Assembly: GCA_026990595.1 (NCBI GenBank)
Contig: JALXCZ010000008.1
Coordinates: 62,001 to 126,000, forward strand
Source of the DNA: Sulfurovum sp.
GTDB lineage: Bacteria > Campylobacterota > Campylobacteria > Campylobacterales > Sulfurovaceae
Length of the DNA stretch: 64,000 nt
Direction of reading: 5' to 3'
Part shown: in pieces, positions 1-64,000 of the stretch
Layout of the letters: each line of letters begins with the position of its first letter
How positions within the stretch are numbered: the stretch's first letter is position 1
Notes under the pieces: generated by a model
Seen by the model: only the letters and a program-made list of their open reading frames with translations
The model's database searches: none
What the model was told of the DNA's origin: nothing
Translations under genes and position numbers: made by a program

Positions 1-390
1 AAGCTTTTGATCCTTGTAGACATCTTTGATCCCGAGGAATGCAGCTTTAAGCTTCATGAAGTCTGTGTATTCACGATCATCTCCTTCACCAAAACGTTTA
101 TTGTACTCATCCAGATAGTAGTTTGCCAACAGGTACTCTTCTTTGTTCATATGTGCATGTGCCAGCATCATAATGGCTGTAGGCATAAGCGGTGAACGCA
201 TATGCTCACTTTTTAAAGAGATATAATAGGCATCTGCCTTATCCATATTACCGTCACTGATACTCTTTCCTATTTTCTTATACCAGTACAGTGCCGGCTT
301 ATTGAATTCCGCTACTTCATCTTTGTTGGCACAGCCTACAAATAAAAATGCTAACGCTATTGCTACTAAAATAGTTCTTTTTAATTTCAT
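1..390 (-). CDS. bamD: BamD-like outer-membrane assembly lipoprotein (3' end outside window)
   Basis: The reading frame is open from ATG at 390 to the window edge, giving 130 codons without a stop. The N-terminus is a lipoprotein signal: basic MKLKRT, a hydrophobic core and a lipobox ending FVGC at residue 20. The following helices (YWYKKIGKSI, YLDEYNKRF) fit the TPR-like repeats of BamD, an outer-membrane lipoprotein of the beta-barrel assembly complex. A GAAGGT Shine-Dalgarno stands just upstream of the ATG. The C-terminal half is not visible, so another TPR lipoprotein is possible. Confidence 0.72.
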   Translation of the reverse strand, partial: MKLKRTILVAIALAFLFVGCANKDEVAEFNKPALYWYKKIGKSISDGNMDKADAYYISLKSEHMRSPLMPTAIMMLAHAHMNKEEYLLANYYLDEYNKRFGEGDDREYTDFMKLKAAFLGIKDVYKDQKL

Positions 391-408
391 TGTTTACCTT
401 CAAATATA

Positions 409-425
409 ATCATAAACTTTATGAT
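409..425. repeat. 8-bp inverted repeat upstream of bamD
   Basis: ATCATAAA and TTTATGAT flank a single base. The site lies about 20 bases upstream of the bamD start, between bamD and the stop of the pseudopilin gene. It could be an operator or a weak 3' hairpin; no T-run follows on either strand. Confidence 0.35.
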
Positions 426-502
426 ATCTCAATGTATGTAAAAAGTGTATTAGGTTTAAGAAGAAATATATAAAATTCCATACGCTTCTCTATAAAACAC
501 AC

Positions 503-1198
503 TTACGAGTCGGGCTGTCCTACTATAAAAGCATGTCCCGTCTGTTGTTCTATGGTTACAAACATATCCGGAATATCCGGATAATTTAAAAATCTGAATT
601 TTATCGTACAGTCTCCATGCATGAGGGTAGCATCATTGTTTGCTGCATTATAAATGCCTCTATGGGGTCTTCCCAAATGATCGAAAGCAACATGCTGTAC
701 TGCAATACCTGATGTCCCTGTTGCACCTACAGGTGTATCACATCCGCTAAAATCAATATTTGTGATCCCATACTTCTTTCCAAGAAATATACTGCTGCTC
801 TCATTTGCTCCGATCGTACTGCTTCCTGCAAGATGGTACATCGGTTTCCCTGAACGCGGATCAGTTGCGACTTCATTCAAGTCTACGTTATTGTCTCCAT
901 CCCTGCTGGAAGAGATCGTATAGAACCATTTTACTGTGCCGTCTTCTGTATATTGTGCAAAGCGTATATGCCAAAGACTTCTCTGCCAAGGCTGTCCTGT
1001 TGGGTTTCTTGGATCTGTCTTATCATCCATAAGGGCAAGATGCTGTGTATAGCGTATGGCTGAGAGTATATTGTCCGCTGCCTGTTGCTGTACATCACTG
1101 TCTAATCTCGGTATCCCCACTGCTGCAAGTACCCCCAATACCACTATTACCATTACCAGTTCCAACATTGTAAATGCAGCCTGCTTTGTTTTATGCAT
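503..1198 (-). CDS. Type IV pilin-like pseudopilin (GspH/MshC-like)
   Basis: This 231-residue protein has a class III signal: a short basic leader (MHKTKQAA), then the mature start FTMLELVMVIVVLGVLAAVG with Glu at +5 and a hydrophobic helix. The residue before the cleavage site is Ala rather than the usual Gly, as in the other pseudopilins of this locus. The C-terminal domain is globular and has two cysteines (in SGCD and GDC) that could pair. It is transcribed away from the plus-strand pilin operon starting at 1392, and probably contributes a minor pilin to the same fibre or secretion machine. The exact subfamily is uncertain. Confidence 0.75.
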   Translation of the reverse strand: MHKTKQAAFTMLELVMVIVVLGVLAAVGIPRLDSDVQQQAADNILSAIRYTQHLALMDDKTDPRNPTGQPWQRSLWHIRFAQYTEDGTVKWFYTISSSRDGDNNVDLNEVATDPRSGKPMYHLAGSSTIGANESSSIFLGKKYGITNIDFSGCDTPVGATGTSGIAVQHVAFDHLGRPHRGIYNAANNDATLMHGDCTIKFRFLNYPDIPDMFVTIEQQTGHAFIVGQPDS

Positions 1199-1229
1199 AT
1201 CAAACCTTATAGTGTGTCAAATAACACAA

Positions 1230-1235
1230 AGTATA
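1230..1235 (-). promoter_or_regulatory. Possible -10 box of the minus-strand pseudopilin
   Basis: The minus strand reads TATACT about 32 bases before the ATG at 1198. No good -35 is visible. This is a weak call based on position alone. Confidence 0.25.
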
Positions 1236-1298
1236 TCCCTTTTTGACTAAAAAGAATGTGTTAATCATAATTTCCCTATAATAATACCATATTATTTT

Positions 1299-1329
1299 TT
1301 GACTTTTTTTGACTTTTTTTTGTTAGAAT
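1299..1329 (+). promoter_or_regulatory. Likely promoter of the MshQ-like/pseudopilin operon
   Basis: TTGACT (1299-1304) lies 19 bases before TAGAAT (1324-1329), which is preceded by TG to form an extended -10 (TGT-TAGAAT). A second TTGACT lies at 1309-1314, inside a T-rich tract. The predicted start near 1336 leaves a leader of about 55 bases before the AGGAG ribosome site at 1381-1385. Confidence 0.4.
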
Positions 1330-1391
1330 GGAAAAGATGGGGTTAGATTCTACTTGGATCTACGGATTTATTTATGTATTAGGAGTTTGGA

Positions 1392-4300
1392 ATGAAGATA
1401 CAATATATTATTAAATTATTATCACGATTATGTTTAGCAGGGTTATTAACAATCAATATTATTTCAGCAGCTGAATTAGCACATGATGACTTTAACTCCG
1501 GTAGTTTGGACGGATGGTCAGGCAGTGGTGTTTCAAGTAATTCAGGGTGGTTACAGATCAATCGTGACAAAACTGCTTCAAAAACCTACAATTTAGGCTT
1601 AAGCAATGCCGACAAATCTGTTACCATAAAATTACGTGTTGATGCCGTAGGTTCATGGGATGAGAGTGGGTCTTATCAAGACTATTTTAATATTTTAGTC
1701 AATGGATCGAATGTTAAAACATATTCACCAAGTGAAGGAATTTATATTTATTCTCTAACAAGCACGCTTGATTCTTCCGGAAAAATTACTTTGGATCTTA
1801 ACCCTGATACAACAGCAAACAGCGAATATGCAAAAATTGATTATGTCATCATTGATGATACAGTGGATCCCACAGTATACACAACCGGTTTCCACGATTT
1901 TGACCTTATCAATCCTCCCTCTACAAGGAATATTCTAGGTAACTACGCAATTGCCGGTAACACTGTTATGTGTCTTACAGAAAAAACTACCGGATATGGC
2001 GGTACCTGTCATGGACAAACAGATTATGAACTGATAACCAGTAACATGCATGTCAGTAAATATATCGATATTGACTCAGACGCACGTACATGGGACTCCT
2101 CTTCTTCCTATATTGATCTGCCTACTTCATATAAATCCAATAACGGCAAAGGTATACTTTGGGCAGGGCTATTTTGGCAAGGAAGATTCAGTAAAGATAC
2201 AAATTATCCCATGCATTACGGTATGGAAAACGGAGCCTCCTACACACTCACAGAGATGGGACAGGGTTCAGGATACGGAACCATAGATGTTTCCACACTT
2301 GAAGCCAATAAAATAAAATTGAAGGTCGATACAGGGAACTACAATGATGCCACTGCATCTAACGTATACACCTACAGCAGTTCAAACGGTACCACGTACG
2401 CCGCCTATGCAGATGTTACACAAATACTGCAAAATGCTAATTTAAATACAGGAAAACATACATTTACTGTAGCAAACCTTACGACCAATGAAGGACGAGA
2501 ACCTTCTCCCGGAGTCTTTGGAGGGTGGTCACTGGTAGTGATCTATGCAGAGGACTTTACCGGTGATCTCAGAAATGTATCTATCTATAACGGATTTGTC
2601 TCTTTGGGAACGAACAATGATCCTATCAGTATTTCCGGCTTCAAACTCCCTAAAGACGGTGATGTCTCAGCACAACTCTCGGTCTTTTCAGGAGAGGGAG
2701 AGTATCGTTACGGTAGACGTCCGGGCAGTGATAAAAGCGACTGGATGAAGATCAGCAATGACGAAACCACCGGATACCAGTACCTTCCCGGAGCTACACA
2801 CCCCAACAACATGTTCGATGCTGTTCTTGACGGTGTTCTACGCGATGACATAGCAGGAGAAAGCAATAATCTTCAAGTCAACAATGATGGGGTTGATATC
2901 GATAGATTTGATGTATCTCCATTGATGGAAGGCTATAGGGATGCAAATATCAATACGAACGAAGTCTTCATTAAAGTATACAGTGATAATGACTACGTTA
3001 CTCCCAGTATGATCGCCTTTTCAACACAGCTTTACAGACCAAAACTCTGTTACGACTATAGTGTCAGAAAAGACGGATTTACCCTTGATGCAGAAAACAG
3101 AGATATTGTTACCGTAGGGAATGGAGAGATCGCCCTCAATGCTTCTATAAAGAGTATGGAGGGAGATTTTGACCTTGAGAACAGTAGAATGAAAGTACGT
3201 TTTACACCTAGTGAGAAAGTCAGTTTTACTGGAGCAAAATACTCTCCCAACACAGTCAATACGCTCATTCCTGCTATCCATACAGCCACATCCACCAGCC
3301 AGGAACCTGAAATAGCGATCGGAGCCAATGCTACATCAAACGGTGGTACCATAGGAAGATTTGAACGCTATTTCTCTGAATTCAAATATGATATGACTTC
3401 TGACAGACTCAACGGACATTTTGAAGTTGATCTGAATGTTACATTGGATTTTGGTTCGGGTCCTATATATAATCTCATTTCTTCAGAGAACAACTCTCTT
3501 CCAAGATGTGACCAGAACCTGACCTACAATCCGCAATGGGGTATGTTCAACGTAGAACGTACTGATAGTGCTACCTATGATCCGGTTGCACATCCGGAGC
3601 AAAGATTCCCTCTCTATACACAGGTAACAGGAAGAGATTTTGACTTCTCTGTGGTTGCATATGATGCCAATGCCACCCCTCCATACAGTCGTGAATTGAC
3701 ACTTTCTACTGATCTTACGGTTGATGTGGAACTCATAGATGCTTCACCTTATGATGATACCGGATCATTCTTCACCTGTGAAAATACCGATCAAAGTATT
3801 ATCCAGACACTCTCAGGCGGAGTAAAAAGCTTTTTTGTCAAAGTACCTGCAGGCAGCAGCAGAGTGGATCTCAATGCCAACAATGACATTATTACAGACA
3901 CTGCACTGCGCAATGCGGCATTTAGAATGTGGCTGTTGGTAGATGCAAATAAGACCATCATTCCGCATCATTGTAATAACAGAAATGATAATGCATGTTT
4001 TGAAACAGTGTATAACACTTATTTAAAGGCAGGTGATACCAACAATTATTGCAGCAGCTGCAGCAGTTATACCGGTGGGTGCTACCAGTGTCTACACGAT
4101 CATTTTGCCATTCCTATCTGTTCACGGGACAACTTTTCCATCAAGCCTGCATCCTACCGTACCGTTATTTCAGATGTAAATGAATCCAACCGATCTACTG
4201 ATCCTGTTCTTTTTCTCGGTAAAAACAATACAGTGACCCCTTTAACACTTTCAGCAGGTTATCAATATCGCATAGAAGGGAATGCCACACAATTCAACAG

Positions 4301-5792
4301 TGACAAGTTTGCAAGAGGATACAATAGAGATTTCTATACACCTTCAAACAACGACCTGATGTCCCAATTACAGTTTAATACTGCCGGTACATGTGCAGAC
4401 ACAAACAATACAGACTGGGGCGTCCATTTTGAAAATGGACAGATCATTGCGACAATAGACGGTACAGAAATTCAACTCTACTCAAACAATTTGCATAAAC
4501 ACTCCAATGTCGGTAACTATAACTACCATATTGAAGATAATAACTGGACTATAGTAGATCAGCAGAGATTCCCGTTCAAAACATTCCCTGATGTAGATGA
4601 TTGTCTGCCAAATAATGCTTCCATCTCCAATAACGGCAATCAGAAATCCGGATGTGGTATAAGTTCCACACTTGCAGGCACTTCACTTACCTATATAGAT
4701 ATGCCTTTACGTTTTGAACCGTATGATTTCAATATCACGAATGAGAGGGTAAGCTCAAGAGCAAATCCAAACAACAACACCTATATTTACATCAGCGACC
4801 TCAATGGAAGCTTGAATATGGCAGCACAGCTTGACAGCAATATTACCGCCATGTCAAAAGACGGGAAAGTGACAACGAATTTTACCACTACCTGTGCAGC
4901 AGAAGACCTTGTGCTTAAAGTCGACCGTTCCATGATCCCAAATGAAAACAACATTACAAGTTTCCTTGGGGCAAAAACAGTATTCCAGCAGAGACTCTAT
5001 TCTACTGCAGATACGAACTTCTCCATTGCCGATGATAATATGACTTTCTCAAAAACGAATTTTACAAACGATCCGACCAATAACGGAAGTGCCAATGCCA
5101 GAATTCTTTTCAACTTCCAAAGACCGACATACTCTGATCGTATCAATCCGATAGATGTGAACTTTACTGCACTGCATGCACGTTCTCCTAATGCAACATC
5201 AAACACACATATGATCCCCAATTATATTCCAGATGAAAACGGAACAGGAGTCATCAATGCAAAACGTTATTTCTATTATGCAAAAGTGGCACCAGTCTCA
5301 CCTTTCCATAACACAATGCAGATCAGCTATACAGACAGAATGACCAATATCCTACGTGTATCTGTCTATTGTACAGACCCTGTAGACAGCAATGTGACCT
5401 GTGCAAATATGGGTCTCAACACAGCATTTATTGATGAATCCAATGCATTGGATACCTGGTACAGAATGACCAGCCACAGTTCAGCAAATGGAGAGGGGCA
5501 GGTAATAAAACTGACGGTTAACCCTTCATCGATCGGTTTATCTCCATCTGCGAACATTGCGTTGGACAACAACGGAAGCAGTGTTGGTATTGTTGCTTCT
5601 TATCCACTTGCAGCACCAAGACGAAAAGACGGGACAGTCACGATTTTAGCTGATCCGTGGCTCATGTATAAGCCTGATTTCATCATCTCTTTCAGGAATG
5701 AAGGATTCCGCTGGAAAGGGGAAGGTAGAACAGGGCATGTCATAGATGCCAATGCAAGCAGAGATACGAACTCCAAAAGGTTGAATTGGTAA
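1392..5792 (+). CDS. Large exported MshQ-like protein of a pilin locus
   Basis: This 1466-residue protein has a Sec signal peptide (hydrophobic LCLAGLLTINIISAA, cleavage near residue 27). Residues about 30-155 form a beta-rich jelly-roll/CBM-like module. Residues about 270-420 resemble a repeat seen in large DUF11-type surface proteins (ILWAGLFWQGR, YAAYADVT, GGWSLVVIYAEDF). A Cys-rich stretch at about 880-915 (CSSCSSY, GCYQC) leads into CSRDNFSIKP, a motif resembling MSHA biogenesis protein MshQ. Asn, Thr and Asp are abundant and there is no C-terminal membrane anchor. It heads an operon with three pseudopilins whose first gene overlaps its stop. I infer a secreted or pilus-tip adhesin; the MshQ assignment rests on motif and context only. 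Confidence 0.6.
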   Translation: MKIQYIIKLLSRLCLAGLLTINIISAAELAHDDFNSGSLDGWSGSGVSSNSGWLQINRDKTASKTYNLGLSNADKSVTIKLRVDAVGSWDESGSYQDYFNILVNGSNVKTYSPSEGIYIYSLTSTLDSSGKITLDLNPDTTANSEYAKIDYVIIDDTVDPTVYTTGFHDFDLINPPSTRNILGNYAIAGNTVMCLTEKTTGYGGTCHGQTDYELITSNMHVSKYIDIDSDARTWDSSSSYIDLPTSYKSNNGKGILWAGLFWQGRFSKDTNYPMHYGMENGASYTLTEMGQGSGYGTIDVSTLEANKIKLKVDTGNYNDATASNVYTYSSSNGTTYAAYADVTQILQNANLNTGKHTFTVANLTTNEGREPSPGVFGGWSLVVIYAEDFTGDLRNVSIYNGFVSLGTNNDPISISGFKLPKDGDVSAQLSVFSGEGEYRYGRRPGSDKSDWMKISNDETTGYQYLPGATHPNNMFDAVLDGVLRDDIAGESNNLQVNNDGVDIDRFDVSPLMEGYRDANINTNEVFIKVYSDNDYVTPSMIAFSTQLYRPKLCYDYSVRKDGFTLDAENRDIVTVGNGEIALNASIKSMEGDFDLENSRMKVRFTPSEKVSFTGAKYSPNTVNTLIPAIHTATSTSQEPEIAIGANATSNGGTIGRFERYFSEFKYDMTSDRLNGHFEVDLNVTLDFGSGPIYNLISSENNSLPRCDQNLTYNPQWGMFNVERTDSATYDPVAHPEQRFPLYTQVTGRDFDFSVVAYDANATPPYSRELTLSTDLTVDVELIDASPYDDTGSFFTCENTDQSIIQTLSGGVKSFFVKVPAGSSRVDLNANNDIITDTALRNAAFRMWLLVDANKTIIPHHCNNRNDNACFETVYNTYLKAGDTNNYCSSCSSYTGGCYQCLHDHFAIPICSRDNFSIKPASYRTVISDVNESNRSTDPVLFLGKNNTVTPLTLSAGYQYRIEGNATQFNSDKFARGYNRDFYTPSNNDLMSQLQFNTAGTCADTNNTDWGVHFENGQIIATIDGTEIQLYSNNLHKHSNVGNYNYHIEDNNWTIVDQQRFPFKTFPDVDDCLPNNASISNNGNQKSGCGISSTLAGTSLTYIDMPLRFEPYDFNITNERVSSRANPNNNTYIYISDLNGSLNMAAQLDSNITAMSKDGKVTTNFTTTCAAEDLVLKVDRSMIPNENNITSFLGAKTVFQQRLYSTADTNFSIADDNMTFSKTNFTNDPTNNGSANARILFNFQRPTYSDRINPIDVNFTALHARSPNATSNTHMIPNYIPDENGTGVINAKRYFYYAKVAPVSPFHNTMQISYTDRMTNILRVSVYCTDPVDSNVTCANMGLNTAFIDESNALDTWYRMTSHSSANGEGQVIKLTVNPSSIGLSPSANIALDNNGSSVGIVASYPLAAPRRKDGTVTILADPWLMYKPDFIISFRNEGFRWKGEGRTGHVIDANASRDTNSKRLNW

Positions 5793-6538
5793 TGAAGAAT
5801 ATGCGTAAAGCCATTGCAATGATCGAGCTCATATTTGCTATTGTGGTCATAGGGATCATTATGCTCAGTGCTCCCATGCTTGTCAGCCGTGCCACACAAA
5901 GCAGTTACACAGGCTTGCAACAGGAGGCGATCACTGCAGCAGCGACACAGATCTCACAAATCATGACGGCTGCATGGGATCAGAATGATGCCAATATTTC
6001 AGAAGGTATGCCAGTCCTGCAAACGAGCAGTGCCGCTATTGCTAATTGTAATACTCCACTCCCCACAGGGGTAAGTAGTTCAACAGGAAGATATTGCAAC
6101 GGGCTAACCACCACAGCAGGTTTTTTCAATGCAACACCTACAACCGCACTTTTAGGCAAAGAAGGAACAAAATTTGATGATATTGATGATTATGATGACA
6201 GCAATATGACCATCAGTACCTATAATGCGGAAAATATTGTGGTATCTCAAGGAGATTATATAGACAGAAAACTGCAGCTCTACTCAACAATATCCTATGG
6301 AGATGACCAACCAAGACTGGCAGACGGAACAGCATCACCGGGCGGGTATAAAACAGCTATGAATTTCAGTAACCCTTTTACGACCATTGCTGTAAACTCA
6401 TCCAATATCAAGCTCATTTCAGTCACACTCAAATCAGAAAGTGCTTCTGCTGAAATAGCAGATAAAGAGATCACTCTCAGTGCGTTCATGTGCAACATCG
6501 GTGCACCGCAACAACTCATAAATAGTAACGGACCTTAA
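5792..6538 (+). CDS. Pseudopilin, first of three downstream of the MshQ-like gene
   Basis: A 248-residue protein starting MKNMRKA, then mature IAMIELIFAIVVIGIIML. Glu is at +5, Ala is at -1, and +1 is Ile where Phe or Met is usual. The ATG at 5792 shares one base with the stop of the preceding gene; a TTG six bases upstream is possible but less likely. The globular part has a Cys pair (NCNTPL, RYCNG) and a third Cys near the end. It is probably an MshD/GspI-like minor pilin inserted in the inner membrane before assembly. Subfamily is inferred from order only. Confidence 0.7.
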   Translation: MKNMRKAIAMIELIFAIVVIGIIMLSAPMLVSRATQSSYTGLQQEAITAAATQISQIMTAAWDQNDANISEGMPVLQTSSAAIANCNTPLPTGVSSSTGRYCNGLTTTAGFFNATPTTALLGKEGTKFDDIDDYDDSNMTISTYNAENIVVSQGDYIDRKLQLYSTISYGDDQPRLADGTASPGGYKTAMNFSNPFTTIAVNSSNIKLISVTLKSESASAEIADKEITLSAFMCNIGAPQQLINSNGP

Positions 6539-7479
6539 TGATGAAAAGAACAGCAGTAAATAAAGTGAGAAAAGCCTTTACCCTTTTAGAAGTTGTCATG
6601 GTGATCGTTATCTTGGGTATCATATCATCCATTGCATCCACGATCATTGCCGATGTGTATGACAACTACCTAATACAACGTGCAACCTACCGGGCTTCCC
6701 TAAAAACAGAACTTGCGGCACAGCAAATAGCCAATATGCTCAGTTACAGGATCAAAAGCACAACACTAGCCAGAAATCCTGCAGACTTGAATGATTATAA
6801 ACTGGTCACGGACGGGACCAACCTGAGCGATAACACACATACTGTATTAGAGTGGATAGGCTATGAGCATGACAGCTTTGAAGCAGCAAATCTCCCCGGA
6901 TGGGACGGTTTTTGTGATGTCAATGCCTCTGTCACCGGAGGGAACATTGTTACTCCGGGATCTAATTTGAATCTTGCCCAAACGATCATGAATAATATTA
7001 CAAGAAATGATGTACCAAACAATCAAAGTCCTGCTATTTTCTTTAATGACTATCTTTACAGGTTTACACCAGATGTTGAATACAATGTTGCCTGCATGGG
7101 ACTTATAGACAACAATACAAGCTGTATCTCTTCTGTGAACTTCACAGCAAACGTGGAACAAATGAATTTTAATTTAAATGCAGCTACCCCCAATAAACTT
7201 ATTGTTGAGCATTATAAACTGGCTGCTTCTGCCTATGCCCTCTGGCCGGCACCCAATCCACGCACCGGTAACTTTGATCTAAGACTTTACTACAACTACC
7301 AGCCTTGGGCAGGAGAACGTCTGGCAGCGAACAATACCTACAGCACACTTATCAGCAATGTCACAGTTTTCAAATTTGCTGAAATGGCAGATACCTTCCG
7401 ATTCAAACTCTGTGCCCAGGAGAGTATCGGCACAGACTACAACATAACCATCTGTAAAGAAAAGGCGATAATCCTATGA
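6538..7479 (+). CDS. Pseudopilin (MshO/GspJ-like)
   Basis: A 313-residue protein. After a basic leader of about 13 residues (MMKRTAVNKVRKA) comes FTLLEVVMVIVILGIISSIA with Glu at +5, a standard prepilin signal except for Ala at -1. The length and the position as the longest of three consecutive pseudopilins suit MshO or GspJ. The ATG overlaps the previous stop by one base, so translation is probably coupled. Five or more cysteines in the soluble domain suggest disulfides in the periplasm. Confidence 0.7.
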   Translation: MMKRTAVNKVRKAFTLLEVVMVIVILGIISSIASTIIADVYDNYLIQRATYRASLKTELAAQQIANMLSYRIKSTTLARNPADLNDYKLVTDGTNLSDNTHTVLEWIGYEHDSFEAANLPGWDGFCDVNASVTGGNIVTPGSNLNLAQTIMNNITRNDVPNNQSPAIFFNDYLYRFTPDVEYNVACMGLIDNNTSCISSVNFTANVEQMNFNLNAATPNKLIVEHYKLAASAYALWPAPNPRTGNFDLRLYYNYQPWAGERLAANNTYSTLISNVTVFKFAEMADTFRFKLCAQESIGTDYNITICKEKAIIL

Positions 7480-8045
7480 GAAAGGCATTTTCACTCCTCA
7501 CCGCTATTTTTATTATGCTCCTTATGGCAACGGTTTCTCTGCTTGTATTCAATGTAGCAGGCAAGATCACCAAAACCTCTACAGCACAATACCAGAGAGA
7601 GCAGGCCGCCCTTCTGGCAAGAAGCTATACCGAATTGGCGATCATGTCAGTGATCAATCATGACAGAAATGCTACAGGCAACTGCATACAGGACATTGAC
7701 GGTGTAGTAAATGGGCTGCATCAGGGGGCTGCCGCAGGAGGAAATACGAACAGTGGAAGCGGTTATGATGTACAGACGCGTATCTACTATATAGGCAATG
7801 ATCTGCCGTGTGCACAGTCAAGAAGGTTCAATAACAGTACTGCCCACAGTACTACAAAAATAGCAACATCATATAAAACGGCAGGTGCTCCGGATGAGAT
7901 CGCCGCTATTATTGTTGATGTCTATGTACGATACCGGGATCCCAGTCAGGTTGATGCTTTTTTAGCTAACGGAGGTACAGCTGCCAATATACCGGCTAAT
8001 GTACCCTGGGTCACTTACCATAGACGGACACTTCAAAAGATTTAA
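7476..8045 (+). CDS. Pseudopilin lacking Glu+5 (MshP/GspK-like tip subunit)
   Basis: A 189-residue protein starting MRKA, then FSLLTAIFIMLLMATVSLLV. The +5 position is Thr, not Glu. Loss of Glu+5 is known for GspK-type subunits that cap the pseudopilus tip, and MshP-like proteins also have aliphatic starts of this kind. The gene overlaps the preceding one by four bases (ATGA). The soluble part has two cysteines (GNC, LPC). The four-gene operon ends here. Confidence 0.65.
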   Translation: MRKAFSLLTAIFIMLLMATVSLLVFNVAGKITKTSTAQYQREQAALLARSYTELAIMSVINHDRNATGNCIQDIDGVVNGLHQGAAAGGNTNSGSGYDVQTRIYYIGNDLPCAQSRRFNNSTAHSTTKIATSYKTAGAPDEIAAIIVDVYVRYRDPSQVDAFLANGGTAANIPANVPWVTYHRRTLQKI

Positions 8046-8109
8046 ATACAAAAGTACAGGCATCTCCTCTGCCTATTTACCCTTCATTAAGTAAGTTAAG
8101 TTACAATTA

Positions 8110-8137
8110 AGTATAGATATTGGGATATATCTATACT
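8110..8137 (+). promoter_or_regulatory. Perfect 11-bp inverted repeat in the hpf leader
   Basis: AGTATAGATAT and ATATCTATACT are separated by six bases (TGGGAT). The right arm ends in TATACT (8132-8137), a good -10 box, about 64 bases before the hpf start. The palindrome could be an operator over the promoter, or a leader hairpin if transcription starts upstream. The rest of 8046-8200 holds only short AAGTAAGTTAAG-like direct repeats and the AAGGAT ribosome site of hpf. Confidence 0.4.
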
Positions 8138-8200
8138 ACGTAAGTAAGTCCATTTCTCAAAGCGTTGCTTGGAGGAACAGCTTACAAAAAAGGATAAATC

Positions 8201-8746
8201 ATGAATAAAAGTATTACAGGTAGACATTTCGAACTGACCGATGCCATTAAGAACTATGCAGACAATGCAATGGAGGAGTTAAAAAAATATAATCTTGATC
8301 TCATCTCAGCCAGTACGGTCATCTCAGCAAATGAAAAGAACGGGAAGAAGGGATTTTCTGTTGAGTTTATTGTTAACCTTAAAGATAAAAATACAATCGT
8401 TATTACTCAGGTAGATAAAGATGTCTATGCGGCCATAGACCTTGCTATTGAGAGAGTGAAAAAATCACTCAGACGCCATGCAGACAAGATAAAAGGTCAC
8501 CGTATCATGAGCTTCAAAGATCTTGGAAGTGAAGCCGAAGCGGTATTGGAACAACTTGATTATGAAGAGCAGACTGAACCCGAGATCGTTCCTATGGAAT
8601 TGGAGCTTCACAAACCTCTGGACTTTGATGAAGCCATTGAAGCACTCAAAGCTGAAAAGAAACGACAATTCATCGTCTTTAATGATGAAGAAGGACTCAT
8701 GAGGGTCATGTATAAAAGAGCCGACGGGAAATTCGGACTCTATTAA
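8201..8746 (+). CDS. hpf: Long-form ribosome hibernation promoting factor
   Basis: This 181-residue protein has an N-terminal HPF/YfiA domain (residues 1-100; starts MNKSITGRHFELTDAIKNYA, with basic KKSLRRHADKIKGHR near 90-105) and a C-terminal domain (about 120-181; KPLDFDEAIEALKAEKK, FIVFNDEEGLMRVMYKR) typical of long HPF. The N-domain blocks the decoding centre, and the C-domain dimerises to bring two 70S ribosomes together in stationary phase. AAGGAT lies seven bases upstream of the ATG. It is a single-gene unit, convergent with recG. Confidence 0.93.
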   Translation: MNKSITGRHFELTDAIKNYADNAMEELKKYNLDLISASTVISANEKNGKKGFSVEFIVNLKDKNTIVITQVDKDVYAAIDLAIERVKKSLRRHADKIKGHRIMSFKDLGSEAEAVLEQLDYEEQTEPEIVPMELELHKPLDFDEAIEALKAEKKRQFIVFNDEEGLMRVMYKRADGKFGLY

Positions 8747-8748
8747 CG

Positions 8749-8812
8749 GTAGGGGCAGACCCAAGTGTCTGCCCAAGAGACTAAGAGGATAGACACATAG
8801 GTCTATCCCTAC
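8749..8812. repeat. REP pair, variant B, between hpf and recG; supplies the recG stop codon
   Basis: Unit 1 (8749-8774, plus) is GTAGGG-GCAGAC, six bases, GTCTGC-CC. Unit 2 (8787-8812, minus) is GTAGGG-ATAGAC, six bases, GTCTAT-CC. They face each other with the GTAG ends outward and a 12-base spacer. The second unit changes GC to AT in one arm and GC to AT in the other, so the stem is preserved. TAG of the minus-strand GTAG (8811-8809) is the stop codon of recG. The pair sits between convergent genes and may end transcription from both sides, although no T-run follows. Confidence 0.85.
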
Positions 8813-10611
8813 GATATTTTAATTCTATTTTTAGCTCTAGCAACCACTTCTTCATCCTCCCCCATATCTAACCACTTGAACCGTTGACCGCTCTGGATCG
8901 TTCCATCGAGTATATCGCCGCTGTCACGGAATTTCAGATCGAGTTTTGCAATATCAAATCCATTAGTGGTTTGACAAAACTGCGTAAGGCGTTCATTGGC
9001 TGGGGAATTGCTGTAGAGGTAACACCAGCTCTTCAAACCGTTACGCCCTACCCTTCCTCTGAGCTGATGCAGCGTAGCCAATCCTAAGCGTTCTGCACCA
9101 ACGATGACAATAAGTGTAAGCCGAGGCAGAGAGATACCTACTTCCACTACCGTTGTAGCCAGTAAAATATCTCCTTTTTCTCTAAACTCCAGCAACACTT
9201 CCTCTTTTTGCTTGTCTTTTCCGTGGGTAACATAGACATTGTCAAACTTCTCTTCCCAAAACCCTCTGCTCTCTTCCAGTGACTGATAAGGTACTTCTGT
9301 GCTCTCTTCCACCAATGGGTAGATAATGAGCACCTGATGTTTTTTTGCTATTTCCTCTTTAACATGTGTCAACAGATTTGGGAAATCCTGTTTGGAGATA
9401 GTTCGGGTCAAAACCTCTCTCTCAAAAGGTGTGGTAGTAATAAGGCTGACATCAAGCAGTTCAGACTCCATCATTGCCTGGGTTCTTGGTATGGGCGTAG
9501 CGGAAAATTGTAAATAGTGTGGCTTTTTTTCATCCCCACCAGCCAAGGCTTCCAGACTGGCACGCTGTTTCGTACCAAAACGATGCTGTTCATCTACCAT
9601 TACAAGACTTGCCTGGGGAAGATCTTCTTTGTAGAGTAACGCATGGGTACCAATGATAAAATCTGCTTCCAAATAATCACCCTCATCCTTACCCTGCATG
9701 ACCAACGCAATATTCACCTCTTTTGGCAAATACTTACAGGCTTCTTCATACAGTTGTAAAGCAAGGAGTGACGTAGGTGCCATAAGTATGCTCTTATGCG
9801 GCAGTGCCATCATTACCGAAGCCAGGATCACCATCGTCTTCCCTGAACCCACATCTCCTACCACCATACGCTTGGCAGCTTTATCTTCACGTGAAAGATC
9901 TTTTTGAATAGCTTCTATCACAGTTTTCTGCTCATCGGTCAGTGTAAAGGGTAAATGCTCTACAAAAGGTTTAATATCGCCATGTAATGCCTTTAGTGCA
10001 GGGAAATCAACCTTTTTTCCCCGCAGTTTCTTCAAATGGTTAAACGCTTCTACAAACTTCAGTACTGCGATGAAATCTGGTTTAAAGCTGCCGTTTTCAT
10101 ATACTTCTTCCATACTTTTTGGAAAGTGTATATGCATAAGTGTTGCTACCTCTTTGGAGTCAAGCCCCTCATTAAAAAGATTTCTCTCTGTAACATAAAG
10201 CTCTACAAGAGAAGCGATCTCACTCTCCTTGAGTACGGTTTTGTATTTGGGAGTGATCTTGCCTATCTGCCTAATAGACTTTGGCTGAGACATTTGAAGA
10301 TAGCCTTTGTACTCTTCGAGTTTTCCCTGTATGACATGTGACGTTCCCACTTCAAAAAGTTTATGATGGTAGGGAGTGACACGAAAGAACATAGAAGAGA
10401 GCCGTCTGCCTGACTGTGTCAGATGAAAGGTTACCCGAAGCTTACCCTGATACACAGAGCTGTCTACAACCTTTGCTTCGAGTGTATTGACCTTGCCCAG
10501 CGTCAACGTTGTTGAAAGCGTGGTATCGTTATAGGAAGCAGGGATAATGAGAGCAAGATCAAGCAAAGAGTATATTTTGAGTTTCTTGAACAGCTGTTTT
10601 GCTTCTTCCAT
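8809..10611 (-). CDS. recG: ATP-dependent DNA helicase RecG
   Basis: This 600-residue superfamily 2 helicase reverses stalled replication forks and branch-migrates Holliday junctions. An OB-fold wedge region lies at about 40-115, Walker A VGDVGSGKT at 251-259, the DEQH box at 340-343, and helicase C motifs (TTVVEVGISLPR, HQLRGRVGR) toward the end. It is about 90 residues shorter than E. coli RecG, as is usual in Campylobacterota. GGAAG precedes the ATG. The last codons are followed directly by a TAG that belongs to a REP element, so the C-terminus (IKIS) may have been set by that insertion. Confidence 0.95.
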   Translation of the reverse strand: MEEAKQLFKKLKIYSLLDLALIIPASYNDTTLSTTLTLGKVNTLEAKVVDSSVYQGKLRVTFHLTQSGRRLSSMFFRVTPYHHKLFEVGTSHVIQGKLEEYKGYLQMSQPKSIRQIGKITPKYKTVLKESEIASLVELYVTERNLFNEGLDSKEVATLMHIHFPKSMEEVYENGSFKPDFIAVLKFVEAFNHLKKLRGKKVDFPALKALHGDIKPFVEHLPFTLTDEQKTVIEAIQKDLSREDKAAKRMVVGDVGSGKTMVILASVMMALPHKSILMAPTSLLALQLYEEACKYLPKEVNIALVMQGKDEGDYLEADFIIGTHALLYKEDLPQASLVMVDEQHRFGTKQRASLEALAGGDEKKPHYLQFSATPIPRTQAMMESELLDVSLITTTPFEREVLTRTISKQDFPNLLTHVKEEIAKKHQVLIIYPLVEESTEVPYQSLEESRGFWEEKFDNVYVTHGKDKQKEEVLLEFREKGDILLATTVVEVGISLPRLTLIVIVGAERLGLATLHQLRGRVGRNGLKSWCYLYSNSPANERLTQFCQTTNGFDIAKLDLKFRDSGDILDGTIQSGQRFKWLDMGEDEEVVARAKNRIKIS

Positions 10612-10663
10612 ACAGGCTTCCTATGTTTAGATAGCTAGATTATAACGAAGCTTTTTGAATATG

Positions 10664-10696
10664 ATAAAAAATATGTCATATTGTCATATTTTTTAT
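10664..10696. repeat. AT-rich 12-bp hairpin abutting a REP unit
   Basis: ATAAAAAATATG and CATATTTTTTAT are separated by nine bases. The right arm ends immediately before the GTAG of the REP unit at 10697. On the minus strand it lies between the M16 gene and recG, about 55 bases upstream of the recG start. It may be a second small repeat family or part of a recG leader. Confidence 0.45.
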
Positions 10697-10842
10697 GTAG
10701 GGTGTTGTCCCATGACAACACCAAAAATTCAAATAACAATAAAATAATTTTTATAAATACATAGCTTTGGTGTTGTAAGGGTATAAGCATCTAAAATGCA
10801 ATGCAAGCGAAGCACTAAATGCTGAGTCGTACAACACCCTAC
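10697..10842. repeat. REP pair, variant A, with a 48-base insert in one loop
   Basis: Unit 1 (10697-10722, plus) is GTAGGG-TGTTGT, loop CCCATG, ACAACA-CC. Unit 2 (10769-10842, minus) has the same two arms, but its loop is about 54 bases instead of six. The extra bases contain an imperfect palindrome of their own (AGCATTTAGTGC against GCATTTTAGATGCT). GTAG ends face outward. The 46-base spacer is A/T-rich and holds nothing else recognisable. The pair separates the M16 gene (stop at 10849) from recG. Confidence 0.85.
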
Positions 10843-10848
10843 CAAATA

Positions 10849-12135
10849 TTATTTTTTCTTCGTCACAATCGCAAATGAAAGTTCAGTCAACTCTTTATGC
10901 GACTCAATAAACGCATTCATCTCTTCAAGTGTAACAGATTCTATTTTCTTTAACTGCTCTTTGGTAAAACCAAGTGGTCTGCCATAGTAGTATTCGTTAT
11001 AGGCACGGCTGAGTCTTTGGGAAAGTGTTTCGGTTCTTAAAGGTTCACTGCCTACCAAAAACTCTTTGGCAGCTTTAAGCTCCTCTGCCGTGATCCCCTT
11101 AGCCACAAAATCATCCACAACTTTCTGCACCAATGCTTTGGCTTCATCCTGTGTACTTAGTTTCGTTTGCAGATATCCGCTCAAATACGATGCTGATTTG
11201 GTACGTCTAAGTGCAGAATAAGCTCCATAGGTCAAACCTCTTTTGACTCGTATCTCTTCCATCAAACGGCTTCCAAACCCTGCACCGCCAAGCAGATACT
11301 CTGCAATCTTTGCTTTATACTGGTCTTTTTCTTTATAGGAATAGTCAAACGGTGCACCAAAATAAATGTATGCCTGCTGTGTATCTTCAGCAATATACTT
11401 TGTCTCTTTTTTATCAGACACTTTTACCTCTTTTAGAGGTTTTACAGTCACTTTGGGAAGCAGTGGCAAAATCTCTTTAAGATATTTTTCTGCCTCATCC
11501 AATGAGATATCCCCGCCTGTGACTGCAATAACATTGGTATAACCTAAATGTGTTGTAATAAAATGTTTAATATCTTCAAGAGAAATAGACTCCACACTCT
11601 GCACTGTACCATCATAAGGACGTCCGAGTGCTGCACCTTTAAAAAGCATCTCTCTGAGTTTTGTCGCTGCGAGATAATCAAAATCACTCTCTTTTTGTTT
11701 CAGCCATCCTATCTTTTGACGTTTGACCTGTGCCAATGCTTCCTTACTATAATTAGGATCTTTAAGTAACTCCTTAAATCTCTCTATGGCATAAGGAAAT
11801 TCACTTTTAAGTGCTGAAACTTCCAGTACAAAACTCTCTCTGCCTACATGTGCTCCAAGCTCTACTGCATGTGCATCCAGCTTCTCTGCAAATCCAACAC
11901 TGCCGTCTTTACTTGTACCTTCATTAAGAAGTTTTGCCGACATATCTGCCAAACCATCTTTAGTGTTACTCAAATGCCCTGCATTTTTAAATACCAGCTG
12001 TAGCGAGACAATCGGTACAAAATTCCCTGTCTCAAAGACTACCGGTACTTTTGTATCTTTGATCTGTATCTCTTTTACTGTTTCTGCCATCAATAATCCT
12101 TGTAATAATACACATAATAAAATAATTTTTTTCAT
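10849..12135 (-). CDS. M16-family peptidase homologue without the zinc-binding motif
   Basis: A 428-residue periplasmic protein with signal peptide MKKIILLCVLLQGLLMAE. It has two M16 repeats. The N-terminal one lacks the HxxEH zinc site (GLADMSAKLLNEG at that place). The C-terminal one keeps the R/Y substrate-binding element (RVKRGLTYGAYS). M16B enzymes of this kind work as pairs in which only one partner binds zinc, so this is probably the non-catalytic subunit; the partner is not in the window. The ATG at 12135 is preferred over one seven codons upstream because it has a GAGAAGG site and begins the signal peptide. It follows mqnC, an order also known in Helicobacter. Confidence 0.82.
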   Translation of the reverse strand: MKKIILLCVLLQGLLMAETVKEIQIKDTKVPVVFETGNFVPIVSLQLVFKNAGHLSNTKDGLADMSAKLLNEGTSKDGSVGFAEKLDAHAVELGAHVGRESFVLEVSALKSEFPYAIERFKELLKDPNYSKEALAQVKRQKIGWLKQKESDFDYLAATKLREMLFKGAALGRPYDGTVQSVESISLEDIKHFITTHLGYTNVIAVTGGDISLDEAEKYLKEILPLLPKVTVKPLKEVKVSDKKETKYIAEDTQQAYIYFGAPFDYSYKEKDQYKAKIAEYLLGGAGFGSRLMEEIRVKRGLTYGAYSALRRTKSASYLSGYLQTKLSTQDEAKALVQKVVDDFVAKGITAEELKAAKEFLVGSEPLRTETLSQRLSRAYNEYYYGRPLGFTKEQLKKIESVTLEEMNAFIESHKELTELSFAIVTKKK

Positions 12136-12220
12136 ATTTGCCTTCTCATTAATCACACAAATGTGTGTCTTGTCGTGGTGAACGCCCAGGCTAAACCATA
12201 AGGTAATTTAATCAAAAAGA

Positions 12221-13282
12221 TTAATACCGTTCCAAGATCTCATATGCCGTATTGCGTTTTGCAGGGTTCTCTCCCACATCACGGATCAACTCTATCATCT
12301 CATTTTGGTTCATAGAATTGGCTGCACCTGCAGCAGAGACCACATTCTCTTCCATCATGGTCGAACCAAGATCATTCGCTCCAAAAAGCAGTGCCATCTG
12401 ACCGATGTAACTTCCCTGGGTAACCCATGAACTTTGAATATTGGGTACATTGTCCAAAAAGAGTCTGGCTACTGCCAGGTAACGCAGATATTGATTTGGT
12501 GTGCTTCTGGTGATTGTAGGAAGTTCCCGTTTGAGCTGCGTATTGTCACTTTGGTAAGACCACATAATAAAGGCTCTGAATCCACCTGTCTCGTCTTGCA
12601 GCTGTCGTACAAGGTCAAAATGTTCTACGATCTCACGTGTACTCTCTACTGTGCCGTACATCATCGTTGCTGTAGACTTGATGCCCAGTTTGTGCGCTTC
12701 TCTGTGAACTTCCAGCCAAGTATCTTTATCGAGCTTTTTAGGAGCAATAATATCTCTTACTCTATCGGAGAGTATTTCTGCACCTGCTCCAGGGATGGAA
12801 CTCAGTCCTTTGGCTTTTAGACGTGCTAAAACTTCACTGATACCCAGTTTGGAACGCTGCGCGATATAGTCTATTTCAATCGCAGAAAAACCGTGAATGG
12901 TCACTTGCGGATATTTGCTGTGGATATGTTCTACCAGATCTTCATACCACTCTATCTCAAGTTTGGGGTGTACCCCACCCTGAAAAAGTATCTGTGTACC
13001 GCCGATAGCAACAAGTTCATCTATTTTTGCATCTATTTCATCAAAAGTCAGGATGTACGCATCTTCTTTTTTCTCATGGGTATAAAAGGCACAGAATTTG
13101 CAGTCTACCCAACAAATATTGGTGTAGTTGATGTTCCTGTCCACCACAAAAGTAGTGACCCCTTTGGGGTGCATCTCTTTTTTGCGTGCAAGTGCCATTT
13201 TACCCAGAGTTTTAAGGTCAGCATTCTCTATGAGTTCTATGGCTTCTTCAATCGTCATACGTTTTGTCATATTTGCAGTCAT
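12221..13282 (-). CDS. mqnC: Dehypoxanthine futalosine cyclase (radical SAM), menaquinone biosynthesis
   Basis: This 353-residue enzyme cyclises dehypoxanthine futalosine in the futalosine route to menaquinone. The radical SAM cluster cysteines are C57-x3-C61-x2-C64 (CWVDCKFC). GGTQILFQGGVHP and the C-terminal SSWVTQG and GANDLGSTMMEENVV segments match the MqnC/MqnE/CofH group. Its length and close match to the cyclase, rather than aminofutalosine synthase, favour MqnC. GGGGT lies five bases upstream of the ATG, right beside a REP unit. It probably shares a transcript with nusB upstream and the M16 gene downstream. Confidence 0.92.
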   Translation of the reverse strand: MTANMTKRMTIEEAIELIENADLKTLGKMALARKKEMHPKGVTTFVVDRNINYTNICWVDCKFCAFYTHEKKEDAYILTFDEIDAKIDELVAIGGTQILFQGGVHPKLEIEWYEDLVEHIHSKYPQVTIHGFSAIEIDYIAQRSKLGISEVLARLKAKGLSSIPGAGAEILSDRVRDIIAPKKLDKDTWLEVHREAHKLGIKSTATMMYGTVESTREIVEHFDLVRQLQDETGGFRAFIMWSYQSDNTQLKRELPTITRSTPNQYLRYLAVARLFLDNVPNIQSSWVTQGSYIGQMALLFGANDLGSTMMEENVVSAAGAANSMNQNEMIELIRDVGENPAKRNTAYEILERY

Positions 13283-13293
13283 TTTTTACCCCC

Positions 13294-13366
13294 GTAGGGT
13301 GTTGTGCCCCACAACACCAAATAGTTTTAATTTCCAACAGCGTGTTGTAAGGGTACAACACCCTAC
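13294..13366. repeat. REP pair, variant A, between nusB and mqnC; supplies the nusB stop codon
   Basis: Unit 1 (13294-13318, plus) is GTAGGG-TGTTGT, loop GCCCC, ACAACA-CC. Unit 2 (13341-13366, minus) is the same with one mismatch in the outer arm. GTAG ends face outward across a 22-base spacer. The minus-strand TAG at 13365-13363 is the stop codon of nusB. The other end lies 11 bases upstream of the mqnC start. Confidence 0.87.
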
Positions 13367-13767
13367 GAATCTTTTTCTTCACCCAGTGCATCCAATACAC
13401 CATTGATGAACTTGGGTGACTTCTCATCTGCAAGCTCTTTTGCCAATTCTACCGCTTCATTGATGATAATTGCTTTGTCTGTTTTGGCTACGAGTATCTC
13501 ATAAGCACCCAGACGGAGAATCGCCTTTTCAACTTTACCAATACTCTCATAATCCCACTCATCCAGATGCTTTTCTATCTCTTTGTCCAGCATTTCCATA
13601 TTTTCTACGGTACCGTCAAAAAGTGTGTGGGAAAACTCTCTTTGTTTGTTACGTATTTTATCTTCTTCAAGTATTTCATCGGAGAATTTGGCGATATTTT
13701 CATTGCCTAGATCATACGCATAGAGTAGTCCTACGACTGCTGTTCTTGCCTGGTGTCTTGTTGCCAT
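13363..13767 (-). CDS. nusB: Transcription antitermination factor NusB
   Basis: This 134-residue all-helical protein binds boxA RNA with NusE (S10) and takes part in rRNA antitermination. MATRHQARTAVVGLLYAYDLG at the start and AILRLGAYEIL, AIIINEAVELAKELADEKSPKF and INGVLDAL in the C-terminal half are diagnostic. AAAGG precedes the ATG. The gene follows ribH by 42 bases in the kdsA-ribH-nusB order known from Campylobacter. Its final Ser codon is followed by TAG from a REP element. Confidence 0.95.
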   Translation of the reverse strand: MATRHQARTAVVGLLYAYDLGNENIAKFSDEILEEDKIRNKQREFSHTLFDGTVENMEMLDKEIEKHLDEWDYESIGKVEKAILRLGAYEILVAKTDKAIIINEAVELAKELADEKSPKFINGVLDALGEEKDS

Positions 13768-13809
13768 ATATATTACCTTTTTATTTTATGCTTAGCTGAA
13801 GCGCCGACT

Positions 13810-14274
13810 CTACAATACACCATAGAGATTCACCAATTCAATAAGCCCAACCATTGCTTCAGCGCCTTTGTTCCCCGCCTTGGTTCCTGCTCTCTCGATC
13901 GCCTGCTCAATACTGTCAACAGTCAATACTCCGAATGTTACCGGTTTGCCATGCTTAAGTGCCATATTTGCTACCCCTTTGGTTGCCTCGGCTGATACAT
14001 AGTCAAAATGCGGAGTTGCACCACGAATCACTGCGCCTACACAGCAAATGGCATCATATTTACCTGAAGCAAGTGCCTTATCGAGTGCAAACGGGATCTC
14101 AAAGGCTCCCGGCACCAAGATAAGGTCAAGATCATCTGCATTACCGCCATGTCGTGCATAGGCGTCCTGTGCACCCTCTACCAGTCTGTCTGTAATAAAG
14201 TGGTTAAATCTTGCATTGATGATCGCTACTTTTTTCTTTTTATCTACCTGTAGATTACCTTCTATTATTTTCAT
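13810..14274 (-). CDS. ribH: 6,7-dimethyl-8-ribityllumazine synthase
   Basis: This 154-residue enzyme condenses 3,4-dihydroxy-2-butanone 4-phosphate with the ribityl-aminopyrimidine in riboflavin synthesis and assembles as an icosahedral shell or pentamer. [42 protein letters not shown] and [20 protein letters not shown] are family motifs, including the phosphate-binding GAT and catalytic His. AAAGGA lies upstream of the ATG. A single REP unit separates it from kdsA. Confidence 0.96.
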
Positions 14275-14292
14275 ATTTTTCCTTTATTAATT

Positions 14293-14318
14293 GGTGTTGT
14301 GAGAGCACAACACCCTAC
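14293..14318 (-). repeat. Single REP unit, variant A, between kdsA and ribH
   Basis: On the minus strand it reads GTAGGG-TGTTGT, loop GCTCTC, ACAACA-CC. It starts 10 bases after the kdsA stop and ends 19 bases before the ribH start. This is the only isolated intergenic unit in the window. Confidence 0.87.
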
Positions 14319-14327
14319 ACTATTTTA

Positions 14328-15128
14328 TTATTCTACAATACTTCTTATCGCATCTATTTGTTTGATGAGTGCATCCAATTTGGTTAACTCTATCATATTT
14401 GGTCCGTCACTTAACGCAATGCTTGGGTCAAAGTGTGTCTCAAAAAAGAAACCATCCACCCCCACTGCTGCTGCCGCACGCGAAAGGTACGGTACAAAAG
14501 AAGAGTCTCCTCCACTGCTTGCTCCGCCGCTTGCAGGCATCTGTACGGAGTGAGTTGCATCAAAGACCACCGGAGCGAACTCTCTCATGGTCACAAGCCC
14601 ACGCATATCGACCACAAGATTTCCATACCCGAAACTTGAACCTCTTTCAGTCAGCCAGACATTGTACTTTTTGGCATTTTCATAACTGACTTCGCCCTCA
14701 AAACCTCTTGTCTTCAAGACTTTTGCGACAGAATGTTCCATTGCTGCAGGTGCAAGAAACTGCCCTTTTTTAATGTTCACTACCGCTGAAGTCTGTGCAG
14801 CTGCCACAAGCAAGTCAGTCTGACGCGAAAGAAATGCAGGGATCTGAAGTACATCAGCAACTTCAGCTGCAGCTGCAGGCTGAGTATAATCATGTACATC
14901 TGTCAATATCTTATAACCAAACTGCTCTTTGACCTCTTGAAGCATTTTAAGCCCCTCTTCCAGTCCCGGTCCTCTAAAACTGTCCAAACTCGTACGGTTT
15001 GCTTTGTCAAAGCTCGCTTTGAAATAAAAATCTTTCGTACAGTCTTCGTGGTACTTCCCCAAAGATTCTGCGATACGCATTACATTGTCACGACTTTCAA
15101 GGACACAGGGTCCTGCAATTAAGATCAT
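14328..15128 (-). CDS. kdsA: 3-deoxy-8-phosphooctulonate (KDO-8-P) synthase
   Basis: This 266-residue TIM-barrel enzyme condenses phosphoenolpyruvate with arabinose 5-phosphate to make the KDO precursor of the lipopolysaccharide inner core. [10 protein letters not shown] at the start, [40 protein letters not shown] and DATHSVQMP are characteristic. AAGGA precedes the ATG. It heads the kdsA-ribH-nusB-mqnC-M16-recG series, in which every gap is short. Confidence 0.96.
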
Positions 15129-15153
15129 ATTCTATCCTTTTTAGTACAGGGTT

Positions 15154-16056
15154 CTAATTTTTCTCTTTGGCAAAAGCAACCATTAATCCTGACACAATAA
15201 CCAGGATTATACCCAAAACTGTCCAAAAATCAGGAATAGGGTCACCTAGCATCACACCAATGATCACAGCAAAGACAATATTGCTGTAACTGATCGTTCC
15301 AACAATACCCGCTTTGGTAAGTTCATATGCTTTGGTCATAAGCAGTTGTGAAATCGTTGCAAAAACCCCGACTGCCGTCACATAAAGCCATTCTACTCCT
15401 TGGGGCATCACAAATACCGCAAACATCCAGTCAAAATCTTTCGGAACAGTCACATAGGGAGTAACAAGCATTAAAAACAGAGGTGCAACAGTTCCAACTC
15501 CCATAAAAGACATGACTATGGCACGAGTATCATAATATTTTCTAAGTTCTCGTATGGAAGTATAGGCAAGTGCCGCACCAATACCGGAGAAGATACCCAA
15601 AATACTATATTTACTAAAACTTCCACCTTCTGGCTGTGCAATCAGTATAATACCGATAAACCCCAATACAATAGCAATCAGAGCAGAAGGATGCAATTTC
15701 TCTTTGAGGAAAATATAGGCAAAGATGGCAACGAATATAGGAGAGGTTTTGTTGTAAGTCACTGCTTCACCCAGTGGAATATGCGCCATAATATAAAAGT
15801 AGGCCAAAAGTGCCATAAAGCCCATACTTCCACGAAAAAGAAGCAGTAAAAACTTACCTCCTCTTTGTTTAAGAGGTACTTTCCAAATGGCAATGCCTAC
15901 AAGCACTACACCAAAAATATTTCTAAAAAAAGTGACTTCCACAGGAGGCAAAATATGGCTCACTATCTTGGCAAAACCACCCATCATTGCAAACGAAAGA
16001 GAGGCAAGGAGCATAAAAAGAATACCCCTGTCCATATTTTTGATCATTTTTTTCAT
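15154..16056 (-). CDS. EamA-family (DMT) inner-membrane transporter
   Basis: A 300-residue protein with about ten membrane helices arranged as two EamA repeats (first about 10-145, second about 155-297). MLLASLSFAMMGGFAK, EVTFFRNIFG, PLGEAVTYNKTSPIFVAIFAYIFLKE and the second-half equivalents are typical of drug/metabolite exporters. The substrate cannot be told from sequence. An ATG eight codons further in (MDRGILFML) is an alternative start. It lies 25 bases upstream of kdsA on the same strand and may drive that operon. Confidence 0.85.
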   Translation of the reverse strand: MKKMIKNMDRGILFMLLASLSFAMMGGFAKIVSHILPPVEVTFFRNIFGVVLVGIAIWKVPLKQRGGKFLLLLFRGSMGFMALLAYFYIMAHIPLGEAVTYNKTSPIFVAIFAYIFLKEKLHPSALIAIVLGFIGIILIAQPEGGSFSKYSILGIFSGIGAALAYTSIRELRKYYDTRAIVMSFMGVGTVAPLFLMLVTPYVTVPKDFDWMFAVFVMPQGVEWLYVTAVGVFATISQLLMTKAYELTKAGIVGTISYSNIVFAVIIGVMLGDPIPDFWTVLGIILVIVSGLMVAFAKEKN

Positions 16057-16140
16057 TTTGAACTTTTAAATTTTTGTGGAAGTGTAGCATAATTGGGTAA
16101 AATACGACCCATACATATCCCTAAAAGGCACCGCTACATA

Positions 16141-16749
16141 CTAAGATACGACAAACTCCTCTTTGATCACGATCCTGCCATCCACATAAATAACAGCCAA
16201 AAATACATCATCTCTTTTGTAGGTTGATACACCCTTAGGTGTACCCGACATGATCACATCGCCATCTTCCAACGTCATAAAAGTTTGTATTTCCTGCAGT
16301 ATTTCATTCGGTTTATAGATCATCAATGCATAGTTGGCATGTTGTGCCAACTTTCCATTGATAAAAAGTTGCATTTCAATGGTTTCTATCTTTCCGTTGA
16401 ATTTTACAAAAGGGCTAAGTACAGCAGAGCCATCAAACCCCTTAGCTCTCTCCCATGGCAAGCCTTTGCTTTTCATTTTGTTCTGAATACCTGCTTTGGT
16501 CAGATCAAGCCCAAAACCGATCCCTTCTATTTGAGCATTTTGGATCAGAAAACAGATCTCACCCTCAAAACGGCAATCCTCCTGAATATATTTTAACTCA
16601 GAAGTAATCGCCGAATTCGGCTTGTTAAACAAAACCATACTCTCCGGGGTTTCATTGTTCAGCTCTTTAATATGCTCTACATAATTACGCCCTACACAGA
16701 CCACTTTTGTAGGTTGGATCAAATCATCACAATAACGTATAGAATACAT
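16141..16749 (-). CDS. Fumarylacetoacetate hydrolase-family protein
   Basis: A 202-residue FAH-fold protein. CVGRNYVEHIKEL, the metal-binding FEGEICFLI (EGE), KGFDGSAVLSPFV and DGDVIMSGTPKGVS match the family. Members include acylpyruvate hydrolases, oxaloacetate decarboxylases and related C-C bond hydrolases, so the substrate is not fixed. It starts three bases after the stop of the dicarboxylate symporter gene, so translation is probably coupled. That suggests it acts on a compound related to the imported acid; this is inference. Confidence 0.85.
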   Translation of the reverse strand: MYSIRYCDDLIQPTKVVCVGRNYVEHIKELNNETPESMVLFNKPNSAITSELKYIQEDCRFEGEICFLIQNAQIEGIGFGLDLTKAGIQNKMKSKGLPWERAKGFDGSAVLSPFVKFNGKIETIEMQLFINGKLAQHANYALMIYKPNEILQEIQTFMTLEDGDVIMSGTPKGVSTYKRDDVFLAVIYVDGRIVIKEEFVVS

Positions 16750-16752
16750 AAC

Positions 16753-18108
16753 TTATACCTTATCATGTGTTTCTTTGACCACTTCTGCGATCTCATGTTC
16801 TACAGCATCAGAAATATCTAGATCATCATCAGTCAATTTTCCCGCATCTGGATTATTATAAATACCCGCATCAAATTTACCTTCACTTTTGGCAACGATC
16901 ACAGATACTGCAGCATCTCCTGAAACATTGACTGCTGTACGAATCATGTCAAGCAGTCTGTCTACACCGAGAATAAGCCCTATACCTTCTACAGGAAGCC
17001 CTACTTGCGTAAATACCATAGAAAGCATAATAAGTCCAACTCCGGGAACACCTGCTGTACCGATGGAAGCCAGTACTGACATTAAAATAACGGTCAAGTA
17101 TCCTGTTATCCCAAGATCTACACCATAGGCATTGGCAATGAATACTGTTGCTACCCCCTGCATAATTGCAGTACCATCCATATTGATGGTCGCACCGAAA
17201 GGTACAGTAAAGGATGCCACCGAATTATCAACCCCAAGTCTGTCTGTGACTGCTCTAAGTGTCACAGGGATCGTCGCATTGGAACTTGATGTTGAAAATG
17301 CAAAGATCTGTGTCTCTCTCATTTTCTTTAAGAATATAGCTGGACTCATACCTGAGAATATTTTGAGAATACCCATCAGTGTCACAAAAAGGTGTATCAT
17401 CAATGCAGCGATCAGTACCAGTACATATCCTGCCAGATCTGCAAGAAGTCCAAGGCCAAGGTTGGCTATGGCTTTTGCAAGCAATGCAAATACCGCATAC
17501 GGTGCTACTGCCATCACGATATTTACCATTTTCATCATCACTTCATTGGAAATCTCAATAAGTTCAACAATTGGTTCTGCTTTTTTCCCTACCATAAGAA
17601 TGGAAATCCCAACCAAAATAGAGAAGAAAATAATTTGTAGCATTTTTCCCAGTGCCATAGCATTCACAGCATTACTTGGCACAATATCTATAAGTACACT
17701 GCTCAATGCCGGTGCCTGTTTCGCTGTAAAGGTTGCTGTGGATGTCATATTGACACCTTCGCCGATACCGATCGTTGCCGCAATAGTAATACCTACAGCA
17801 ATGGCAATAGCTGTCGTAAGCATATAAAGTGCGAATGATTTTCCACCTACTTTTCCCAAAGAGCCAATATCACCAATACCAAGCACACCGGTAATCAGTG
17901 AAAAAAATACCAGAGGTACAACAAGCATTTTTAAGCCTGTTACGAACATTTTTCCTATAATATGAAAAAATCCGTTGACCACGTATTCATTGATCCATGA
18001 GCCTTCACCATTGAGTCCCAATAGATTAATGAACAATCCAACTGCAATACCTAGCCCCATACCAATGAGCACTTTGGTCGTTAAAGTCATTTTCTTTGAT
18101 TCTGCCAT
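16753..18108 (-). CDS. Dicarboxylate/amino acid:cation symporter (DAACS family)
   Basis: A 451-residue inner-membrane carrier. Signature segments include FSTSSSNATIPVTL (serine-rich re-entrant loop), VPFGATINMDGTAIMQGVATVFIA and GVPGVGLIML, followed by the conserved DRLLDMIRTAVNVSGDA. It would import glutamate, aspartate or C4-dicarboxylates with Na+ or H+. ATG at 18108 is preferred: AAGGAG stands six bases upstream, and the GTG just before it is a poorer choice. The acidic C-terminal tail (DDDLDISDAVEHE) is unremarkable. It is coupled to the FAH-family gene. Confidence 0.92.
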   Translation of the reverse strand: MAESKKMTLTTKVLIGMGLGIAVGLFINLLGLNGEGSWINEYVVNGFFHIIGKMFVTGLKMLVVPLVFFSLITGVLGIGDIGSLGKVGGKSFALYMLTTAIAIAVGITIAATIGIGEGVNMTSTATFTAKQAPALSSVLIDIVPSNAVNAMALGKMLQIIFFSILVGISILMVGKKAEPIVELIEISNEVMMKMVNIVMAVAPYAVFALLAKAIANLGLGLLADLAGYVLVLIAALMIHLFVTLMGILKIFSGMSPAIFLKKMRETQIFAFSTSSSNATIPVTLRAVTDRLGVDNSVASFTVPFGATINMDGTAIMQGVATVFIANAYGVDLGITGYLTVILMSVLASIGTAGVPGVGLIMLSMVFTQVGLPVEGIGLILGVDRLLDMIRTAVNVSGDAAVSVIVAKSEGKFDAGIYNNPDAGKLTDDDLDISDAVEHEIAEVVKETHDKV

Positions 18109-18170
18109 CACATACTCCTTTTATTTAATGCGAAATAGAAGTCATCTTAAAAGATGCATTTTCATCCTAT

Positions 18171-18197
18171 TAAGCCAAGTGATTTGATCTTGGCTTA
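18171..18197. repeat. 9-bp inverted repeat upstream of the DAACS gene
   Basis: TAAGCCAAG and CTTGGCTTA are separated by nine bases, about 65 bases before the symporter start. A shorter palindrome, CATCTT-AA-AAGATG, lies nearer the gene. Both could be operator sites. No T-run follows on the minus strand, so a terminator role is unlikely. Confidence 0.4.
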
Positions 18198-18222
18198 ACA
18201 CGATCAAAGTACAGCAGTAGTC

Positions 18223-18252
18223 AAAAAAGCAAGAATTACTCTTGCTTTTTTT
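18223..18252 (-). terminator. Rho-independent terminator after the porin gene
   Basis: AAAAAAGCAAGA-ATTAC-TCTTGCTTTTTTT begins four bases after the porin stop. The stem carries A and T runs on both sides, so it can work in either direction. It closes the TAXI-TRAP-porin operon. It is the clearest intrinsic terminator in the window. Confidence 0.85.
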
Positions 18253-18256
18253 CATC

Positions 18257-19537
18257 TTAAAAATTCATATAGTAAATGATTCTGAAATCATCTCTGTCTT
18301 CACGGCCACCATTACCGGCTATACCATCGTAACGTAATGCTTCAGATGCAGATGATTGATCTTTGATAGAATACCTTACTCTGATCTTTGACCAGTCATT
18401 GATCTTATATTTTGCATCCAAATTAAATTCAGTAAAATCATCCACAAGCAAAGAGGTATCTGAACTTACATCAACATAACCAAGTTTCAGGCTTAAGCCA
18501 TCAATAGGTCTTACTATAATTTGTCCGCCAAATGCTGTACTTGGTTCATATGGACCATATCCCTGTTGCCAGTCTGAATACATAGGTCCAGACTCTACTG
18601 CTTTAAATTTGTTATCGGAAATTTTGTCATAAAGTACTGCAACATCAACCATATTAAAGAACGTTGTGCCTGCTTTTGCGCCTAAAAGTACAGAATCATC
18701 TGCATTGTTATAACTATTACCACCATATTGTGCTTTAAAGTAAGTATTGGTCCCTACAGGAATCGTATATTTTAGATCAAGGTATTTATAATCATTGATC
18801 GCAACAGTAGTACCTGTATTGTCCGTATCTGAAAGTGTTTTGATATATTGACCTCTTAATGTAAGATTGTCAATACTCTTATTTTTAACATAGATATATC
18901 CCAAACCATCTTTACCCCATTTGGTATCCTGATCATCAAAACTGCTAAGCTTTGAAACAAAACCACTATAACGTTTGACATATCCTACTTCTACCATTGT
19001 ATCAGGGATATCTTTATTTTGTATAATCGCAGCTTCATAGACTGAAGGCAAAAGTCTAAGATCGTGATCATTCATCAATGGTGTTGATAATCTTTGACGA
19101 CCGACTTTAAACATAGTATTGCTCAATGTATATTGCAAATATGCTTCACCAAGGAAAGCAATATCATCGCCATCAGGTTGTAATAAACTTGTACCGACCC
19201 CTTCGCTTCTGTCATATATGCTAGCTACACTGTGACTTCCAAAATATGCAAGACCAAACTTGAATCCATAGTAATTACCACTCTCATATTTCATGATCCC
19301 GCCAAAAGTCAATGCCTTCGCATCCGGCTTTCCGGTTTTGTCTTCATCAAAACTTCTATCCATGTAGAAAAGTCTCATATCCGCCGAAAATTTTCCATTT
19401 TTCAATGCATCTGTAAAACTATTTGCACTTGCTGTCTGTGGTGCAGTTGTCTCCACTACCGGTTCTACCGGTGTAATATCCCCGCCTGCCATGATCATTG
19501 TTGATGCCGCGACTGATAATAGTAAACTCTTTTTCAT
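18257..19537 (-). CDS. Outer-membrane porin (Opr/OprD-like)
   Basis: This 426-residue protein has a signal peptide (MKKSLLLSVAASTMIMAGG). It then shows alternating beta-strand segments with many aromatic girdle residues and ends in YYMNF, a C-terminal Phe typical of outer-membrane barrels. KVGRQRLSTPLMNDHDLRLLPSVYEAA resembles the central part of Opr-family porins. An in-frame extension upstream lacks features of a start; ATG at 19537 has AAGGGA before it. It lies only 14 bases after the TRAP permease gene, so it probably brings the TRAP substrate across the outer membrane. The substrate is unknown. Confidence 0.82.
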   Translation of the reverse strand: MKKSLLLSVAASTMIMAGGDITPVEPVVETTAPQTASANSFTDALKNGKFSADMRLFYMDRSFDEDKTGKPDAKALTFGGIMKYESGNYYGFKFGLAYFGSHSVASIYDRSEGVGTSLLQPDGDDIAFLGEAYLQYTLSNTMFKVGRQRLSTPLMNDHDLRLLPSVYEAAIIQNKDIPDTMVEVGYVKRYSGFVSKLSSFDDQDTKWGKDGLGYIYVKNKSIDNLTLRGQYIKTLSDTDNTGTTVAINDYKYLDLKYTIPVGTNTYFKAQYGGNSYNNADDSVLLGAKAGTTFFNMVDVAVLYDKISDNKFKAVESGPMYSDWQQGYGPYEPSTAFGGQIIVRPIDGLSLKLGYVDVSSDTSLLVDDFTEFNLDAKYKINDWSKIRVRYSIKDQSSASEALRYDGIAGNGGREDRDDFRIIYYMNF

Positions 19538-19551
19538 TTTAATTCCCTTGT

Positions 19552-21624
19552 TTAATTTTTTACTCTGTTTTTTTGCATAAAATAGACTAATCCATATAGT
19601 CCAAAACCTATAACGTACGAAATGTACTCCGAACCTATACCAAGCCACGCACTAGTCATATTCGGTATAAGCATAAAAGGTACAACTGCCAACAATAAGA
19701 GTCTTTCGAAACCTGATGTTTTAGTGAGTACCCATCCTTGTGTTGCTGATGAAAATGCAAACATTCCTGCTACAGCAGTGATAAAAATCATCCCTATCTC
19801 TCCCGGATTAGTGATCCATTGCCATAAAGCAGGATTATTTGGGTCTGTCGCATCCACCCCCTCAATAAGCAAAAGCTTATTATTAAAGAAAAAGGCAAAA
19901 GGTAAAATAGCTGTTCTGATGTCATATGCAAATCCCTGTAAACCCGTTTTAATAGGGTCACTCTTTGCAATTCCTGCGGCGGCATATGCCGCCATTCCCA
20001 CAGGTGGTGTATCATCTGCCAGTATCCCGAAATAAAACACAAATAAGTGTGCTGCAATTGCGGGAATGAGATAACCCAGATCACCAGAAAGTGACATAAT
20101 CACAGGTGCAGTTAATGCTGCCATAACAATATAGTTTGCTGTTGTAGGAAGCCCCATACCCAAGATGAGAGACACCACTGCTGTGAGTAATAAGACTGCT
20201 AAGATATTTCCATTCGCAAGCTCCTCAATCACCTCAGCCAAAATAAGCCCAATACCAGTCAGTGTTACAGACCCAACTACAATACCTGCTACAGCTGTTG
20301 CAATGGCAATAGGTACCATATTCTTGGCACCGTTGATCATCCCGTGACCGATATCCACAAATCCGCTCATCCATACCTCCGTTGTCAATTCACGCTTTTC
20401 CAAAAAAGCATAGGCAGGACGTTGAAGTACCATGATCAGCATCATAAAGAATATGGCATTGAATGCTGCCATCTGTGGAGACTGTCTAAGTATGATAAGC
20501 GTATACATCAAAAAGAAGATAGGCACAATATAGTGAATACCCCCTTTAAAAATATCAAATGCACGTTGTAACTTAGAAGGATCTTCACCCTTGATACCCA
20601 GTTTCTTTGCTTCTAAATGCACAATATAAAAAAGTGCAAAATAACTGACAAATGCCGGAATAGCTGCTGCCATAATGACATCAGTATATGCCAAACCTAA
20701 AAACTCCGCAATAATAAATGCTGCAGCACCCATAATAGGAGGCATTAGCTGTCCATTGGTAGAAGCTGCTACCTCAACTGAAGCAGCTTTATATCCCGGG
20801 AAACCGAGTTTTTTCATAAGAGGGATTGTAAAAGTACCTGTGGTTACTGTATTGGCAATGGAAGATCCTGAAATGATCCCCATCATACCTGAAGCTGCCA
20901 CAGATGCTTTTGCCGGTCCACCGTCATATTTACCCAAAAGTGAATAGGCCAGGTCAATAAAATACTTTCCTGCTCCTGCCCTTTCAAGCAAAGCACCAAA
21001 GAGAACAAAGAGGAAAACATAGGAAGCACTCACTCCAAGAGGGACACCGAATATACCTTCCGTCGTCAAATACATCTGCCCTACAATCTTGTTGATACTC
21101 GCACCCTTATGAGCAATCAAATCAGGCATATACTGTCCAAAATAATCATACAGTATAAAGATACCGGCGATCACAGGCAAAGCCATACCAAGGGTACGTC
21201 GTGCTGCTTTTAAAAGCAAAATCATACTTGCTATCCCCATAGCGACATCCAAATGTGACCACGCACCGCTACGTGCATTTAAAGCATCATAGTTAAAAAA
21301 GATATACAGTGCCCCTATCACAGAAGAGATACCCAGAGGAAAGTTATACCAGGGAATACTGCTCATGGTTTTAGGGGTTCTGAACATCGGATACATGGCA
21401 AATGCCAATGCCAAAGCAAATGCCAGGTGGAAAGACCTGACAAAGACACTGTTAGTCGGTACCACAACAACATAAAGCTGATATAATGACCATAAAAATG
21501 CAATTACAGCAATCATCCAATGCTGCCAGGTACCCTCTTTCAGATTTCTCTGACCCTCAAGTTCTTCTACCAGTTTCTCTTCAGTTTCAATGAATGCTTC
21601 ATCTATATGTTGATTTTCTTTCAT
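19552..21624 (-). CDS. TRAP transporter fused permease (DctQM type)
   Basis: A 690-residue inner-membrane protein that fuses a small DctQ-like part (helices about 30-160) to a DctM-like large subunit (GALLERAGAGKYFIDLAYSLLG, SVAASGMMGIISGSSIANTVTTGTFTIPLMK, ANGQLMPPIMGAAAFIIAEF-like segment, LGMGLPTTANYIVMAALTAP). This fused form is the usual partner of TAXI binding proteins. It follows the binding-protein gene by nine bases and has AAGGAA before the ATG. Transport is Na+- or H+-driven. Confidence 0.93.
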   Translation of the reverse strand: MKENQHIDEAFIETEEKLVEELEGQRNLKEGTWQHWMIAVIAFLWSLYQLYVVVVPTNSVFVRSFHLAFALALAFAMYPMFRTPKTMSSIPWYNFPLGISSVIGALYIFFNYDALNARSGAWSHLDVAMGIASMILLLKAARRTLGMALPVIAGIFILYDYFGQYMPDLIAHKGASINKIVGQMYLTTEGIFGVPLGVSASYVFLFVLFGALLERAGAGKYFIDLAYSLLGKYDGGPAKASVAASGMMGIISGSSIANTVTTGTFTIPLMKKLGFPGYKAASVEVAASTNGQLMPPIMGAAAFIIAEFLGLAYTDVIMAAAIPAFVSYFALFYIVHLEAKKLGIKGEDPSKLQRAFDIFKGGIHYIVPIFFLMYTLIILRQSPQMAAFNAIFFMMLIMVLQRPAYAFLEKRELTTEVWMSGFVDIGHGMINGAKNMVPIAIATAVAGIVVGSVTLTGIGLILAEVIEELANGNILAVLLLTAVVSLILGMGLPTTANYIVMAALTAPVIMSLSGDLGYLIPAIAAHLFVFYFGILADDTPPVGMAAYAAAGIAKSDPIKTGLQGFAYDIRTAILPFAFFFNNKLLLIEGVDATDPNNPALWQWITNPGEIGMIFITAVAGMFAFSSATQGWVLTKTSGFERLLLLAVVPFMLIPNMTSAWLGIGSEYISYVIGFGLYGLVYFMQKNRVKN

Positions 21625-21633
21625 AGCGTTTCC

Positions 21634-22584
21634 TTATTTTAAAAGACCCGCTTCCTTAAATGCCTTGATCGCACCCGGATGCTGTGGTACAGCCAAACCA
21701 TCTAAAAGCGACTCTTTTGTAATGGTTTTATATGCCGGATGAAGCTTTTTAAATTCATCGAAATTATCTAGGATTGTTTTGGCTACCGTATACACTATTT
21801 TATCATCAATACTATCTTTGGTAACTAAAACTGCTTTCACCCCAATACTTGGTGTATCATGCTTCACACCTTTGTAAAAGGTACCAGATATCACACCTTT
21901 TGCATAATAGGAATATTTTTTTACCAAAGCATCAATAGGAGCACCTTCTATAGGTACCAAGTCAATATCAACTGAATTCGAAGCATCTTTAATATTTGCT
22001 GTCGGGTGCCCAAATACACCAAAGTACCCATCAATTTTGTTATCTTTAAGCATTGTTGGTCCCTCTGATGATTTAAGCTCATTCGCAAGTGCAAGATCTG
22101 AATGTTTGATTCCAAATGCTTCAAGTACGATATCTGTTGTCATTCTTGTACCGGATCCGGGGATATCAATATTTAGTTTTTTACCTTTGACATCTTTCAA
22201 TGACTTAATACCCGATGATTTTGTTACAACAAACGCTAAAAGTTCAGGATAAATAGCCAATACTGAGCGTAAACCTTTAATTGCCTTACCCTTAAACTTA
22301 CCTTCTCCATTGTATGCTTGATAGGCAGTATCACTTTGGGCAATACCAAAATCAAGTTCATTGGCATTGATTGTATTGACATTGTAGACTGATCCACCTG
22401 TAGACTCTACTGAGCATCTGATCCCTGTCGTTTTTCTATTTTTATTCATCATGCGACATATCGCACCACCTGTGGGGTAATAAGTACCGGTAACTCCTCC
22501 GGTACCTATAGTAATAAACTGTGTGGCAAAAGCCGGCACACCCATTGCTGCGATCAACGCAGTACTCATGATCATTTTTCTCAT
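21634..22584 (-). CDS. TAXI-family TRAP transporter substrate-binding protein
   Basis: A 316-residue periplasmic protein with signal peptide MRKMIMSTALIAAMGVPAFA. FITIGTGGVTGTYYPTGGAICRM, STGGSVYNVNTI, DFGIAQSDTAYQAY and DIPGSGTRMTTDIVLEAFG are TAXI-family marks. Known or proposed ligands include glutamate and other organic anions, but none can be chosen here. The ATG at 22584 has GGAGG seven bases upstream; an upstream ATG four codons earlier is less likely. First gene of the operon. Confidence 0.92.
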   Translation of the reverse strand: MRKMIMSTALIAAMGVPAFATQFITIGTGGVTGTYYPTGGAICRMMNKNRKTTGIRCSVESTGGSVYNVNTINANELDFGIAQSDTAYQAYNGEGKFKGKAIKGLRSVLAIYPELLAFVVTKSSGIKSLKDVKGKKLNIDIPGSGTRMTTDIVLEAFGIKHSDLALANELKSSEGPTMLKDNKIDGYFGVFGHPTANIKDASNSVDIDLVPIEGAPIDALVKKYSYYAKGVISGTFYKGVKHDTPSIGVKAVLVTKDSIDDKIVYTVAKTILDNFDEFKKLHPAYKTITKESLLDGLAVPQHPGAIKAFKEAGLLK

Positions 22585-22612
22585 AAAATCCTCCAAATTT
22601 CGTATTTATATA

Positions 22613-22637
22613 TGTATCGCCCATAAAGACCGATACA
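22613..22637. promoter_or_regulatory. Inverted repeat between the TAXI-TRAP operon and its two-component genes
   Basis: TGTATCG and CGATACA are separated by 11 bases, about 30 bases upstream of the TAXI gene. The arms are in the right place for a response-regulator site in the leader or promoter of the transport operon. A TATACT box lies beside it on the minus strand. The rest of 22585-22771 is A/T-rich, with TATAAT-like sequence for the divergent kinase gene. Confidence 0.4.
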
Positions 22638-22771
22638 CAAAGTATACTTTATAAAAATAGCTTCAAAATAGCATAATGGAAAATATACTACTATTTGTAT
22701 ATAATTTAGCATTATATTTTCAAATTAGTAACAGCTTCATATCGCTATGTATTTACAAGAAAGGGTAACTA

Positions 22772-23713
22772 TTGTTTAAAAATCCATTTAACCTTTTTGG
22801 ATTCTCTAATATATTCAAACAATATACTATGCATCTTTTTGGTATTGTAGCATTTCTATTTACATTCTCTTTAGGCATTGCTGCTTTGATAAGAAAAACA
22901 GAACCCATTACTGAGAATCTAGCTATCTTTGTACCTTACGGTATTTTAGTTTTTTTCTTGAACCTTTTTTACCTTAAAGCGATCAGACTCTCAAGAGAAG
23001 ATTATGAGAATAAGTTAAAAAAAGAGAAAGAGTATTCTCAAGCCCTGCTTCGTTCCCAAAAACGCTTTTTAAGATACGCCGTACATGAAACAAATACGCC
23101 TCTTGCCGTGATCATGGCAAATATTGAACTTTATGAACTTGACTCAGGGAAACATCCTGCGCTTTCCAATATTGAAGCTGCAACTAAAAATATCTATGGA
23201 ATCTATGATGATCTCAGTTATCTTACAAAAAAAGACAAATTGATCTACAATAAACAAAAGATCATTCTGGCAGATTTTATTCGAAGCAGAATAGAATTTT
23301 TTAATATCGTTGCAAAACAGTCAAAACTGACATTTGAATTTAAGAACCAATGTGGTCAAGCTGCTATTTCGCTTAATGAAACCAAGTTGCAACGTATTAT
23401 TGACAATAATATAACCAATGCCATAAAGTACACCAAAGCATATAAAATAATCAAAATAATACTCTATGAAGATGAGGAGCATTGTATCTTTGAAATATCC
23501 AGTAATTCTACGATCATTAAAAAACCTGAACATATTTTCAACGCCTACTATAGAGAAAACAGTAGTAAAGACGGTCTCGGTCTTGGCTTAAATCTGGTAA
23601 AGAGTATCTGTGATGAAGAGCATATCAAAATTGAACTGCAATCCACTCAAAAACGTACTTCATTCAAATACTATTTTAATAAAGGAGAGTTACATGAAGA
23701 TTCTATTGCTTGA
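22772..23713 (+). CDS. Sensor histidine kinase with minimal periplasmic part
   Basis: A 313-residue protein starting at TTG (AAAGGG lies six bases upstream). Two membrane helices (about 22-40 and 50-70) leave only a short outside loop, so there is no classical sensor domain. HisKA has H105 in AVHETNTPLAVI. The HATPase part has an N-box (DNNITNAIKYT, about 211-221) and a GLGLGL box at 268-273, but the DxGxG box is degenerate (SSNSTI). The response-regulator gene overlaps its end by 20 bases. It is divergent from the TAXI-TRAP operon, so it probably controls that operon and may sense the transporter itself. Confidence 0.85.
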   Translation: MFKNPFNLFGFSNIFKQYTMHLFGIVAFLFTFSLGIAALIRKTEPITENLAIFVPYGILVFFLNLFYLKAIRLSREDYENKLKKEKEYSQALLRSQKRFLRYAVHETNTPLAVIMANIELYELDSGKHPALSNIEAATKNIYGIYDDLSYLTKKDKLIYNKQKIILADFIRSRIEFFNIVAKQSKLTFEFKNQCGQAAISLNETKLQRIIDNNITNAIKYTKAYKIIKIILYEDEEHCIFEISSNSTIIKKPEHIFNAYYRENSSKDGLGLGLNLVKSICDEEHIKIELQSTQKRTSFKYYFNKGELHEDSIA

Positions 23714-24353
23714 AGATGATCAACTGCTAAATGAAGCTATTAGTAGATTTCTTACCATTAAGGGGCATACTGTTCAAACTTTTAGAGACGGAGCTTCTGC
23801 ACTTGATGTATTTAAGGAAACATGTTATGATCTTCTTATTTTAGACATTAATGTACCCAATATAAACGGACTAAGACTGCTTGAAATACTCCATGAGGAT
23901 AAAATCCAAACACCGACTATTTTTATTTCCGCCATCATAGATATTGATGATATCGCCCATGCTTTTGATCTGGGGTGTCATGATTATCTTAAAAAACCGT
24001 TTCATCTTAAAGAGCTGGAGATACGCATAAATAAAATACTGCAGTCAGAGTACATTCCCCATTCACACTTAAGACTTTCAAAAAATTACAGTCTGGACAT
24101 GGAATCCTCTATCTTAAGATTTAACGGGGAAGTCCAGATATTATCGGAAAGACATTTAAAGATCCTTACCCTTCTTGCCAATAATCGTAACCGTGTTGTT
24201 GACTATGCTCTTTTTCAGGAGTATGCATGGGATAATCTTGATGTTGAACTTCCTACGATAAGGGCTGAGATCAATCGTCTTAAAAAAAATCTCAAAGAAG
24301 ACTTTATCGTTAATATCAGAAATATGGGCTATATGATCAAAAAACCTATTTAA
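23694..24353 (+). CDS. OmpR-family response regulator
   Basis: A 219-residue regulator. The receiver domain (1-115) has acidic EDD at 7-9, phospho-acceptor D51 in LLILDINVPNING, and the Lys of YLKKPF near 101. A winged-helix DNA-binding domain (about 130-219) ends in the expected NIRNMGYMIKKP hairpin. ATG at 23694 has AAAGGAGAG upstream and begins the canonical MKILLLEDD; an upstream in-frame ATG has no support. It overlaps the kinase gene and converges on the next gene with eight shared bases. Confidence 0.92.
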   Translation: MKILLLEDDQLLNEAISRFLTIKGHTVQTFRDGASALDVFKETCYDLLILDINVPNINGLRLLEILHEDKIQTPTIFISAIIDIDDIAHAFDLGCHDYLKKPFHLKELEIRINKILQSEYIPHSHLRLSKNYSLDMESSILRFNGEVQILSERHLKILTLLANNRNRVVDYALFQEYAWDNLDVELPTIRAEINRLKKNLKEDFIVNIRNMGYMIKKPI

Positions 24354-25089
24354 TACGTTCGGCTACCAGGTCACCAAACATTATAAGATCTTTCAGTACA
24401 GCTTTTTGTGCAATACCATTTTTTTCTATGGCAAGCATCAATTCTCCTTTATTACTTGAAAATATCTTCTGATAGATGATCGCTGTTATATACCAAAAAT
24501 CACCCTTTCCCAAAGTTTTTTTATATACATTGATCTCTTTGGAGGCAGGTATTTTTATTTTCACCAATCCTTTTTGGCGTTCTGCCCCGACTGCACTCAA
24601 GGTATAGATACCTGCTTTGGATTTATCTCTGATCATTTTGGGAAGGTTGAAGTAAAGTGTCAGAAGATCATTCCTGCTGTAAAAATCCAATACTGTATGT
24701 TCCTCAGCTGTGATCTTCCCATTTTTCTTCTTGAGATACTCTTTTGTAACTCTTTTTTTCCTATGGTCTATATGGTAGGTCTTCTCTATGTATCTCTGCC
24801 CGTATGTTTTGATCACTTTATAGCTATCTGAGATGTACATGCCCTTTACAATATGTCCTTTACTGATATGTCTCTCTTTTCTATTGTGGCTTAATGCTTT
24901 TGCAATACCGGTAGCTTTCATACCGATATCTATCGTATAGGTATTTCCTTTTGTCTCCAAATGTGCATTCGCGATTCCCATTTGCCCAAAGATACCAAAA
25001 CTCACTTTATATTTCACATCCATTACTTTGGCATAGCCCATAGATGAAAAAATAATAAATAAACCTAAAAAAATAAAACTTTTTCTCAT
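24346..25089 (-). CDS. DUF3108 domain periplasmic protein
   Basis: A 247-residue protein with signal peptide MRKSFIFLGLFIIFSSMGYA and a DUF3108-like body (YKVSFGIFGQMGIANAHLETKGNTYTI-type start, FYSRNDLLTLYFNLPKM in the middle). Function is unknown in the family; a beta-rich cell-envelope role is assumed. GGAG lies nine bases before the ATG. It is divergent from mscS and overlaps the response-regulator stop by eight bases. Confidence 0.7.
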   Translation of the reverse strand: MRKSFIFLGLFIIFSSMGYAKVMDVKYKVSFGIFGQMGIANAHLETKGNTYTIDIGMKATGIAKALSHNRKERHISKGHIVKGMYISDSYKVIKTYGQRYIEKTYHIDHRKKRVTKEYLKKKNGKITAEEHTVLDFYSRNDLLTLYFNLPKMIRDKSKAGIYTLSAVGAERQKGLVKIKIPASKEINVYKKTLGKGDFWYITAIIYQKIFSSNKGELMLAIEKNGIAQKAVLKDLIMFGDLVAERIK

Positions 25090-25128
25090 ATATTTAACTC
25101 CAATCTTACAGTTTGAACCAAATTCTAC

Positions 25129-25134
25129 TATAAT
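25129..25134 (+). promoter_or_regulatory. -10 box of mscS
   Basis: TATAAT lies 30 bases before the mscS ATG in the sequence TCTACTATAATTG. CTTACA 18 bases upstream is a poor -35. A weak or absent -35 is common in Campylobacterota. Confidence 0.5.
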
Positions 25135-25164
25135 TGTGTGAACAAATCGTGTGGAGAATAAAAT

Positions 25165-26343
25165 ATGTCGGCTATAGATAGAAATGTAAGTAAATCACTC
25201 AATGTTATTGACGGACTGGATATGAATATCGACCATACGGTGCAAGTATTACTTGCCCCTATCTACAGTAAATTCCCCATACTTTCTGAAACTTTTTTAG
25301 GTATCCCTATAGCCAATTTTATCGCTGCTGTTCTCGTATTTCTTATTTTTTTACTTTTACGTAATTTCTTTACCTACATTATTATGGAAAGTTTACAAAA
25401 GCTTGCAAAACATACAGAGACCTATTATGATGACAGGGTTATTTCAGCACTGAAAGGACCTGTCGGATTTGCTTTTGTTCTTATAGGCTTACATCTCTTT
25501 TTTCTATTGATCTTCAAAGAGACTGCTGTTATTAAGAACAGTCTCAATACCCTGATCGTCTTTGATATCTTCTGGGCGATCCTTGCCATCGCGGAAGCAT
25601 TACGTGGCATACTCTATCATGCAACAGCAAAATTCAATCCTGATCTTTCCAAAGAGATGGGCGATTTCATCCTGAAGATCGTCAAGTTTCTTATAGGTGG
25701 TCTGGGTTTTGCCGCCATGCTTCAGGTCTGGGGCATCAATGTGACAGCACTCATCGCTTCTCTTGGACTGGGCGGTCTTGCTTTTGCTCTGGCTGCCAAA
25801 GATACCGCATCAAATCTCTTTGGCTCTTTTGCCATCCTTGCAGACAAATCCATACGTATCGGTGAGTGGATCAAAGTGGATGGAGTTGAGGGGGTGGTAG
25901 AAGCTATCGGTACACGAACCACCAAAATACGTTCATTTGAAAAATCCCTCATCACCCTTCCCAACCAGATCATAGCCAACACCCCCATAGAGAATTTTTC
26001 ACGTCGCGGCGTACGACGCATCAAGATGCGTATCGGATTGACCTACGGTACAAACAGCCAACAGATACACAAAATTGTTGAAGAGATCAAATATATGCTG
26101 CACAGTCACCCTAATATCGCTACCAAAGAGACACTTTTGGTCAATTTTGAATCTTTTGGAGACTCGACACTGAATATCTTTATCTACACTTTCACAGCAA
26201 CTTCCAACTGGGAAAGATATCTGGATATCCGTGAAGATGTCCATCTAAGGATCATGCAGATCGTAGAAGAGAACCACGCCAGTTTTGCTTTTCCTTCACA
26301 GAGTATTTATGTGGAGAGTTTACCCGGTCAAACTATGGTATAA
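25165..26343 (+). CDS. Mechanosensitive channel, MscS family
   Basis: A 392-residue inner-membrane protein with about four or five helices. The pore helix is at about 190-225 (ALIASLGLGGLAFALAAKDTASNLFGS), with the Ala/Gly packing typical of MscS TM3. It is followed by the beta domain (IRIGEWIKVDGVEGVVEAIGTRTTKIR, LITLPNQIIANTPIENFSRR). It releases solutes under osmotic downshock. GGAG precedes the ATG. Its last codons overlap a TATAAT that may serve der. Confidence 0.92.
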   Translation: MSAIDRNVSKSLNVIDGLDMNIDHTVQVLLAPIYSKFPILSETFLGIPIANFIAAVLVFLIFLLLRNFFTYIIMESLQKLAKHTETYYDDRVISALKGPVGFAFVLIGLHLFFLLIFKETAVIKNSLNTLIVFDIFWAILAIAEALRGILYHATAKFNPDLSKEMGDFILKIVKFLIGGLGFAAMLQVWGINVTALIASLGLGGLAFALAAKDTASNLFGSFAILADKSIRIGEWIKVDGVEGVVEAIGTRTTKIRSFEKSLITLPNQIIANTPIENFSRRGVRRIKMRIGLTYGTNSQQIHKIVEEIKYMLHSHPNIATKETLLVNFESFGDSTLNIFIYTFTATSNWERYLDIREDVHLRIMQIVEENHASFAFPSQSIYVESLPGQTMV

Positions 26344-26378
26344 TTTCACCAATCAAATAAAGGGATCTCTAATCATAG

Positions 26379-27854
26379 ATGCCCAAATACCTTCGTTCCA
26401 TATCTCCTGATGTGAAACGTATACCGAAAGATAAATATACTATGCAAGAACATGAACTCAAAAAAGTAGCCATTGTAGGACGACCCAATGTTGGAAAGTC
26501 CTCACTCTTTAACCGTCTCGCACGTCAGCGTGATGCCATTACTTCAGATATGTCAGGGACAACCCGTGACATTAAAAAACGTATCGTGACCATTTCAGGC
26601 AACCGTGACTTTGAAGTCATTGACACAGGAGGGATAGACTACTCTTCAGCACTTTTCTCCAAAGTTGCAGCATTTTCACTAAAAGCTGCCGAGCAAGCTG
26701 ATATTATCATCTATATGGTTGATGGGAAAAGTATCCCGGATGAAGAAGATAAAGAACTTTTTTATAAACTCCAGGAGATGAACAAGCCTTTGGCTCTTGT
26801 TGTGAACAAAATAGACAATGACAAAGAGGAGGAGCGTTACTGGGAATTTTTAGAGTTTGGTGCCGATGCTACTTTCCCGATGTCGGTCAGTCATAACCGT
26901 TACTTCAATGACTTTTACGCATGGATGGAACAACATATCCCTGCTCGTGAAGAAGAGGAAGAGGGGCTACAACTTGAAGAAGATCTTGACCCTTTCGAAG
27001 AGATCGTTCGTGATATAAATGCTACACCAGAGGAAGAGGACAATGAGATCCGTGTAGCCATCATCGGTCGTGTCAATACAGGTAAAAGCTCTCTACTGAA
27101 TGCTCTCTTGGGTGAAGAGCGTTCGGTAGTCTCTGATGTGGCAGGAACAACCATAGACCCCATAAATGAAACCATAGAACACAATGACCATGAGATCACC
27201 TTTGTAGACACAGCAGGTATCCGAAAACGTTCTAAGATCCTAGGCATTGAGAAGTATGCCCTTGCCCGCACCACAGAGATGCTCAAAAAAGCAAACCTTG
27301 TACTACTCGTCCTTGACTCAACCCAGCAGATCTCTGAACTGGATGAGAGAGTTGCAGGACTCATAGAAGAGTATAAACTTGCCTGTCTGATAGTGCTTAA
27401 CAAATGGGATATTAAAGATGAAAGAACCTATGAAGAGGTAGTCGATGATGTACGCGATGAACTTAAATTTCTGCACTATGCACCGTTTATTACTATCTCG
27501 GCTAAAACAGGGCTCAGGGTCAACAAAATACTTGACCAGATCGTAGATATTTACAAGCGTTACAGCTTTCGCATTCCTACCTCTGAACTCAATGATACCT
27601 TGCGAATGGCGATACGCCGTCATCATGTACCATCACATAACGGTGCTGTGGTGAATATCAAGTTTGCCACTCAGTATGAAACCAAACCACCCAAAATCGC
27701 ACTCATCACAAACAGACCAGAGTACCTGCACTTCTCCTACATCCGCTACCTGACAAACTTCTTCAGAGACAAATTCGATTTTGAAGGTGTACCGCTGGAT
27801 ATCGTGGCACGTAAACGCGGACAGAGATTTGATGAAGATGACGAATTCCAATAA
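26379..27854 (+). CDS. der: Ribosome assembly GTPase Der (EngA)
   Basis: A 491-residue protein with two tandem G domains (GRPNVGKSS at 34-42; GRVNTGKSS at about 230), NKID- and NKWD-type G4 motifs, and a C-terminal KH-like domain (about 380-475). It acts in 50S subunit maturation. The ATG at 26379 has a distant AAAGGGA. A second ATG at 26442 (MQEHELKKVAIVGRPN) gives the usual short N-terminus and has GAAAG upstream, so the real start may be there. TATAAT at 26339-26344 overlaps the mscS stop. Confidence 0.95.
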   Translation: MPKYLRSISPDVKRIPKDKYTMQEHELKKVAIVGRPNVGKSSLFNRLARQRDAITSDMSGTTRDIKKRIVTISGNRDFEVIDTGGIDYSSALFSKVAAFSLKAAEQADIIIYMVDGKSIPDEEDKELFYKLQEMNKPLALVVNKIDNDKEEERYWEFLEFGADATFPMSVSHNRYFNDFYAWMEQHIPAREEEEEGLQLEEDLDPFEEIVRDINATPEEEDNEIRVAIIGRVNTGKSSLLNALLGEERSVVSDVAGTTIDPINETIEHNDHEITFVDTAGIRKRSKILGIEKYALARTTEMLKKANLVLLVLDSTQQISELDERVAGLIEEYKLACLIVLNKWDIKDERTYEEVVDDVRDELKFLHYAPFITISAKTGLRVNKILDQIVDIYKRYSFRIPTSELNDTLRMAIRRHHVPSHNGAVVNIKFATQYETKPPKIALITNRPEYLHFSYIRYLTNFFRDKFDFEGVPLDIVARKRGQRFDEDDEFQ

Positions 27855-27887
27855 ATTACTATCTACTAATTACTATTTACTGTTTTC
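27855..27887. repeat. Degenerate TACTA tandem tract
   Basis: Between der and the trpS hairpin, TTACTATCTACTAATTACT (followed by ATTTACT) is an imperfect array with a period of about seven. It resembles in style the perfect CTACCCA heptamers in the phosphohexomutase gene at 36405. No function is visible. Confidence 0.4.
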
Positions 27888-27916
27888 CCTGCTATAATTT
27901 CACAAATTATAGCAGG
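27888..27916 (+). promoter_or_regulatory. 13-bp inverted repeat spanning the trpS promoter and ribosome site
   Basis: CCTGCTATAATTT and AAATTATAGCAGG are separated by three bases. The left arm contains TATAAT (27893-27898). The right arm ends in the GG of the GGAG ribosome site of trpS. Either it is an operator, or, in a transcript begun upstream, a hairpin that hides the ribosome site. Confidence 0.55.
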
Positions 27917-27923
27917 AGAGACT

Positions 27924-28883
27924 ATGCGTGTACTAACAGGAATCCAAGCTTCAGGAAAACTTCATATAGGGAACTATTTTGGAGCGATGAAACCTATGGT
28001 TGAGCTGCAGGAAGAAAATGAGCTTTTTACCTTTATAGCCAACTACCACTCACTTACTACATCTAAAGATGCCCAAACACTAAAACAATACACCATAGAT
28101 GCAGCGGTTGATTATCTTTCTGTTGGTATTGACCCTGAAAAAACAACTTTTTGGGTACAGAGTCATGTACCTGAAGTACTTGAACTCTACTGGATACTCT
28201 CCAAATTCACCCCTATGGGACTGCTGGAGCGTGCACACTCCTACAAAGACAAAGTAGCCAAAGGAATCCCTGCCAACCATGCACTTTTCAGCTATCCCGT
28301 ACTTATGGCAGCAGATATATTGCTTTATGATACCCAAAAAGTCCCTGTAGGAAAGGACCAGGTCCAACATGTAGAGATGACCCGTGACATCGCTACCAAA
28401 TTCAACAATGAGTATGGTGAACTTTTCACACTCCCTGAACATTTAGTACAAGAAGAGGTGGCTACCATCCCCGGTATAGACGGACAAAAAATGTCCAAAA
28501 GTTACGACAATGCCATAGACCTTTTCATGGATGAAAAACCTCTCCAAAAAAGATGTAACAAAATAGTCTCTTCCTCTACGCCTATGGGAGAACCTTTGGA
28601 GTGGGAAGATGACAATATCTTTGCCTTGGCATCACTCTTTTTGGACAACAGAGAAAAACTGGAGCTGCAAGTACGTTACCAAAGCGGTAAAGAAGGGTAT
28701 GGACATTTCAAAAAATACCTTAAAGAACTTATCTGGGAAGAGTTGGCCGAAGCCAGAGAAAAAAGAGAATACTATCTTTCCCATATGGATGAGGTACATG
28801 ATATTTTGGCGATGGGAGCCAAAAAAGCACAAACCATTGCACAAGCTAAAATGGAAAAGGTAAAAGAAGCTATAGGACTATAG
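27924..28883 (+). CDS. trpS: Tryptophanyl-tRNA synthetase
   Basis: A 319-residue class I synthetase. The HIGH-type motif is HIGN at 14-17 (SGKLHIGNYFGA), and KMSKS is at about 189 (GQKMSKSYDN). The length is normal for bacterial TrpRS. AGGAGAGACT precedes the ATG; the GG lies within an inverted repeat. The 3' end overlaps the convergent murI gene by 14 bases. Confidence 0.97.
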   Translation: MRVLTGIQASGKLHIGNYFGAMKPMVELQEENELFTFIANYHSLTTSKDAQTLKQYTIDAAVDYLSVGIDPEKTTFWVQSHVPEVLELYWILSKFTPMGLLERAHSYKDKVAKGIPANHALFSYPVLMAADILLYDTQKVPVGKDQVQHVEMTRDIATKFNNEYGELFTLPEHLVQEEVATIPGIDGQKMSKSYDNAIDLFMDEKPLQKRCNKIVSSSTPMGEPLEWEDDNIFALASLFLDNREKLELQVRYQSGKEGYGHFKKYLKELIWEELAEAREKREYYLSHMDEVHDILAMGAKKAQTIAQAKMEKVKEAIGL

Positions 28884-29652
28884 CCTCTACTTCCACCTCT
28901 TTCCCTATAATACCACTTACAAGATGTGTTGCAATACTGTCTGTACTATAAATAGCTAAAGTCAGCTCACCCTCATTTTTATGTCCTTTTTCCTCTCCTA
29001 AAACAAGCAAACGCTTTGCGATCGCCTCTCCGGTATGAATAAGGTTCAATTCTCTTTGCATGATCTTTTCTATCATATCGGCAACAAGCGGATAGTGTGT
29101 ACAACCAAGGACAACCGTATCTACATCATTTTCTCTCATAGGATGCAACCATGCTTCAAGCATCTCTTGGGTTTGGGGATGATCGATCTTTCCCTGTTCT
29201 ATCTGCTCTACAAGACCAGGACACGCTTGTTCAAAAAGTGTGACATCTTTTTGCATAGCCAGAGAGTTTGCAAGCTGCTGATATTTATCACCTTGCAATG
29301 TAGCAGGAGTTGCCAATACCCCGACTTTTCCTGTTTTGGTCTGCTCCATAGCAGGTTTTATCCCTGGTTCGGTACCGATAATGATAAGTTCTGGGTATGT
29401 TTCACGTAATGCTTTTACTGCCGCCGATGTTGCTGTATTGCAGGCAATGATCAAAGCATCTATCTCATACGTATTAAGGAAATATTCTGTAATGTTAAAA
29501 GCATATTGAAGTATCTGTTCTTGTGTTTTTTCACCGTAAGGGGCATGTTGTGTATCGGCAATATAAAAGATTTTTGCACCTTTAATTATCTGGGTCATAG
29601 CCTGAACTACGGTTAAGCCACCCAACCCAGAATCAAAGACACCTATTTTCAT
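28870..29652 (-). CDS. murI: Glutamate racemase
   Basis: This 260-residue cofactor-independent racemase makes D-glutamate for peptidoglycan. GVFDSGLGGLTV at the start, catalytic C71 (IIACNTAT) and C184 (LGCTHYP) are all present. ATG at 29652 gives the family's normal MKIGVFDSG start; a GTG at 29667 is possible. The start lies inside the last codons of rho (rho stop at 29660), so the two genes are probably cotranscribed. Confidence 0.96.
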   Translation of the reverse strand: MKIGVFDSGLGGLTVVQAMTQIIKGAKIFYIADTQHAPYGEKTQEQILQYAFNITEYFLNTYEIDALIIACNTATSAAVKALRETYPELIIIGTEPGIKPAMEQTKTGKVGVLATPATLQGDKYQQLANSLAMQKDVTLFEQACPGLVEQIEQGKIDHPQTQEMLEAWLHPMRENDVDTVVLGCTHYPLVADMIEKIMQRELNLIHTGEAIAKRLLVLGEEKGHKNEGELTLAIYSTDSIATHLVSGIIGKEVEVEAIVL

Positions 29653-29659
29653 AGGAAAA

Positions 29660-30988
29660 TTATGCACCCTCGTTCATGATAGAGAGAAACTCTTCATTCG
29701 ATTTTGTTTTCATCATTTTCGCAAAAAGGAATTTAAGCCCTTCAACCTCTTCCATATTTTGCATAGCATTTCTAAGTGCCCAGACTTTTTGAAGCGTTTC
29801 AGGATCTACCATAAGCTCTTCTTTACGTGTACCTGATTTCGTTACATCGATTGCTGGGTAGATACGTCTTTCGGAAACATGACGACTCAGTACCACTTCC
29901 GAGTTACCTGTACCTTTAAACTCTTCAAAGATCACTTCATCCATACGTGAGCCCGTATCTATCAATGCTGTCGCAATAATTGTAAGGCTTCCGCCCTCTT
30001 CTATGTTTCTTGCCGCACCAAAGAAACGTTTTGGCTTATGTAATGCATTGGCATCTACCCCACCTGAAAGCACTTTACCAGAGCTTGGTGTGACTGTATT
30101 ATAGGCACGTGCAAGTCTTGTAATAGAATCAAGCAGAATAACCACATCTTTACCCATTTCTACACGTCTTTTGGCTTTTTCTATGACCATTTCTGCGGTT
30201 CTTACATGATTTTGTGCAGGCAAATCAAACGTAGAAGCATACACTTCACCTTTGACTGAACGCTGCATATCTGTAACCTCTTCTGGTCTCTCATCCACTA
30301 AAAGTACCATCAGTGACGCATCAGGGTTGTTATGGGTAACACCGTGCGCCAACTCTTTGAGAAGCTCTGTTTTACCTGTTCTCGGAGGAGCAACAACGAG
30401 GGCTCTCTGCCCTTTACCGATAGGTGAGAACAGATCAAGTACACGTCCTGTCATTTTCATCGGGTGATATTCCATCTTGAGCTGTTCACTGGCATAAAGC
30501 GGTGTAAGGTTGTCAAAAAGTGGTCTCTGTTTGGATTTTTCCGGAGCAACATAATTGATCGCTTCGATCTTAAGCAGTGCATAATACTTCTCCTGATCTT
30601 TCGGAGGACGTACCTGACCTGTCACAATGTCACCGTTTCTTAAAGCAAAACGCTTGATCTGCGTACCACTGACATACGTGTCATTACTGGAGTTTGCAAA
30701 ATTTCCGTCAATAGAACGCAGGAAACCATACCCGTCATTCATCACTTCAAGGATACCGGTATAGAGTATGAATCCTCCCTGGCTTACCTGTGACTTAAGA
30801 ATCTCAAAAATCAGATCCTTTCTTTGAAATTCATTGGGGTTCTCAACTTTGACCTCTTTGGCTATCGTGACAAGCTCATCAAGTGGTTTTTGTTGAAGGT
30901 TTTCAATCTTATGTCCCTGCACAGGTACATGTGTTCTGTTTTTTCTGTTGGCATTGTTGCCGTTAGAAGATTTTTTTGTATCGCTCAT
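29660..30988 (-). CDS. rho: Transcription termination factor Rho
   Basis: A 442-residue hexameric RNA helicase. An N-terminal extension of about 30 polar residues ([12 protein letters not shown]) precedes the usual helical part. The cold-shock-like RNA-binding domain is at about 73-150 ([15 protein letters not shown]). Walker A is APPRTGKTE at 200-208, and the Q/R-loop region [23 protein letters not shown] follows. AGAGGA lies upstream of the ATG. It has a near-perfect promoter 80 bases upstream and a leader of about 70 bases. Confidence 0.97.
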
Positions 30989-31065
30989 AATTCCTCTTAA
31001 TTTAGGTATGATTTTTGGTAATGTAGATATACAATAGTATTATTTAACTATTATGTAGTAGCAGT

Positions 31066-31094
31066 ATTATATTGGTTTTTGGCTGAAAAGTCAA
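31066..31094 (-). promoter_or_regulatory. Near-consensus promoter of rho
   Basis: On the minus strand, TTGACT and TATAAT are separated by exactly 17 bases. The start near 31059 gives a leader of about 70 bases containing a weak AATAGT/ACTATT repeat. The -35 overlaps the hairpin at the end of the preceding gene. Confidence 0.75.
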
Positions 31095-31113
31095 ATACAC
31101 TCCCTTTTCAGCC
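31081..31113 (-). terminator. 10-bp hairpin over the stop codon of the 31108 gene
   Basis: GGCTGAAAAG and CTTTTCAGCC are separated by 13 bases. The TGA stop of the gene ending at 31108 lies in one arm, and the -35 of rho lies in the other. No T-run follows on the minus strand, so termination efficiency is uncertain. Confidence 0.45.
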
Positions 31114-31500
31114 GATCAACGCATAAAAGAGTAGCGGCGGATAAAGCCCGACTCCCATGAGAAAAAACCATGAAGGTATTTTCCACTCCAGCATAGCTGC
31201 CAGATCATCAGGAATTTTACGTCTAATGAATATGGCTTTGATCAATTCAATCTTGTAGAACATATCAAAAATTTTGAGTGTCAAAATAGCTATCATATAG
31301 ATATTAAGCTTATCTGTAACAATTACAACAAAAAGTGTAAAATAAAAAGCCGGATGCATCAAAAAAAAGAAAAAGATGCTCTTTCTGTACCATCCATAAA
31401 GCTTTTCCATCACACCGTACAGCGTATCTGCACGTTGCATGGCTGCTTCAAAAAGTTCCAATAAAATCATGATAAATACTAAGACAAATATATTTTCCAT
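31108..31500 (-). CDS. Small integral membrane protein, function unknown
   Basis: A 130-residue protein with three or four hydrophobic helices (about 4-20, 43-63, 66-80 and 108-128) joined by short basic loops (KLYGWYRKS, FIRRKIPDD). I do not recognise the family. No Shine-Dalgarno is visible; TAAAAT ends six bases before the ATG, so the message could be leaderless. It lies just upstream of rho and divergent from ccoI. Confidence 0.6.
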   Translation of the reverse strand: MENIFVLVFIMILLELFEAAMQRADTLYGVMEKLYGWYRKSIFFFFLMHPAFYFTLFVVIVTDKLNIYMIAILTLKIFDMFYKIELIKAIFIRRKIPDDLAAMLEWKIPSWFFLMGVGLYPPLLFYALIG

Positions 31501-31547
31501 AGGGGGATTTTACCCATATTTCGATAAAATCCTTACAACAAAAGGAA

Positions 31548-31599
31548 GTAGAGACTTTAATCCCACATTAACTACAAATAGTGGAAGTAAAGTCTCCAC
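31548..31599. repeat. REP-like pair, variant C, upstream of ccoI
   Basis: Left unit (31548-31566, plus): GTAGAGACTTTAATCCCAC. Right unit (31581-31599, minus): GTGGAGACTTTACTTCCAC. Both are 19 bases, begin GTRG and face outward across 14 bases, as the variant A and B pairs do. Together they can fold into a long hairpin in the ccoI leader, ending about 27 bases before the start codon. Confidence 0.65.
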
Positions 31600-31625
31600 T
31601 TACAAAATAACAAAAAGGTGTATCT

Positions 31626-34037
31626 TTGGCAGACGTAGCATGTACCCACTGTAACCTGAAGTTCTCAGAAGATATCATGATCACAGAAAAAGAAGAGGGT
31701 AAAACACTCTACTTCTGCTGCAAAGGCTGTCAGGGAGTTTACCATCTGCTTGAAAATGAGGGGCTTGATACTTTTTATGACAAACTTGGCAATACCAAGC
31801 TTCAACCGGCAGCCCAGTACAGTGATGACCTTCATAAGTTCAACCTTGAAGGCTTTAAGAACAAATACATCAAAGAGCATGAAGACGGACTTTATGAAAT
31901 CAACCTTATCATAGAAGGTATCCACTGTTCTGCCTGTGTCTGGCTCAATGAAAAAGTACTCCATAAAACAGACGGTATTATAGAAGCGACTATCAACTAT
32001 ACCAACAACAAAGCCAAGGTAGTCTGGGATCCTGAAATCATTCAACTCTCCAAGATCATTGAAACCATACGCTCCATCGGTTACAATGCCTACCCCTATG
32101 ATCCTACCCTTCAGGAAGAGCGGGCCAATAAAACCAAAAAAGCATACTACTCACGTATTTTAGTTGCTGTTTTTGGTTCTATGAATATCATGTGGATCGC
32201 CATTGCCCAGTATGCCGGCTACTTTACCGGTATTGAGCAACGCTTTAAAGACATTCTCAATGTGGCTGAATTTATTCTTGCCACACCGGTACTTTTTTAC
32301 AGTGGCTGGGTTTTTTTTCGCGGTGCCTACTTCGGATTTAAAAACCACATTGCCAATATGGATACGCTGGTAGCTTCAGGAGCACTTTTGGCATATATTT
32401 ATTCCATCTATGCCATGATCACACAACGGGGAGAAGTCTATTTTGACTCGGTTGTAATGATCATCACCTTTGTACTGGTAGGGAAATATCTCGAAGTACT
32501 CAGTAAAAAACATGCTGTAGATACACTTGATTCTATTATGGGGAGTACCCCTACCGAAGTAACAGTTATCAAGAACAATGAAAAGAGTCTGGTCAGTGTT
32601 GAAAATGTAATACTCGGAGACATCATAGAACTTAAACCCGGAGAAAAAGTTGTTATTGACGGTATACTTACCTATGGGGAAGGTTCATTTGATGAGAGTT
32701 CCCTTACCGGAGAGAACGAACCCGTGCATAAACACAAAAAAGACCCTGTTCTCAGCGGTTCTATCTGTCTAGACTCAGTCATTCGCTACAAAGCGACCAA
32801 AGATGCTTCTAACTCATTGCTCTATTCTATCGTTTCCCTGCTTGAAGAGTCTATTACCAAAAAGCCTCGTATCGAACAGCTTGCCGATCAGGTTTCGGGC
32901 TATTTTTCAAGTATTATTCTACTCATTGCTTTACTGACTTTTGCTTTCTGGTGGATCTACGGAGGAACATTCGAACCAGCACTCATCATAGGTATTTCAG
33001 TGGTTGTCATTGCCTGTCCATGTGCATTGGGACTTGCCACTCCCATGGCAACACTGGTCGGTATCTCCATGGCGGCAAAACGCAATATCCTTTTTAAAGA
33101 GGCGGGATTTCTTGAAACTATGGCAAAAAGCGATCTATTGGCACTGGATAAAACCGGTACTATTACACAAGGTCGTCCCTCTGTTGTAAAAGAAACCAAC
33201 TATCATTCCTATGACAAAAACCTGCTCTATGCACTGGTTGATACCTCCACCCACCCTATTTCAGAGGGAATACACCGTTACCTTGAAGCAGATAATGAAT
33301 CACTCCGCCCACTACCGCTGGAAACAATCAAAAGTATTCAGGCAAAAGGGATTGAAGCAGAGTATCACCATCAAAAGATCGTTGGAGGGAATACTCTCTT
33401 CATGAAAGAGTATGGCATTGTCTGTGAAGAGGAGAGCGAGCATACCCTTTTCTATTTTGCGGTGAATGGAGAACTTATAAGCAAATTTGAATTAAGTGAC
33501 ACCATCCGGGAAGGAGCAAAAGAGGCAATCGCCCATATCAAAGCAATGGGGGTGCAGGTAGTCATGCTAACCGGAGACCATGAAAAAAGTGCACAGAAAG
33601 TTGCAAAAACTGTAGGTATTGAAGAGATACATGCCAGACTGCTGCCACAGGAGAAGTCAGCCTTCATACAAAAAAAGCAGAAAGAAGGACATATTACTGT
33701 AATGGTAGGAGATGGTATCAATGATGCCATTGCACTGGCACAATCAAACATTGCCATTGCCATGGGAAACGGTACCGATGTTGCCATTTCGGTCAGTGAT
33801 GTCGTACTTATGGACGAAAAACCCCAAAGCATTTACGATGCCTACAGACTTTCAAAACGTACCTACCTTGCAGTCAAAGAAAATTTGGGACTCTCTCTAC
33901 TGTACAATTCCATTGCTATACCACTCGCCGTTGCAGGATATGTTACACCTCTGATTGCTGCACTTTCCATGAGTTTAAGTTCACTGATCGTTGTGGGTAA
34001 CTCTATGCGTATCAAGCGACTTAAATTTAAAGCATAG
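31626..34037 (+). CDS. ccoI: Copper-translocating P-type ATPase for cbb3 oxidase assembly (CcoI/FixI)
   Basis: An 803-residue P1B ATPase starting at TTG (AAGG eight bases upstream). An N-terminal zinc-ribbon-like segment has cysteines 6, 9, 31, 32 and 35. A heavy-metal-associated domain has CSAC at 101-104. The CPC membrane motif is at about 463, phosphorylated Asp in DKTGT at about 507, and GDGIND near 695. This architecture, plus ccoS directly downstream, marks CcoI, which supplies copper for the binuclear centre of cbb3 cytochrome oxidase, rather than a detoxifying CopA. Confidence 0.92.
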   Translation: MADVACTHCNLKFSEDIMITEKEEGKTLYFCCKGCQGVYHLLENEGLDTFYDKLGNTKLQPAAQYSDDLHKFNLEGFKNKYIKEHEDGLYEINLIIEGIHCSACVWLNEKVLHKTDGIIEATINYTNNKAKVVWDPEIIQLSKIIETIRSIGYNAYPYDPTLQEERANKTKKAYYSRILVAVFGSMNIMWIAIAQYAGYFTGIEQRFKDILNVAEFILATPVLFYSGWVFFRGAYFGFKNHIANMDTLVASGALLAYIYSIYAMITQRGEVYFDSVVMIITFVLVGKYLEVLSKKHAVDTLDSIMGSTPTEVTVIKNNEKSLVSVENVILGDIIELKPGEKVVIDGILTYGEGSFDESSLTGENEPVHKHKKDPVLSGSICLDSVIRYKATKDASNSLLYSIVSLLEESITKKPRIEQLADQVSGYFSSIILLIALLTFAFWWIYGGTFEPALIIGISVVVIACPCALGLATPMATLVGISMAAKRNILFKEAGFLETMAKSDLLALDKTGTITQGRPSVVKETNYHSYDKNLLYALVDTSTHPISEGIHRYLEADNESLRPLPLETIKSIQAKGIEAEYHHQKIVGGNTLFMKEYGIVCEEESEHTLFYFAVNGELISKFELSDTIREGAKEAIAHIKAMGVQVVMLTGDHEKSAQKVAKTVGIEEIHARLLPQEKSAFIQKKQKEGHITVMVGDGINDAIALAQSNIAIAMGNGTDVAISVSDVVLMDEKPQSIYDAYRLSKRTYLAVKENLGLSLLYNSIAIPLAVAGYVTPLIAALSMSLSSLIVVGNSMRIKRLKFKA

Positions 34038-34133
34038 TTCTATTAGAGGTACCCATTAGCATTACTGTGCTATGATATTTAATTGAACCCTCTAATTAAC
34101 CTAGGCGTTTAATTATAACAATAAAGGTATTTC

Positions 34134-34379
34134 ATGTCCAATACTATCATTATTCTCATGCTGGGAGTTTCTACTTTTCTCGGGGCATTGGGACTTATTG
34201 CCCTGCTATGGGGTGTAAGAACAGGACAATTCGATGATCAATCCAAATTCATTGATGCGGCACGTTATGACAATGAAGAGGAACTGCGTGATGCTGTCAT
34301 GATGGAAGAAAAGAAAAAAAAGCATGAAGAGAAAAGAAAAGAAGAAAAAACGAAAAAAAACTATATGCCTGCAGATTAA
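34134..34379 (+). CDS. ccoS: cbb3 oxidase assembly protein CcoS
   Basis: An 81-residue protein with one N-terminal membrane helix (IIILMLGVSTFLGALGLIALLWGV), the family motif GQFDD, and a highly charged tail (MMEEKKKKHEEKRKEEKTKK). CcoS is needed for heme and copper insertion into cbb3 oxidase. AAAGG precedes the ATG. The 96-base gap after ccoI contains an ATTAGAGG/CCTCTAAT inverted repeat with a long loop, of doubtful meaning. Confidence 0.9.
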   Translation: MSNTIIILMLGVSTFLGALGLIALLWGVRTGQFDDQSKFIDAARYDNEEELRDAVMMEEKKKKHEEKRKEEKTKKNYMPAD

Positions 34380-34420
34380 TACAGGTACAAGATTTAGGGC
34401 ACCTTTAATCTTTCCTTTGC

Positions 34421-34426
34421 TATAAT
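34421..34426 (+). promoter_or_regulatory. -10 box of the yfaZ-like gene
   Basis: TATAAT in the context CCTTTGCTATAAT, 32 bases before the ATG. The same TTTGCTATAAT string recurs before hisH, and TTTGGCTATAAT before galU. Confidence 0.55.
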
Positions 34427-34458
34427 ATGAATAAATATTAAAAAGTAATAAGGATTTT

Positions 34459-35019
34459 ATGATGAAAAAAATCATTCTAGCCACACTCTTTTTTTCTGCA
34501 TTACTTTCTGCGGAAAACAGTATCGGTTTAGATATCAATAATGAAGATGTTGAAATACTGGGATCTATTGATCTTAATACATTGGCAAACTATGCGGACG
34601 GTACGACTTATATTTTAGATGCCTCTTACCTGCATACAGACGGTGCCAATATGACCGCAGTAGGTATCAGTGGACAAAATACGCTTCAGGGTGTTCCCGG
34701 TCTTACTCTTGGCTTTGGAGCAAAAGTGATCTTTGCCAGTGATTTCCTGGCAGTTCCTCTTATGGCAAAAGGTATCTATATACTTCCGCTGAATGACAGC
34801 ATTCCCACCACATCACTCATGTCAACTTTTGCCTATGCTCCGTCAGTACTTAGTTTCCGCGATGGTGACAGTTATTCAGAGTTCAAACTTGAAGCCGATA
34901 TGGAAGTGATCAACAATGTACATATTTTTACCGGGTATAGAAATATAGATACAGACTATGAAGCAGGTGATCACACCTTTAATGACAGCTTCTATGGCGG
35001 ATTGAAACTCAGCTTTTAA
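34459..35019 (+). CDS. YfaZ-family outer-membrane protein
   Basis: A 186-residue protein with signal peptide MMKKIILATLFFSALLSAE and beta-strand alternation throughout, ending in a Phe (LKLSF) as outer-membrane barrels do. VFTGYRNIDTDYEAGDHTFNDSFYGGLKL-type C-terminal repeats resemble YfaZ. Its role is unknown. AAGGA precedes the double ATG. It is 14 bases before galE and may be cotranscribed with the sugar-nucleotide genes. Confidence 0.72.
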   Translation: MMKKIILATLFFSALLSAENSIGLDINNEDVEILGSIDLNTLANYADGTTYILDASYLHTDGANMTAVGISGQNTLQGVPGLTLGFGAKVIFASDFLAVPLMAKGIYILPLNDSIPTTSLMSTFAYAPSVLSFRDGDSYSEFKLEADMEVINNVHIFTGYRNIDTDYEAGDHTFNDSFYGGLKLSF

Positions 35020-35033
35020 AAGGATTATAAATT

Positions 35034-36059
35034 ATGAACAAATCATCAACTATTCTCGTTACCGGAGGTGCAGGTTATATCGGTTCCCATACCGTTGTGC
35101 TCCTAATAGAAGCCGGATACAATGTGCTTATATTCGATAATTTCTCAAATGCTTCCAAAGAGAGTATTAAGCGTGTAGAGAAGATCGTAGGAAAGTCTAT
35201 TCCTGTGGTAGAAGGAGACATCCGTAACAGAGAAGATCTGAAAAAGGTTTTTGAAAATCATACGATAGATTCTGTGATCCATTTTGCCGGACTCAAAGCA
35301 GTAGGAGAATCTGTAGAAAAACCTCTTAAATATTATGACAATAATGTAACCGGGACAGTGACACTTTGTGAAGTAATGTCCGAGTATGGATGCAAATCTA
35401 TTGTATTCAGCTCTTCTGCCACAGTTTATGGAGACCCCCATACAACACCGATTAAAGAAGATTTTCCACTTTCAGCCACCAATCCTTACGGCAGAAGCAA
35501 ACTGTTTATAGAAGAGATATTACGCGATCTTTATATTTCAGACAATACATGGAAAGTAATTCTGCTTCGTTATTTCAACCCTGTAGGCGCACACGGTTCA
35601 GGAACCATAGGCGAAGATCCCAACGGTATCCCCAATAATCTTATGCCCTACATTACGCAAACTGCTGTTGGTAAACTCTCCTGTCTCGGTGTATTCGGAG
35701 ATGACTACGATACCCATGACGGAACCGGTGTACGTGACTACATCCATGTCGTTGATTTGGCTAACGGACACCTCAAAGCGATCGAGAAGATCGATGGGAT
35801 CAATGAGGTACTCACAGTTAACCTAGGAACCGGAAAAGGCTACTCCGTACTCGATATGGTCAAAGCTTTTGAAAAAGCATCCGGCAAAGAGGTACCCTAC
35901 TGCATTGCTCCCCGAAGAGCCGGGGACATTGCCAAATGCTACGCAGACCCCTCGTATGCCAAAGAAGTACTGAGCTGGGAAGCTACAAAAGGTATCGATG
36001 AGATGTGTCAGGACAGCTGGAGATGGCAGGAAGCAAATCCAAAAGGATATGCTCAGTAA
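35034..36059 (+). CDS. galE: UDP-glucose 4-epimerase
   Basis: A 341-residue extended SDR enzyme interconverting UDP-glucose and UDP-galactose, or the N-acetyl forms. The NAD site is GGAGYIGSH at about 11-19, the catalytic Ser is in FSSSATVYGD, and YxxxK is in NPYGRSK near 150. RYFNPVGAHGSG and GTGVRDYIHV are GalE marks. AAGGA precedes the ATG. It supplies hexose nucleotides for the downstream polysaccharide cluster. Confidence 0.94.
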   Translation: MNKSSTILVTGGAGYIGSHTVVLLIEAGYNVLIFDNFSNASKESIKRVEKIVGKSIPVVEGDIRNREDLKKVFENHTIDSVIHFAGLKAVGESVEKPLKYYDNNVTGTVTLCEVMSEYGCKSIVFSSSATVYGDPHTTPIKEDFPLSATNPYGRSKLFIEEILRDLYISDNTWKVILLRYFNPVGAHGSGTIGEDPNGIPNNLMPYITQTAVGKLSCLGVFGDDYDTHDGTGVRDYIHVVDLANGHLKAIEKIDGINEVLTVNLGTGKGYSVLDMVKAFEKASGKEVPYCIAPRRAGDIAKCYADPSYAKEVLSWEATKGIDEMCQDSWRWQEANPKGYAQ

Positions 36060-36112
36060 TAGGAGCAATATTGTATTCTATATACTAAAAATAACCAATA
36101 ACAAGGAACACT

Positions 36113-37534
36113 ATGCTGATCAACAAATCTATTTTCCGAGAATATGATATCCGCGGTATCTTTGAAAAAGAGCTCAATGAGCACTCTGTTAAGCTCATAG
36201 GCTACTATCTGGGTCAAAAGATCGGTCAAGGCAATATTGTCTCCATTGGCTACGATGCACGTTCACACTCTCCACTTTTGAGGGACTACCTCACCTCAGG
36301 ACTCAATGCATCTGGATGCACCGTACTGGACATGGGCATGGTAGCCACCCCGGTAAATTATTTTTCAAACTACCAAAAGATCAAAGATCTTCATCCAAAA
36401 GATTCTACCCACTACCCACTACCCACTACCCACTCTATGATTGATGCTTCTATCATGATCACCGGTTCCCATAATCCTTCTGAATATAACGGTTTTAAGA
36501 TCACCATAGGGCAAAGTCCTTTTTTCGGAGATGACATTTACCGTTTAGGTGATGCGATCACCCATGATCAAAACAGAGTGATCCCTGATAATACAGCCAA
36601 GATCGATATTGATGTCAAAACACCTTATATAGACTTTATGGTCAAAGAATTTGCACATCTTAAAGGACTCGATAAAAACATAGTGCTTGATTGCGGTAAT
36701 GGTGTGGCAGATACGGTACTTACAAAGATCTTTGATACTTTGGAACTGCACTACACAGGGCTTTACTGTGAACCCGACGGTACCTTCCCCAACCACCATC
36801 CCGACCCTTCTGTGGAAAAAAACCTTGAAGATGTCAAAGCTGCACTTGAAAAAGACGGCAACATCGCCTTTGCCTATGACGGTGATGCTGACCGTATTGC
36901 TGTGCTTACCCATAGACACAACATCAAAGGTGATCAAATGGCACTGCTCTATGCTATGGGCATGGAAAACCCTACAGTCATAGGAGAAGTTAAATGTTCA
37001 CAAGTAATGTATGATGAACTTGAACGTCGTGGGGCTAAAGCCATTATGTATAAAACAGGACACTCCAATCTCAAGGTCAAAATGAAAGAGACCGGTGCTG
37101 ACCTTGCCTGTGAAGTCAGCGGGCACATCTTCTTTAAGCACCGTTATTTCGGATACGATGATGCCATCTATGCCACACTCAGAATGTTGGAACTCATTGC
37201 TGAGGGCATAGACCTGGACAAAGAGATTGAAGCCTTGCCGAAAGTCTTCTCTACTGAAGAGATCAAAGTAGAAACAACTGAAGAAGAAAAGTTCCTTATC
37301 ATCGACAAAGTAAAAGAACTGCTTCAAAATCCTCCAGGTGATTTCCCTAAAATTCTTAATATCATTGATGTTGACGGTGTCCGTATCAATTTTGAAAAAG
37401 GCTGGGGACTGGTGCGGGCAAGCAACACTACCCCGGTACTTGTTACGCGTTTTGAATCTACAGACAAGAAACTGGCAAAAGAATATGAAGAGAAAGTCAA
37501 TAAACTTATTATACAGGCAAAAGAATGCTTATGA
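36113..37534 (+). CDS. Phosphomannomutase/phosphoglucomutase
   Basis: A 473-residue alpha-D-phosphohexomutase (ManB/AlgC type) that moves phosphate between C6 and C1 of mannose or glucose. FREYDIRGIF at the start, active-site Ser in TGSHNPSEYNG near 119, metal-binding DGDADR near 255, and EVSGHIFFK are all present. Just before the active-site loop there is a segment of about 12 residues (STHYPLPTTHSM) encoded by four perfect CTACCCA heptamers, which looks like an insertion. Its gene shares four bases with pgi. Confidence 0.93.
   Translation: MLINKSIFREYDIRGIFEKELNEHSVKLIGYYLGQKIGQGNIVSIGYDARSHSPLLRDYLTSGLNASGCTVLDMGMVATPVNYFSNYQKIKDLHPKDSTHYPLPTTHSMIDASIMITGSHNPSEYNGFKITIGQSPFFGDDIYRLGDAITHDQNRVIPDNTAKIDIDVKTPYIDFMVKEFAHLKGLDKNIVLDCGNGVADTVLTKIFDTLELHYTGLYCEPDGTFPNHHPDPSVEKNLEDVKAALEKDGNIAFAYDGDADRIAVLTHRHNIKGDQMALLYAMGMENPTVIGEVKCSQVMYDELERRGAKAIMYKTGHSNLKVKMKETGADLACEVSGHIFFKHRYFGYDDAIYATLRMLELIAEGIDLDKEIEALPKVFSTEEIKVETTEEEKFLIIDKVKELLQNPPGDFPKILNIIDVDGVRINFEKGWGLVRASNTTPVLVTRFESTDKKLAKEYEEKVNKLIIQAKECL
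36405..36432 (+). repeat. Four perfect CTACCCA heptamers inside the phosphohexomutase gene
   Basis: The tract is 28 bases long. Because seven is not a multiple of three, gain or loss of one unit would shift the frame 117 codons before the end of the first quarter of the gene's active-site region. The encoded residues fall just upstream of the catalytic Ser loop. Confidence 0.85.
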
Positions 37535-38748
37535 AAAACAAACTCTATTTTAAACTCAAAAATAAAAAAATACAGGAAATTGCTTTTAGTGCCATATGTG
37601 AAGAGCAAAAAAACATAGGGTATTATGCACTCCCTGAACAGAACATTACCCCCATTCTGGAGTATTGTAAAACCATACCTGAGCGCATTAAAAATATTGC
37701 AGTCATCGGTATAGGGGGGAGTTCACTGGGAGCAAAGGCTATCTATGAATTTATTAAACCCACTAGAAAACTACAAAGAAAACTCTACTTTTTTGAAAGT
37801 ACAGACCCCATTAATATCACTACCCTGCTTTCAAAAATAGACCTTGAAAAAACCCATTTTCTTATTATTTCCAAGTCAGGCACTACCGTTGAAACCTTTT
37901 CCATTTACAAATATATCTATTCTCTGAAAAATGATTCCAAATCCTACACTTTCATTACAGACCCAGGTTCCCCTCTTGAAAAATATGCACATAAAATAGG
38001 TGCCTCCATCTTAGACCTTCCCAATAATGTAGGAGGAAGATTTTCTGTACTCTCTACTGTAGGCCTTGTCCCTCTTGCACTTTCAGGCATAGATATACAA
38101 GCATTATTATATGGTGCCAATACACTGAAAAAAAGTTTTTTTGGTGCGGGCTATATGCAGGACACCTTGCTAAAAAAAGCTGTATTTTATGCACAAAACC
38201 ATGCCCAATACCATATAAACTGCATTTTTGCCTATAGTGAGACACTCAAATACTTTTGTGAATGGTATGTGCAACTCTGGGGTGAGAGCCTGGGAAAGAA
38301 ACAAAGACACAGTGCTTTTAATGTAGGTCTTACCCCCATAGGACTCATCGGACCTAAAGACCAACACTCTTTCTTACAGCTTCTTATGGAAGGGACACGT
38401 GACAAATCGGTTACTTTCATCAAAATTGAAGATTTTCAGGATGACATTGTCATTCCCGATATTTCCCTACCTCATTTAGAATCTTTGGACAGCCTCAATA
38501 ATCTTCCTTTTTCAAAACTGATTAATATGCAATGTGACTCTGTCATAAAAGCTCTGCTAGAAGAAGAGATTCCCCTTGACAGCATCTCTATTTCTAAAGT
38601 CAATGAAGGTAACATTGGTGCATTAATGTATTACTATGAACTCCTCACTTCTTTAGTAGGTGAGCTCATAGATGTCAATACCTATGACCAACCGGGTGTA
38701 GAAGCAGGAAAAATTATTTTAAAGAAAAAACTAAATTCACTCTCTTAG
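37531..38748 (+). CDS. pgi: Glucose-6-phosphate isomerase
   Basis: A 405-residue SIS-domain isomerase between glucose 6-phosphate and fructose 6-phosphate. GIGGSSLGAKA, SKSGTTVETF, NNVGGRFSVLS, GTRDKSVTF and a C-terminal DQPGVEAGK are conserved PGI elements. It is much shorter than the E. coli enzyme (about 550), as in other Campylobacterota. ATG at 37531 overlaps the mutase stop by four bases; an ATG six bases upstream also exists. Confidence 0.93.
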   Translation: MKNKLYFKLKNKKIQEIAFSAICEEQKNIGYYALPEQNITPILEYCKTIPERIKNIAVIGIGGSSLGAKAIYEFIKPTRKLQRKLYFFESTDPINITTLLSKIDLEKTHFLIISKSGTTVETFSIYKYIYSLKNDSKSYTFITDPGSPLEKYAHKIGASILDLPNNVGGRFSVLSTVGLVPLALSGIDIQALLYGANTLKKSFFGAGYMQDTLLKKAVFYAQNHAQYHINCIFAYSETLKYFCEWYVQLWGESLGKKQRHSAFNVGLTPIGLIGPKDQHSFLQLLMEGTRDKSVTFIKIEDFQDDIVIPDISLPHLESLDSLNNLPFSKLINMQCDSVIKALLEEEIPLDSISISKVNEGNIGALMYYYELLTSLVGELIDVNTYDQPGVEAGKIILKKKLNSLS

Positions 38749-38775
38749 GTAATGCTTGTGTAACGTTTCTTTGGC

Positions 38776-38793
38776 TATAATTATCTCTATAAT
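38776..38793 (+). promoter_or_regulatory. Two -10 boxes before galU
   Basis: TATAAT occurs at 38776-38781 (TTTGGCTATAAT) and again at 38788-38793. No clear -35 is present for either. The start would be 12-30 bases upstream of the GGGAG ribosome site. Confidence 0.45.
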
Positions 38794-38812
38794 TTAGGGA
38801 GCAAGTTGAAAA

Positions 38813-39634
38813 ATGATCAAAAAATGTTTATTCCCCGCAGCAGGCTATGGTACTCGCTTTTTACCTGCAACCAAAGCCACACCAAAAGAGATGTTACCCA
38901 TACTTACTAAACCACTCATCCAGTATGGTGTAGAAGAAGCTGTGGAAGCGGACATACATACCATGGCTATTATTACCGGTCGTGGCAAACGTGCCATAGA
39001 AGACCACTTTGATATCTCCTATGAACTAGAACATCAAATCAAAGGTGGTTCTAAAGAGAACCTACTTTCAGAGATACGTTCACTGATTACCAACTGCACC
39101 TTTTCCTACACGCGACAAGTAGAGATGAAAGGTTTAGGTCATGCCATTCTTACAGGCGAAACCCTCATAGGCAATGAACCTTTTGCCGTACTTCTTGCCG
39201 ATGACCTTTGTACCCATGAAGAAGGTTCGGTACTCAGACAAATGATAGAAGTCTATGAGAAATACCAATGTTCTGTCGTTGCCATAGAAGAAGTACCCAT
39301 GGAAGAGACCAACAAATATGGAGTTATTGCTGGTGAACTTGTAGACAGTACTACAGACACCTACCGGGTCACAGACATGGTAGAAAAACCAGCCCCCAAA
39401 GATGCCCCGACCAATATGGCGATCATCGGTCGTTACATTCTCACACCGGATATTTTTGAAATTCTCCGAAATACTAAACCTGGTAAAGGGGGAGAGATCC
39501 AAATCACCGATGCCCTGCTCGAACAGGCAAAACAAGGTAATGTCATTGCCTATAAGTTTAAAGGTAAACGTTTTGACTGTGGATCGGTAGATGGGTTTGT
39601 TCAGGCTACGAATTATTTTTATGAGAAAATGTAA
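38813..39634 (+). CDS. galU: UTP-glucose-1-phosphate uridylyltransferase
   Basis: A 273-residue nucleotidyltransferase making UDP-glucose. FPAAGYGTRFLPATKATPKEMLP at the start binds nucleotide. QYGVEEAVEADI, GRGKRAIEDHFD, VLLADDLC and KGKRFDCGSVDGFVQAT are GalU motifs. With galE, pgi and the mutase it completes the route from fructose 6-phosphate to UDP-hexoses used by the next cluster. Confidence 0.96.
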   Translation: MIKKCLFPAAGYGTRFLPATKATPKEMLPILTKPLIQYGVEEAVEADIHTMAIITGRGKRAIEDHFDISYELEHQIKGGSKENLLSEIRSLITNCTFSYTRQVEMKGLGHAILTGETLIGNEPFAVLLADDLCTHEEGSVLRQMIEVYEKYQCSVVAIEEVPMEETNKYGVIAGELVDSTTDTYRVTDMVEKPAPKDAPTNMAIIGRYILTPDIFEILRNTKPGKGGEIQITDALLEQAKQGNVIAYKFKGKRFDCGSVDGFVQATNYFYEKM

Positions 39635-39711
39635 TTACAACATATCTTAAAAATAAAGAAATGTACTGGCAATAATTGATGTCAATAACATACTGACGAA
39701 AGGAATTCTAT

Positions 39712-39831
39712 ATGCCAAATAATACACATGAAAATAAAAAGATATATGAGTCAACGATCACAACAAATAATCCTTATGGGGATATCCATACGTGTGAAAA
39801 AGTAATAAGATTTTTAAAAGGTAGAAAATAA
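39712..39831 (+). CDS. Small ORF of 39 residues ahead of wecC
   Basis: ATG at 39712 has AAAGGA seven bases upstream and the frame ends in TAA one base before the wecC ATG. The product is hydrophilic and slightly basic (starts MPNNTHENKKIYE, ends VIRFLKGRK) with one Cys and no membrane segment. I do not recognise it. It may be a real small protein, a leader peptide coupled to wecC translation, or a remnant of a gene such as wecB, which often precedes wecC but is absent here. Confidence 0.45.
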   Translation: MPNNTHENKKIYESTITTNNPYGDIHTCEKVIRFLKGRK

Positions 39832-39832
39832 C

Positions 39833-41020
39833 ATGAAGAAAATATGTGTAATTGGTTTAGGATATATTGGCCTTCCCACAGCAGCATTGCTAGCTAACAG
39901 AGGTTATGAAGTGCATGGTGTCGATGTGGTACAAAGTACTGTTGATACCATCAATGAGGGAAACATCCACATCATAGAACCAGGGCTTGATACTTTTGTA
40001 CGTTCAGCCGTAAGTTCAGGTGCGCTTGTAGCAGACCTCAAGCCTGTTGAAGCAGATGTATTCATCATAGCAGTTCCAACACCTTTTCATAAGGGATATG
40101 TGCCAAATATAGATTACGTTGTCTCTGCTACAGAGTCTATTGCTCCTTACGTCAAAGAAGGTAACATAGTCATTCTTGAGTCTACATCCCCAGTAGGGAC
40201 TACCGACAAAGTCGCAGAAGTTCTTGCAGAGAATGGCATTGATACCAGCAAAGTACATATAGCACATTGTCCTGAGCGAGTTTTGCCCGGAAGAATCATG
40301 ATAGAACTTGTCGAAAATGACCGTATCGTTGGGGGAACTACTCCCGAATCTACTATAGCTACCGTGAAGTTTTACAATACATTTGTAGAAGGTGAAGTCC
40401 TCTCAACAGATGCAAAAACAGCAGAGATGGCAAAACTTACTGAAAACTCTTTCCGTGATACAAACATAGCCTTTGCTAATGAACTCTCCATTCTTTGTGA
40501 CAAGTTTGGTATTGATGTCTGGGAACTCATTGCCCTTGCCAATCGTCACCCTCGTGTCAATATCTTACAGCCAGGTGCCGGGGTAGGTGGTCACTGTATC
40601 GCGGTTGATCCTTGGTTCATCGTGCATGCAGGCGGTGAAGATGCGAAGATGATCCGAACTGCAAGAGAGGTCAATACTTATAAAACAGAATGGGCTATAG
40701 AAAAGATCAAAAATAAAGCACTAAAATTTGAGAATGAAAATGGACGGAAAGCAAAAGTGGCCTGTATGGGTCTAGCTTTTAAACCGGATATTGACGACCT
40801 TAGAGAGTCTCCTGCACTTTACATCACAAGAAGACTTATTGCTGATGGTCTTGATGTATCGGCAGTAGAACCAAATATCTTAGAGCATAGTGAGTTTGAC
40901 GTAGTCAACTACAACGTAGCTTTAGAAGCAGCAGATGTTGTTACATTTCTTGTTGGACATAAAGAGTTTAAAGGCTTAGATATAAAAACTGACTTAGATT
41001 TTTGTGGGGTATTAAAATAG
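39833..41020 (+). CDS. wecC: UDP-N-acetyl-D-mannosamine dehydrogenase
   Basis: A 395-residue enzyme of the UDP-glucose/GDP-mannose dehydrogenase family, oxidising UDP-ManNAc to the uronic acid. The NAD site is GLGYIGLPTAALLA at 7-20, the catalytic Cys is in GVGGHCIAVDPWF near 253, and C-terminal AFKPDIDDLRESPA follows. HCPERVLPGRIMIEL fits the WecC branch better than UDP-glucose dehydrogenase. The stop overlaps the GTG start of the next gene. Confidence 0.92.
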   Translation: MKKICVIGLGYIGLPTAALLANRGYEVHGVDVVQSTVDTINEGNIHIIEPGLDTFVRSAVSSGALVADLKPVEADVFIIAVPTPFHKGYVPNIDYVVSATESIAPYVKEGNIVILESTSPVGTTDKVAEVLAENGIDTSKVHIAHCPERVLPGRIMIELVENDRIVGGTTPESTIATVKFYNTFVEGEVLSTDAKTAEMAKLTENSFRDTNIAFANELSILCDKFGIDVWELIALANRHPRVNILQPGAGVGGHCIAVDPWFIVHAGGEDAKMIRTAREVNTYKTEWAIEKIKNKALKFENENGRKAKVACMGLAFKPDIDDLRESPALYITRRLIADGLDVSAVEPNILEHSEFDVVNYNVALEAADVVTFLVGHKEFKGLDIKTDLDFCGVLK

Positions 41021-42108
41021 TGACTAAAAAAGTTTTAATTGTTCAAAGAGTACTTACTAGTTATAGATTTGAACTACTTCAAGAGCTAGCTCCTTCTCTC
41101 GAACAATTGGATTTTGTTACATCTCAAGGTGAGACTCAAGGTACTTTAAAACGTTATAAACCTAAAAAAATAAAATATAAAAATATCAAGATTCTCACGC
41201 TTAATGCTTTTAGATTTGGTTATAGTGGTGATTCTAGGAATACTTCTCTTTTTTTCTATCCACAGGTTTTAAAACTTTTGAAAAATTATGATACTGTCGT
41301 TCTGGAAGGTACGACCAATCTTCTCAATAATATACTAATTGTTCCTTATGCAAAAATTTTAGGCAAAAAAATTCTATGGTGGGATGCTGGATATTCTCTG
41401 GATAAAAGAACATTAAAAAGAAAAATTATTGACAATGTTGTTAAAATATTTATTCAATTAACAGATGTACAATTAGCCTATTCAACAAAAGCGAAAAAAT
41501 ATATGCAAACATACATGGGTGCAACAAACTGTCATCTGCTTTTAAATACAATTAATACAGCTTATTTTGAAAGTATTCAGGATGAGATACAAGAAAATAT
41601 TCGAAACTACAAATATAACCCCGAAAATATTAAACTTCTTTATGTTGGTGCTATAGAAGAACGTAAAAAGATAAAAGAACTTATTGATATTGTTATACAA
41701 GCCAATAGAGAAGGAAAAAAGTTTACACTCACTGTTATTGGAGGTGGATCTCATCTTAATTTTCTTAAACAGTATGTTTTGGAAAACGCAGTAACCTGCA
41801 TTGATTTTACCGGTCCCATTTATGACAAAGAAAATTTAAAAAAATATTATTTCAATTCTGACCTGTTTGTTTTACCAGGAGATGGTGGTCTTGGACTTTT
41901 ACAGTCACTGCTTTATGGTCTTCCTGCTGTTTGTACTGCGGCAGACGGAACAGAAGAGGACTATATAGGGAAGAATTTAACTCTACATAAAATCAAAGAT
42001 TTTATGAATATAGATATAGCTATGTTACATAAGAATTTTAATTATCAAAGTATATTTGAAAAAGTAAACTTTAAACTTTACATATCAAAACTAGAAAATC
42101 TATATTAA
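41020..42108 (+). CDS. GT-B glycosyltransferase (GT4-like)
   Basis: A 362-residue cytoplasmic transferase. KLLYVGAIEERKKIKELI and GGGSHLNFLKQYV form the C-terminal nucleotide-sugar domain. At the usual acidic loop it reads LPGDGGLGLLQSLLYGLPAVCT, with Gly-Gly where the catalytic-loop Glu often stands. GTG at 41020 is chosen because GGGGT lies ten bases upstream and it overlaps the wecC stop by one base; a TTG upstream would lengthen it by six residues. Base composition drops sharply to A/T-rich from here to about 44.5 kb. Confidence 0.8.
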   Translation: MTKKVLIVQRVLTSYRFELLQELAPSLEQLDFVTSQGETQGTLKRYKPKKIKYKNIKILTLNAFRFGYSGDSRNTSLFFYPQVLKLLKNYDTVVLEGTTNLLNNILIVPYAKILGKKILWWDAGYSLDKRTLKRKIIDNVVKIFIQLTDVQLAYSTKAKKYMQTYMGATNCHLLLNTINTAYFESIQDEIQENIRNYKYNPENIKLLYVGAIEERKKIKELIDIVIQANREGKKFTLTVIGGGSHLNFLKQYVLENAVTCIDFTGPIYDKENLKKYYFNSDLFVLPGDGGLGLLQSLLYGLPAVCTAADGTEEDYIGKNLTLHKIKDFMNIDIAMLHKNFNYQSIFEKVNFKLYISKLENLY

Positions 42109-43310
42109 TGATTAATATTATTGCCATTTTTTTAACAATTAGTTTACTTGTTTTTCTTATTTTTTTTAAGCGAAAAAGTCTTCTAGACTTTCGTGTTTTC
42201 ACTTTACTATATTTTCTCTTTTTCTATCAGCTGTCGTTCTATAGTTATTATTTTATAGAAAAAAAAATTGATTATGACTTTGCAAATACTATAGGCTTAT
42301 TCACTTTCATTTCAATTAGTGCATATTTCATGGCTATGTTATTTTTAAAGTTTAATATTTTTAAACATTACAAAAATAAATCTTTATATACATATAATCA
42401 GTATAGAATTTCAATTGTTATATTATTTATTACTTTTTTCATATTTATTTTACTAACTATTTACTATGTACGTGCGGGTACTTTTCCAATTTTTCTTACC
42501 AGCATTGAAGATCAAAGAATAGCACTAGCTAGTAAAGTATCGGGATTTGTCATTGTTCTTTTACAGTTTATGTTTGTCTTATATGTTTTAGTATTATCAA
42601 AACTTTTCCACAAAAAGAATTTTTTCTTAATACTCATAACCTTATTTTCTGGAATTTCATTTTGGCTATTAATGGCATCAAAAAGACCAGTAGCAGGCTT
42701 GTTGCTCATATTTCTAATTTTATATACAAATCAATATAAAAGAGTAAAAAATTCTACTTTAATTTTTAGTGTGTTTAGCATTTTACTTTTAATTATACTA
42801 TATGGTTCATTTCGATTATTTGGGGATATTACAGTTGAACACATGTTGAAAATTTTAACAGCCATTTTTAACGCCGAAATGTTTAATCTTTCATTAGTTT
42901 TGAATAATCCTCCTCCTTTGCAGTTAGGTCAGACTTATTTGAACTCTATTTTAATGATTTTCACGGATGTTAAAGACATAGGGACAGTTTTAAAAGATTA
43001 TTATGAACTTGATTTTAAAGGCGGTGGGATCACAATTGGTATTATTGGTGAAGGCTGGATTAACTTTTCGTATTTGGGTGTTTTGTTTGAATCATTCCTA
43101 TTTTGGCTCATGATAATAATTTTAGCTAAAAAAATGGAAACAGCATCAAAGTATGGGGATTATTTTTCAATGGGGAAATATGCTTTTTACTTTTATTTTT
43201 TACTTTGGATTTTAAGAAATGGTTTTTTTGCTGCTATTACTCCTCTGATGTATTTTGTAATATTTGAATTTATCACATTATTTGTGAGAAGAAAAATATA
43301 TGTTAAATAA
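42108..43310 (+). CDS. Probable O-antigen polymerase (Wzy)
   Basis: A 400-residue inner-membrane protein with about ten to twelve helices and two larger periplasmic loops, one ending ITIGIIGEGWINFSYLGV. That GEGW-N-G arrangement is seen in oligosaccharide repeat-unit polymerases. Position between a transferase and the flippase gene supports Wzy. Wzy proteins share little sequence, so the call rests on topology and context. It starts on the last base of the preceding gene and is strongly A/T-rich. Confidence 0.72.
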   Translation: MINIIAIFLTISLLVFLIFFKRKSLLDFRVFTLLYFLFFYQLSFYSYYFIEKKIDYDFANTIGLFTFISISAYFMAMLFLKFNIFKHYKNKSLYTYNQYRISIVILFITFFIFILLTIYYVRAGTFPIFLTSIEDQRIALASKVSGFVIVLLQFMFVLYVLVLSKLFHKKNFFLILITLFSGISFWLLMASKRPVAGLLLIFLILYTNQYKRVKNSTLIFSVFSILLLIILYGSFRLFGDITVEHMLKILTAIFNAEMFNLSLVLNNPPPLQLGQTYLNSILMIFTDVKDIGTVLKDYYELDFKGGGITIGIIGEGWINFSYLGVLFESFLFWLMIIILAKKMETASKYGDYFSMGKYAFYFYFLLWILRNGFFAAITPLMYFVIFEFITLFVRRKIYVK

Positions 43311-44490
43311 ACTCCCTTTAATCCCATTAACTGAGCTATTGGCAAAAGCTTTAGCCTTTTTAATTGTTATTCTATTGACAAGAATTCTTTCCGTTGAGGA
43401 GTATGGTCTTTTTAATTATATTGTTTCTTTGGTAATGATGGTATCTGTTTTGATGGATGGTGGCATAAATAATTATATATTCAATAAAAGTGTAAAAAAT
43501 GAGTTATCAGAGATAAGTGATTACTTTAACAGTCGTATTGTATTGTCATTAATCATTATTGTAATATTGCTTCTATTTGTTTACTTTATCCAAAGAGAAT
43601 ATTTCATATATGTATTTTTCTATTCATTGTTTGTATTTTTCAATAGTAGTCTTTCTTTTTTTAAAATGTTGGCAAGAGGACAAGAGTATAAAAAAATAGA
43701 TATTCAAACAATCATTCTTGATCCTTTTTTTAGGTTACTAATATTGAGTATAGTATTTATTTTTGGTCTAAAAATTTATTTGCTGGAAACTTTAGAAATT
43801 TTTCTTTTTATAGAGTTTTTCATATTTTTTCTAATATATTTATCAATAAGACATAAATTCAACATAACATTTTCAGTAAAAAAAATATATATAAAGCTAA
43901 AAACTATACTTTTAGATTCAAAATATTTTCTATTTTATTATCTATTTTTTGTAGGAATACAACGAATGGATGTACTCTTTATGGGACACACGATGGACAA
44001 TGAAGCTGTGGCACTTTTTTCATCTGCATACAATTTGTATATGGTGATCTTGTTATTTTTCTCTTCTTTTTTAACAAGTGGATTTAAATCAATTTTGGAA
44101 AGTAAAGTTAAGTTAATCCAATATATAAAAAGTGTTACTGTCTTTTACATATTAATTGCATTGACTGTTTTAATATCTATAAAGTGGATTTATATTATAT
44201 TATATCCGGCAGAATACTTAGATGCAAGTTATTATTTAAAACTATTTATGTTTTCTTTACCTTTCACTATTGTTTCATATTTTGGTATTTATTATTTCAA
44301 CTATGCTAACAAAAGTCATTTAAACGTACTTATTATGTTTTTTTTCTTCCTTATAAAAGCTTTATGCTTATTTGTTTTTGATTTTAAATACATTAATGAC
44401 TATATATATCTATTAATCACCATAGAGATTTTATTGGGTATAACCTACCTATTTTTACTTATTAGAAATTTAAAGGAAACTTACCAATGA
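43300..44490 (+). CDS. Probable O-antigen flippase (Wzx)
   Basis: A 396-residue protein with about twelve helices of the polysaccharide-transport MATE/MVF type. TELLAKALAFLIVILLTRILSVEEYGLFNYI at the start is the classical Wzx opening, and MGHTMDNEAVALFSSAYNLYMV is the expected mid-protein repeat. It moves lipid-linked repeat units to the periplasmic face. GAGAAG precedes the ATG, which overlaps wzy by 11 bases. Low GC and many TTT/ATA codons suggest transfer from another source. Confidence 0.82.
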   Translation: MLNKLPLIPLTELLAKALAFLIVILLTRILSVEEYGLFNYIVSLVMMVSVLMDGGINNYIFNKSVKNELSEISDYFNSRIVLSLIIIVILLLFVYFIQREYFIYVFFYSLFVFFNSSLSFFKMLARGQEYKKIDIQTIILDPFFRLLILSIVFIFGLKIYLLETLEIFLFIEFFIFFLIYLSIRHKFNITFSVKKIYIKLKTILLDSKYFLFYYLFFVGIQRMDVLFMGHTMDNEAVALFSSAYNLYMVILLFFSSFLTSGFKSILESKVKLIQYIKSVTVFYILIALTVLISIKWIYIILYPAEYLDASYYLKLFMFSLPFTIVSYFGIYYFNYANKSHLNVLIMFFFFLIKALCLFVFDFKYINDYIYLLITIEILLGITYLFLLIRNLKETYQ

Positions 44491-45680
44491 AAATACTACA
44501 GATAAATAAATTTCTATACCCAAAAGGTGGTTCTGAAACCTATATGTTTGAACTGTCTAAAGCTTTAAAAGAAGCATCTCATAGCATTGAGTATTGGGGT
44601 ATGGCGGATGAAAAAAACATTGTTGATGATACTTACAGCTCTTTTGTAAAAAATATAGACTTTAACACTCTAGGTCTGGTTGGGAAAATATCTAATGTAT
44701 TTTCCACGATATATTCACAAGAGAGCAGAAAGAAAATAGCCATTGTCTTAGACCAGTTCCAACCGGATATTGTCCATATACACAACTTTAACTTCCAGCT
44801 TACACCAAGTATTTTACCGGAGATAAAAAAACGGGGCATCAAAGTCATCTATACTGCACATGATAGCCAGTTGGTATGTCCGTACCATAGACTCTACAAC
44901 TTTCAAAGAGATGAAATATGTACAAAATGTGTAGATGGTCACTTCTCTAACTGCATCAAAGACAAATGTTTTGACGGCTCCTTAATGAAAAGTACCATAG
45001 GTGCTATGGAATCATATTTTTATCATGGGCAGGATTACTACAACAAATATATTGATCAAATAATCTCTCCAAGCCTATTTTTAGCTGAGAAACTCAATCA
45101 TCTTTATCAAAAAGAGATTAACATTGTTCCTAATTTTGTAGAATTGGCTCTTCCCGATGTAGATACAAAAGAAAATTTTATACTATACTTTGGTAGAATT
45201 TCAAAAGAAAAAGGTATTATAGATATACTGTCTTTTTTCGATAAACATAAAATAAATTTAAAGATTGTTGGTAACGGTCCGGAAGTAATTCATATCATAA
45301 AATCTGACTACATAGAATACTTGGGACCCAAGTACGGTAATGAACTTTTTAAATATATACAAAAAGCTAAATTTGTAATACAGCCTTCAAAATGGTATGA
45401 AAACTGTCCCATGACTATTATTGAATCTTTTGCCTGTTCTACTCCAGTGATTGGTTCTTGCCACAGTGGTTTTTTAGAACTTATAAAAGATGGTGAAAAT
45501 GGCTTCTTGATAGACTTTGAGACAAATAATTTTGAACCGATATTATTAGAATGTTTAGAATCATATGATGCTTCCTTTTCGAAAGCTTCTAAAGAGAGCT
45601 ATCTAAACTATTATACAAAAAAGATCCATGTTCCAAAAATAATTGAAATATATACAAAGGTTTTAAATGAAAGCATATAA
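44487..45680 (+). CDS. Glycosyltransferase family 4
   Basis: A 397-residue GT-B enzyme. The N-terminal domain has [15 protein letters not shown] and the acceptor-side [13 protein letters not shown] four-Cys segment ([16 protein letters not shown]) at about 150-170 is typical of one GT4 branch and probably binds metal. The C-terminal domain has [12 protein letters not shown] and [23 protein letters not shown] with the catalytic Glu. It overlaps wzx by four bases. Confidence 0.87.
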
Positions 45681-46368
45681 AATAATAGAATTCTTGATCT
45701 CTAAGATAAAAGGAGAAAAACATATCATTGAATACCCCTTTAATTTTAGAGAACTTCTCACTATTATCAGTTCTAAATCTATTGCTGTATTGAGAGGTTT
45801 TATCTTCATAAAACCATTTATTTCTTCCAAAGGCATAGTTTTTGCAGAAAAAGGTGCTAAAGTACTTTTTGGACACAAAATAAAAACAGGAAGTGGTTTG
45901 AATTTGATGGAGTATTCCACAATCAATGCATTGAGCTATGGTGGTGTAGACATTGGCAACAACTTTACCTTAGGTAAATATGCTATGATAGAATGTACTG
46001 GTGTACTTCGTAATGTTGGAAGTTCCCTCAAAATAGGAAATAATGTGGGGATCAATCATTACTGTTTTATTGGAGTTCGTGGGGACATTGAGATAGGAGA
46101 TAATGTTATCTTTGGTCCTAGAGTAAATATTTTCTCAGAAAACCATATTTTTGATGACTTGGATATACCTATCAAAAACCAAGGGGTTAAAAAAGATCAA
46201 ACCATTATTGGTTCTGACGTATGGATAGGTGCGAATGTTTCTATAATGTCTGGAGTTATTATTGGCGATGGATGCGTTATAGCCGCTGGTTCTGTTGTAA
46301 CCAAAGATGTAGAACCATATAGTATTATTGGCGGTGTACCGTCAAAATTAATAAAGAAAAGGAAATAA
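45667..46368 (+). CDS. Hexapeptide-repeat acyl/acetyltransferase
   Basis: A 233-residue left-handed beta-helix enzyme. Hexapeptide turns run from about 75 to 215 ([41 protein letters not shown]), followed by [30 protein letters not shown] and [10 protein letters not shown]. This is the trimeric O-acetyltransferase type (Maa/NodL/WcaF-like) that decorates sugars using acetyl-CoA. It overlaps the GT4 gene by 14 bases. Confidence 0.87.
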
Positions 46369-46370
46369 AT

Positions 46371-47504
46371 ATGCATAATAATATCACTATGCCAACAGAT
46401 GTGTCTATCATCACCACATATCGTTGCCAAATGGAATGTAAAATGTGTGATATCTGGCAAAACTGGACAGATCCTAAAAAAGAAATAACTCCACAAGAGT
46501 TAGAAATGCTTCCAAACTTTAAGTTTGTTAATATAACAGGTGGGGAACCATTTCTCAGAGATGACCTTGAAGATATCATAGAAGTAATGTATAAAAAATC
46601 AGACCGTATCGTCATCTCAACATCAGGTTGGCATACACAAAAGATTTTAAAATTAGCAAAACGGTTTCCAGATATTGGAATTAGGGTTAGTATTGAAGGG
46701 TTATCTGTTAAAAATGATGACCTACGTGGTAAAGAGGGTGGTTTTGATAAAGGTTTAAGAACACTACTTGGTCTCAAGAAAATAGGTGTAAAAGATGTTG
46801 GTTTTGGTATTACAGTTTCAAATAAAAATTCAAATGATATGCTATGGCTTTACGAACTTTCAAAAGAGTTAGGAATGGAATTTGCAACGGCATCATTTCA
46901 TAACTCATACTATTTTCACAAAGATGATAACTGGATAACCAATAAAGATGAAGTGACAGAAGATTTTCATGAACTTATACAAAGACTTATGAAAGAGAAT
47001 AGTCCTAAAAGCTGGTTTAGAGCATTTTTCAACTTAGGTCTCATCAACTACATTCAAGGTGGAAAAAGAATGCTTCCTTGTGAAGCAGGAACAGCAAACT
47101 TTTTCATTGATCCTTATGGTGATGTACTGCCTTGTAATGGACTGGAAGAAAAGTATTGGAAAGAATCTATGGGAAATATTCGAGACGTAGATACTTTTGA
47201 AGAGCTATGGTTTTCAGACCAAGCCAATAAAGTAAGAGACTTAGTTCGTACTTGTCCAAAAAACTGCTGGATGGTTGGAACTGCTGCACCTGTAATGAAA
47301 AAATATATCAAACATCCTGCAAAATGGGTTGTTAAAAATAAAATAAAAAGTTTAATGGGTAAAGAGATCTGTACAGACTTTATACCAACATGTGATGTCG
47401 GACAGGATCCAAGACAGGGAGATCTACGTATATCTGAGCAATATAAAGAAGTACTTGAGAAAATACAGTGTAACGATAATGAAAATGGATGTGGTTGTAG
47501 TTAA
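46371..47504 (+). CDS. Radical SAM/SPASM enzyme in the polysaccharide cluster
   Basis: A 377-residue protein. The SAM cluster is C19-x3-C23-x2-C26 (CQMECKMC), followed by NITGGEPFLRDDL. The SPASM-like C-terminal part has CEAGTANFFIDPYGDVLPCNG and CPKNC, consistent with at least one more iron-sulfur cluster. The last residues are Cys-rich (CNDNENGCGCS). The substrate is unknown; inside an O-antigen cluster it may modify a sugar, a lipid-linked intermediate or an envelope peptide. AAAAGGA lies before the ATG; two bases separate it from the acetyltransferase gene. Confidence 0.87.
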   Translation: MHNNITMPTDVSIITTYRCQMECKMCDIWQNWTDPKKEITPQELEMLPNFKFVNITGGEPFLRDDLEDIIEVMYKKSDRIVISTSGWHTQKILKLAKRFPDIGIRVSIEGLSVKNDDLRGKEGGFDKGLRTLLGLKKIGVKDVGFGITVSNKNSNDMLWLYELSKELGMEFATASFHNSYYFHKDDNWITNKDEVTEDFHELIQRLMKENSPKSWFRAFFNLGLINYIQGGKRMLPCEAGTANFFIDPYGDVLPCNGLEEKYWKESMGNIRDVDTFEELWFSDQANKVRDLVRTCPKNCWMVGTAAPVMKKYIKHPAKWVVKNKIKSLMGKEICTDFIPTCDVGQDPRQGDLRISEQYKEVLEKIQCNDNENGCGCS

Positions 47505-48595
47505 TGCATATTATAGTATTGGGGACAAGAGGTATCCCAGATATTCAAGGTGGTGTTGAAACACACTGTGAAGAGCTTTATCCTAGATTGGTCAAACTGG
47601 GGGTAAATGTTACTTTAATTACTAGAAAATCTTATGTGAAAGATCTTTCACAAACTGAATTCAAAGGTGTAAAATTAAAACATATATTTACGCCTAAAAA
47701 GAAAAGTATTGAGGCTATAGTGCATACTTTTCTTGGTGTACTATATGCTCGTACCCAAAATCCAGATATTTTACATATACATGCGATAGGCCCATCTTTA
47801 ATGGTTCCATTTGCTCGATTACTTGGAATACAAGTTGTTGTTACAAATCATGGACCAGATTATGATCGACAAAAATGGGGCAGGCTTGCAAAATGGGTCT
47901 TAATAACAGGAGAAAAATTCGGTACAAAATATGCCACAAAAGTTATAGTTATCTCAGATGTTATAAAAAATATCTTAAAAAATAAATATAATAGAACTAA
48001 TACTCAATTAATATATAATGGAGTAAATCTTCCTAAAAAATCTACAAATACTGATTATTTAGATGAGTTAGGTGTAGAGAGAACCAAATATATCATCGGT
48101 GTTGGACGTTTTGTAGAAGAAAAAGGCTTTCATGATCTCATTGAAGCCTATAAAACATTAGACACAAACGTAAAGCTAGTTCTTGTTGGTGATGCTGATC
48201 ATGAATCTGAGTATAGTGTTAGATTAAAAACTGTGGCAAAAGAGAATGGTGTAGTTTTAACAGGGTTTATAAAAGGCGAAAAACTTAACCAGATTTTTTC
48301 ACATGCCAAACTTTTTGTCATGCCATCTTATCATGAAGGATTACCAATAGCATTGTTAGAAGCCATGAGTTATAATTTAGATGTGCTGGTAAGCGACATT
48401 CCTGCAAATTTAGAAGTATCTCTATCTACAGATGATTATTTTCAAGTCTCACAAATTGAAGATTTACAAACTAAATTAGAAAAGAAACTGATCAATACCC
48501 AAAATCGAGATTTTTCTCAAATAATTCTTAAGAAATACAATTGGGATATCATTGCAAAAGAAGTTTTTAATTTATATCAAACTATTATCAAGTAA
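47504..48595 (+). CDS. Glycosyltransferase family 4
   Basis: A 363-residue GT-B enzyme. GTRGIPDIQGGVETHCEELYPRL opens it in the style of rhamnosyl/galactosyl transferases of O-antigen clusters. The donor domain has IIGVGRFVEEKGFHDLI and MPSYHEGLPIALLEAMSY with the catalytic Glu pair. It starts on the last base of the radical SAM gene, so the two are translationally coupled. Confidence 0.88.
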   Translation: MHIIVLGTRGIPDIQGGVETHCEELYPRLVKLGVNVTLITRKSYVKDLSQTEFKGVKLKHIFTPKKKSIEAIVHTFLGVLYARTQNPDILHIHAIGPSLMVPFARLLGIQVVVTNHGPDYDRQKWGRLAKWVLITGEKFGTKYATKVIVISDVIKNILKNKYNRTNTQLIYNGVNLPKKSTNTDYLDELGVERTKYIIGVGRFVEEKGFHDLIEAYKTLDTNVKLVLVGDADHESEYSVRLKTVAKENGVVLTGFIKGEKLNQIFSHAKLFVMPSYHEGLPIALLEAMSYNLDVLVSDIPANLEVSLSTDDYFQVSQIEDLQTKLEKKLINTQNRDFSQIILKKYNWDIIAKEVFNLYQTIIK

Positions 48596-48610
48596 ATAAC
48601 ACAAATTCGA

Positions 48611-48616
48611 TATAAT
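48611..48616 (+). promoter_or_regulatory. -10 box before the initiating transferase gene
   Basis: TATAAT in TTCGATATAATTAC, 27 bases before the TTG start. The 47-base gap is the first real break in the plus-strand cluster, so WbaP may have its own promoter. Confidence 0.45.
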
Positions 48617-48642
48617 TACAAAAAACAAATAGAGAGACTATC

Positions 48643-49962
48643 TTGAAAGAATTTAATGCAAAGCTAATATTTGTCCTCATTGATATTCTAGTTATAGTAC
48701 TCTCTATTTTAGCAGCATATTTTTTACGCTATCTTTTGGAAGACCTGTTCTCAGGTGTTGATATCTATAGTCTCTTTAATTATCTTACTTTTTATCCTCT
48801 CTATATTGTTACTATTATGCTACTCGCTTATGAAGGTATCTATACACATAGATATGACTTTTGGCATGAAAGCAGAGTTATATTCAAAGGTCTTATGTTT
48901 AGTTTTCTTATTATATTGGCCTACCTGGCCATAACAAAAAGTATACAAAACTACTCTAGAGCTGTCATAGCTTTTTCTTTTATATTTATGATCTTTCTTT
49001 TACCTATTTCAAAAAATATATGTAAGAAACTTCTTTTTAAGCTAAAAGTATGGCAAAGAAGAGCAAAAGTGTATGGTAATGATGCGTTTTTGCAAGAAGA
49101 GATTTTTGGAAATCCTTATCTTGGATATATTGATGCAAAAGACCATAAACCTAAAACTGTTTTCATTAATTCTCATAATGAAGATCTAAATGCGCTAAAG
49201 CAGATTATTAATCAGGAAATAGGAGAGAGTCATGAAGTGATCTTTGTGCCTCTTATTGACGAATATGACTTGACACATTCACACATTTACCGTCTTTCCA
49301 ATACCCGAACTAATCTTATAGTCTTTCAAAACCGTCTAAAAAGCAAATACAGACTTTGGGCTAAAAAAGTTTCTGACTTAAGTATGTCTGTAATTGTTTT
49401 CCCGTTACTTGTACCTGTTCTAGTTTATATCGCCTACAAAATACGTAAAGAAGAACCAGAATCTTCCATCCTTTTTAAACAAGAGCGCCTGGGGCAGGAT
49501 GGTAAAGTATTTGTCTGTTATAAATTTAGGACCATGTATGAAAACAGTGATGATAAACTTCAGACCTATTTACATGAACATCCTGAAGAAGTAGAGTTTT
49601 ATGCGACCTACCATAAATACCAAAATGACCCAAGAATCACGAAAATAGGTGATACATTAAGAAGAACATCATTAGATGAACTACCTCAAATTTTCAATGT
49701 ATTTAAAAATGAAATGAGTTTCATCGGTCCACGCCCATACATGCTCAATGAAAAAGAAAAAATAGGTAAAAATGTAAATACTGTACTTGCTGTAAAACCA
49801 GGAATCACAGGTCTTTGGCAGGTAAGTGGTCGAAGTGAAGTAGATTTTCACTCTCGTGTAGCACTTGATGTCTGGTACGTAAGAAACTGGAATCTTTGGA
49901 TGGACTTAGTCATATTACTCAAAACTGTAAAAACTGTATTGGTACGAGAAGGTGCTAGTTAG
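48643..49962 (+). CDS. Polyprenyl-phosphate hexose-1-phosphate transferase (WbaP-like)
   Basis: A 439-residue membrane protein that transfers the first sugar phosphate to undecaprenyl phosphate. About four N-terminal helices (to residue 130) precede a CoA-binding-like cytoplasmic region, another helix near 245-265, and the conserved C-terminal catalytic domain (FKQERLGQDGKVFVCYKFRTM, RRTSLDELPQIFNVFKNEMSFIGPRP, KPGITGLWQVSGRS). TTG at 48643 has AGAGAGAC upstream and no better start is present. The sugar could be galactose or glucose. Confidence 0.88.
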   Translation: MKEFNAKLIFVLIDILVIVLSILAAYFLRYLLEDLFSGVDIYSLFNYLTFYPLYIVTIMLLAYEGIYTHRYDFWHESRVIFKGLMFSFLIILAYLAITKSIQNYSRAVIAFSFIFMIFLLPISKNICKKLLFKLKVWQRRAKVYGNDAFLQEEIFGNPYLGYIDAKDHKPKTVFINSHNEDLNALKQIINQEIGESHEVIFVPLIDEYDLTHSHIYRLSNTRTNLIVFQNRLKSKYRLWAKKVSDLSMSVIVFPLLVPVLVYIAYKIRKEEPESSILFKQERLGQDGKVFVCYKFRTMYENSDDKLQTYLHEHPEEVEFYATYHKYQNDPRITKIGDTLRRTSLDELPQIFNVFKNEMSFIGPRPYMLNEKEKIGKNVNTVLAVKPGITGLWQVSGRSEVDFHSRVALDVWYVRNWNLWMDLVILLKTVKTVLVREGAS

Positions 49963-50048
49963 TAATTTTATAATACATTTTTGATATTTGTCAAGCCTTA
50001 TTATGTCATAATACACATAACAATACACAATTTTAGGATATGAAAATA

Positions 50049-51098
50049 ATGCAAAATAACAATACACAAACAACCATCCAAGAAGATGTCATAGACCTCA
50101 GAGAACTTTTTGCTGTACTCAAAAGACGAAAAAAACTCATCTGGCTCATTACTGGACTTTTTACCCTGCTTGCACTGGTTTATGTACTTGTGGCAACACC
50201 ATGGTGGCAAGCCAATACCACATTGGAAGTAGGTAAATACATAGACAAGCAAACAGGGAAAGAGGTCTATTTGGAAAATGGTACCGCTGTTTCACAGCGA
50301 CTCAAAGTAAAATATATAGACATTTATAAACACATAAAAAATCGTGAAAGCAAAATTACATCCATCACCGCAGCCAAAAAAAACCCTCAATTTATTTCTA
50401 TTACCGCCTTGGGAAAAAGTAATACTCTCGCACGAACAGAGATAAACAAAGTCATCAATGATCTTCAAAATAAACATCAAAAGATCATTGATGAGATCAT
50501 CGCAAAGAAAAAATCAAAACTTGATGAGATAGATAGAGAGATATTACAAACAAAAGAATATAAAATTACCGATATAGCTCAAAATATCAACTACGTTAAA
50601 ACCAATAAGCTACCAACAATAGATCAGAAGATCGCCTCTATGAAAGCAGAGTTAAAAAGTGCTGTTAAACAAAAAGAAGAAGCGACAAAAAATCTCTCCT
50701 CACTTACGGGAGATAATGCCTCATTGGCCGCCTTGCGCCTTGCACAGATACAGGGACTTGAATACAAGATCTCTGAAAATCGGATCAACCTGATCGACCT
50801 TAAAAGTGAAAAAGAAAAGATCATAATCTCTATACTGCCTTCTCTAAAAAGAAAAATGGAAGAATTAAAGCAAATTGATCTGGTATCTCTTCGGGAAAAA
50901 CGTTCGTTAATCAAACTTTCCATGCAGGCACATAATTATCACAACACTACAGTCATAGGAAAAGTCATCACACAGGAAAAACCTGTAAAACCAAAAAAAC
51001 TACTTATTCTCATAGTCTCTTTTATTACAGGCTTGATGCTCTCTATTTTCTTGGCTTTCTTTTTGGAGTTTCTACAAGGAATGAAAAAGGAGAATTAA
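50049..51098 (+). CDS. Chain-length determinant protein (Wzz)
   Basis: A 349-residue inner-membrane protein with helices near 32-52 and 317-340 and a long periplasmic coiled region between. DVIDLRELFAVLKRRKKLIWLI at the start is the Wzz domain, and QEKPVKPKKLLIL before the second helix is its Pro-rich end. It sets O-antigen chain length together with Wzy. ATG at 50049 is favoured over 50040 because AGGAT is nine bases rather than one base upstream. Confidence 0.87.
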   Translation: MQNNNTQTTIQEDVIDLRELFAVLKRRKKLIWLITGLFTLLALVYVLVATPWWQANTTLEVGKYIDKQTGKEVYLENGTAVSQRLKVKYIDIYKHIKNRESKITSITAAKKNPQFISITALGKSNTLARTEINKVINDLQNKHQKIIDEIIAKKKSKLDEIDREILQTKEYKITDIAQNINYVKTNKLPTIDQKIASMKAELKSAVKQKEEATKNLSSLTGDNASLAALRLAQIQGLEYKISENRINLIDLKSEKEKIIISILPSLKRKMEELKQIDLVSLREKRSLIKLSMQAHNYHNTTVIGKVITQEKPVKPKKLLILIVSFITGLMLSIFLAFFLEFLQGMKKEN

Positions 51099-51220
51099 AC
51101 CTTATTCCTCCCCCCTCTGCATGCCAACTTTTAAAATCTCTTTAAGTCTTCTATTGTTAAATATTCCCTAAGGATTTTGCAGATTTACAGGCAGAAGTGT
51201 AAAATTATAAAAGATGTTTT

Positions 51221-52477
51221 TCATACTTTAGCACTCTTTTTATCCATTTGCCAATTCTCAGAGAAGAGTAAAAATAATCCTATCATGAAATTAAACAGTA
51301 AAAATGGTTGGCGATTCCAAAAAAGAGGTTCACCTATAAACCCAACCAAATAGACAGTTATAAAAGAGACAAATAATATATGCATATCATCTGCCAGAGG
51401 AAGCTTTAGCATCTGATAAATAAATAACAAAAATATCATTAATCCAATCATACCAGTTTCAAGTAATATTTGCATATATTGGTTATGCATATGCCAAAAC
51501 CCCCTGACCATTTTACCCTGAGAATAGGATTCTGTTTGCTTCATATAGGCTTTTTTTGCATCTGCTATTCCAACCCCAAACAAAGGATGCTCCAAAACAA
51601 TATCTTTCGCTACAATTAAAGCATACACCCGAGCACCCCAGGATGAATGAAAATCTCCTTGTGCTATATGCTGTAATGATTGCATAGACAAATTGGCTCG
51701 TGTATGAAAAATGGGGCTGGAATAATAAGCCAATAAAAAGATGCTTATTATAGAAACCATACCTAGTACGATACTTTTAAACCCAATACCAAAATGCTTG
51801 ATAAAATAAACTATAAGTGCTACAAAAAAAGCCAACTGACCAAGCCTTCCTCCATTTAAAAAGAGATTGGTCAAAGCACTTATCACAAATAGCGCCATAA
51901 GTATTTTTAATCCTATCTGTTTGATCTTTGAGAATTCTGTTATCAAAATAAAAATTGTAACAGCAAGAAAAATAGAATAAAGACTGTGGTGCATAAAAGG
52001 GGAAGGGTCATGTGTTAATCTTCCCTTAATATCTATAAGACCTAAAAAAAGTCCCCATGATGCAATTTCGCTAATAAACATTGCTAAAAGAAAGGCTGAA
52101 AGTATTACCTTGATATACTTCCTTTGTATAGAGGTAATCATAACCGGTACAAGCATAAAATAGAGCAGATACATCTGAACATAGGCAAGCACACCATTTT
52201 GAGGATAATGTTTTACAAACCCTCCATAAAGAGTATCACTCCATATCAATGAAAATCCTATTAGTAGTACAAAGGCAAAATAATACCAAAAAGGCTTGAA
52301 TCGTTTCAATTTTAAAAACTTATATTGCCAATTTCCTTCAATAATCCATAAAATATCCAATAAAAGCATAATGATTTCTGCTTTTTTCGCACTTAGAGGA
52401 AATGCAAAAGCCAATATAACCAACATATAGTTGATCCATTGATTCATATTTATTTTTATTTTAAATACCTCAATCAT
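51221..52477 (-). CDS. O-antigen ligase (WaaL-like, Wzy_C domain)
   Basis: A 418-residue protein with about twelve helices. A periplasmic loop (about 275-330) is followed by HMHNQYMQILLETGMIGLMIF, the H-N-E-G signature of O-antigen ligases and polymerases. Being last in the lipopolysaccharide operon and beside a Wzx/Wzy cluster, it most likely joins polymer to lipid A-core. It overlaps the upstream transferase by ATGA. Confidence 0.82.
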   Translation of the reverse strand: MIEVFKIKINMNQWINYMLVILAFAFPLSAKKAEIIMLLLDILWIIEGNWQYKFLKLKRFKPFWYYFAFVLLIGFSLIWSDTLYGGFVKHYPQNGVLAYVQMYLLYFMLVPVMITSIQRKYIKVILSAFLLAMFISEIASWGLFLGLIDIKGRLTHDPSPFMHHSLYSIFLAVTIFILITEFSKIKQIGLKILMALFVISALTNLFLNGGRLGQLAFFVALIVYFIKHFGIGFKSIVLGMVSIISIFLLAYYSSPIFHTRANLSMQSLQHIAQGDFHSSWGARVYALIVAKDIVLEHPLFGVGIADAKKAYMKQTESYSQGKMVRGFWHMHNQYMQILLETGMIGLMIFLLFIYQMLKLPLADDMHILFVSFITVYLVGFIGEPLFWNRQPFLLFNFMIGLFLLFSENWQMDKKSAKV

Positions 52478-53604
52478 ATTTTATCTTTGCACTGTTTTAC
52501 TATTTTACAATATTCGTGATATATTCTGTCTTCTCTAAACTGAACAAACATTTGATCATCAATTTCAGGATAGCATTTTAATGCCATAGCTATTTTTTCA
52601 GAAAGATCCTCACTATCATTTACTTTAGCCAAATATTGTTTCAATTCACCTCTCATGATTTCATTGGGTCCAGAGATGCAATCGGTACTGACAACCGGCG
52701 TATGAAGAATAAGTGATTCTAGCAAAACCATAGAAAGACCTTCTCTTTCGGAAGAGAGAACCAGCAATTTCGCATGCTTCATAAAAGGATAAGGATTTTT
52801 TTGAAAATCAAGCACTTCAACCCTATCGCTAAGCCCCATTTTTTCTATTAACAAAAGTAAGGCAGGATTTTTTTTTGATAAAATTTTTAATTTTGGTGCC
52901 TCCGGCACTTTTTTGTATGCCTCAAGTGCAATATCTATACGTTTCTCTTTCCGAAATGCTGCTGCTACAAGGATATAAGGTTCTTCTGGAATATCAAATA
53001 CTTTCTTTTCCCCCTCCTCTTTAATCAAATCAAAATCAAACGGATTATAAATAACACTATTGGAAGCATAGTGAATACCCAACAGTTCTATATCTTTTGC
53101 AACACCCATTGAAACAGAGATCAGTGCCTTGTTTCTATAGAGTTTTTTATAATATCTACCTTTTCTATATGCCCGGAGGTATGCTTTACGTTTTCGCATC
53201 TCTTCTATTTCAAAAGAATATGCCGTATGCATCACATAGAAAACCTGATGATTCAAATTAGCAAACGAAACCACTTCATCTGCAGCAGGAAGGTTGGAAA
53301 AAATAGCATCAAATGCCATACCATCTGATTCGATATCGTCAATTGTTCTTTTTAGGGTATTTGCCAATATTTGAACCCATTTTTTTCTAAAGATCTTACT
53401 TTTTTTTCGCTTTTTTCCAAGCGTGTGAATAGTGAACGATTCAATAGAATACGAAACTGTATCTTCCAAAAGAATTATGTGTATATCTATACCTCTTTTC
53501 TGAAACATATTTGCGAGATTAAGCACTACCCGTTCCGCCCCGCCACCTGTCAGATTAAAAATTACAAACCCTATGCGTTGAGGTATTTGGACTTGATGTA
53601 ACAT
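52474..53604 (-). CDS. Glycosyltransferase family 4, paralogue of the next gene
   Basis: A 376-residue GT-B enzyme. FNLTGGGAERVVLNLANMF opens the acceptor domain. AAAFRKEKRIDIALEAYKK and KLLVLSSEREGLSMVLLESLILHTPVVSTDCISGPNEI form the donor side with the catalytic Glu. It is clearly related along its length to the product of 53605-54675, so the pair looks like a tandem duplication. AAGGAA precedes the ATG, which follows the upstream stop with no gap. Confidence 0.87.
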   Translation of the reverse strand: MLHQVQIPQRIGFVIFNLTGGGAERVVLNLANMFQKRGIDIHIILLEDTVSYSIESFTIHTLGKKRKKSKIFRKKWVQILANTLKRTIDDIESDGMAFDAIFSNLPAADEVVSFANLNHQVFYVMHTAYSFEIEEMRKRKAYLRAYRKGRYYKKLYRNKALISVSMGVAKDIELLGIHYASNSVIYNPFDFDLIKEEGEKKVFDIPEEPYILVAAAFRKEKRIDIALEAYKKVPEAPKLKILSKKNPALLLLIEKMGLSDRVEVLDFQKNPYPFMKHAKLLVLSSEREGLSMVLLESLILHTPVVSTDCISGPNEIMRGELKQYLAKVNDSEDLSEKIAMALKCYPEIDDQMFVQFREDRIYHEYCKIVKQCKDKI

Positions 53605-54675
53605 CTACTGTTCCTTCAGTAATTTTACATACTGTTCAAAGATCGATACTTTACTAAATCGTTCAAGTTCATTCATATCAATTTCTATACTGCTTTCTAA
53701 AGCCTCATCTATCTTTTTTGCCAATGCTGCTGAATCATTTACAGGAACAAGCCAATGTGAAAGTGCTCCAACCAATATTTCTTTTGGTCCAGTAGGGCAA
53801 TCTGTGGAAACAACAGGTGTTCCCAAAATAAGAGATTCTATCATCACTGTCGGTAAACCTTCCCGTTCTGAAGAGAGAACAAGTAGTTTTGCATGTTTCA
53901 TATATTTATAGGGATTTTGCTGAAAACCTAAAATTTCCACTCTATTTTCAAGCCCGTAAGCCTGTATCATCGCTTGAGCTTCTTTCGTTTTTGCAGCTAA
54001 AATAATTAATTTGACTTGAGTTTTTGTTTGCCTGAGTGCTTCAAACAATATATCATAACGTTTTTGTCTTCTAAATGCTGATGGAGCTATCATATACGGC
54101 TCAGCCATATCAAGCACTTCCTTTCCTTTTTCTACAATAGATTCAAAATCAAAAGGATTATAAATTGTTTTTGCCTCAAGATAATCTATATTTAGTACAT
54201 CAAGTTCTGGGATAATAGACTTTGCTACAGTAATAAGCTTTTCATTTTTATATAGCCATTGATATACTTGCAATTTTTTCTTTGCCCTTTTTTTTGTAAA
54301 CTTTTCAAGTTCTGTTTTATAAGACATATGAATAACAAAATACTTATTTTCATGATCCAAGTATTTTACAACCCTATCTGCTCTTGGCAAATTAGAAATG
54401 ATCAAATCGAATTTTCCAATTTTTTCCATTTTTGACTTTAAAATTTTTGCGTAGATACGATCTCCTGCTTTACCCAAAATTTTATATACATCTTTCCCTT
54501 TTGATAATGGTATGATTGGAAAATTATATTCAGAAGTTTTGTACTTTTTTACATTATCCAAAATAAATAATACAACAGAAAAATTGTTATCTTCAAATAA
54601 TTTTGCTTGTGCCAAAGCAACCTTTTCAGCCCCGCTTCCTGCCAAATTCGTGACAACAATACCAATTCTTTTCAT
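53605..54675 (-). CDS. Glycosyltransferase family 4, paralogue of the preceding entry
   Basis: A 356-residue GT-B enzyme. TNLAGSGAEKVALAQAKLF, SAFRRQKRYDILFEALRQ and LLVLSSEREGLPTVMIESLILGTPVVSTDCPTGPKEI match its neighbour block by block. ATG at 54675 is preferred over 54681: AAAGG is correctly spaced, and it gives the same ATGA overlap with the ELM1-like gene that other pairs in this operon show. Confidence 0.87.
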   Translation of the reverse strand: MKRIGIVVTNLAGSGAEKVALAQAKLFEDNNFSVVLFILDNVKKYKTSEYNFPIIPLSKGKDVYKILGKAGDRIYAKILKSKMEKIGKFDLIISNLPRADRVVKYLDHENKYFVIHMSYKTELEKFTKKRAKKKLQVYQWLYKNEKLITVAKSIIPELDVLNIDYLEAKTIYNPFDFESIVEKGKEVLDMAEPYMIAPSAFRRQKRYDILFEALRQTKTQVKLIILAAKTKEAQAMIQAYGLENRVEILGFQQNPYKYMKHAKLLVLSSEREGLPTVMIESLILGTPVVSTDCPTGPKEILVGALSHWLVPVNDSAALAKKIDEALESSIEIDMNELERFSKVSIFEQYVKLLKEQ

Positions 54676-55664
54676 AAACATCCTTTTAATTGATCTGCTA
54701 ATTTTTGCATATATTTAACTGAAGATGTTACAGAAGGAGGATAATCTTTCAGATCGGATAACTCCTCTATTTTAGATCTCATAATACACTTTCCCTCTTC
54801 AAACTTTTCCAAAATTTTTTGATAATCATTTTCAGGCTCTGCCTGCTTTGGCACTAATGTGACTACAGCTTTCCCTGATGACACCGCCTCACTGACCATC
54901 GAAGCACTCTCTTCTGTTACATAAACCTGTTGACTCAGTGTAAGAAATACCCCTACTGTCTTTAATGGTTTTTTGTGATAAGCAATGAACATTTCACTCT
55001 TCATCTGCTCCTGCATCTTCTCTTCAAAAATTTCAGGTGTTCTACGGGAAGTTGTTATCAGCCAATTTGTTTTAGCAGCCGTAGCATTAACAAAAGCAAT
55101 AAGATGGTCTATCTCTTCTTCAGTATAATGGTACCCGGAACCATCTCCACCTATCAGCAGTGTATGGTAAGAGACATTTGGATCAAGTCCATACTTGATA
55201 CAGAAATCCTCAGGATTACCAGTGTAGGGCAATGTCGGTGCCACATCAAGCACTATCTGGTTATTAAAACCAAGATCAAGTACTGTCAATACTTTTGTAA
55301 ATAGTTTATTATCAAGTTTTTTGGGGTTTCCTATGAAGAGTGTAGTTGCACCAAACCATAGTCCGATCAAAGCATTCAAAAGAGAAGTGTCTTTCCCTGA
55401 AGAGATGACAACTTCAGGATGCTCGGAAAGGTCAATCTCTTCATAAAACCAAGAGATATTTTCCGGTCGAAACATATGTGTAAGTATCCATTTTCCCAAT
55501 AAACTGTTTAGCAGCATACGCAAAAGGTATTTGCTAAACTTTTTTACCTTTACTTCAACATAACGTACTTCAACCTCTTCAATCTCCTTGATCGCTTCAG
55601 CTACAGCAAGACTCTGATTGTAGTGTCCTGGTTTCCCATCACTTAGAACTAAGACTCTCTTCAA
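54672..55664 (-). CDS. ELM1-like (DUF1022) protein, first copy
   Basis: A 330-residue soluble protein of the ELM1 family, named after a plant mitochondrial fission factor and of unknown role in bacteria. The start RVLVLSDGKPGHYNQSLAVAEAI is shared with the second copy at 60183. LLIGGDGSGYHYTEEEI, LITTSRRTPE and VTEESASMVSEAVSSGKAVVTL resemble GT-B donor-site loops. TTG at 55664 has GGAG six bases upstream; an ATG at 55676 without a ribosome site is the alternative. It overlaps transferase genes on both sides. Confidence 0.8.
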   Translation of the reverse strand: MKRVLVLSDGKPGHYNQSLAVAEAIKEIEEVEVRYVEVKVKKFSKYLLRMLLNSLLGKWILTHMFRPENISWFYEEIDLSEHPEVVISSGKDTSLLNALIGLWFGATTLFIGNPKKLDNKLFTKVLTVLDLGFNNQIVLDVAPTLPYTGNPEDFCIKYGLDPNVSYHTLLIGGDGSGYHYTEEEIDHLIAFVNATAAKTNWLITTSRRTPEIFEEKMQEQMKSEMFIAYHKKPLKTVGVFLTLSQQVYVTEESASMVSEAVSSGKAVVTLVPKQAEPENDYQKILEKFEEGKCIMRSKIEELSDLKDYPPSVTSSVKYMQKLADQLKGCL

Positions 55665-56658
55665 GCATTTCTCCATATAATAATATTAATTTCTCATACA
55701 TTTTTTCATATATGAACTCTTCTTTTGCAAATTCAAAACATTTCTCAAAGTTTTTTAGCACATCCGTATAATGTTTTTTAACATAAACTATTTTATCTTT
55801 CAAATCCTCACTTTTGGCTTTTTCCAACACATACCCTTCAGGCAATATCTCACTCATATCAGCTACATCTGTACTGATTACTGGTTTTTGAAGCAATAAT
55901 GCTTCTGCCATTACATACGAGAAGCCCTCTTTATGTGATGTGATGACAAGAAGATCACTTTGTGCCAATAAATCAAGTGCATCACTCCTATATCCAGTAA
56001 ATATTACCTTTTCTTCAATTCCTAATCCTTTTGCTTGCTTCCGCAAAGTAATCTCCTGCTCTCCTTCGCCAATCAATACCAATTCAACATCAATGTCTTT
56101 AATCGCATCAAGCAGAAGAGCGAAATTTTTGACTTCAACCAATCTCCCTATTGCACATATAGTGAATTTTGAATGGTTTATCCCTGTCCCGGACATACTA
56201 TGTTGCTTTGGAAAGTCAACACCATTATAAATGACATGTTTATGTCTATGGTTTATGGGTGCAAGCACTGCTTTTGAAACACCTATGATATAATCGAACT
56301 TTTCATAATTTTTGATTTTTTTCTTTTTACTATGCACTGTCACTACAGTTTCAATAGACGATTGAATCCATTTTGAAATACTTGCCACAATATCAGCCGC
56401 TTTACTCGCATGTGCATGTAGGATATCAGGATTAATGTCCCTAACCATTCTCCATAACCTGAATAGAATAAACGGGTTTTTCCGTCCTTTGGAAAGATCA
56501 AGAGAATGGAAAAATACTTTTTCATCAAAACGTTCACGATATTTTTCATGAGCGATCACATGTAACTCTTCTTCTTGAGCCAAAGCATTACACAGTTCCT
56601 CAAAATGTTTTTCAAGTCCCCCCTCTTCATTACCCGCCATAACCTGAACAATTTTCAT
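55639..56658 (-). CDS. Glycosyltransferase family 4
   Basis: A 339-residue GT-B enzyme. AGNEEGGLEKHFEELCNALA, DILHAHASKAADI and YNGVDFPKQ belong to the acceptor domain. AIGRLVEVKNFALLLDAIK and ITSHKEGFSYVMAEALLLQKPVISTDV form the donor domain with the catalytic Glu. AGGAG lies seven bases upstream of the ATG, which overlaps the deacetylase stop by ATGA. Probably a core-sugar transferase. Confidence 0.87.
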   Translation of the reverse strand: MKIVQVMAGNEEGGLEKHFEELCNALAQEEELHVIAHEKYRERFDEKVFFHSLDLSKGRKNPFILFRLWRMVRDINPDILHAHASKAADIVASISKWIQSSIETVVTVHSKKKKIKNYEKFDYIIGVSKAVLAPINHRHKHVIYNGVDFPKQHSMSGTGINHSKFTICAIGRLVEVKNFALLLDAIKDIDVELVLIGEGEQEITLRKQAKGLGIEEKVIFTGYRSDALDLLAQSDLLVITSHKEGFSYVMAEALLLQKPVISTDVADMSEILPEGYVLEKAKSEDLKDKIVYVKKHYTDVLKNFEKCFEFAKEEFIYEKMYEKLILLYGEMLEESLSSK

Positions 56659-57473
56659 TTTTTTACTCCTCTTTTGCCTGTACGCAACTTAAGAAGAAAA
56701 GCTAGAAAATTATCTTTCCCACTAACCGTAATACGCTTGAGTAAATAGGGATTGGCAACTTTTATATTATCAATGCCAATATTTGTGGTAGTAGCATTAC
56801 TGTATCCCGCATCTCGTACGAGTTTCCAATCGTCCTTCTTATAGAGCCCAAAAGGATAACAGAATGACTCACACTCAACATTGAAACTCTCCTCAATCTT
56901 CTCTTTTGATTCCCTGATCTCACTCTCCTTCCTCTCATCATCCAATTGTACAAGATTATCATGCGTCAATGTATGGGAGCCTATTTCTATCAACTCACTT
57001 TGAATCATCTCTTTGATCTGATCATCCGTAAGCTTGGGTTCTCTCATCAATTCACCACTGCTATTTTTAGCTTTACGTTTGCTTGACCACTCCCTGTTAT
57101 GTCTATCTACAACCAGATAAACCGTCGCTTTGGCACCATACTTTTTCAGGATAGGCAATGCATGGATATAATTGTCTTCATAACCATCATCAAAGGTAAT
57201 GGCTACAGAACGTTTAGGCAAGTGATCCTTTTGAACAATCAATTCACTCATTGTAAAAAAATGCCAGCCGTTCTCAACTAAATATTTGATCTGTTTTTCA
57301 AACATTCGGGGAGAGACTCTCAACCCTTTGAACTTGCCTCCCGTATGTTCTTTGATCATATGATACATCAAGATACGGGGATACTGGTAAGTTACAGGTT
57401 TCCCCCACCATGCATAACGATAGGAATAATATAAAATGACTAATAAAATTGTGATAATAATAGATATTGACAT
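56655..57473 (-). CDS. Polysaccharide deacetylase (NodB domain), membrane-anchored
   Basis: A 272-residue protein with an N-terminal membrane helix (SIIITILLVILYYSYRYAWW). The NodB domain has AITFDDGYED (D95, D96) and the metal-binding GSHTLTHDN (H167, H171), with FCYPFG later. It would remove N-acetyl or formyl groups from a core or undecaprenyl-linked sugar, as ArnD-like enzymes do; the substrate is not certain. It starts two bases after the upstream stop. Confidence 0.88.
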   Translation of the reverse strand: MSISIIITILLVILYYSYRYAWWGKPVTYQYPRILMYHMIKEHTGGKFKGLRVSPRMFEKQIKYLVENGWHFFTMSELIVQKDHLPKRSVAITFDDGYEDNYIHALPILKKYGAKATVYLVVDRHNREWSSKRKAKNSSGELMREPKLTDDQIKEMIQSELIEIGSHTLTHDNLVQLDDERKESEIRESKEKIEESFNVECESFCYPFGLYKKDDWKLVRDAGYSNATTTNIGIDNIKVANPYLLKRITVSGKDNFLAFLLKLRTGKRGVKK

Positions 57474-57474
57474 G

Positions 57475-59064
57475 CTACTCTTTTATATTATTCAATGATG
57501 CGCATTCTGTTTTATTATATTCAATAAATCCGTTACCTCCGTCAATAGATGTACCCTGAATATAATAGTTACTATCATCATTGGGATTTTCAACCTTATA
57601 CCCCAAGGTATTAGCTACCAATTTACCTAATGTATAATGATTAAAACATCCTTCATCAGCATATTTGTGTTGAAGGGTTTCATCAATACCGTTAGAATAT
57701 ATAAGTATGGGAACTTTTGCCACTTCTTTGCTTAAAAATGCATGCCCGTATCGCCCTTCTTCTTCTGGAAGCCCCATCATCTCTGCATGATCAGACGTCA
57801 TAAACATCACACTGTTAGGCATTTTTTTTATTCTATTGACTATCTGATTAATAATGTAATCTGTATAGAGAATTGAATTATAGTAGCTATAAAGCATATG
57901 CGTATGGAAATCTTTGGTTTCAAAAGGATATTTATAAAATGCCTTCGGGGTGGAATCTTCATACGGTGAATGGGAATTTCGTTGATGCAGAATAATAAAA
58001 TTCTTTTTTGAAAAATCTATCGTATCCAATGCTTTGACCAATGCCTCATCTTTACCAATAAAACGCTTCACTACATCCGCATCACTGACATAAGGTGCCA
58101 TAATATTAAGTTTCTGTGTTGTCAGGTAATAAACATTATATCCCTTACTTTTGGCAAGATGCAACAAGTTTGTAGCATTGTTTCCAAGTAAAGCGACATT
58201 CTCAGGCTCTCTTTTCAATAAGAAAAATGTAGGTACCGCTGTTAAAGTATCAACACCTGAAGCATATCCTTTCCTATAGATAAAATTTTCATCTTTTTTT
58301 AATCTATCTAGATGTGGAGTATCCTCTACCTTTGCACCAAATAGATGCATATGCTTACTACCAAGACTTTCCCCCATAATAACAATAATATTTTGTGGTA
58401 GTTTTTCATCCAAATTTTGAATGATATAGGGTTTAAAAAGCTTTATCTTTTTACTTTTCAAGAGATATTTCGGTATCTCTTTACCTATAAACAGGGAGAT
58501 ACTGTTTAGTGCATTCACAATAGATATAGTATGGTTATTTGGCATCATGCTTGAAATGTTATGTCGTTTATAGGCAGAATAAGGAAGCAATAACAATAAC
58601 AACACCAGTAAAATAGCTGTATATTTCACCTTAATCACTTTGTTGTCACTTTTAACGATTATCCAATATCCGATCACAACCTGCATTGCCCAAAGGACTA
58701 CTGGTAATATCATATATTGAGAAACACCTTCTACACTCTCCTTCACTTCAAAAAACTGTGTAAAGAAAAACATAATCTCATAATGCATCAATAGCCCATG
58801 AAAAAATGCATAATGCACAAGTTCAATAAAAGACAAAAATGTAAAAAAGATAAAAAAGATCATCTTAACTCTCAAAGAGCGCATAGTTAAAATCAAAGCA
58901 CTTACTACAAAAATCGCAAATACTCCCCTCCATGTTTTTCCTGAAGACACAACAAAATGACTTTCATACATGGAATACACAATATCTGGTAAAAGCAAAA
59001 CCAGGGTTAAAATCATAGAAAATAATAAATGTTTTCCCAGTGTATATTTTACTTGTCTATCCAA
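57475..59064 (-). CDS. Phosphoethanolamine transferase-like sulfatase-fold membrane protein
   Basis: A 529-residue protein. Five N-terminal helices (to about residue 165) are followed by a periplasmic alkaline-phosphatase/sulfatase-fold domain. It has IVIMGESLGSKHMHLFG with metal Glu, YASGVDTLTAVP with the probable nucleophile Thr, HQRNSHSPYED, and TSDHAEMMG ending in YGHAF. This fits EptA-type enzymes that add phosphoethanolamine to lipid A or core, or phosphoglycerol transferases. TTG at 59064 is the start: AGGAG lies six bases upstream and no ATG is near. Confidence 0.85.
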   Translation of the reverse strand: MDRQVKYTLGKHLLFSMILTLVLLLPDIVYSMYESHFVVSSGKTWRGVFAIFVVSALILTMRSLRVKMIFFIFFTFLSFIELVHYAFFHGLLMHYEIMFFFTQFFEVKESVEGVSQYMILPVVLWAMQVVIGYWIIVKSDNKVIKVKYTAILLVLLLLLLPYSAYKRHNISSMMPNNHTISIVNALNSISLFIGKEIPKYLLKSKKIKLFKPYIIQNLDEKLPQNIIVIMGESLGSKHMHLFGAKVEDTPHLDRLKKDENFIYRKGYASGVDTLTAVPTFFLLKREPENVALLGNNATNLLHLAKSKGYNVYYLTTQKLNIMAPYVSDADVVKRFIGKDEALVKALDTIDFSKKNFIILHQRNSHSPYEDSTPKAFYKYPFETKDFHTHMLYSYYNSILYTDYIINQIVNRIKKMPNSVMFMTSDHAEMMGLPEEEGRYGHAFLSKEVAKVPILIYSNGIDETLQHKYADEGCFNHYTLGKLVANTLGYKVENPNDDSNYYIQGTSIDGGNGFIEYNKTECASLNNIKE

Positions 59065-59103
59065 GAAGTACTCCTAAAAAATTTGTGTATTATAACCTGT
59101 TTT

Positions 59104-60186
59104 TTATATGCTTTTGTATACATCCACTATCTTTCCAACCATTTGTTTTAATGAAAAATTATGATCAATATACATATAACCGTCAAACTGAAGTCTTTTG
59201 GCATCCTCTATTTTCCGAGCCAGTTCCTGACTTGAACCAACGGTATAGAAATAACCATTTTCACCTTTTCTAATAATATCTAAAACTCCACCATGTTCTG
59301 TAGCAACTACCGGTGTATTCATGGCAATTGCTTCTGCTACACTCCTACCGAAACTTTCAGGTTTTTTAGAACTGCTGACCACCACATCACTCAGGGCATA
59401 GATCTCTGCTACTTGGCTCTGGCTTCCTGTAAAAATAATATGCTCTTCTATATTCAATTCTTTTACCAATGTTTTGAGAGATTCAAAATAATTTTGCTTG
59501 TCTTCACGTACTCCACCTACGACCAGACCTATGACATTAGGTATTGTATCTTTGGCTAGGGCAACAGCATGAATGAATGTCTCCAGGTCTTTTAACTGGG
59601 TGATCCTGCCTACTGAAGTGACAATAGTTTTATCATTTAGATGATATTTTTGTATGAAGGCATCTATAAAATCATGATTTACATTCTCAGGGTTGAATTT
59701 TTCAAGATCAATGCCTCTTGGGATCACAGTGACCTTTTTTTCATCTGTATGATAATGCTCTTGAATATAAGACTTGATCGCACTGCTTACACAGATCACG
59801 CTGTCACCTTTGGTCATAACAGCACTGTAGGCACTTACACTGTTAAACCCGTGTACCGTTGTTACAAAAGGCAGTTGCAGCTTCTTGTTTGCCCAATAGG
59901 TCAGCCAGGCAGGTACACGACTTCTTGCATGTAAAATATCCGGATTGCACTCTTTAAGCAGTTTACGCAGTTTGATCATTCTAGAAAAAGCGGTGAACGG
60001 ATTTTTAGAACAAATATCCAAAGTAATATGCTTCCCGCCATCTGCTTCTATCTGCCTTGTAAGTTTCCCTCCTGCACTAATAACTATGCTCTCATGTCCC
60101 ATTTTTAGCAACTCTCGGCTCAGCTCCATAGTACCGCGTTCTACACCACCTTCATTCAGCTCCGGTAATAATTGTACGATCTTCAT
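59104..60186 (-). CDS. Glycosyltransferase family 4
   Basis: A 360-residue GT-B enzyme. QLLPELNEGGVERGTMELSREL and DILHARSRVPAWLTYWANKK open it. TSVGRITQLKDLETFIHAV and VSSSKKPESFGRSVAEAIAMNTPVVAT form the donor domain with the catalytic Glu. Strong likeness to transferases placed beside lpxL in other Gram-negatives suggests an inner-core role. AAAGGTGAG precedes the ATG, which overlaps the upstream gene by ATGA. Confidence 0.88.
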   Translation of the reverse strand: MKIVQLLPELNEGGVERGTMELSRELLKMGHESIVISAGGKLTRQIEADGGKHITLDICSKNPFTAFSRMIKLRKLLKECNPDILHARSRVPAWLTYWANKKLQLPFVTTVHGFNSVSAYSAVMTKGDSVICVSSAIKSYIQEHYHTDEKKVTVIPRGIDLEKFNPENVNHDFIDAFIQKYHLNDKTIVTSVGRITQLKDLETFIHAVALAKDTIPNVIGLVVGGVREDKQNYFESLKTLVKELNIEEHIIFTGSQSQVAEIYALSDVVVSSSKKPESFGRSVAEAIAMNTPVVATEHGGVLDIIRKGENGYFYTVGSSQELARKIEDAKRLQFDGYMYIDHNFSLKQMVGKIVDVYKSI

Positions 60187-61079
60187 AGACTCACCTTTTG
60201 AAGATATGTTCCAAAATCTATTTTTCTATTTCGATTCTTTACCGTACCGTCATAAATATGCAAATAGCCCTCTTTTTCCAAGCTTTTTATAAAACGTTCA
60301 AACTTATTGGTTTTTTGGCTCTCCAACGGCAATACGATCACATTTGTTCTACCATAGGAAACCGCCTCCGAGATCATAGATGTACTGTCTCCTGTAATGA
60401 ACACTGTCTCGCACTGTTCCAAAAAATCAGGGATAGGATTGATCCTCTTCTTTGAAAAGATCACCTCATAGCCAAAATGATATGACTCTACTAATTGCTC
60501 TACCGCCTCAGATGTTCTCGGTGAAGTTGTAACAGCGATCTCATATCCTTGATAATGCTTTATAATAAAATCAAGTTGAGCCTGGAGCTTCTCTTTTGAC
60601 ATTGTAAATATTTTATTGTTACCGCCTATAACGATTCCTATGGACTTTTTTTTGGCTTTATATATCCCTTGAGGCTCAACATAGGCAAAATTTGCAGGGA
60701 TCTCTATAATATTTTCCTGCTTTGGAGACATGTCATGGATTTGGGCAAAAATAATGTCAAAATCATATTTGTAACCTTGCGGAAGCATCATTACTACTGA
60801 TTTTGCTTCTAACTCTTTGGCAAATACTTTAACCATATAGTAGGTTAAGGAACCTGTTCCAACAACCATTTCATATGCATTGTGAGGCAGCATCACAGAA
60901 CGAAACAAAAACTTGGTTTTTAATCCCAGTTTATCTAAAATATATGTAAGTGGTTTACTCCAACTGTATTTAGGCAGTACTTCCATGACATCATACGGCA
61001 CTTCCAAATACTTTGCCAATGCAACTGATTGATTGAGATGTCCCATACGTCCGTCATTGAGAATAAGTATACGATTCAT
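60183..61079 (-). CDS. ELM1-like (DUF1022) protein, second copy
   Basis: A 298-residue soluble protein. The start RILILNDGRMGHLNQSVALAKYL parallels the first copy. VIGGNNKIFTMSKEKL, VTTSPRTSEAVEQLV and FITGDSTSMISEAVSYGRTNVIVLPL correspond to its GT-B-like loops. ATG at 61079 has AGGTGG upstream and overlaps lpxL by ATGA, so it is preferred over GTG at 61088. As with the first copy, it is locked between lipopolysaccharide genes. Confidence 0.82.
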   Translation of the reverse strand: MNRILILNDGRMGHLNQSVALAKYLEVPYDVMEVLPKYSWSKPLTYILDKLGLKTKFLFRSVMLPHNAYEMVVGTGSLTYYMVKVFAKELEAKSVVMMLPQGYKYDFDIIFAQIHDMSPKQENIIEIPANFAYVEPQGIYKAKKKSIGIVIGGNNKIFTMSKEKLQAQLDFIIKHYQGYEIAVTTSPRTSEAVEQLVESYHFGYEVIFSKKRINPIPDFLEQCETVFITGDSTSMISEAVSYGRTNVIVLPLESQKTNKFERFIKSLEKEGYLHIYDGTVKNRNRKIDFGTYLQKVSL

Positions 61080-61960
61080 AATCGCCACCTATTGTGCATC
61101 CAGAACCATTGTGCCGGGTATTCTCTGATCATCTCTTCTATTTCCAAATTGTATTTTGCTGTCATTAATTCCAGTTTCTTTTCTTTATCTTCCACCTCAT
61201 CTGCTACATAATCAATAGGGTCATTAATGATAAGTTCATATGTTCCATCACTCTGTCTTGCAATAAAAACAGGTATGACTAAAGGATCAAATTTTAATTT
61301 AAGCATTGCCACGGACAATGTCGTTTCTGCTGGCATACCAAAAAAATCCACTTTGACACTGTTTAGATGACCTGATTTCTGATCTATAAGTAATCCAACT
61401 GCATTCCCTCGTTTTAGTACTTTTGCCATAGAAAGCATTGCATTGTCTTTGCTTGTTGCATGGTTTCCATACTTGTTTCTAAACGGGATTGTAATATTTC
61501 GATCAATTAATTTATTGTTTCCTTCTCTTCCTATGGCAAGCATAGGTAAACCGTATTTGGCTAAAAAGTGTGCTGCTAATTCCCAGTTGGAGAAGTGAGC
61601 TGTCATAACGATCACACCTTGAGGACTATTTTGGGAGATATATTCTAATTTTTCTTTTGCCTCTGCAAAATTTTTAATAGATCCATCAATATCAAACCGA
61701 TCTACAAACATCAAAAGGATCTCTGAAACTGTTTTGGACAGTTCCGTATAAACCTCTTTTGAGAGTGTTTTTATCTCATCTGCACTTTTTTCAGGGTAGG
61801 CATTAGAGAGATTGCGGATTGTTAGATTTCGTCGTTTACCGTCTAATTTATAGAGTAACCGAGCTGTTGCTTTAAAAAAAGCATAAATAAATGATCTTGG
61901 TGCGATCTTAGCGATCCATAACAATAGTTTCACCAGTATGTATTCAACTTTTTCTCTCAT
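61076..61960 (-). CDS. Lipid A late acyltransferase (LpxL/HtrB family)
   Basis: A 294-residue membrane-bound acyltransferase with an N-terminal hydrophobic segment and the catalytic HX4E motif HFSNWE at 122-127. GLLIDQKSGHLNSVKVDFFGMPA is the second conserved block. It adds a secondary fatty acid to lipid A. First gene of the minus-strand lipopolysaccharide operon, divergent from hisH. Confidence 0.9.
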   Translation of the reverse strand: MREKVEYILVKLLLWIAKIAPRSFIYAFFKATARLLYKLDGKRRNLTIRNLSNAYPEKSADEIKTLSKEVYTELSKTVSEILLMFVDRFDIDGSIKNFAEAKEKLEYISQNSPQGVIVMTAHFSNWELAAHFLAKYGLPMLAIGREGNNKLIDRNITIPFRNKYGNHATSKDNAMLSMAKVLKRGNAVGLLIDQKSGHLNSVKVDFFGMPAETTLSVAMLKLKFDPLVIPVFIARQSDGTYELIINDPIDYVADEVEDKEKKLELMTAKYNLEIEEMIREYPAQWFWMHNRWRL

Positions 61961-62041
61961 TGGTAACCTATAGATTGTATTAAAACCTTATTTTACCCAA
62001 ATAGACTAAAGGAGCATATAATACCTTTCAATTTAATTTGC

Positions 62042-62047
62042 TATAAT
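62042..62047 (+). promoter_or_regulatory. -10 box of hisH
   Basis: TATAAT in the recurring context TTTGCTATAAT. The start near 62054 is 15 bases ahead of the AAAGGA ribosome site. The divergent lpxL operon probably starts in the same 123-base gap, but its promoter is not clear (TAAAAT is the best -10). Confidence 0.55.
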
Positions 62048-62083
62048 CACGGTTACTAATACGACTGCAAAGGAATGATCTTC

Positions 62084-62713
62084 GTGATAGGAATTGTCGA
62101 TTATAATATGGGAAACCTTGCCTCTGTCATCAATGCTTTCAAAAAAGTCGGTGCAGATGTTCAGCTTGAGAGTAATCCTGCAAAACTGGATGAATATGAT
62201 AAACTTATCCTTCCGGGGGTAGGTGCATTTGGCGATGCGATGGATCATTTGAAAGCAAATGGTATGGATGTAGCAGTTAATACATTTGCTTCAAGCGGAA
62301 AGCCTTTGCTCGGTATCTGTTTGGGAATGCAACTGCTTTTTGACAGCTCTGAAGAATTTGGTTCTACCCAAGGTTTAGGGCTTATCCCCGGAGAAGTTGT
62401 AGCATTTGACGAAAGTAAGTTTGATCAGCCGCTTAAAGTACCTCATATGGGCTGGAATGAACTCTTCCGAAACAACGTAGGGGCAGACCCAAGTGTCTGC
62501 CCTTTGTTTAATGATTTGCCAAATGATTTCTACCTTTATTTTGTTCACTCATACCATGCTGTATGTGATGACAAATATGCCATAGGCAAAACACACTACG
62601 GTTACGAATTCGTAAGTGCAGTACAGAACGGAAATATTTACGGCATACAGCCACATCCGGAAAAAAGCCATGAAAATGGACTTAAAATTATAGAAAATTT
62701 TAGCAAACTGTAG
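62084..62713 (+). CDS. hisH: Imidazole glycerol phosphate synthase, glutaminase subunit
   Basis: A 209-residue class I amidotransferase that feeds ammonia to HisF in histidine synthesis. The nucleophile is C79 (GICLGMQLLF); GIQPHPEKS carries the catalytic His and Glu near 190. GTG at 62084 is chosen because AAAGGA lies nine bases upstream; the ATG at 62075 directly abuts it. Codons 132-140 (VGADPSVCP) are an in-frame REP unit identical to the one after hpf, placed between MGWNEL and the FVHSYH segment. The TAG stop belongs to another REP unit. Confidence 0.94.
   Translation: MIGIVDYNMGNLASVINAFKKVGADVQLESNPAKLDEYDKLILPGVGAFGDAMDHLKANGMDVAVNTFASSGKPLLGICLGMQLLFDSSEEFGSTQGLGLIPGEVVAFDESKFDQPLKVPHMGWNELFRNNVGADPSVCPLFNDLPNDFYLYFVHSYHAVCDDKYAIGKTHYGYEFVSAVQNGNIYGIQPHPEKSHENGLKIIENFSKL
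62477..62502 (+). repeat. REP unit, variant B, translated inside hisH
   Basis: GTAGGG-GCAGAC, loop CCAAGT, GTCTGC-CC, identical over all 26 bases to the unit at 8749-8774. It begins exactly on a codon boundary of hisH and is read as VGADPSVCP. The flanking hisH frame is intact. Confidence 0.9.
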
Positions 62714-62788
62714 GGTGTTGTACCCTTACAACACCACATTGATGTATGAATTTTATTAAATCGGTGTTGTCAGGAGACAACACCCTAC
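62710..62788. repeat. REP pair, variant A, between hisH and hisA; supplies the hisH stop codon
   Basis: Unit 1 (62710-62735, plus) is GTAGGG-TGTTGT, loop ACCCTT, ACAACA-CC. Unit 2 (62763-62788, minus) has the same arms with loop CTCCTG. GTAG ends face outward across a 27-base spacer. TAG at 62711-62713 ends hisH. The pair ends 11 bases before the hisA ATG and two bases before its AAGGA site. Confidence 0.88.
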
Positions 62789-62799
62789 AAGGAATAAAC

Positions 62800-63507
62800 A
62801 TGACAATACTTCCCGCGATCGATTTAAAAGACGGTAAAGCAGTAAGATTAAGCAAAGGACTGATGGATTCAGCCAAAATATACTCAGATGAGCCTTGGCA
62901 GGTTGCCAAAAAATTTGAAGAGCTCGGAAGTGAATGGGTACATCTGGTTGATCTTAACGGTGCCTTTGCTGGGAAACCTGAGAATTTGGAACAGATCAGA
63001 AAAATAAGAAAAAACTGTAACCTTAAGCTGGAACTTGGCGGCGGTATCAGGGATGAAGAGACGATCAAAATGTATCTTGATCTTGGTATCGACAGGTTGA
63101 TCCTTGGTTCCATTGCTGTAAAAGATGCACAATTCGTGAAAGATATGGCTGCCAAATATCCCATCGTTGTTGGGATTGATGCCATTGATGGTATGGTAGC
63201 AGTGGAAGGATGGGCTGAGACTTCGGATATGAAAGCAACTGAGCTGGCCCATGAGTTTGCTGCCTGCGGCGTACAGGCGATCATCTGTACCGATGTCGGC
63301 CGTGACGGAATGATGACAGGGGTAAACATTGCATTTACCAAAGCTATACAGGAAGCTTCAGGACTTGAAACCATTGCTTCGGGAGGACTTAAAGATATGA
63401 CAGATATTCATGCCCTCATTGAAGCAGGGATCGATGGAACTATTGTAGGTAAAGCTTTCTATGAAGGTACCTTGGACTTAGAAGAAGCATTTAAGGCAAC
63501 AAAATAA
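62800..63507 (+). CDS. hisA: Phosphoribosylformimino-AICAR phosphate isomerase
   Basis: A 235-residue TIM barrel catalysing the Amadori rearrangement before the HisHF step. [15 protein letters not shown] with the catalytic Asp, [28 protein letters not shown] and [13 protein letters not shown] are standard. ATG at 62800 has AAGGA upstream; the longer open frame runs back through the REP pair and is not coding. The stop overlaps prmA by one base. Confidence 0.95.
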
Positions 63508-64000
63508 TGAATAAAACCTATTATGAACTAACGATTACTTTAGATAACAACTTTGAAGAGTTCATTGCCGACTTTATTGCCAACATCGCAGGAGATGGTG
63601 TCGAGTTGGGCAAAGGAAAGATCATAGTACGAAGCCAGTCTGATTTAACTTTTGTTAAAGATGCTCTTGTATCTTTAGAAGGTACTTTAAATGGTACAAT
63701 CCACATGGATTATACTTTAAAAGAGAAAGAAAATGTAGACTGGATCAAAACCTATCAGGAATCGATACAACCAATAGAAGCAGGCAGGTTTTATATCTTC
63801 CCTTCCTGGTATGCACCTAAAGAGGGTTTGATCAATATCAAGATTGATCCTGCGCTTGCTTTTGGTTCAGGGCACCATGCAACTACTTTTTCATGTTTGG
63901 AGGCCATCAGTATTTATGTAAAACCCAAAGATCGTGTCATAGATGTTGGATGCGGCTCAGGTATTTTGGGACTGGCTTGTAAAAAACTGGGTGCAAATAT
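63507..64000 (+). CDS. prmA: Ribosomal protein L11 methyltransferase (3' end outside window)
   Basis: The frame is open from ATG at 63507 to the window edge (164 codons). [29 protein letters not shown] and the SAM-binding [18 protein letters not shown] identify PrmA, which trimethylates L11. The first 60 residues form the substrate-recognition domain. The start shares one base with the hisA stop. Confidence 0.93.

Follow-up and report, generated by a model that had tools for sequence, protein, structure and literature searches.

Introduction

Most random insertions in compact bacterial genomes harm genes. The described elements that come nearest in behaviour to the one analysed here are the Rickettsia palindromic elements (RPEs), which are reported to be short palindromic repeats that occur in unrelated genes, many of them in frame and with a conserved peptide (PMC10969869). 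A second body of relevant work concerns REPs. One report describes the coexistence of GTAG and CGTC repeats in a Sulfurovum, the insertion of REPs (as dimers) within other palindromes in three species, and the occurrence of REPs at the N-termini of ORFs, where many were suggested to be non-coding (PMC3733652). REPs can themselves be targets, and the insertion sequences IS1397, IS621, ISKpn1, ISPpu9 and ISPpu10 are reported to land inside REP palindromes (PMC1525189). The nesting of palindromes is already known, but in those three species the REP is inside, whereas at the locus described below it is outside.

Here, we analyze a window of 64,000 nucleotides from a Sulfurovum sp. genome (assembly GCA_026990595.1, contig JALXCZ010000008.1), in which a 48-bp element with two hairpins, hereafter the core, occupies the loop of a REP. 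The outer unit resembles the GTAG REP/REPIN/RAYT systems in its GTAG head, its palindrome, the head-out doublets, and a Y1 transposase gene that is flanked by such repeats. The core differs from these systems in the lack of a GTAG end (none was seen at either end in the alignments), in its stems of only 4 bases, and in the lack of a transposase gene beside it. Many free cores end in TTGTC, and TGTC is a reported variant of the CGTC tag, for which CCTC can also stand; however, the core stems are 4 bp long compared with 8–9 bp in CGTC REPs, inspection by eye revealed no CCA tail, and the core was not classed as a CGTC REP. With the REP-targeting insertion sequences it shares the presence of mobile DNA inside a REP, but those carry transposase genes, whereas the core is 48 bp long, is free of genes, and has REPs as only one of its homes. 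Like a MITE, it is a short dispersed insertion without genes of its own, although neither clear terminal inverted repeats nor a clear target duplication was found, and the three Y1 transposase loci of the genome showed no parent insertion sequence. The likeness to RPEs lies in behaviour: an in-frame insertion of the same kind is found in one RecG protein. The differences are the length (47–48 bp versus about 150 bp), the bacterial phylum, and the sites occupied, because the core often lies behind start codons with its own Shine-Dalgarno (SD)-like sequence and ATG, and also lies in REP loops. In the open-licence literature we found no description of this core or of a palindrome that brings along a ribosome-binding site and a start codon. 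To our knowledge, the mechanism by which RPEs move is unsolved.

Results

A doublet of REPs oriented heads-out fills the spacer between the 3' end of a gene that we take to encode an M16 peptidase-like protein (10849–12156, minus strand) and the presumed recG gene (8809–10611, minus strand). The partner unit of the doublet (10697–10722, plus strand) has the layout GTAGGGTGTTGT-CCCATG-ACAACACC, with the GTAG head at 10697–10700, the arms at 10701–10708 and 10715–10722, and the loop CCCATG; the related genome G065 has a matching unit with an unchanged loop. The other unit (10769–10842, minus strand) comprises 74 bases, with the GTAG head at 10842–10839, the 5' arm at 10838–10831, and the 3' arm at 10776–10769. 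Read on the minus strand from 10842 to 10769, its layout is GTAGGGTGTTGT-[48 bases]-ACCCTT-ACAACACC; on the plus strand, the arms are GGTGTTGT (10769–10776) and ACAACACC (10831–10838), and CTAC at 10839–10842 corresponds to GTAG on the minus strand. The six-base loop ACCCTT (10777–10782, minus strand; AAGGGT on the plus strand) is identical in the empty unit of G065. The initial annotation had noted about 48 extra bases between two retained arms, and there are exactly 48 (10783–10830), which run ATAAG...GAGTCGT on the plus strand, the sense strand of the core. Since junction bases are shared, the ends can be placed only to within a few bases.

The outer unit belongs to an abundant family, in which a GTAG head lies beside a palindrome of 20–40 bp in many copies. 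The window contains five units with the two arms 0–30 bases apart, compared with 0.00 expected from shuffles, and two 8-base arms with this spacing occur at 76 places in the whole genome, many of them paired as doublets. Other GTAG-family members in the window are a pair upstream of mqnC (13298–13362), a single unit beside ribH/kdsA-like genes (14293–14314), and the hisH pair (62714–62784). A search of the genome with the long-loop unit of the window retrieved three full-length long-loop copies (C11:3914, C30:11864, and C45:33709) in addition to the window unit on C8, as well as a long-loop copy with an internal deletion (C32:49733) and a truncated copy (C13:27505).

Comparison with orthologous loci revealed filled and empty forms of the same REPs. 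In the orthologous spacer of G065, which is 79% identical over 1 kb, the same REP pair is present and the 74-base window unit is represented by the 26-base unit GTAGGGTGTTGTACCCTTACAACACC with an unfilled loop. Two further pairs are clean, with the loop unchanged in both: a 74-base unit in G015 (L066) corresponds to a 26-base unit of the window genome (L018, C5), and a 73-base unit in G008 (L067) to another 26-base unit (L022, C11). The reciprocal situation was also observed, with a filled locus in G065 (L117) and an empty one in the window genome (L008), but the loops of the two differ. In the pairs L065/L046 and L202/L020, the REPs of the window genome are damaged. Altogether, 21 nested or nested-looking loci were compared with the window genome, which has an unfilled orthologous REP at five of them (L066, L067, L117, L065, and L202), a filled one at one, and no REP at two (L069 and L206); one locus was recG and 12 had no usable orthologue. 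These comparisons point to insertion into a pre-existing six-base REP loop as the probable origin of the long loop. The suggestion of the initial annotation that one small palindrome had entered another was thus borne out, both by the G065 locus and by the separate family to which the inner piece belongs. We consider it very probable that the extra piece is a copy of a dispersed element, probably selfish, that was inserted into such a loop.

Across its copies the core is 47–48 bp long and has, on the sense strand (plus in the window), the structure A(C/T)AAG, a hairpin with a TAAA or CTAAA loop, CARTRCARGSRAGG, a hairpin with a CTAAA loop, and GARTCKTA. The inner piece had been read as one imperfect palindrome, but two adjacent hairpins describe it better. 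In the window copy these are hp2 (10787–10799, plus strand; GCAT-CTAAA-ATGC) and hp1 (10811–10823, plus strand; AGCA-CTAAA-TGCT). Four-base stems are fully paired, with G-T allowed, in 175 (hp1) and 172 (hp2) of 201 deduplicated copies, and on the other strand the loop is TTTAG in 192 of the 201 for hp1, and TTTA or TTTAG in 164 for hp2. For the two-hairpin structure, an analysis of 57 copies from a single length class gave pairing in 95.8% of the cells compared with 86.5% in shuffles, and 38 cells are double-changed compared with 7.8, a value that none of 500 shuffles reached; nearly all of these cells come from hp2. Considered separately, hp2 has 29 fully paired among 56 distinct arm pairs, far above the shuffles (mean 3.45, maximum 12), in a test that picked the best-scoring hp2 position, while hp1 alone, with nine of 20, is within the range of 2000 shuffles (mean 5.1, maximum 10). 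The covariation support for the two-hairpin reading is therefore clear for hp2 and weak for hp1. The hp1 region of gene-start copies holds the SD motif and the ATG; the window copy has an ATG at 10819–10821, without a good SD motif.

Folded as RNA, the minus strand of the long-loop REP is more stable than 199 of 200 shuffles (z −2.83), and the plus strand has a z value of −1.78, with 10 of 200 shuffles folding equally well. Four gene-start copies folded no more stably than shuffles, and the idea of a stable RNA leader was dropped. An Rfam scan of eight loci returned a single miRNA match (E 0.58), which was below the gathering score and is at chance level. A fixed coding repeat was also rejected, as 47- and 48-bp forms coexist, and for the same reason the frame of the core is not conserved in general. 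An integron attC site was discarded in the absence of an R-box pattern by eye.

No target duplication, which the initial annotation had proposed to look for at the junction, could be separated from the element's own end, as the element itself begins with A(C/T)AA. The junction bases that are shared are ACAA/TTGT at REP junctions and TA in the window copy, and the start-codon copies have no consistent repeat. A mariner-like TA duplication fits the window copy but fails for REPs with C loops and for start copies of the form ATG|ATAAG. A simple insertion of the IS200/IS605 type after a conserved TAC was dropped, because the empty site that it predicts, GTTGTACCCATG, does not match the empty unit of the window genome, GTTGTCCCATG.

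Beyond the locus itself, the inner palindrome is not unique, and its family is spread across the genus. With a cutoff of E <= 0.001, the core model retrieved 254 matches, which are distributed over 46 of the 78 genus genomes. A pattern for short-loop REPs, which uses 7-base arms and yields zero to three chance matches per genome in the control, was present in 50 of the 78. Both were found in 33 genomes, only the core in 13, only the REP pattern in 17 (10 of which have at least five matches to it), and neither in 15, and the copy numbers of the two are uncorrelated across the 78 genomes (Spearman 0.12, p 0.29). Each species is represented by a single genome, in many cases a draft. Of 298 genomes sampled from the order, 14 match the core, eight of them in four other genera. 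An exact 22-base core pattern retrieved 98 stretches in named records; among the 80 matches listed, most are from Sulfurovum, Sulfurimonas, Helicobacteraceae, or other Epsilonproteobacteria/Campylobacterota, and one is from Patescibacteria. The window genome has 11 core matches at E <= 5, which include, besides the REP-nested copies, gene-start copies at C52:62338 (E 4.9e-6) and C49:67111 (E 0.0025). By eye, decayed copies were recognized at the apparent starts of surE (L239, C11:45001; E 0.08) and bioB (L242, C44:5521; E 0.86), and clear copies are present at surE in G027 and at bioB in G033.

Script rules, which make some errors, sorted the 201 deduplicated copies into 93 at gene starts, 19 in REPs, 35 of a larger form, and 54 others. 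Because searches for the element itself, some of them with the exact 22-base pattern, supplied the copies, these proportions are biased and do not represent a census. The loop of a REP as landing site, as the initial annotation had suggested, holds for a minority of the copies; in this sample, gene starts account for more copies than any other class. The 19 REP-nested copies follow from a strict rule, and decayed ones were left among the others (for example, L070, L142, L202, L226, and L230). A second REP family, TCGGGGTG-CCCT-CACCCCGA, carries the core in its loop three times: G093 has two of these units and an uncultured Sulfurovum the third (L278), and only L278 retains the GTAG head. By eye, the core also lies inside the loop of another core, at C49:67111 of the window genome and in G001 and G075. 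At C49:67111 (L238), the nested cores are located at the start of a 113-aa ORF, presumably Sui1-like, and a 27-codon leader is open through both. The 35 copies of the larger form, which has an outer stem, were counted by a coarse rule. In several of them (L091/L093, L095, L098, L101, L122, and others) there are flanking hairpins, one of which resembles a terminator, and L091 reads as a 34-residue ORF on the other strand. Tandem arrays of the core with a period of 47 were found at L170 (G091), L227 (G015), and L308, by eye at gene ends for the first two and at a gene start for the third. Further sites are between genes and, apparently by eye, at gene ends.

One interior insertion into a protein gene, which makes for a weak test of RPE-like behaviour, was found in the recG orthologue of G076, where the core is in frame after residue 361 of the window protein (between bases 9529 and 9528). 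The two RecG proteins differ by a single 16-residue gap, and 537 of 596 aligned residues are identical.

In the 93 gene-start copies, an ORF of at least 100 aa begins at the ATG of the element. An upstream ATG, GTG, or TTG opens a leader that ends within 14 bases of this ATG in 82 of the 93, and 11 have no leader. The leaders are 9–19 codons long, with 16 codons in 40 cases. The same test identified leaders for none of the 19 REP copies, three of the 35 large-form copies, and 13 of the 54 others. GGAGG precedes the ATG in 51 of the 93 start copies, in none of the 19 REP and 35 large-form copies, and in 12 of the 54 others, a difference between classes that is confounded with lineage and core subtype; GAGG was found in 27 of the 93, and 15 lack even GAGG. 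The 93 copies have 82 different eight-residue N-terminal strings, a figure that the number of genes cannot exceed, and they do not equal 93 events, since shared descent inflates the counts. The class holds false members, because L278 is counted in it although it is REP-nested. The genes with start copies are those that we take to encode RimO, MqnC, RlmN, SurE, MurC, BioB, CarA, HemE, PurA, and others.

Two genes next to the window locus illustrate the start copies. The M16 peptidase-like gene has its likely native ATG at 12135–12133 and begins ...GGCAAAT ATG AAAAAAATTATTTTATT in the window. In its orthologues in G027 and G100 the core lies directly behind the start codon, ...GGTTTTAT ATG [ACAAG...CGAATCTTA] AGAAAATAATTTTATT (core in brackets), and the predicted N-terminus is MPNLKKIILL compared with MKKIILL in the window genome. 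Similarly, the gene at 12221–13282 (minus strand), which we take to be mqnC-like, has no core at its start in the window, CTACGGGGGTAAAAA ATG ACTGCAAATATGACAAAACGTATG, whereas in its orthologues in G010, G082, and G027 the core immediately follows the start codon; the start in G010 reads CTACAGGGGTTAAA ATG [ATAAG...GAGTCGTA] CAAAGAACATGACACAACGTATG. In G010, a native ATG slightly downstream could be the real start of mqnC.

Discussion

On the best reading of these data, the core is a short palindromic element of a new, RPE-like family, probably selfish, which persists at start codons because it brings a start of its own. The core, which probably moved as a unit, would land in many places and be kept where the harm is small. 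At gene starts, the native initiation signal would stay intact and direct the reading of a short leader, most often of 16 codons, for example MTRIKIQYREALNAES. This leader would stop near a second start codon, an ATG in frame with the gene that the element supplies along with an SD-like motif (GAGG or GGAGG) some six bases upstream, and reading of the gene would go on from there, giving the protein a new N-terminus, such as MPSRK, MPNLK, MLSRK, and others. Because the leader lengths vary, survival after insertion would explain the bias towards starts better than one fixed target. We lean, with some reserve, towards the view that in Sulfurovum, Sulfurimonas, and their relatives the core is selfish DNA specialised for start codons, with translation from the native start producing the leader, usually of 13–19 codons, and restarting at the element's own SD motif and ATG by termination-reinitiation, so that even essential genes can be colonised. 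If true, such a portable translation start would show how tiny selfish DNA persists where the damage should peak and would account for the N-terminal extensions that recur in core enzymes of this group; in annotation, the starts of many of their genes would then be ambiguous. The copies in REP loops provide countable filled and empty sites for studying the movement of tiny palindromic elements.

Three other explanations have to be weighed, two of which concern the copies in REPs. The core might have entered one REP only once, and the composite might then have spread by means of the REP's own transposase (RAYT) or by recombination between REPs. Such a history would account for the common insertion point and orientation of the REP-nested copies seen and for the one core subtype that many of them share. 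A Y1 transposase gene flanked by REP doublets of this family is present in the genome, and L069 and L206, at which the window genome has no REP, could be fresh composites. Nevertheless, the three orthologous filled/empty pairs with unchanged loops, the different six-base loops of several filled copies, and the differing core subtypes inside REPs (L193 and L230) argue against this history, and as the whole story the spread of a composite is at odds with the second REP family, which is filled at the corresponding point. We therefore regard it as rather unlikely. Conversely, the long loop might be ancestral, as the initial annotation had allowed, and the short REPs might have arisen by deletion through slippage between the TTGT repeats at the junctions. 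Direct TTGT/ACAA repeats do flank the core in many REPs, and the core at C32:49733 has been deleted internally; but the genome has 76 short places and four full long ones, the core occurs without the REP pattern in 13 genomes and the pattern without the core in 17, and the same core is found in the other REP family, in recG, and at start codons. This makes the deletion scenario highly improbable.

The third explanation concerns the start copies, which could represent a conserved, non-selfish translational control element that consists of a leader peptide and a hairpin with the SD motif and ATG. The SD-like sequence and the ATG are indeed in or at one hairpin, the leader ORF overlaps the start, and the stems covary. 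However, the genes, as named here, have no common theme, the presence of the core at the same gene varies between genomes, near-identical cores reside within REP loops and recG, and the four copies tried fold as RNA at the level of shuffles. A control element is thus clearly improbable.

The core motif is absent from all three Y1 transposase loci of the window genome. Among near-complete genomes with the core, seven (G003, G020, G027, G029, G065, G091, and G100) gave no match to the Y1 transposase at E <= 0.001; G065 has 37 REP pattern matches nonetheless, so past transposase activity may have taken place there. With 31 Y1 transposase matches, G063 ranks first among the 78 genus genomes (the next has 16), but it has no core match. 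In the window genome, the Y1 transposase gene at C52:55526 (L061; PF01797, E 1.9e-8) is likely, judging from its sequence context, to be the cognate RAYT of the GTAG REPs, because doublets of these REPs flank it on both sides. The other two Y1 transposase genes, at C48:102520–105720 (L062) and C41:1910–5176 (L063), are each flanked by another inverted repeat, of the type TTCCCACG...CGTGGGAA and a similar type GTTCCCATCCG...GATGGGAAC, which suggests a second REP-like family in this genome.

Follow-up and report, generated by a model that had tools for sequence, protein, structure and literature searches.

The hisH gene described here raises the question of how a palindromic DNA repeat comes to be read as part of an enzyme, and why at this particular place. 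In the window, i.e. the whole stretch of 64,000 nucleotides of DNA from the marine bacterium Sulfurovum that was analyzed, hisH codes for the glutaminase subunit of imidazole glycerol phosphate synthase, one loop of which is encoded by a REP (62084-62713, forward strand; assigned from TIGR01855, the open reading frame (ORF) and orthologue alignments). The ORF at 62075-62713 is open from an ATG at 62075, and the likely start is the GTG at 62084, which agrees with the orthologues. The 26-bp unit at 62477-62502 on the forward strand, GTAGGGGCAGACCCAAGTGTCTGCCC, begins at a codon boundary and is translated as VGADPSVC, with its last two bases opening a Pro codon. As proposed in the initial annotation, exactly the same bases are found at 8749-8774 on the forward strand, and this second copy indeed lies between genes. 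There, it is the first half of an inverted pair, the partner of which, GTAGGGATAGACCTATGTGTCTATCC, is at 8787-8812 on the reverse strand. The window contains only these two copies of the unit when up to three mismatches are allowed (shuffled sequences give an expectation of 0), and the genome to which the window belongs (G000; 2.05 Mb in 52 contigs) contains 11 at the same threshold, while a reversed-pattern control gives 0.

In its anatomy, the unit follows GTAG-type REPs, i.e. imperfect palindromes of 20-40 nt, with a GTAG foot, an 8-bp stem and a length of 26 nt. The family to which it belongs, family A, is dispersed, with 120 copies spread over 29 of the 78 genomes and none in the control; a part of these copies could be assigned to a location class (intergenic or not). 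Inverted pairs, a further hallmark of these elements, are formed by 8749-8774 with 8787-8812 and also occur in the linkers of priA genes. The unit is a GTAG-type REP, and it is inserted into hisH and read there in frame. A second GTAG family, GTAGGGTGTTGT..., is present immediately downstream at 62710-62735 on the forward strand, where its TAG is the hisH stop codon; this copy opens an inverted pair in the space separating hisH from hisA, and the other half at 62763-62788 on the reverse strand lies directly upstream of hisA (62800-63507, forward strand; TIGR00007, 264 bits). GTAG REPs have been described to supply TAG stop codons (PMC3733652), and we observed this for neighboring ORFs not only at 62710-62735 but also at 13294-13318, 13342-13366 and 8787-8812, the last of which overlaps the stop of the ORF at 8809-10611. 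Plasmids were searched for a match to the hisH region and none was found.

Comparison with orthologues, as suggested in the initial annotation, revealed a true insertion. Among 58 Sulfurovum hisH genes in which the corresponding slot could be read, 39 are empty and 19 are occupied, and every insert is in frame. In the 39 empty genes and in three outgroup genes, six residues with the consensus VQKETP connect MGWNELF to LF. In a set of 60 HisH proteins that covers many phyla, only the query and one other Sulfurovum protein (L214) have an extension in the slot and 58 do not, and none of the compared orthologues that lack the repeat has the same residues and length at this place. As with the protein-coding palindromic inserts of Rickettsia, the REP is found in this gene and lacking in most orthologues, with the frame kept. 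While the translation VGADPSVC(P) given initially is right, the net gain is six residues rather than nine: with a REP of 26 nt and a gene that is only 18 nt longer, the REP took the place of about 8 nt in the ancestral FVQKETP-LF segment.

The protein is intact in sequence with this insertion. HisH matches TIGR01855 with 225 bits (cut-off, 105), and C78, H190 and E192 (numbering of P0001), the class I glutaminase triad, are invariant in the alignment of 60 sequences, in line with the initial claim that the catalytic Cys, His and Glu are kept. The gene is presumably expressed, and HisH is presumably still active. In an AlphaFold2 model with a mean pLDDT of 95, only the block of residues 131-140 has a low value (66); this block sits between strands 120-128 and 147-154, and the REP segment is thus predicted to form a loop joining two strands. 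The fold matches of the model are HisH structures, the best of which is 4gud (TM 0.88). In the alignment, the loop is bordered by the residues that correspond to W123 and Y138 of T. maritima. W123 belongs to the HisF interface hinge (PMC12828452); the crystal structure 2wjz is that of a HisH K181A/Y138A mutant, and its title speaks of a constitutive property. Because residues equivalent to W123 and Y138 flank the loop and W123 is part of the hinge, the insert may lie near the HisF partner subunit.

The inserts in the 19 occupied genes are of unrelated kinds that include the TTCGACAAGCTCAGTG repeat, one further palindrome and several 7-bp tandem repeats. Specifically, the GTAG REP (kind A; +18 nt) is found in five species (G000, G007, G019, G088 and G081); the palindromic GTAGGGGTCTGACC element (kind B) in G012 (+48 nt) and in G069, where a loss between its direct GGGTCTGACC repeats explains the gain of only +6 nt; CTTCGACAAGCTCAGTGACC (kind C; +18 nt) in G014; TCAACGC 7-mers (kind D; +18 nt) in G036, G016, G090 and G066; ATTAGAA/ATGAGAA 7-mers (kind E; +18 nt) in G018; GTGAGCA 7-mers (kind F; +18 nt) in G068; and AGATGGA 7-mers (kind G; +42 nt) in G009, G067, G079, G083 and G091. 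Within Sulfurovum, kinds A, C, D and E/F occur as dispersed repeats and kind G is weakly dispersed; in the controls, the degenerate E/F pattern and G have counts above zero because other 7-mer arrays match them. Dispersal was not supported for kind B, whose hits outside hisH are no commoner than in the control. The REP register is identical in all five REP-bearing species (9 nt before the REP, 26 nt of REP and 1 nt after it), and the gain of 18 nt recurs in five kinds of insert. Two further hisH genes deserve a description of their own. The gene of G017 (L028) has no net insert and contains TGCAAAAAACCTACAAAA, which looks like what is left of the kind B palindrome seen in G012 and G069, and G036 has two copies (L018 and L074) on two contigs with differing TCAACGC arrays, representing either a second gene copy or a mixed bin.

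To place these inserts on a phylogeny, we used a tree of four genes, i.e. hisA together with hisH, mutY and priA from which the slots had been removed. With regard to INDEPENDENCE, insert-bearing genes are scattered on this tree, on which branch supports are uneven and which requires no fewer than 12 switches between an empty and an occupied slot and 14 switches of kind. The closest relatives of G000 and G088 have empty slots (G077 and G084). A single clade of the five REP bearers is rejected by AU tests with the four genes (p 5e-5) and with hisH DNA alone (p 0.003), and one group of all 19 insert bearers is also rejected. With the hisH protein alone, the clade of five REP bearers is not rejected (p 0.14), making slot transfer or conversion possible. 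On the basis of the AU tests, we reject a single ancestral insertion of the REP followed by vertical inheritance.

Repeats are also translated in other genes. In-frame REPs are present in folC (L008) and priA of G000, in mutY of several species, in cbiB of G085 (L095) and in lnt of G012 (L103); in folC, cbiB and lnt, the reading frames and the orientations of the REPs differ. Of the 64 mutY genes that could be read, 36 have no insert and 28 have one, in most cases with a recognizable and often eroded REP peptide, e.g. GQAQGIAPT; in most occupied genes, the REP-derived segment accounts for 27-30 additional nt, and no host sequence was lost. Across many species (L184-L213, L324-L358), the mutY REP peptide is found in states from fresh to eroded, forming a series that leads from DNA repeat to protein segment. 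In priA, one place in the linker holds either arrays of 7-mers or REPs of some eight families in inverted pairs; nearly every Sulfurovum priA read (L294-L323, L359-L383) has a repeat there, with about 19 loci unparsed by the motif used. Together, hisH, mutY and priA make up ~0.2% of the genome and hold 15 of the 120 family-A copies, compared to ~0.2 expected from gene length, a ratio that is descriptive because the three genes were picked out by their repeats.

How could such different repeats reach the same slot? A gene for a RAYT (REP-associated tyrosine transposase; PF01797) is present in 58 of 78 genomes. In G000, contig 45 has a RAYT fragment at its end with three REPs (40508-40899; L005-L007), of which two form an inverted pair upstream and the third lies in frame within the fragment; its match to NF047646 (E 4.8e-8) is below the cut-off because the gene is severed by the contig end. 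We suggest that a RAYT probably spread copies of the GTAG REP through the genome and would also have moved the hisH copy, and that the REP entered the coding sequence in frame in the loop between the MGWNE strand and the YFVHS strand. It would then be transcribed and translated within HisH, adding six net residues and leaving the catalytic residues intact. The loop seems to tolerate extra residues, which would make it a permissive slot, and as Sulfurovum evolved, dispersed repeats without relation to one another (GTAG REPs, other palindromes and 7-bp tandem repeats) would have entered it or displaced each other, with only in-frame, stop-free versions surviving. What the unrelated repeats have in common is their landing place, and this favors a tolerant protein loop over a target sequence; selection would act mainly as a filter for tolerance. 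A link between heptamer repeats and RAYTs is not known, and the 7-mer arrays would need a separate process, e.g. slippage or repair with copied sequence. Altogether, we consider it likely that ongoing mobility of repeats together with selection for tolerant surface loops explains the inserts in the hisH slot.

The common 9-26-1 register and the recurring gain of 18 nt count against free random insertion and point to a length constraint, replacement within the slot or conversion. We therefore considered that repeats may have entered only a few times and then been exchanged in place, through recombination with, or gene conversion by, copies located between genes, or by transfer of the slot between species, with length and register kept. 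This would account for the one register in which every REP copy sits and for the repeated +18 nt, for the nesting of the AGATGGA (+42) and TCAACGC (+18) arrays within one clade, for the inverted REP pairs of some eight families at one priA site and for the loop CCCAAG, which the hisH REPs of G000 and G019 have in common and which is absent from the other REPs found in G019. However, empty genes with the ancestral FVQKETP adjoin occupied ones in the tree, so that several separate gains or precise reversals are needed, and hisH DNA alone rejects a single clade of REP bearers. We regard few entries followed by replacement as a possible but less probable history. The broader idea that surface loops of HisH, MutY and PriA are standing exchange sites, in which slots once opened have been refilled or swapped repeat for repeat over speciation at near constant length and in which families of non-coding repeats would thereby turn over within proteins, is similarly tentative.

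The insert might alternatively be kept because the extra loop, the Cys or a hairpin in the mRNA adjusts HisH, the pairing of HisH with HisF, translation or mRNA decay. The loop connects strands with the equivalents of W123 and Y138, both of which are linked to activation via HisF (PMC12828452; title of 2wjz), and the RNA hairpin predicted for the hisH REP is stable (-14.2 kcal/mol, z -3.0). The inserts of other species, however, have no sequence, Cys or hairpin in common, 39 of the 58 genes have no insert at all, and the segment is the sole poorly determined part of the AlphaFold2 model; thus, a function of the insert is improbable. Since the heptamer inserts lack a palindromic structure, a regulatory mRNA hairpin is rejected as the common reason for the inserts. 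Many genomes in the set are drafts assembled from metagenomes, which could raise the suspicion of an assembly or binning artefact, yet the hisH REP is internal to a 178-kb contig, a REP is found at the equal position in five genomes and the single-contig genome G016 has the TCAACGC version. Because an insert is present in this genome, we reject an assembly artefact, which we consider extremely improbable.

GTAG REPs, their presence in Sulfurovum and their occurrence inside some ORFs, often of replication and repair genes, were described by Di Nocera et al. in 2013 (PMC3733652), who also reported different REPs at about one site in recB of two Xanthomonas. The elements described here agree with these intragenic REPs in being GTAG-headed palindromes of 20-40 bp that are mostly intergenic, and priA and mutY are the repair and replication hosts in our data. 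The hisH REP is therefore not new in kind. In contrast, the main text of that study does not name hisH, mutY or priA and gives no account of one slot that holds REPs, other palindromes and heptamer arrays across one genus. The initial annotation had likened the hisH REP to the Rickettsia palindromic elements (RPEs), with a GTAG-type REP as the difference; the likeness holds, since in both cases a palindromic repeat is in frame in many genes and tolerated by the protein, and the comparison is not new, given the intragenic GTAG REPs published in 2013. The repeat families differ, the Rickettsia hosts are obligate intracellular and RPEs have no known RAYT link. Moreover, the intragenic RPE-4 and RPE-6 of R. 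conorii are CGTC repeats and RPE-1 is longer (PMC3733652); the GTAG head speaks against the hisH REP belonging to the RPE families. The window and priA contain inverted REP pairs that, like the REP-flanked RAYT of G000, resemble REPINs and RAYT REPtrons, from which the hisH copy differs as a single unit within a coding sequence. Finally, the 7-bp arrays dispersed across Sulfurovum are like known short tandem heptanucleotide repeats (PMC4679880), but here they are also translated, in hisH and priA, in slots that hold REPs in relatives.

What is new is the reuse of a slot by unrelated repeats, in one genus and in three genes; in the limited literature searched, no earlier description of slot reuse by unrelated kinds of repeat was found. 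The sharing of the slot became visible from relatives, beyond the window of 64,000 nucleotides. The spread of such short repeats, as has been stated for REPs (PMC8266576), is poorly understood. Because these insertions are in coding sequence, empty and occupied sites can be aligned codon by codon, and with 39 empty and 19 occupied hisH sites, together with those of mutY and priA, insertion, replacement and decay can be put in time order. Sulfurovum thus offers a view of how free-living bacteria turn non-coding repeats into protein sequence, with one loop of HisH as a recurring landing place for them.
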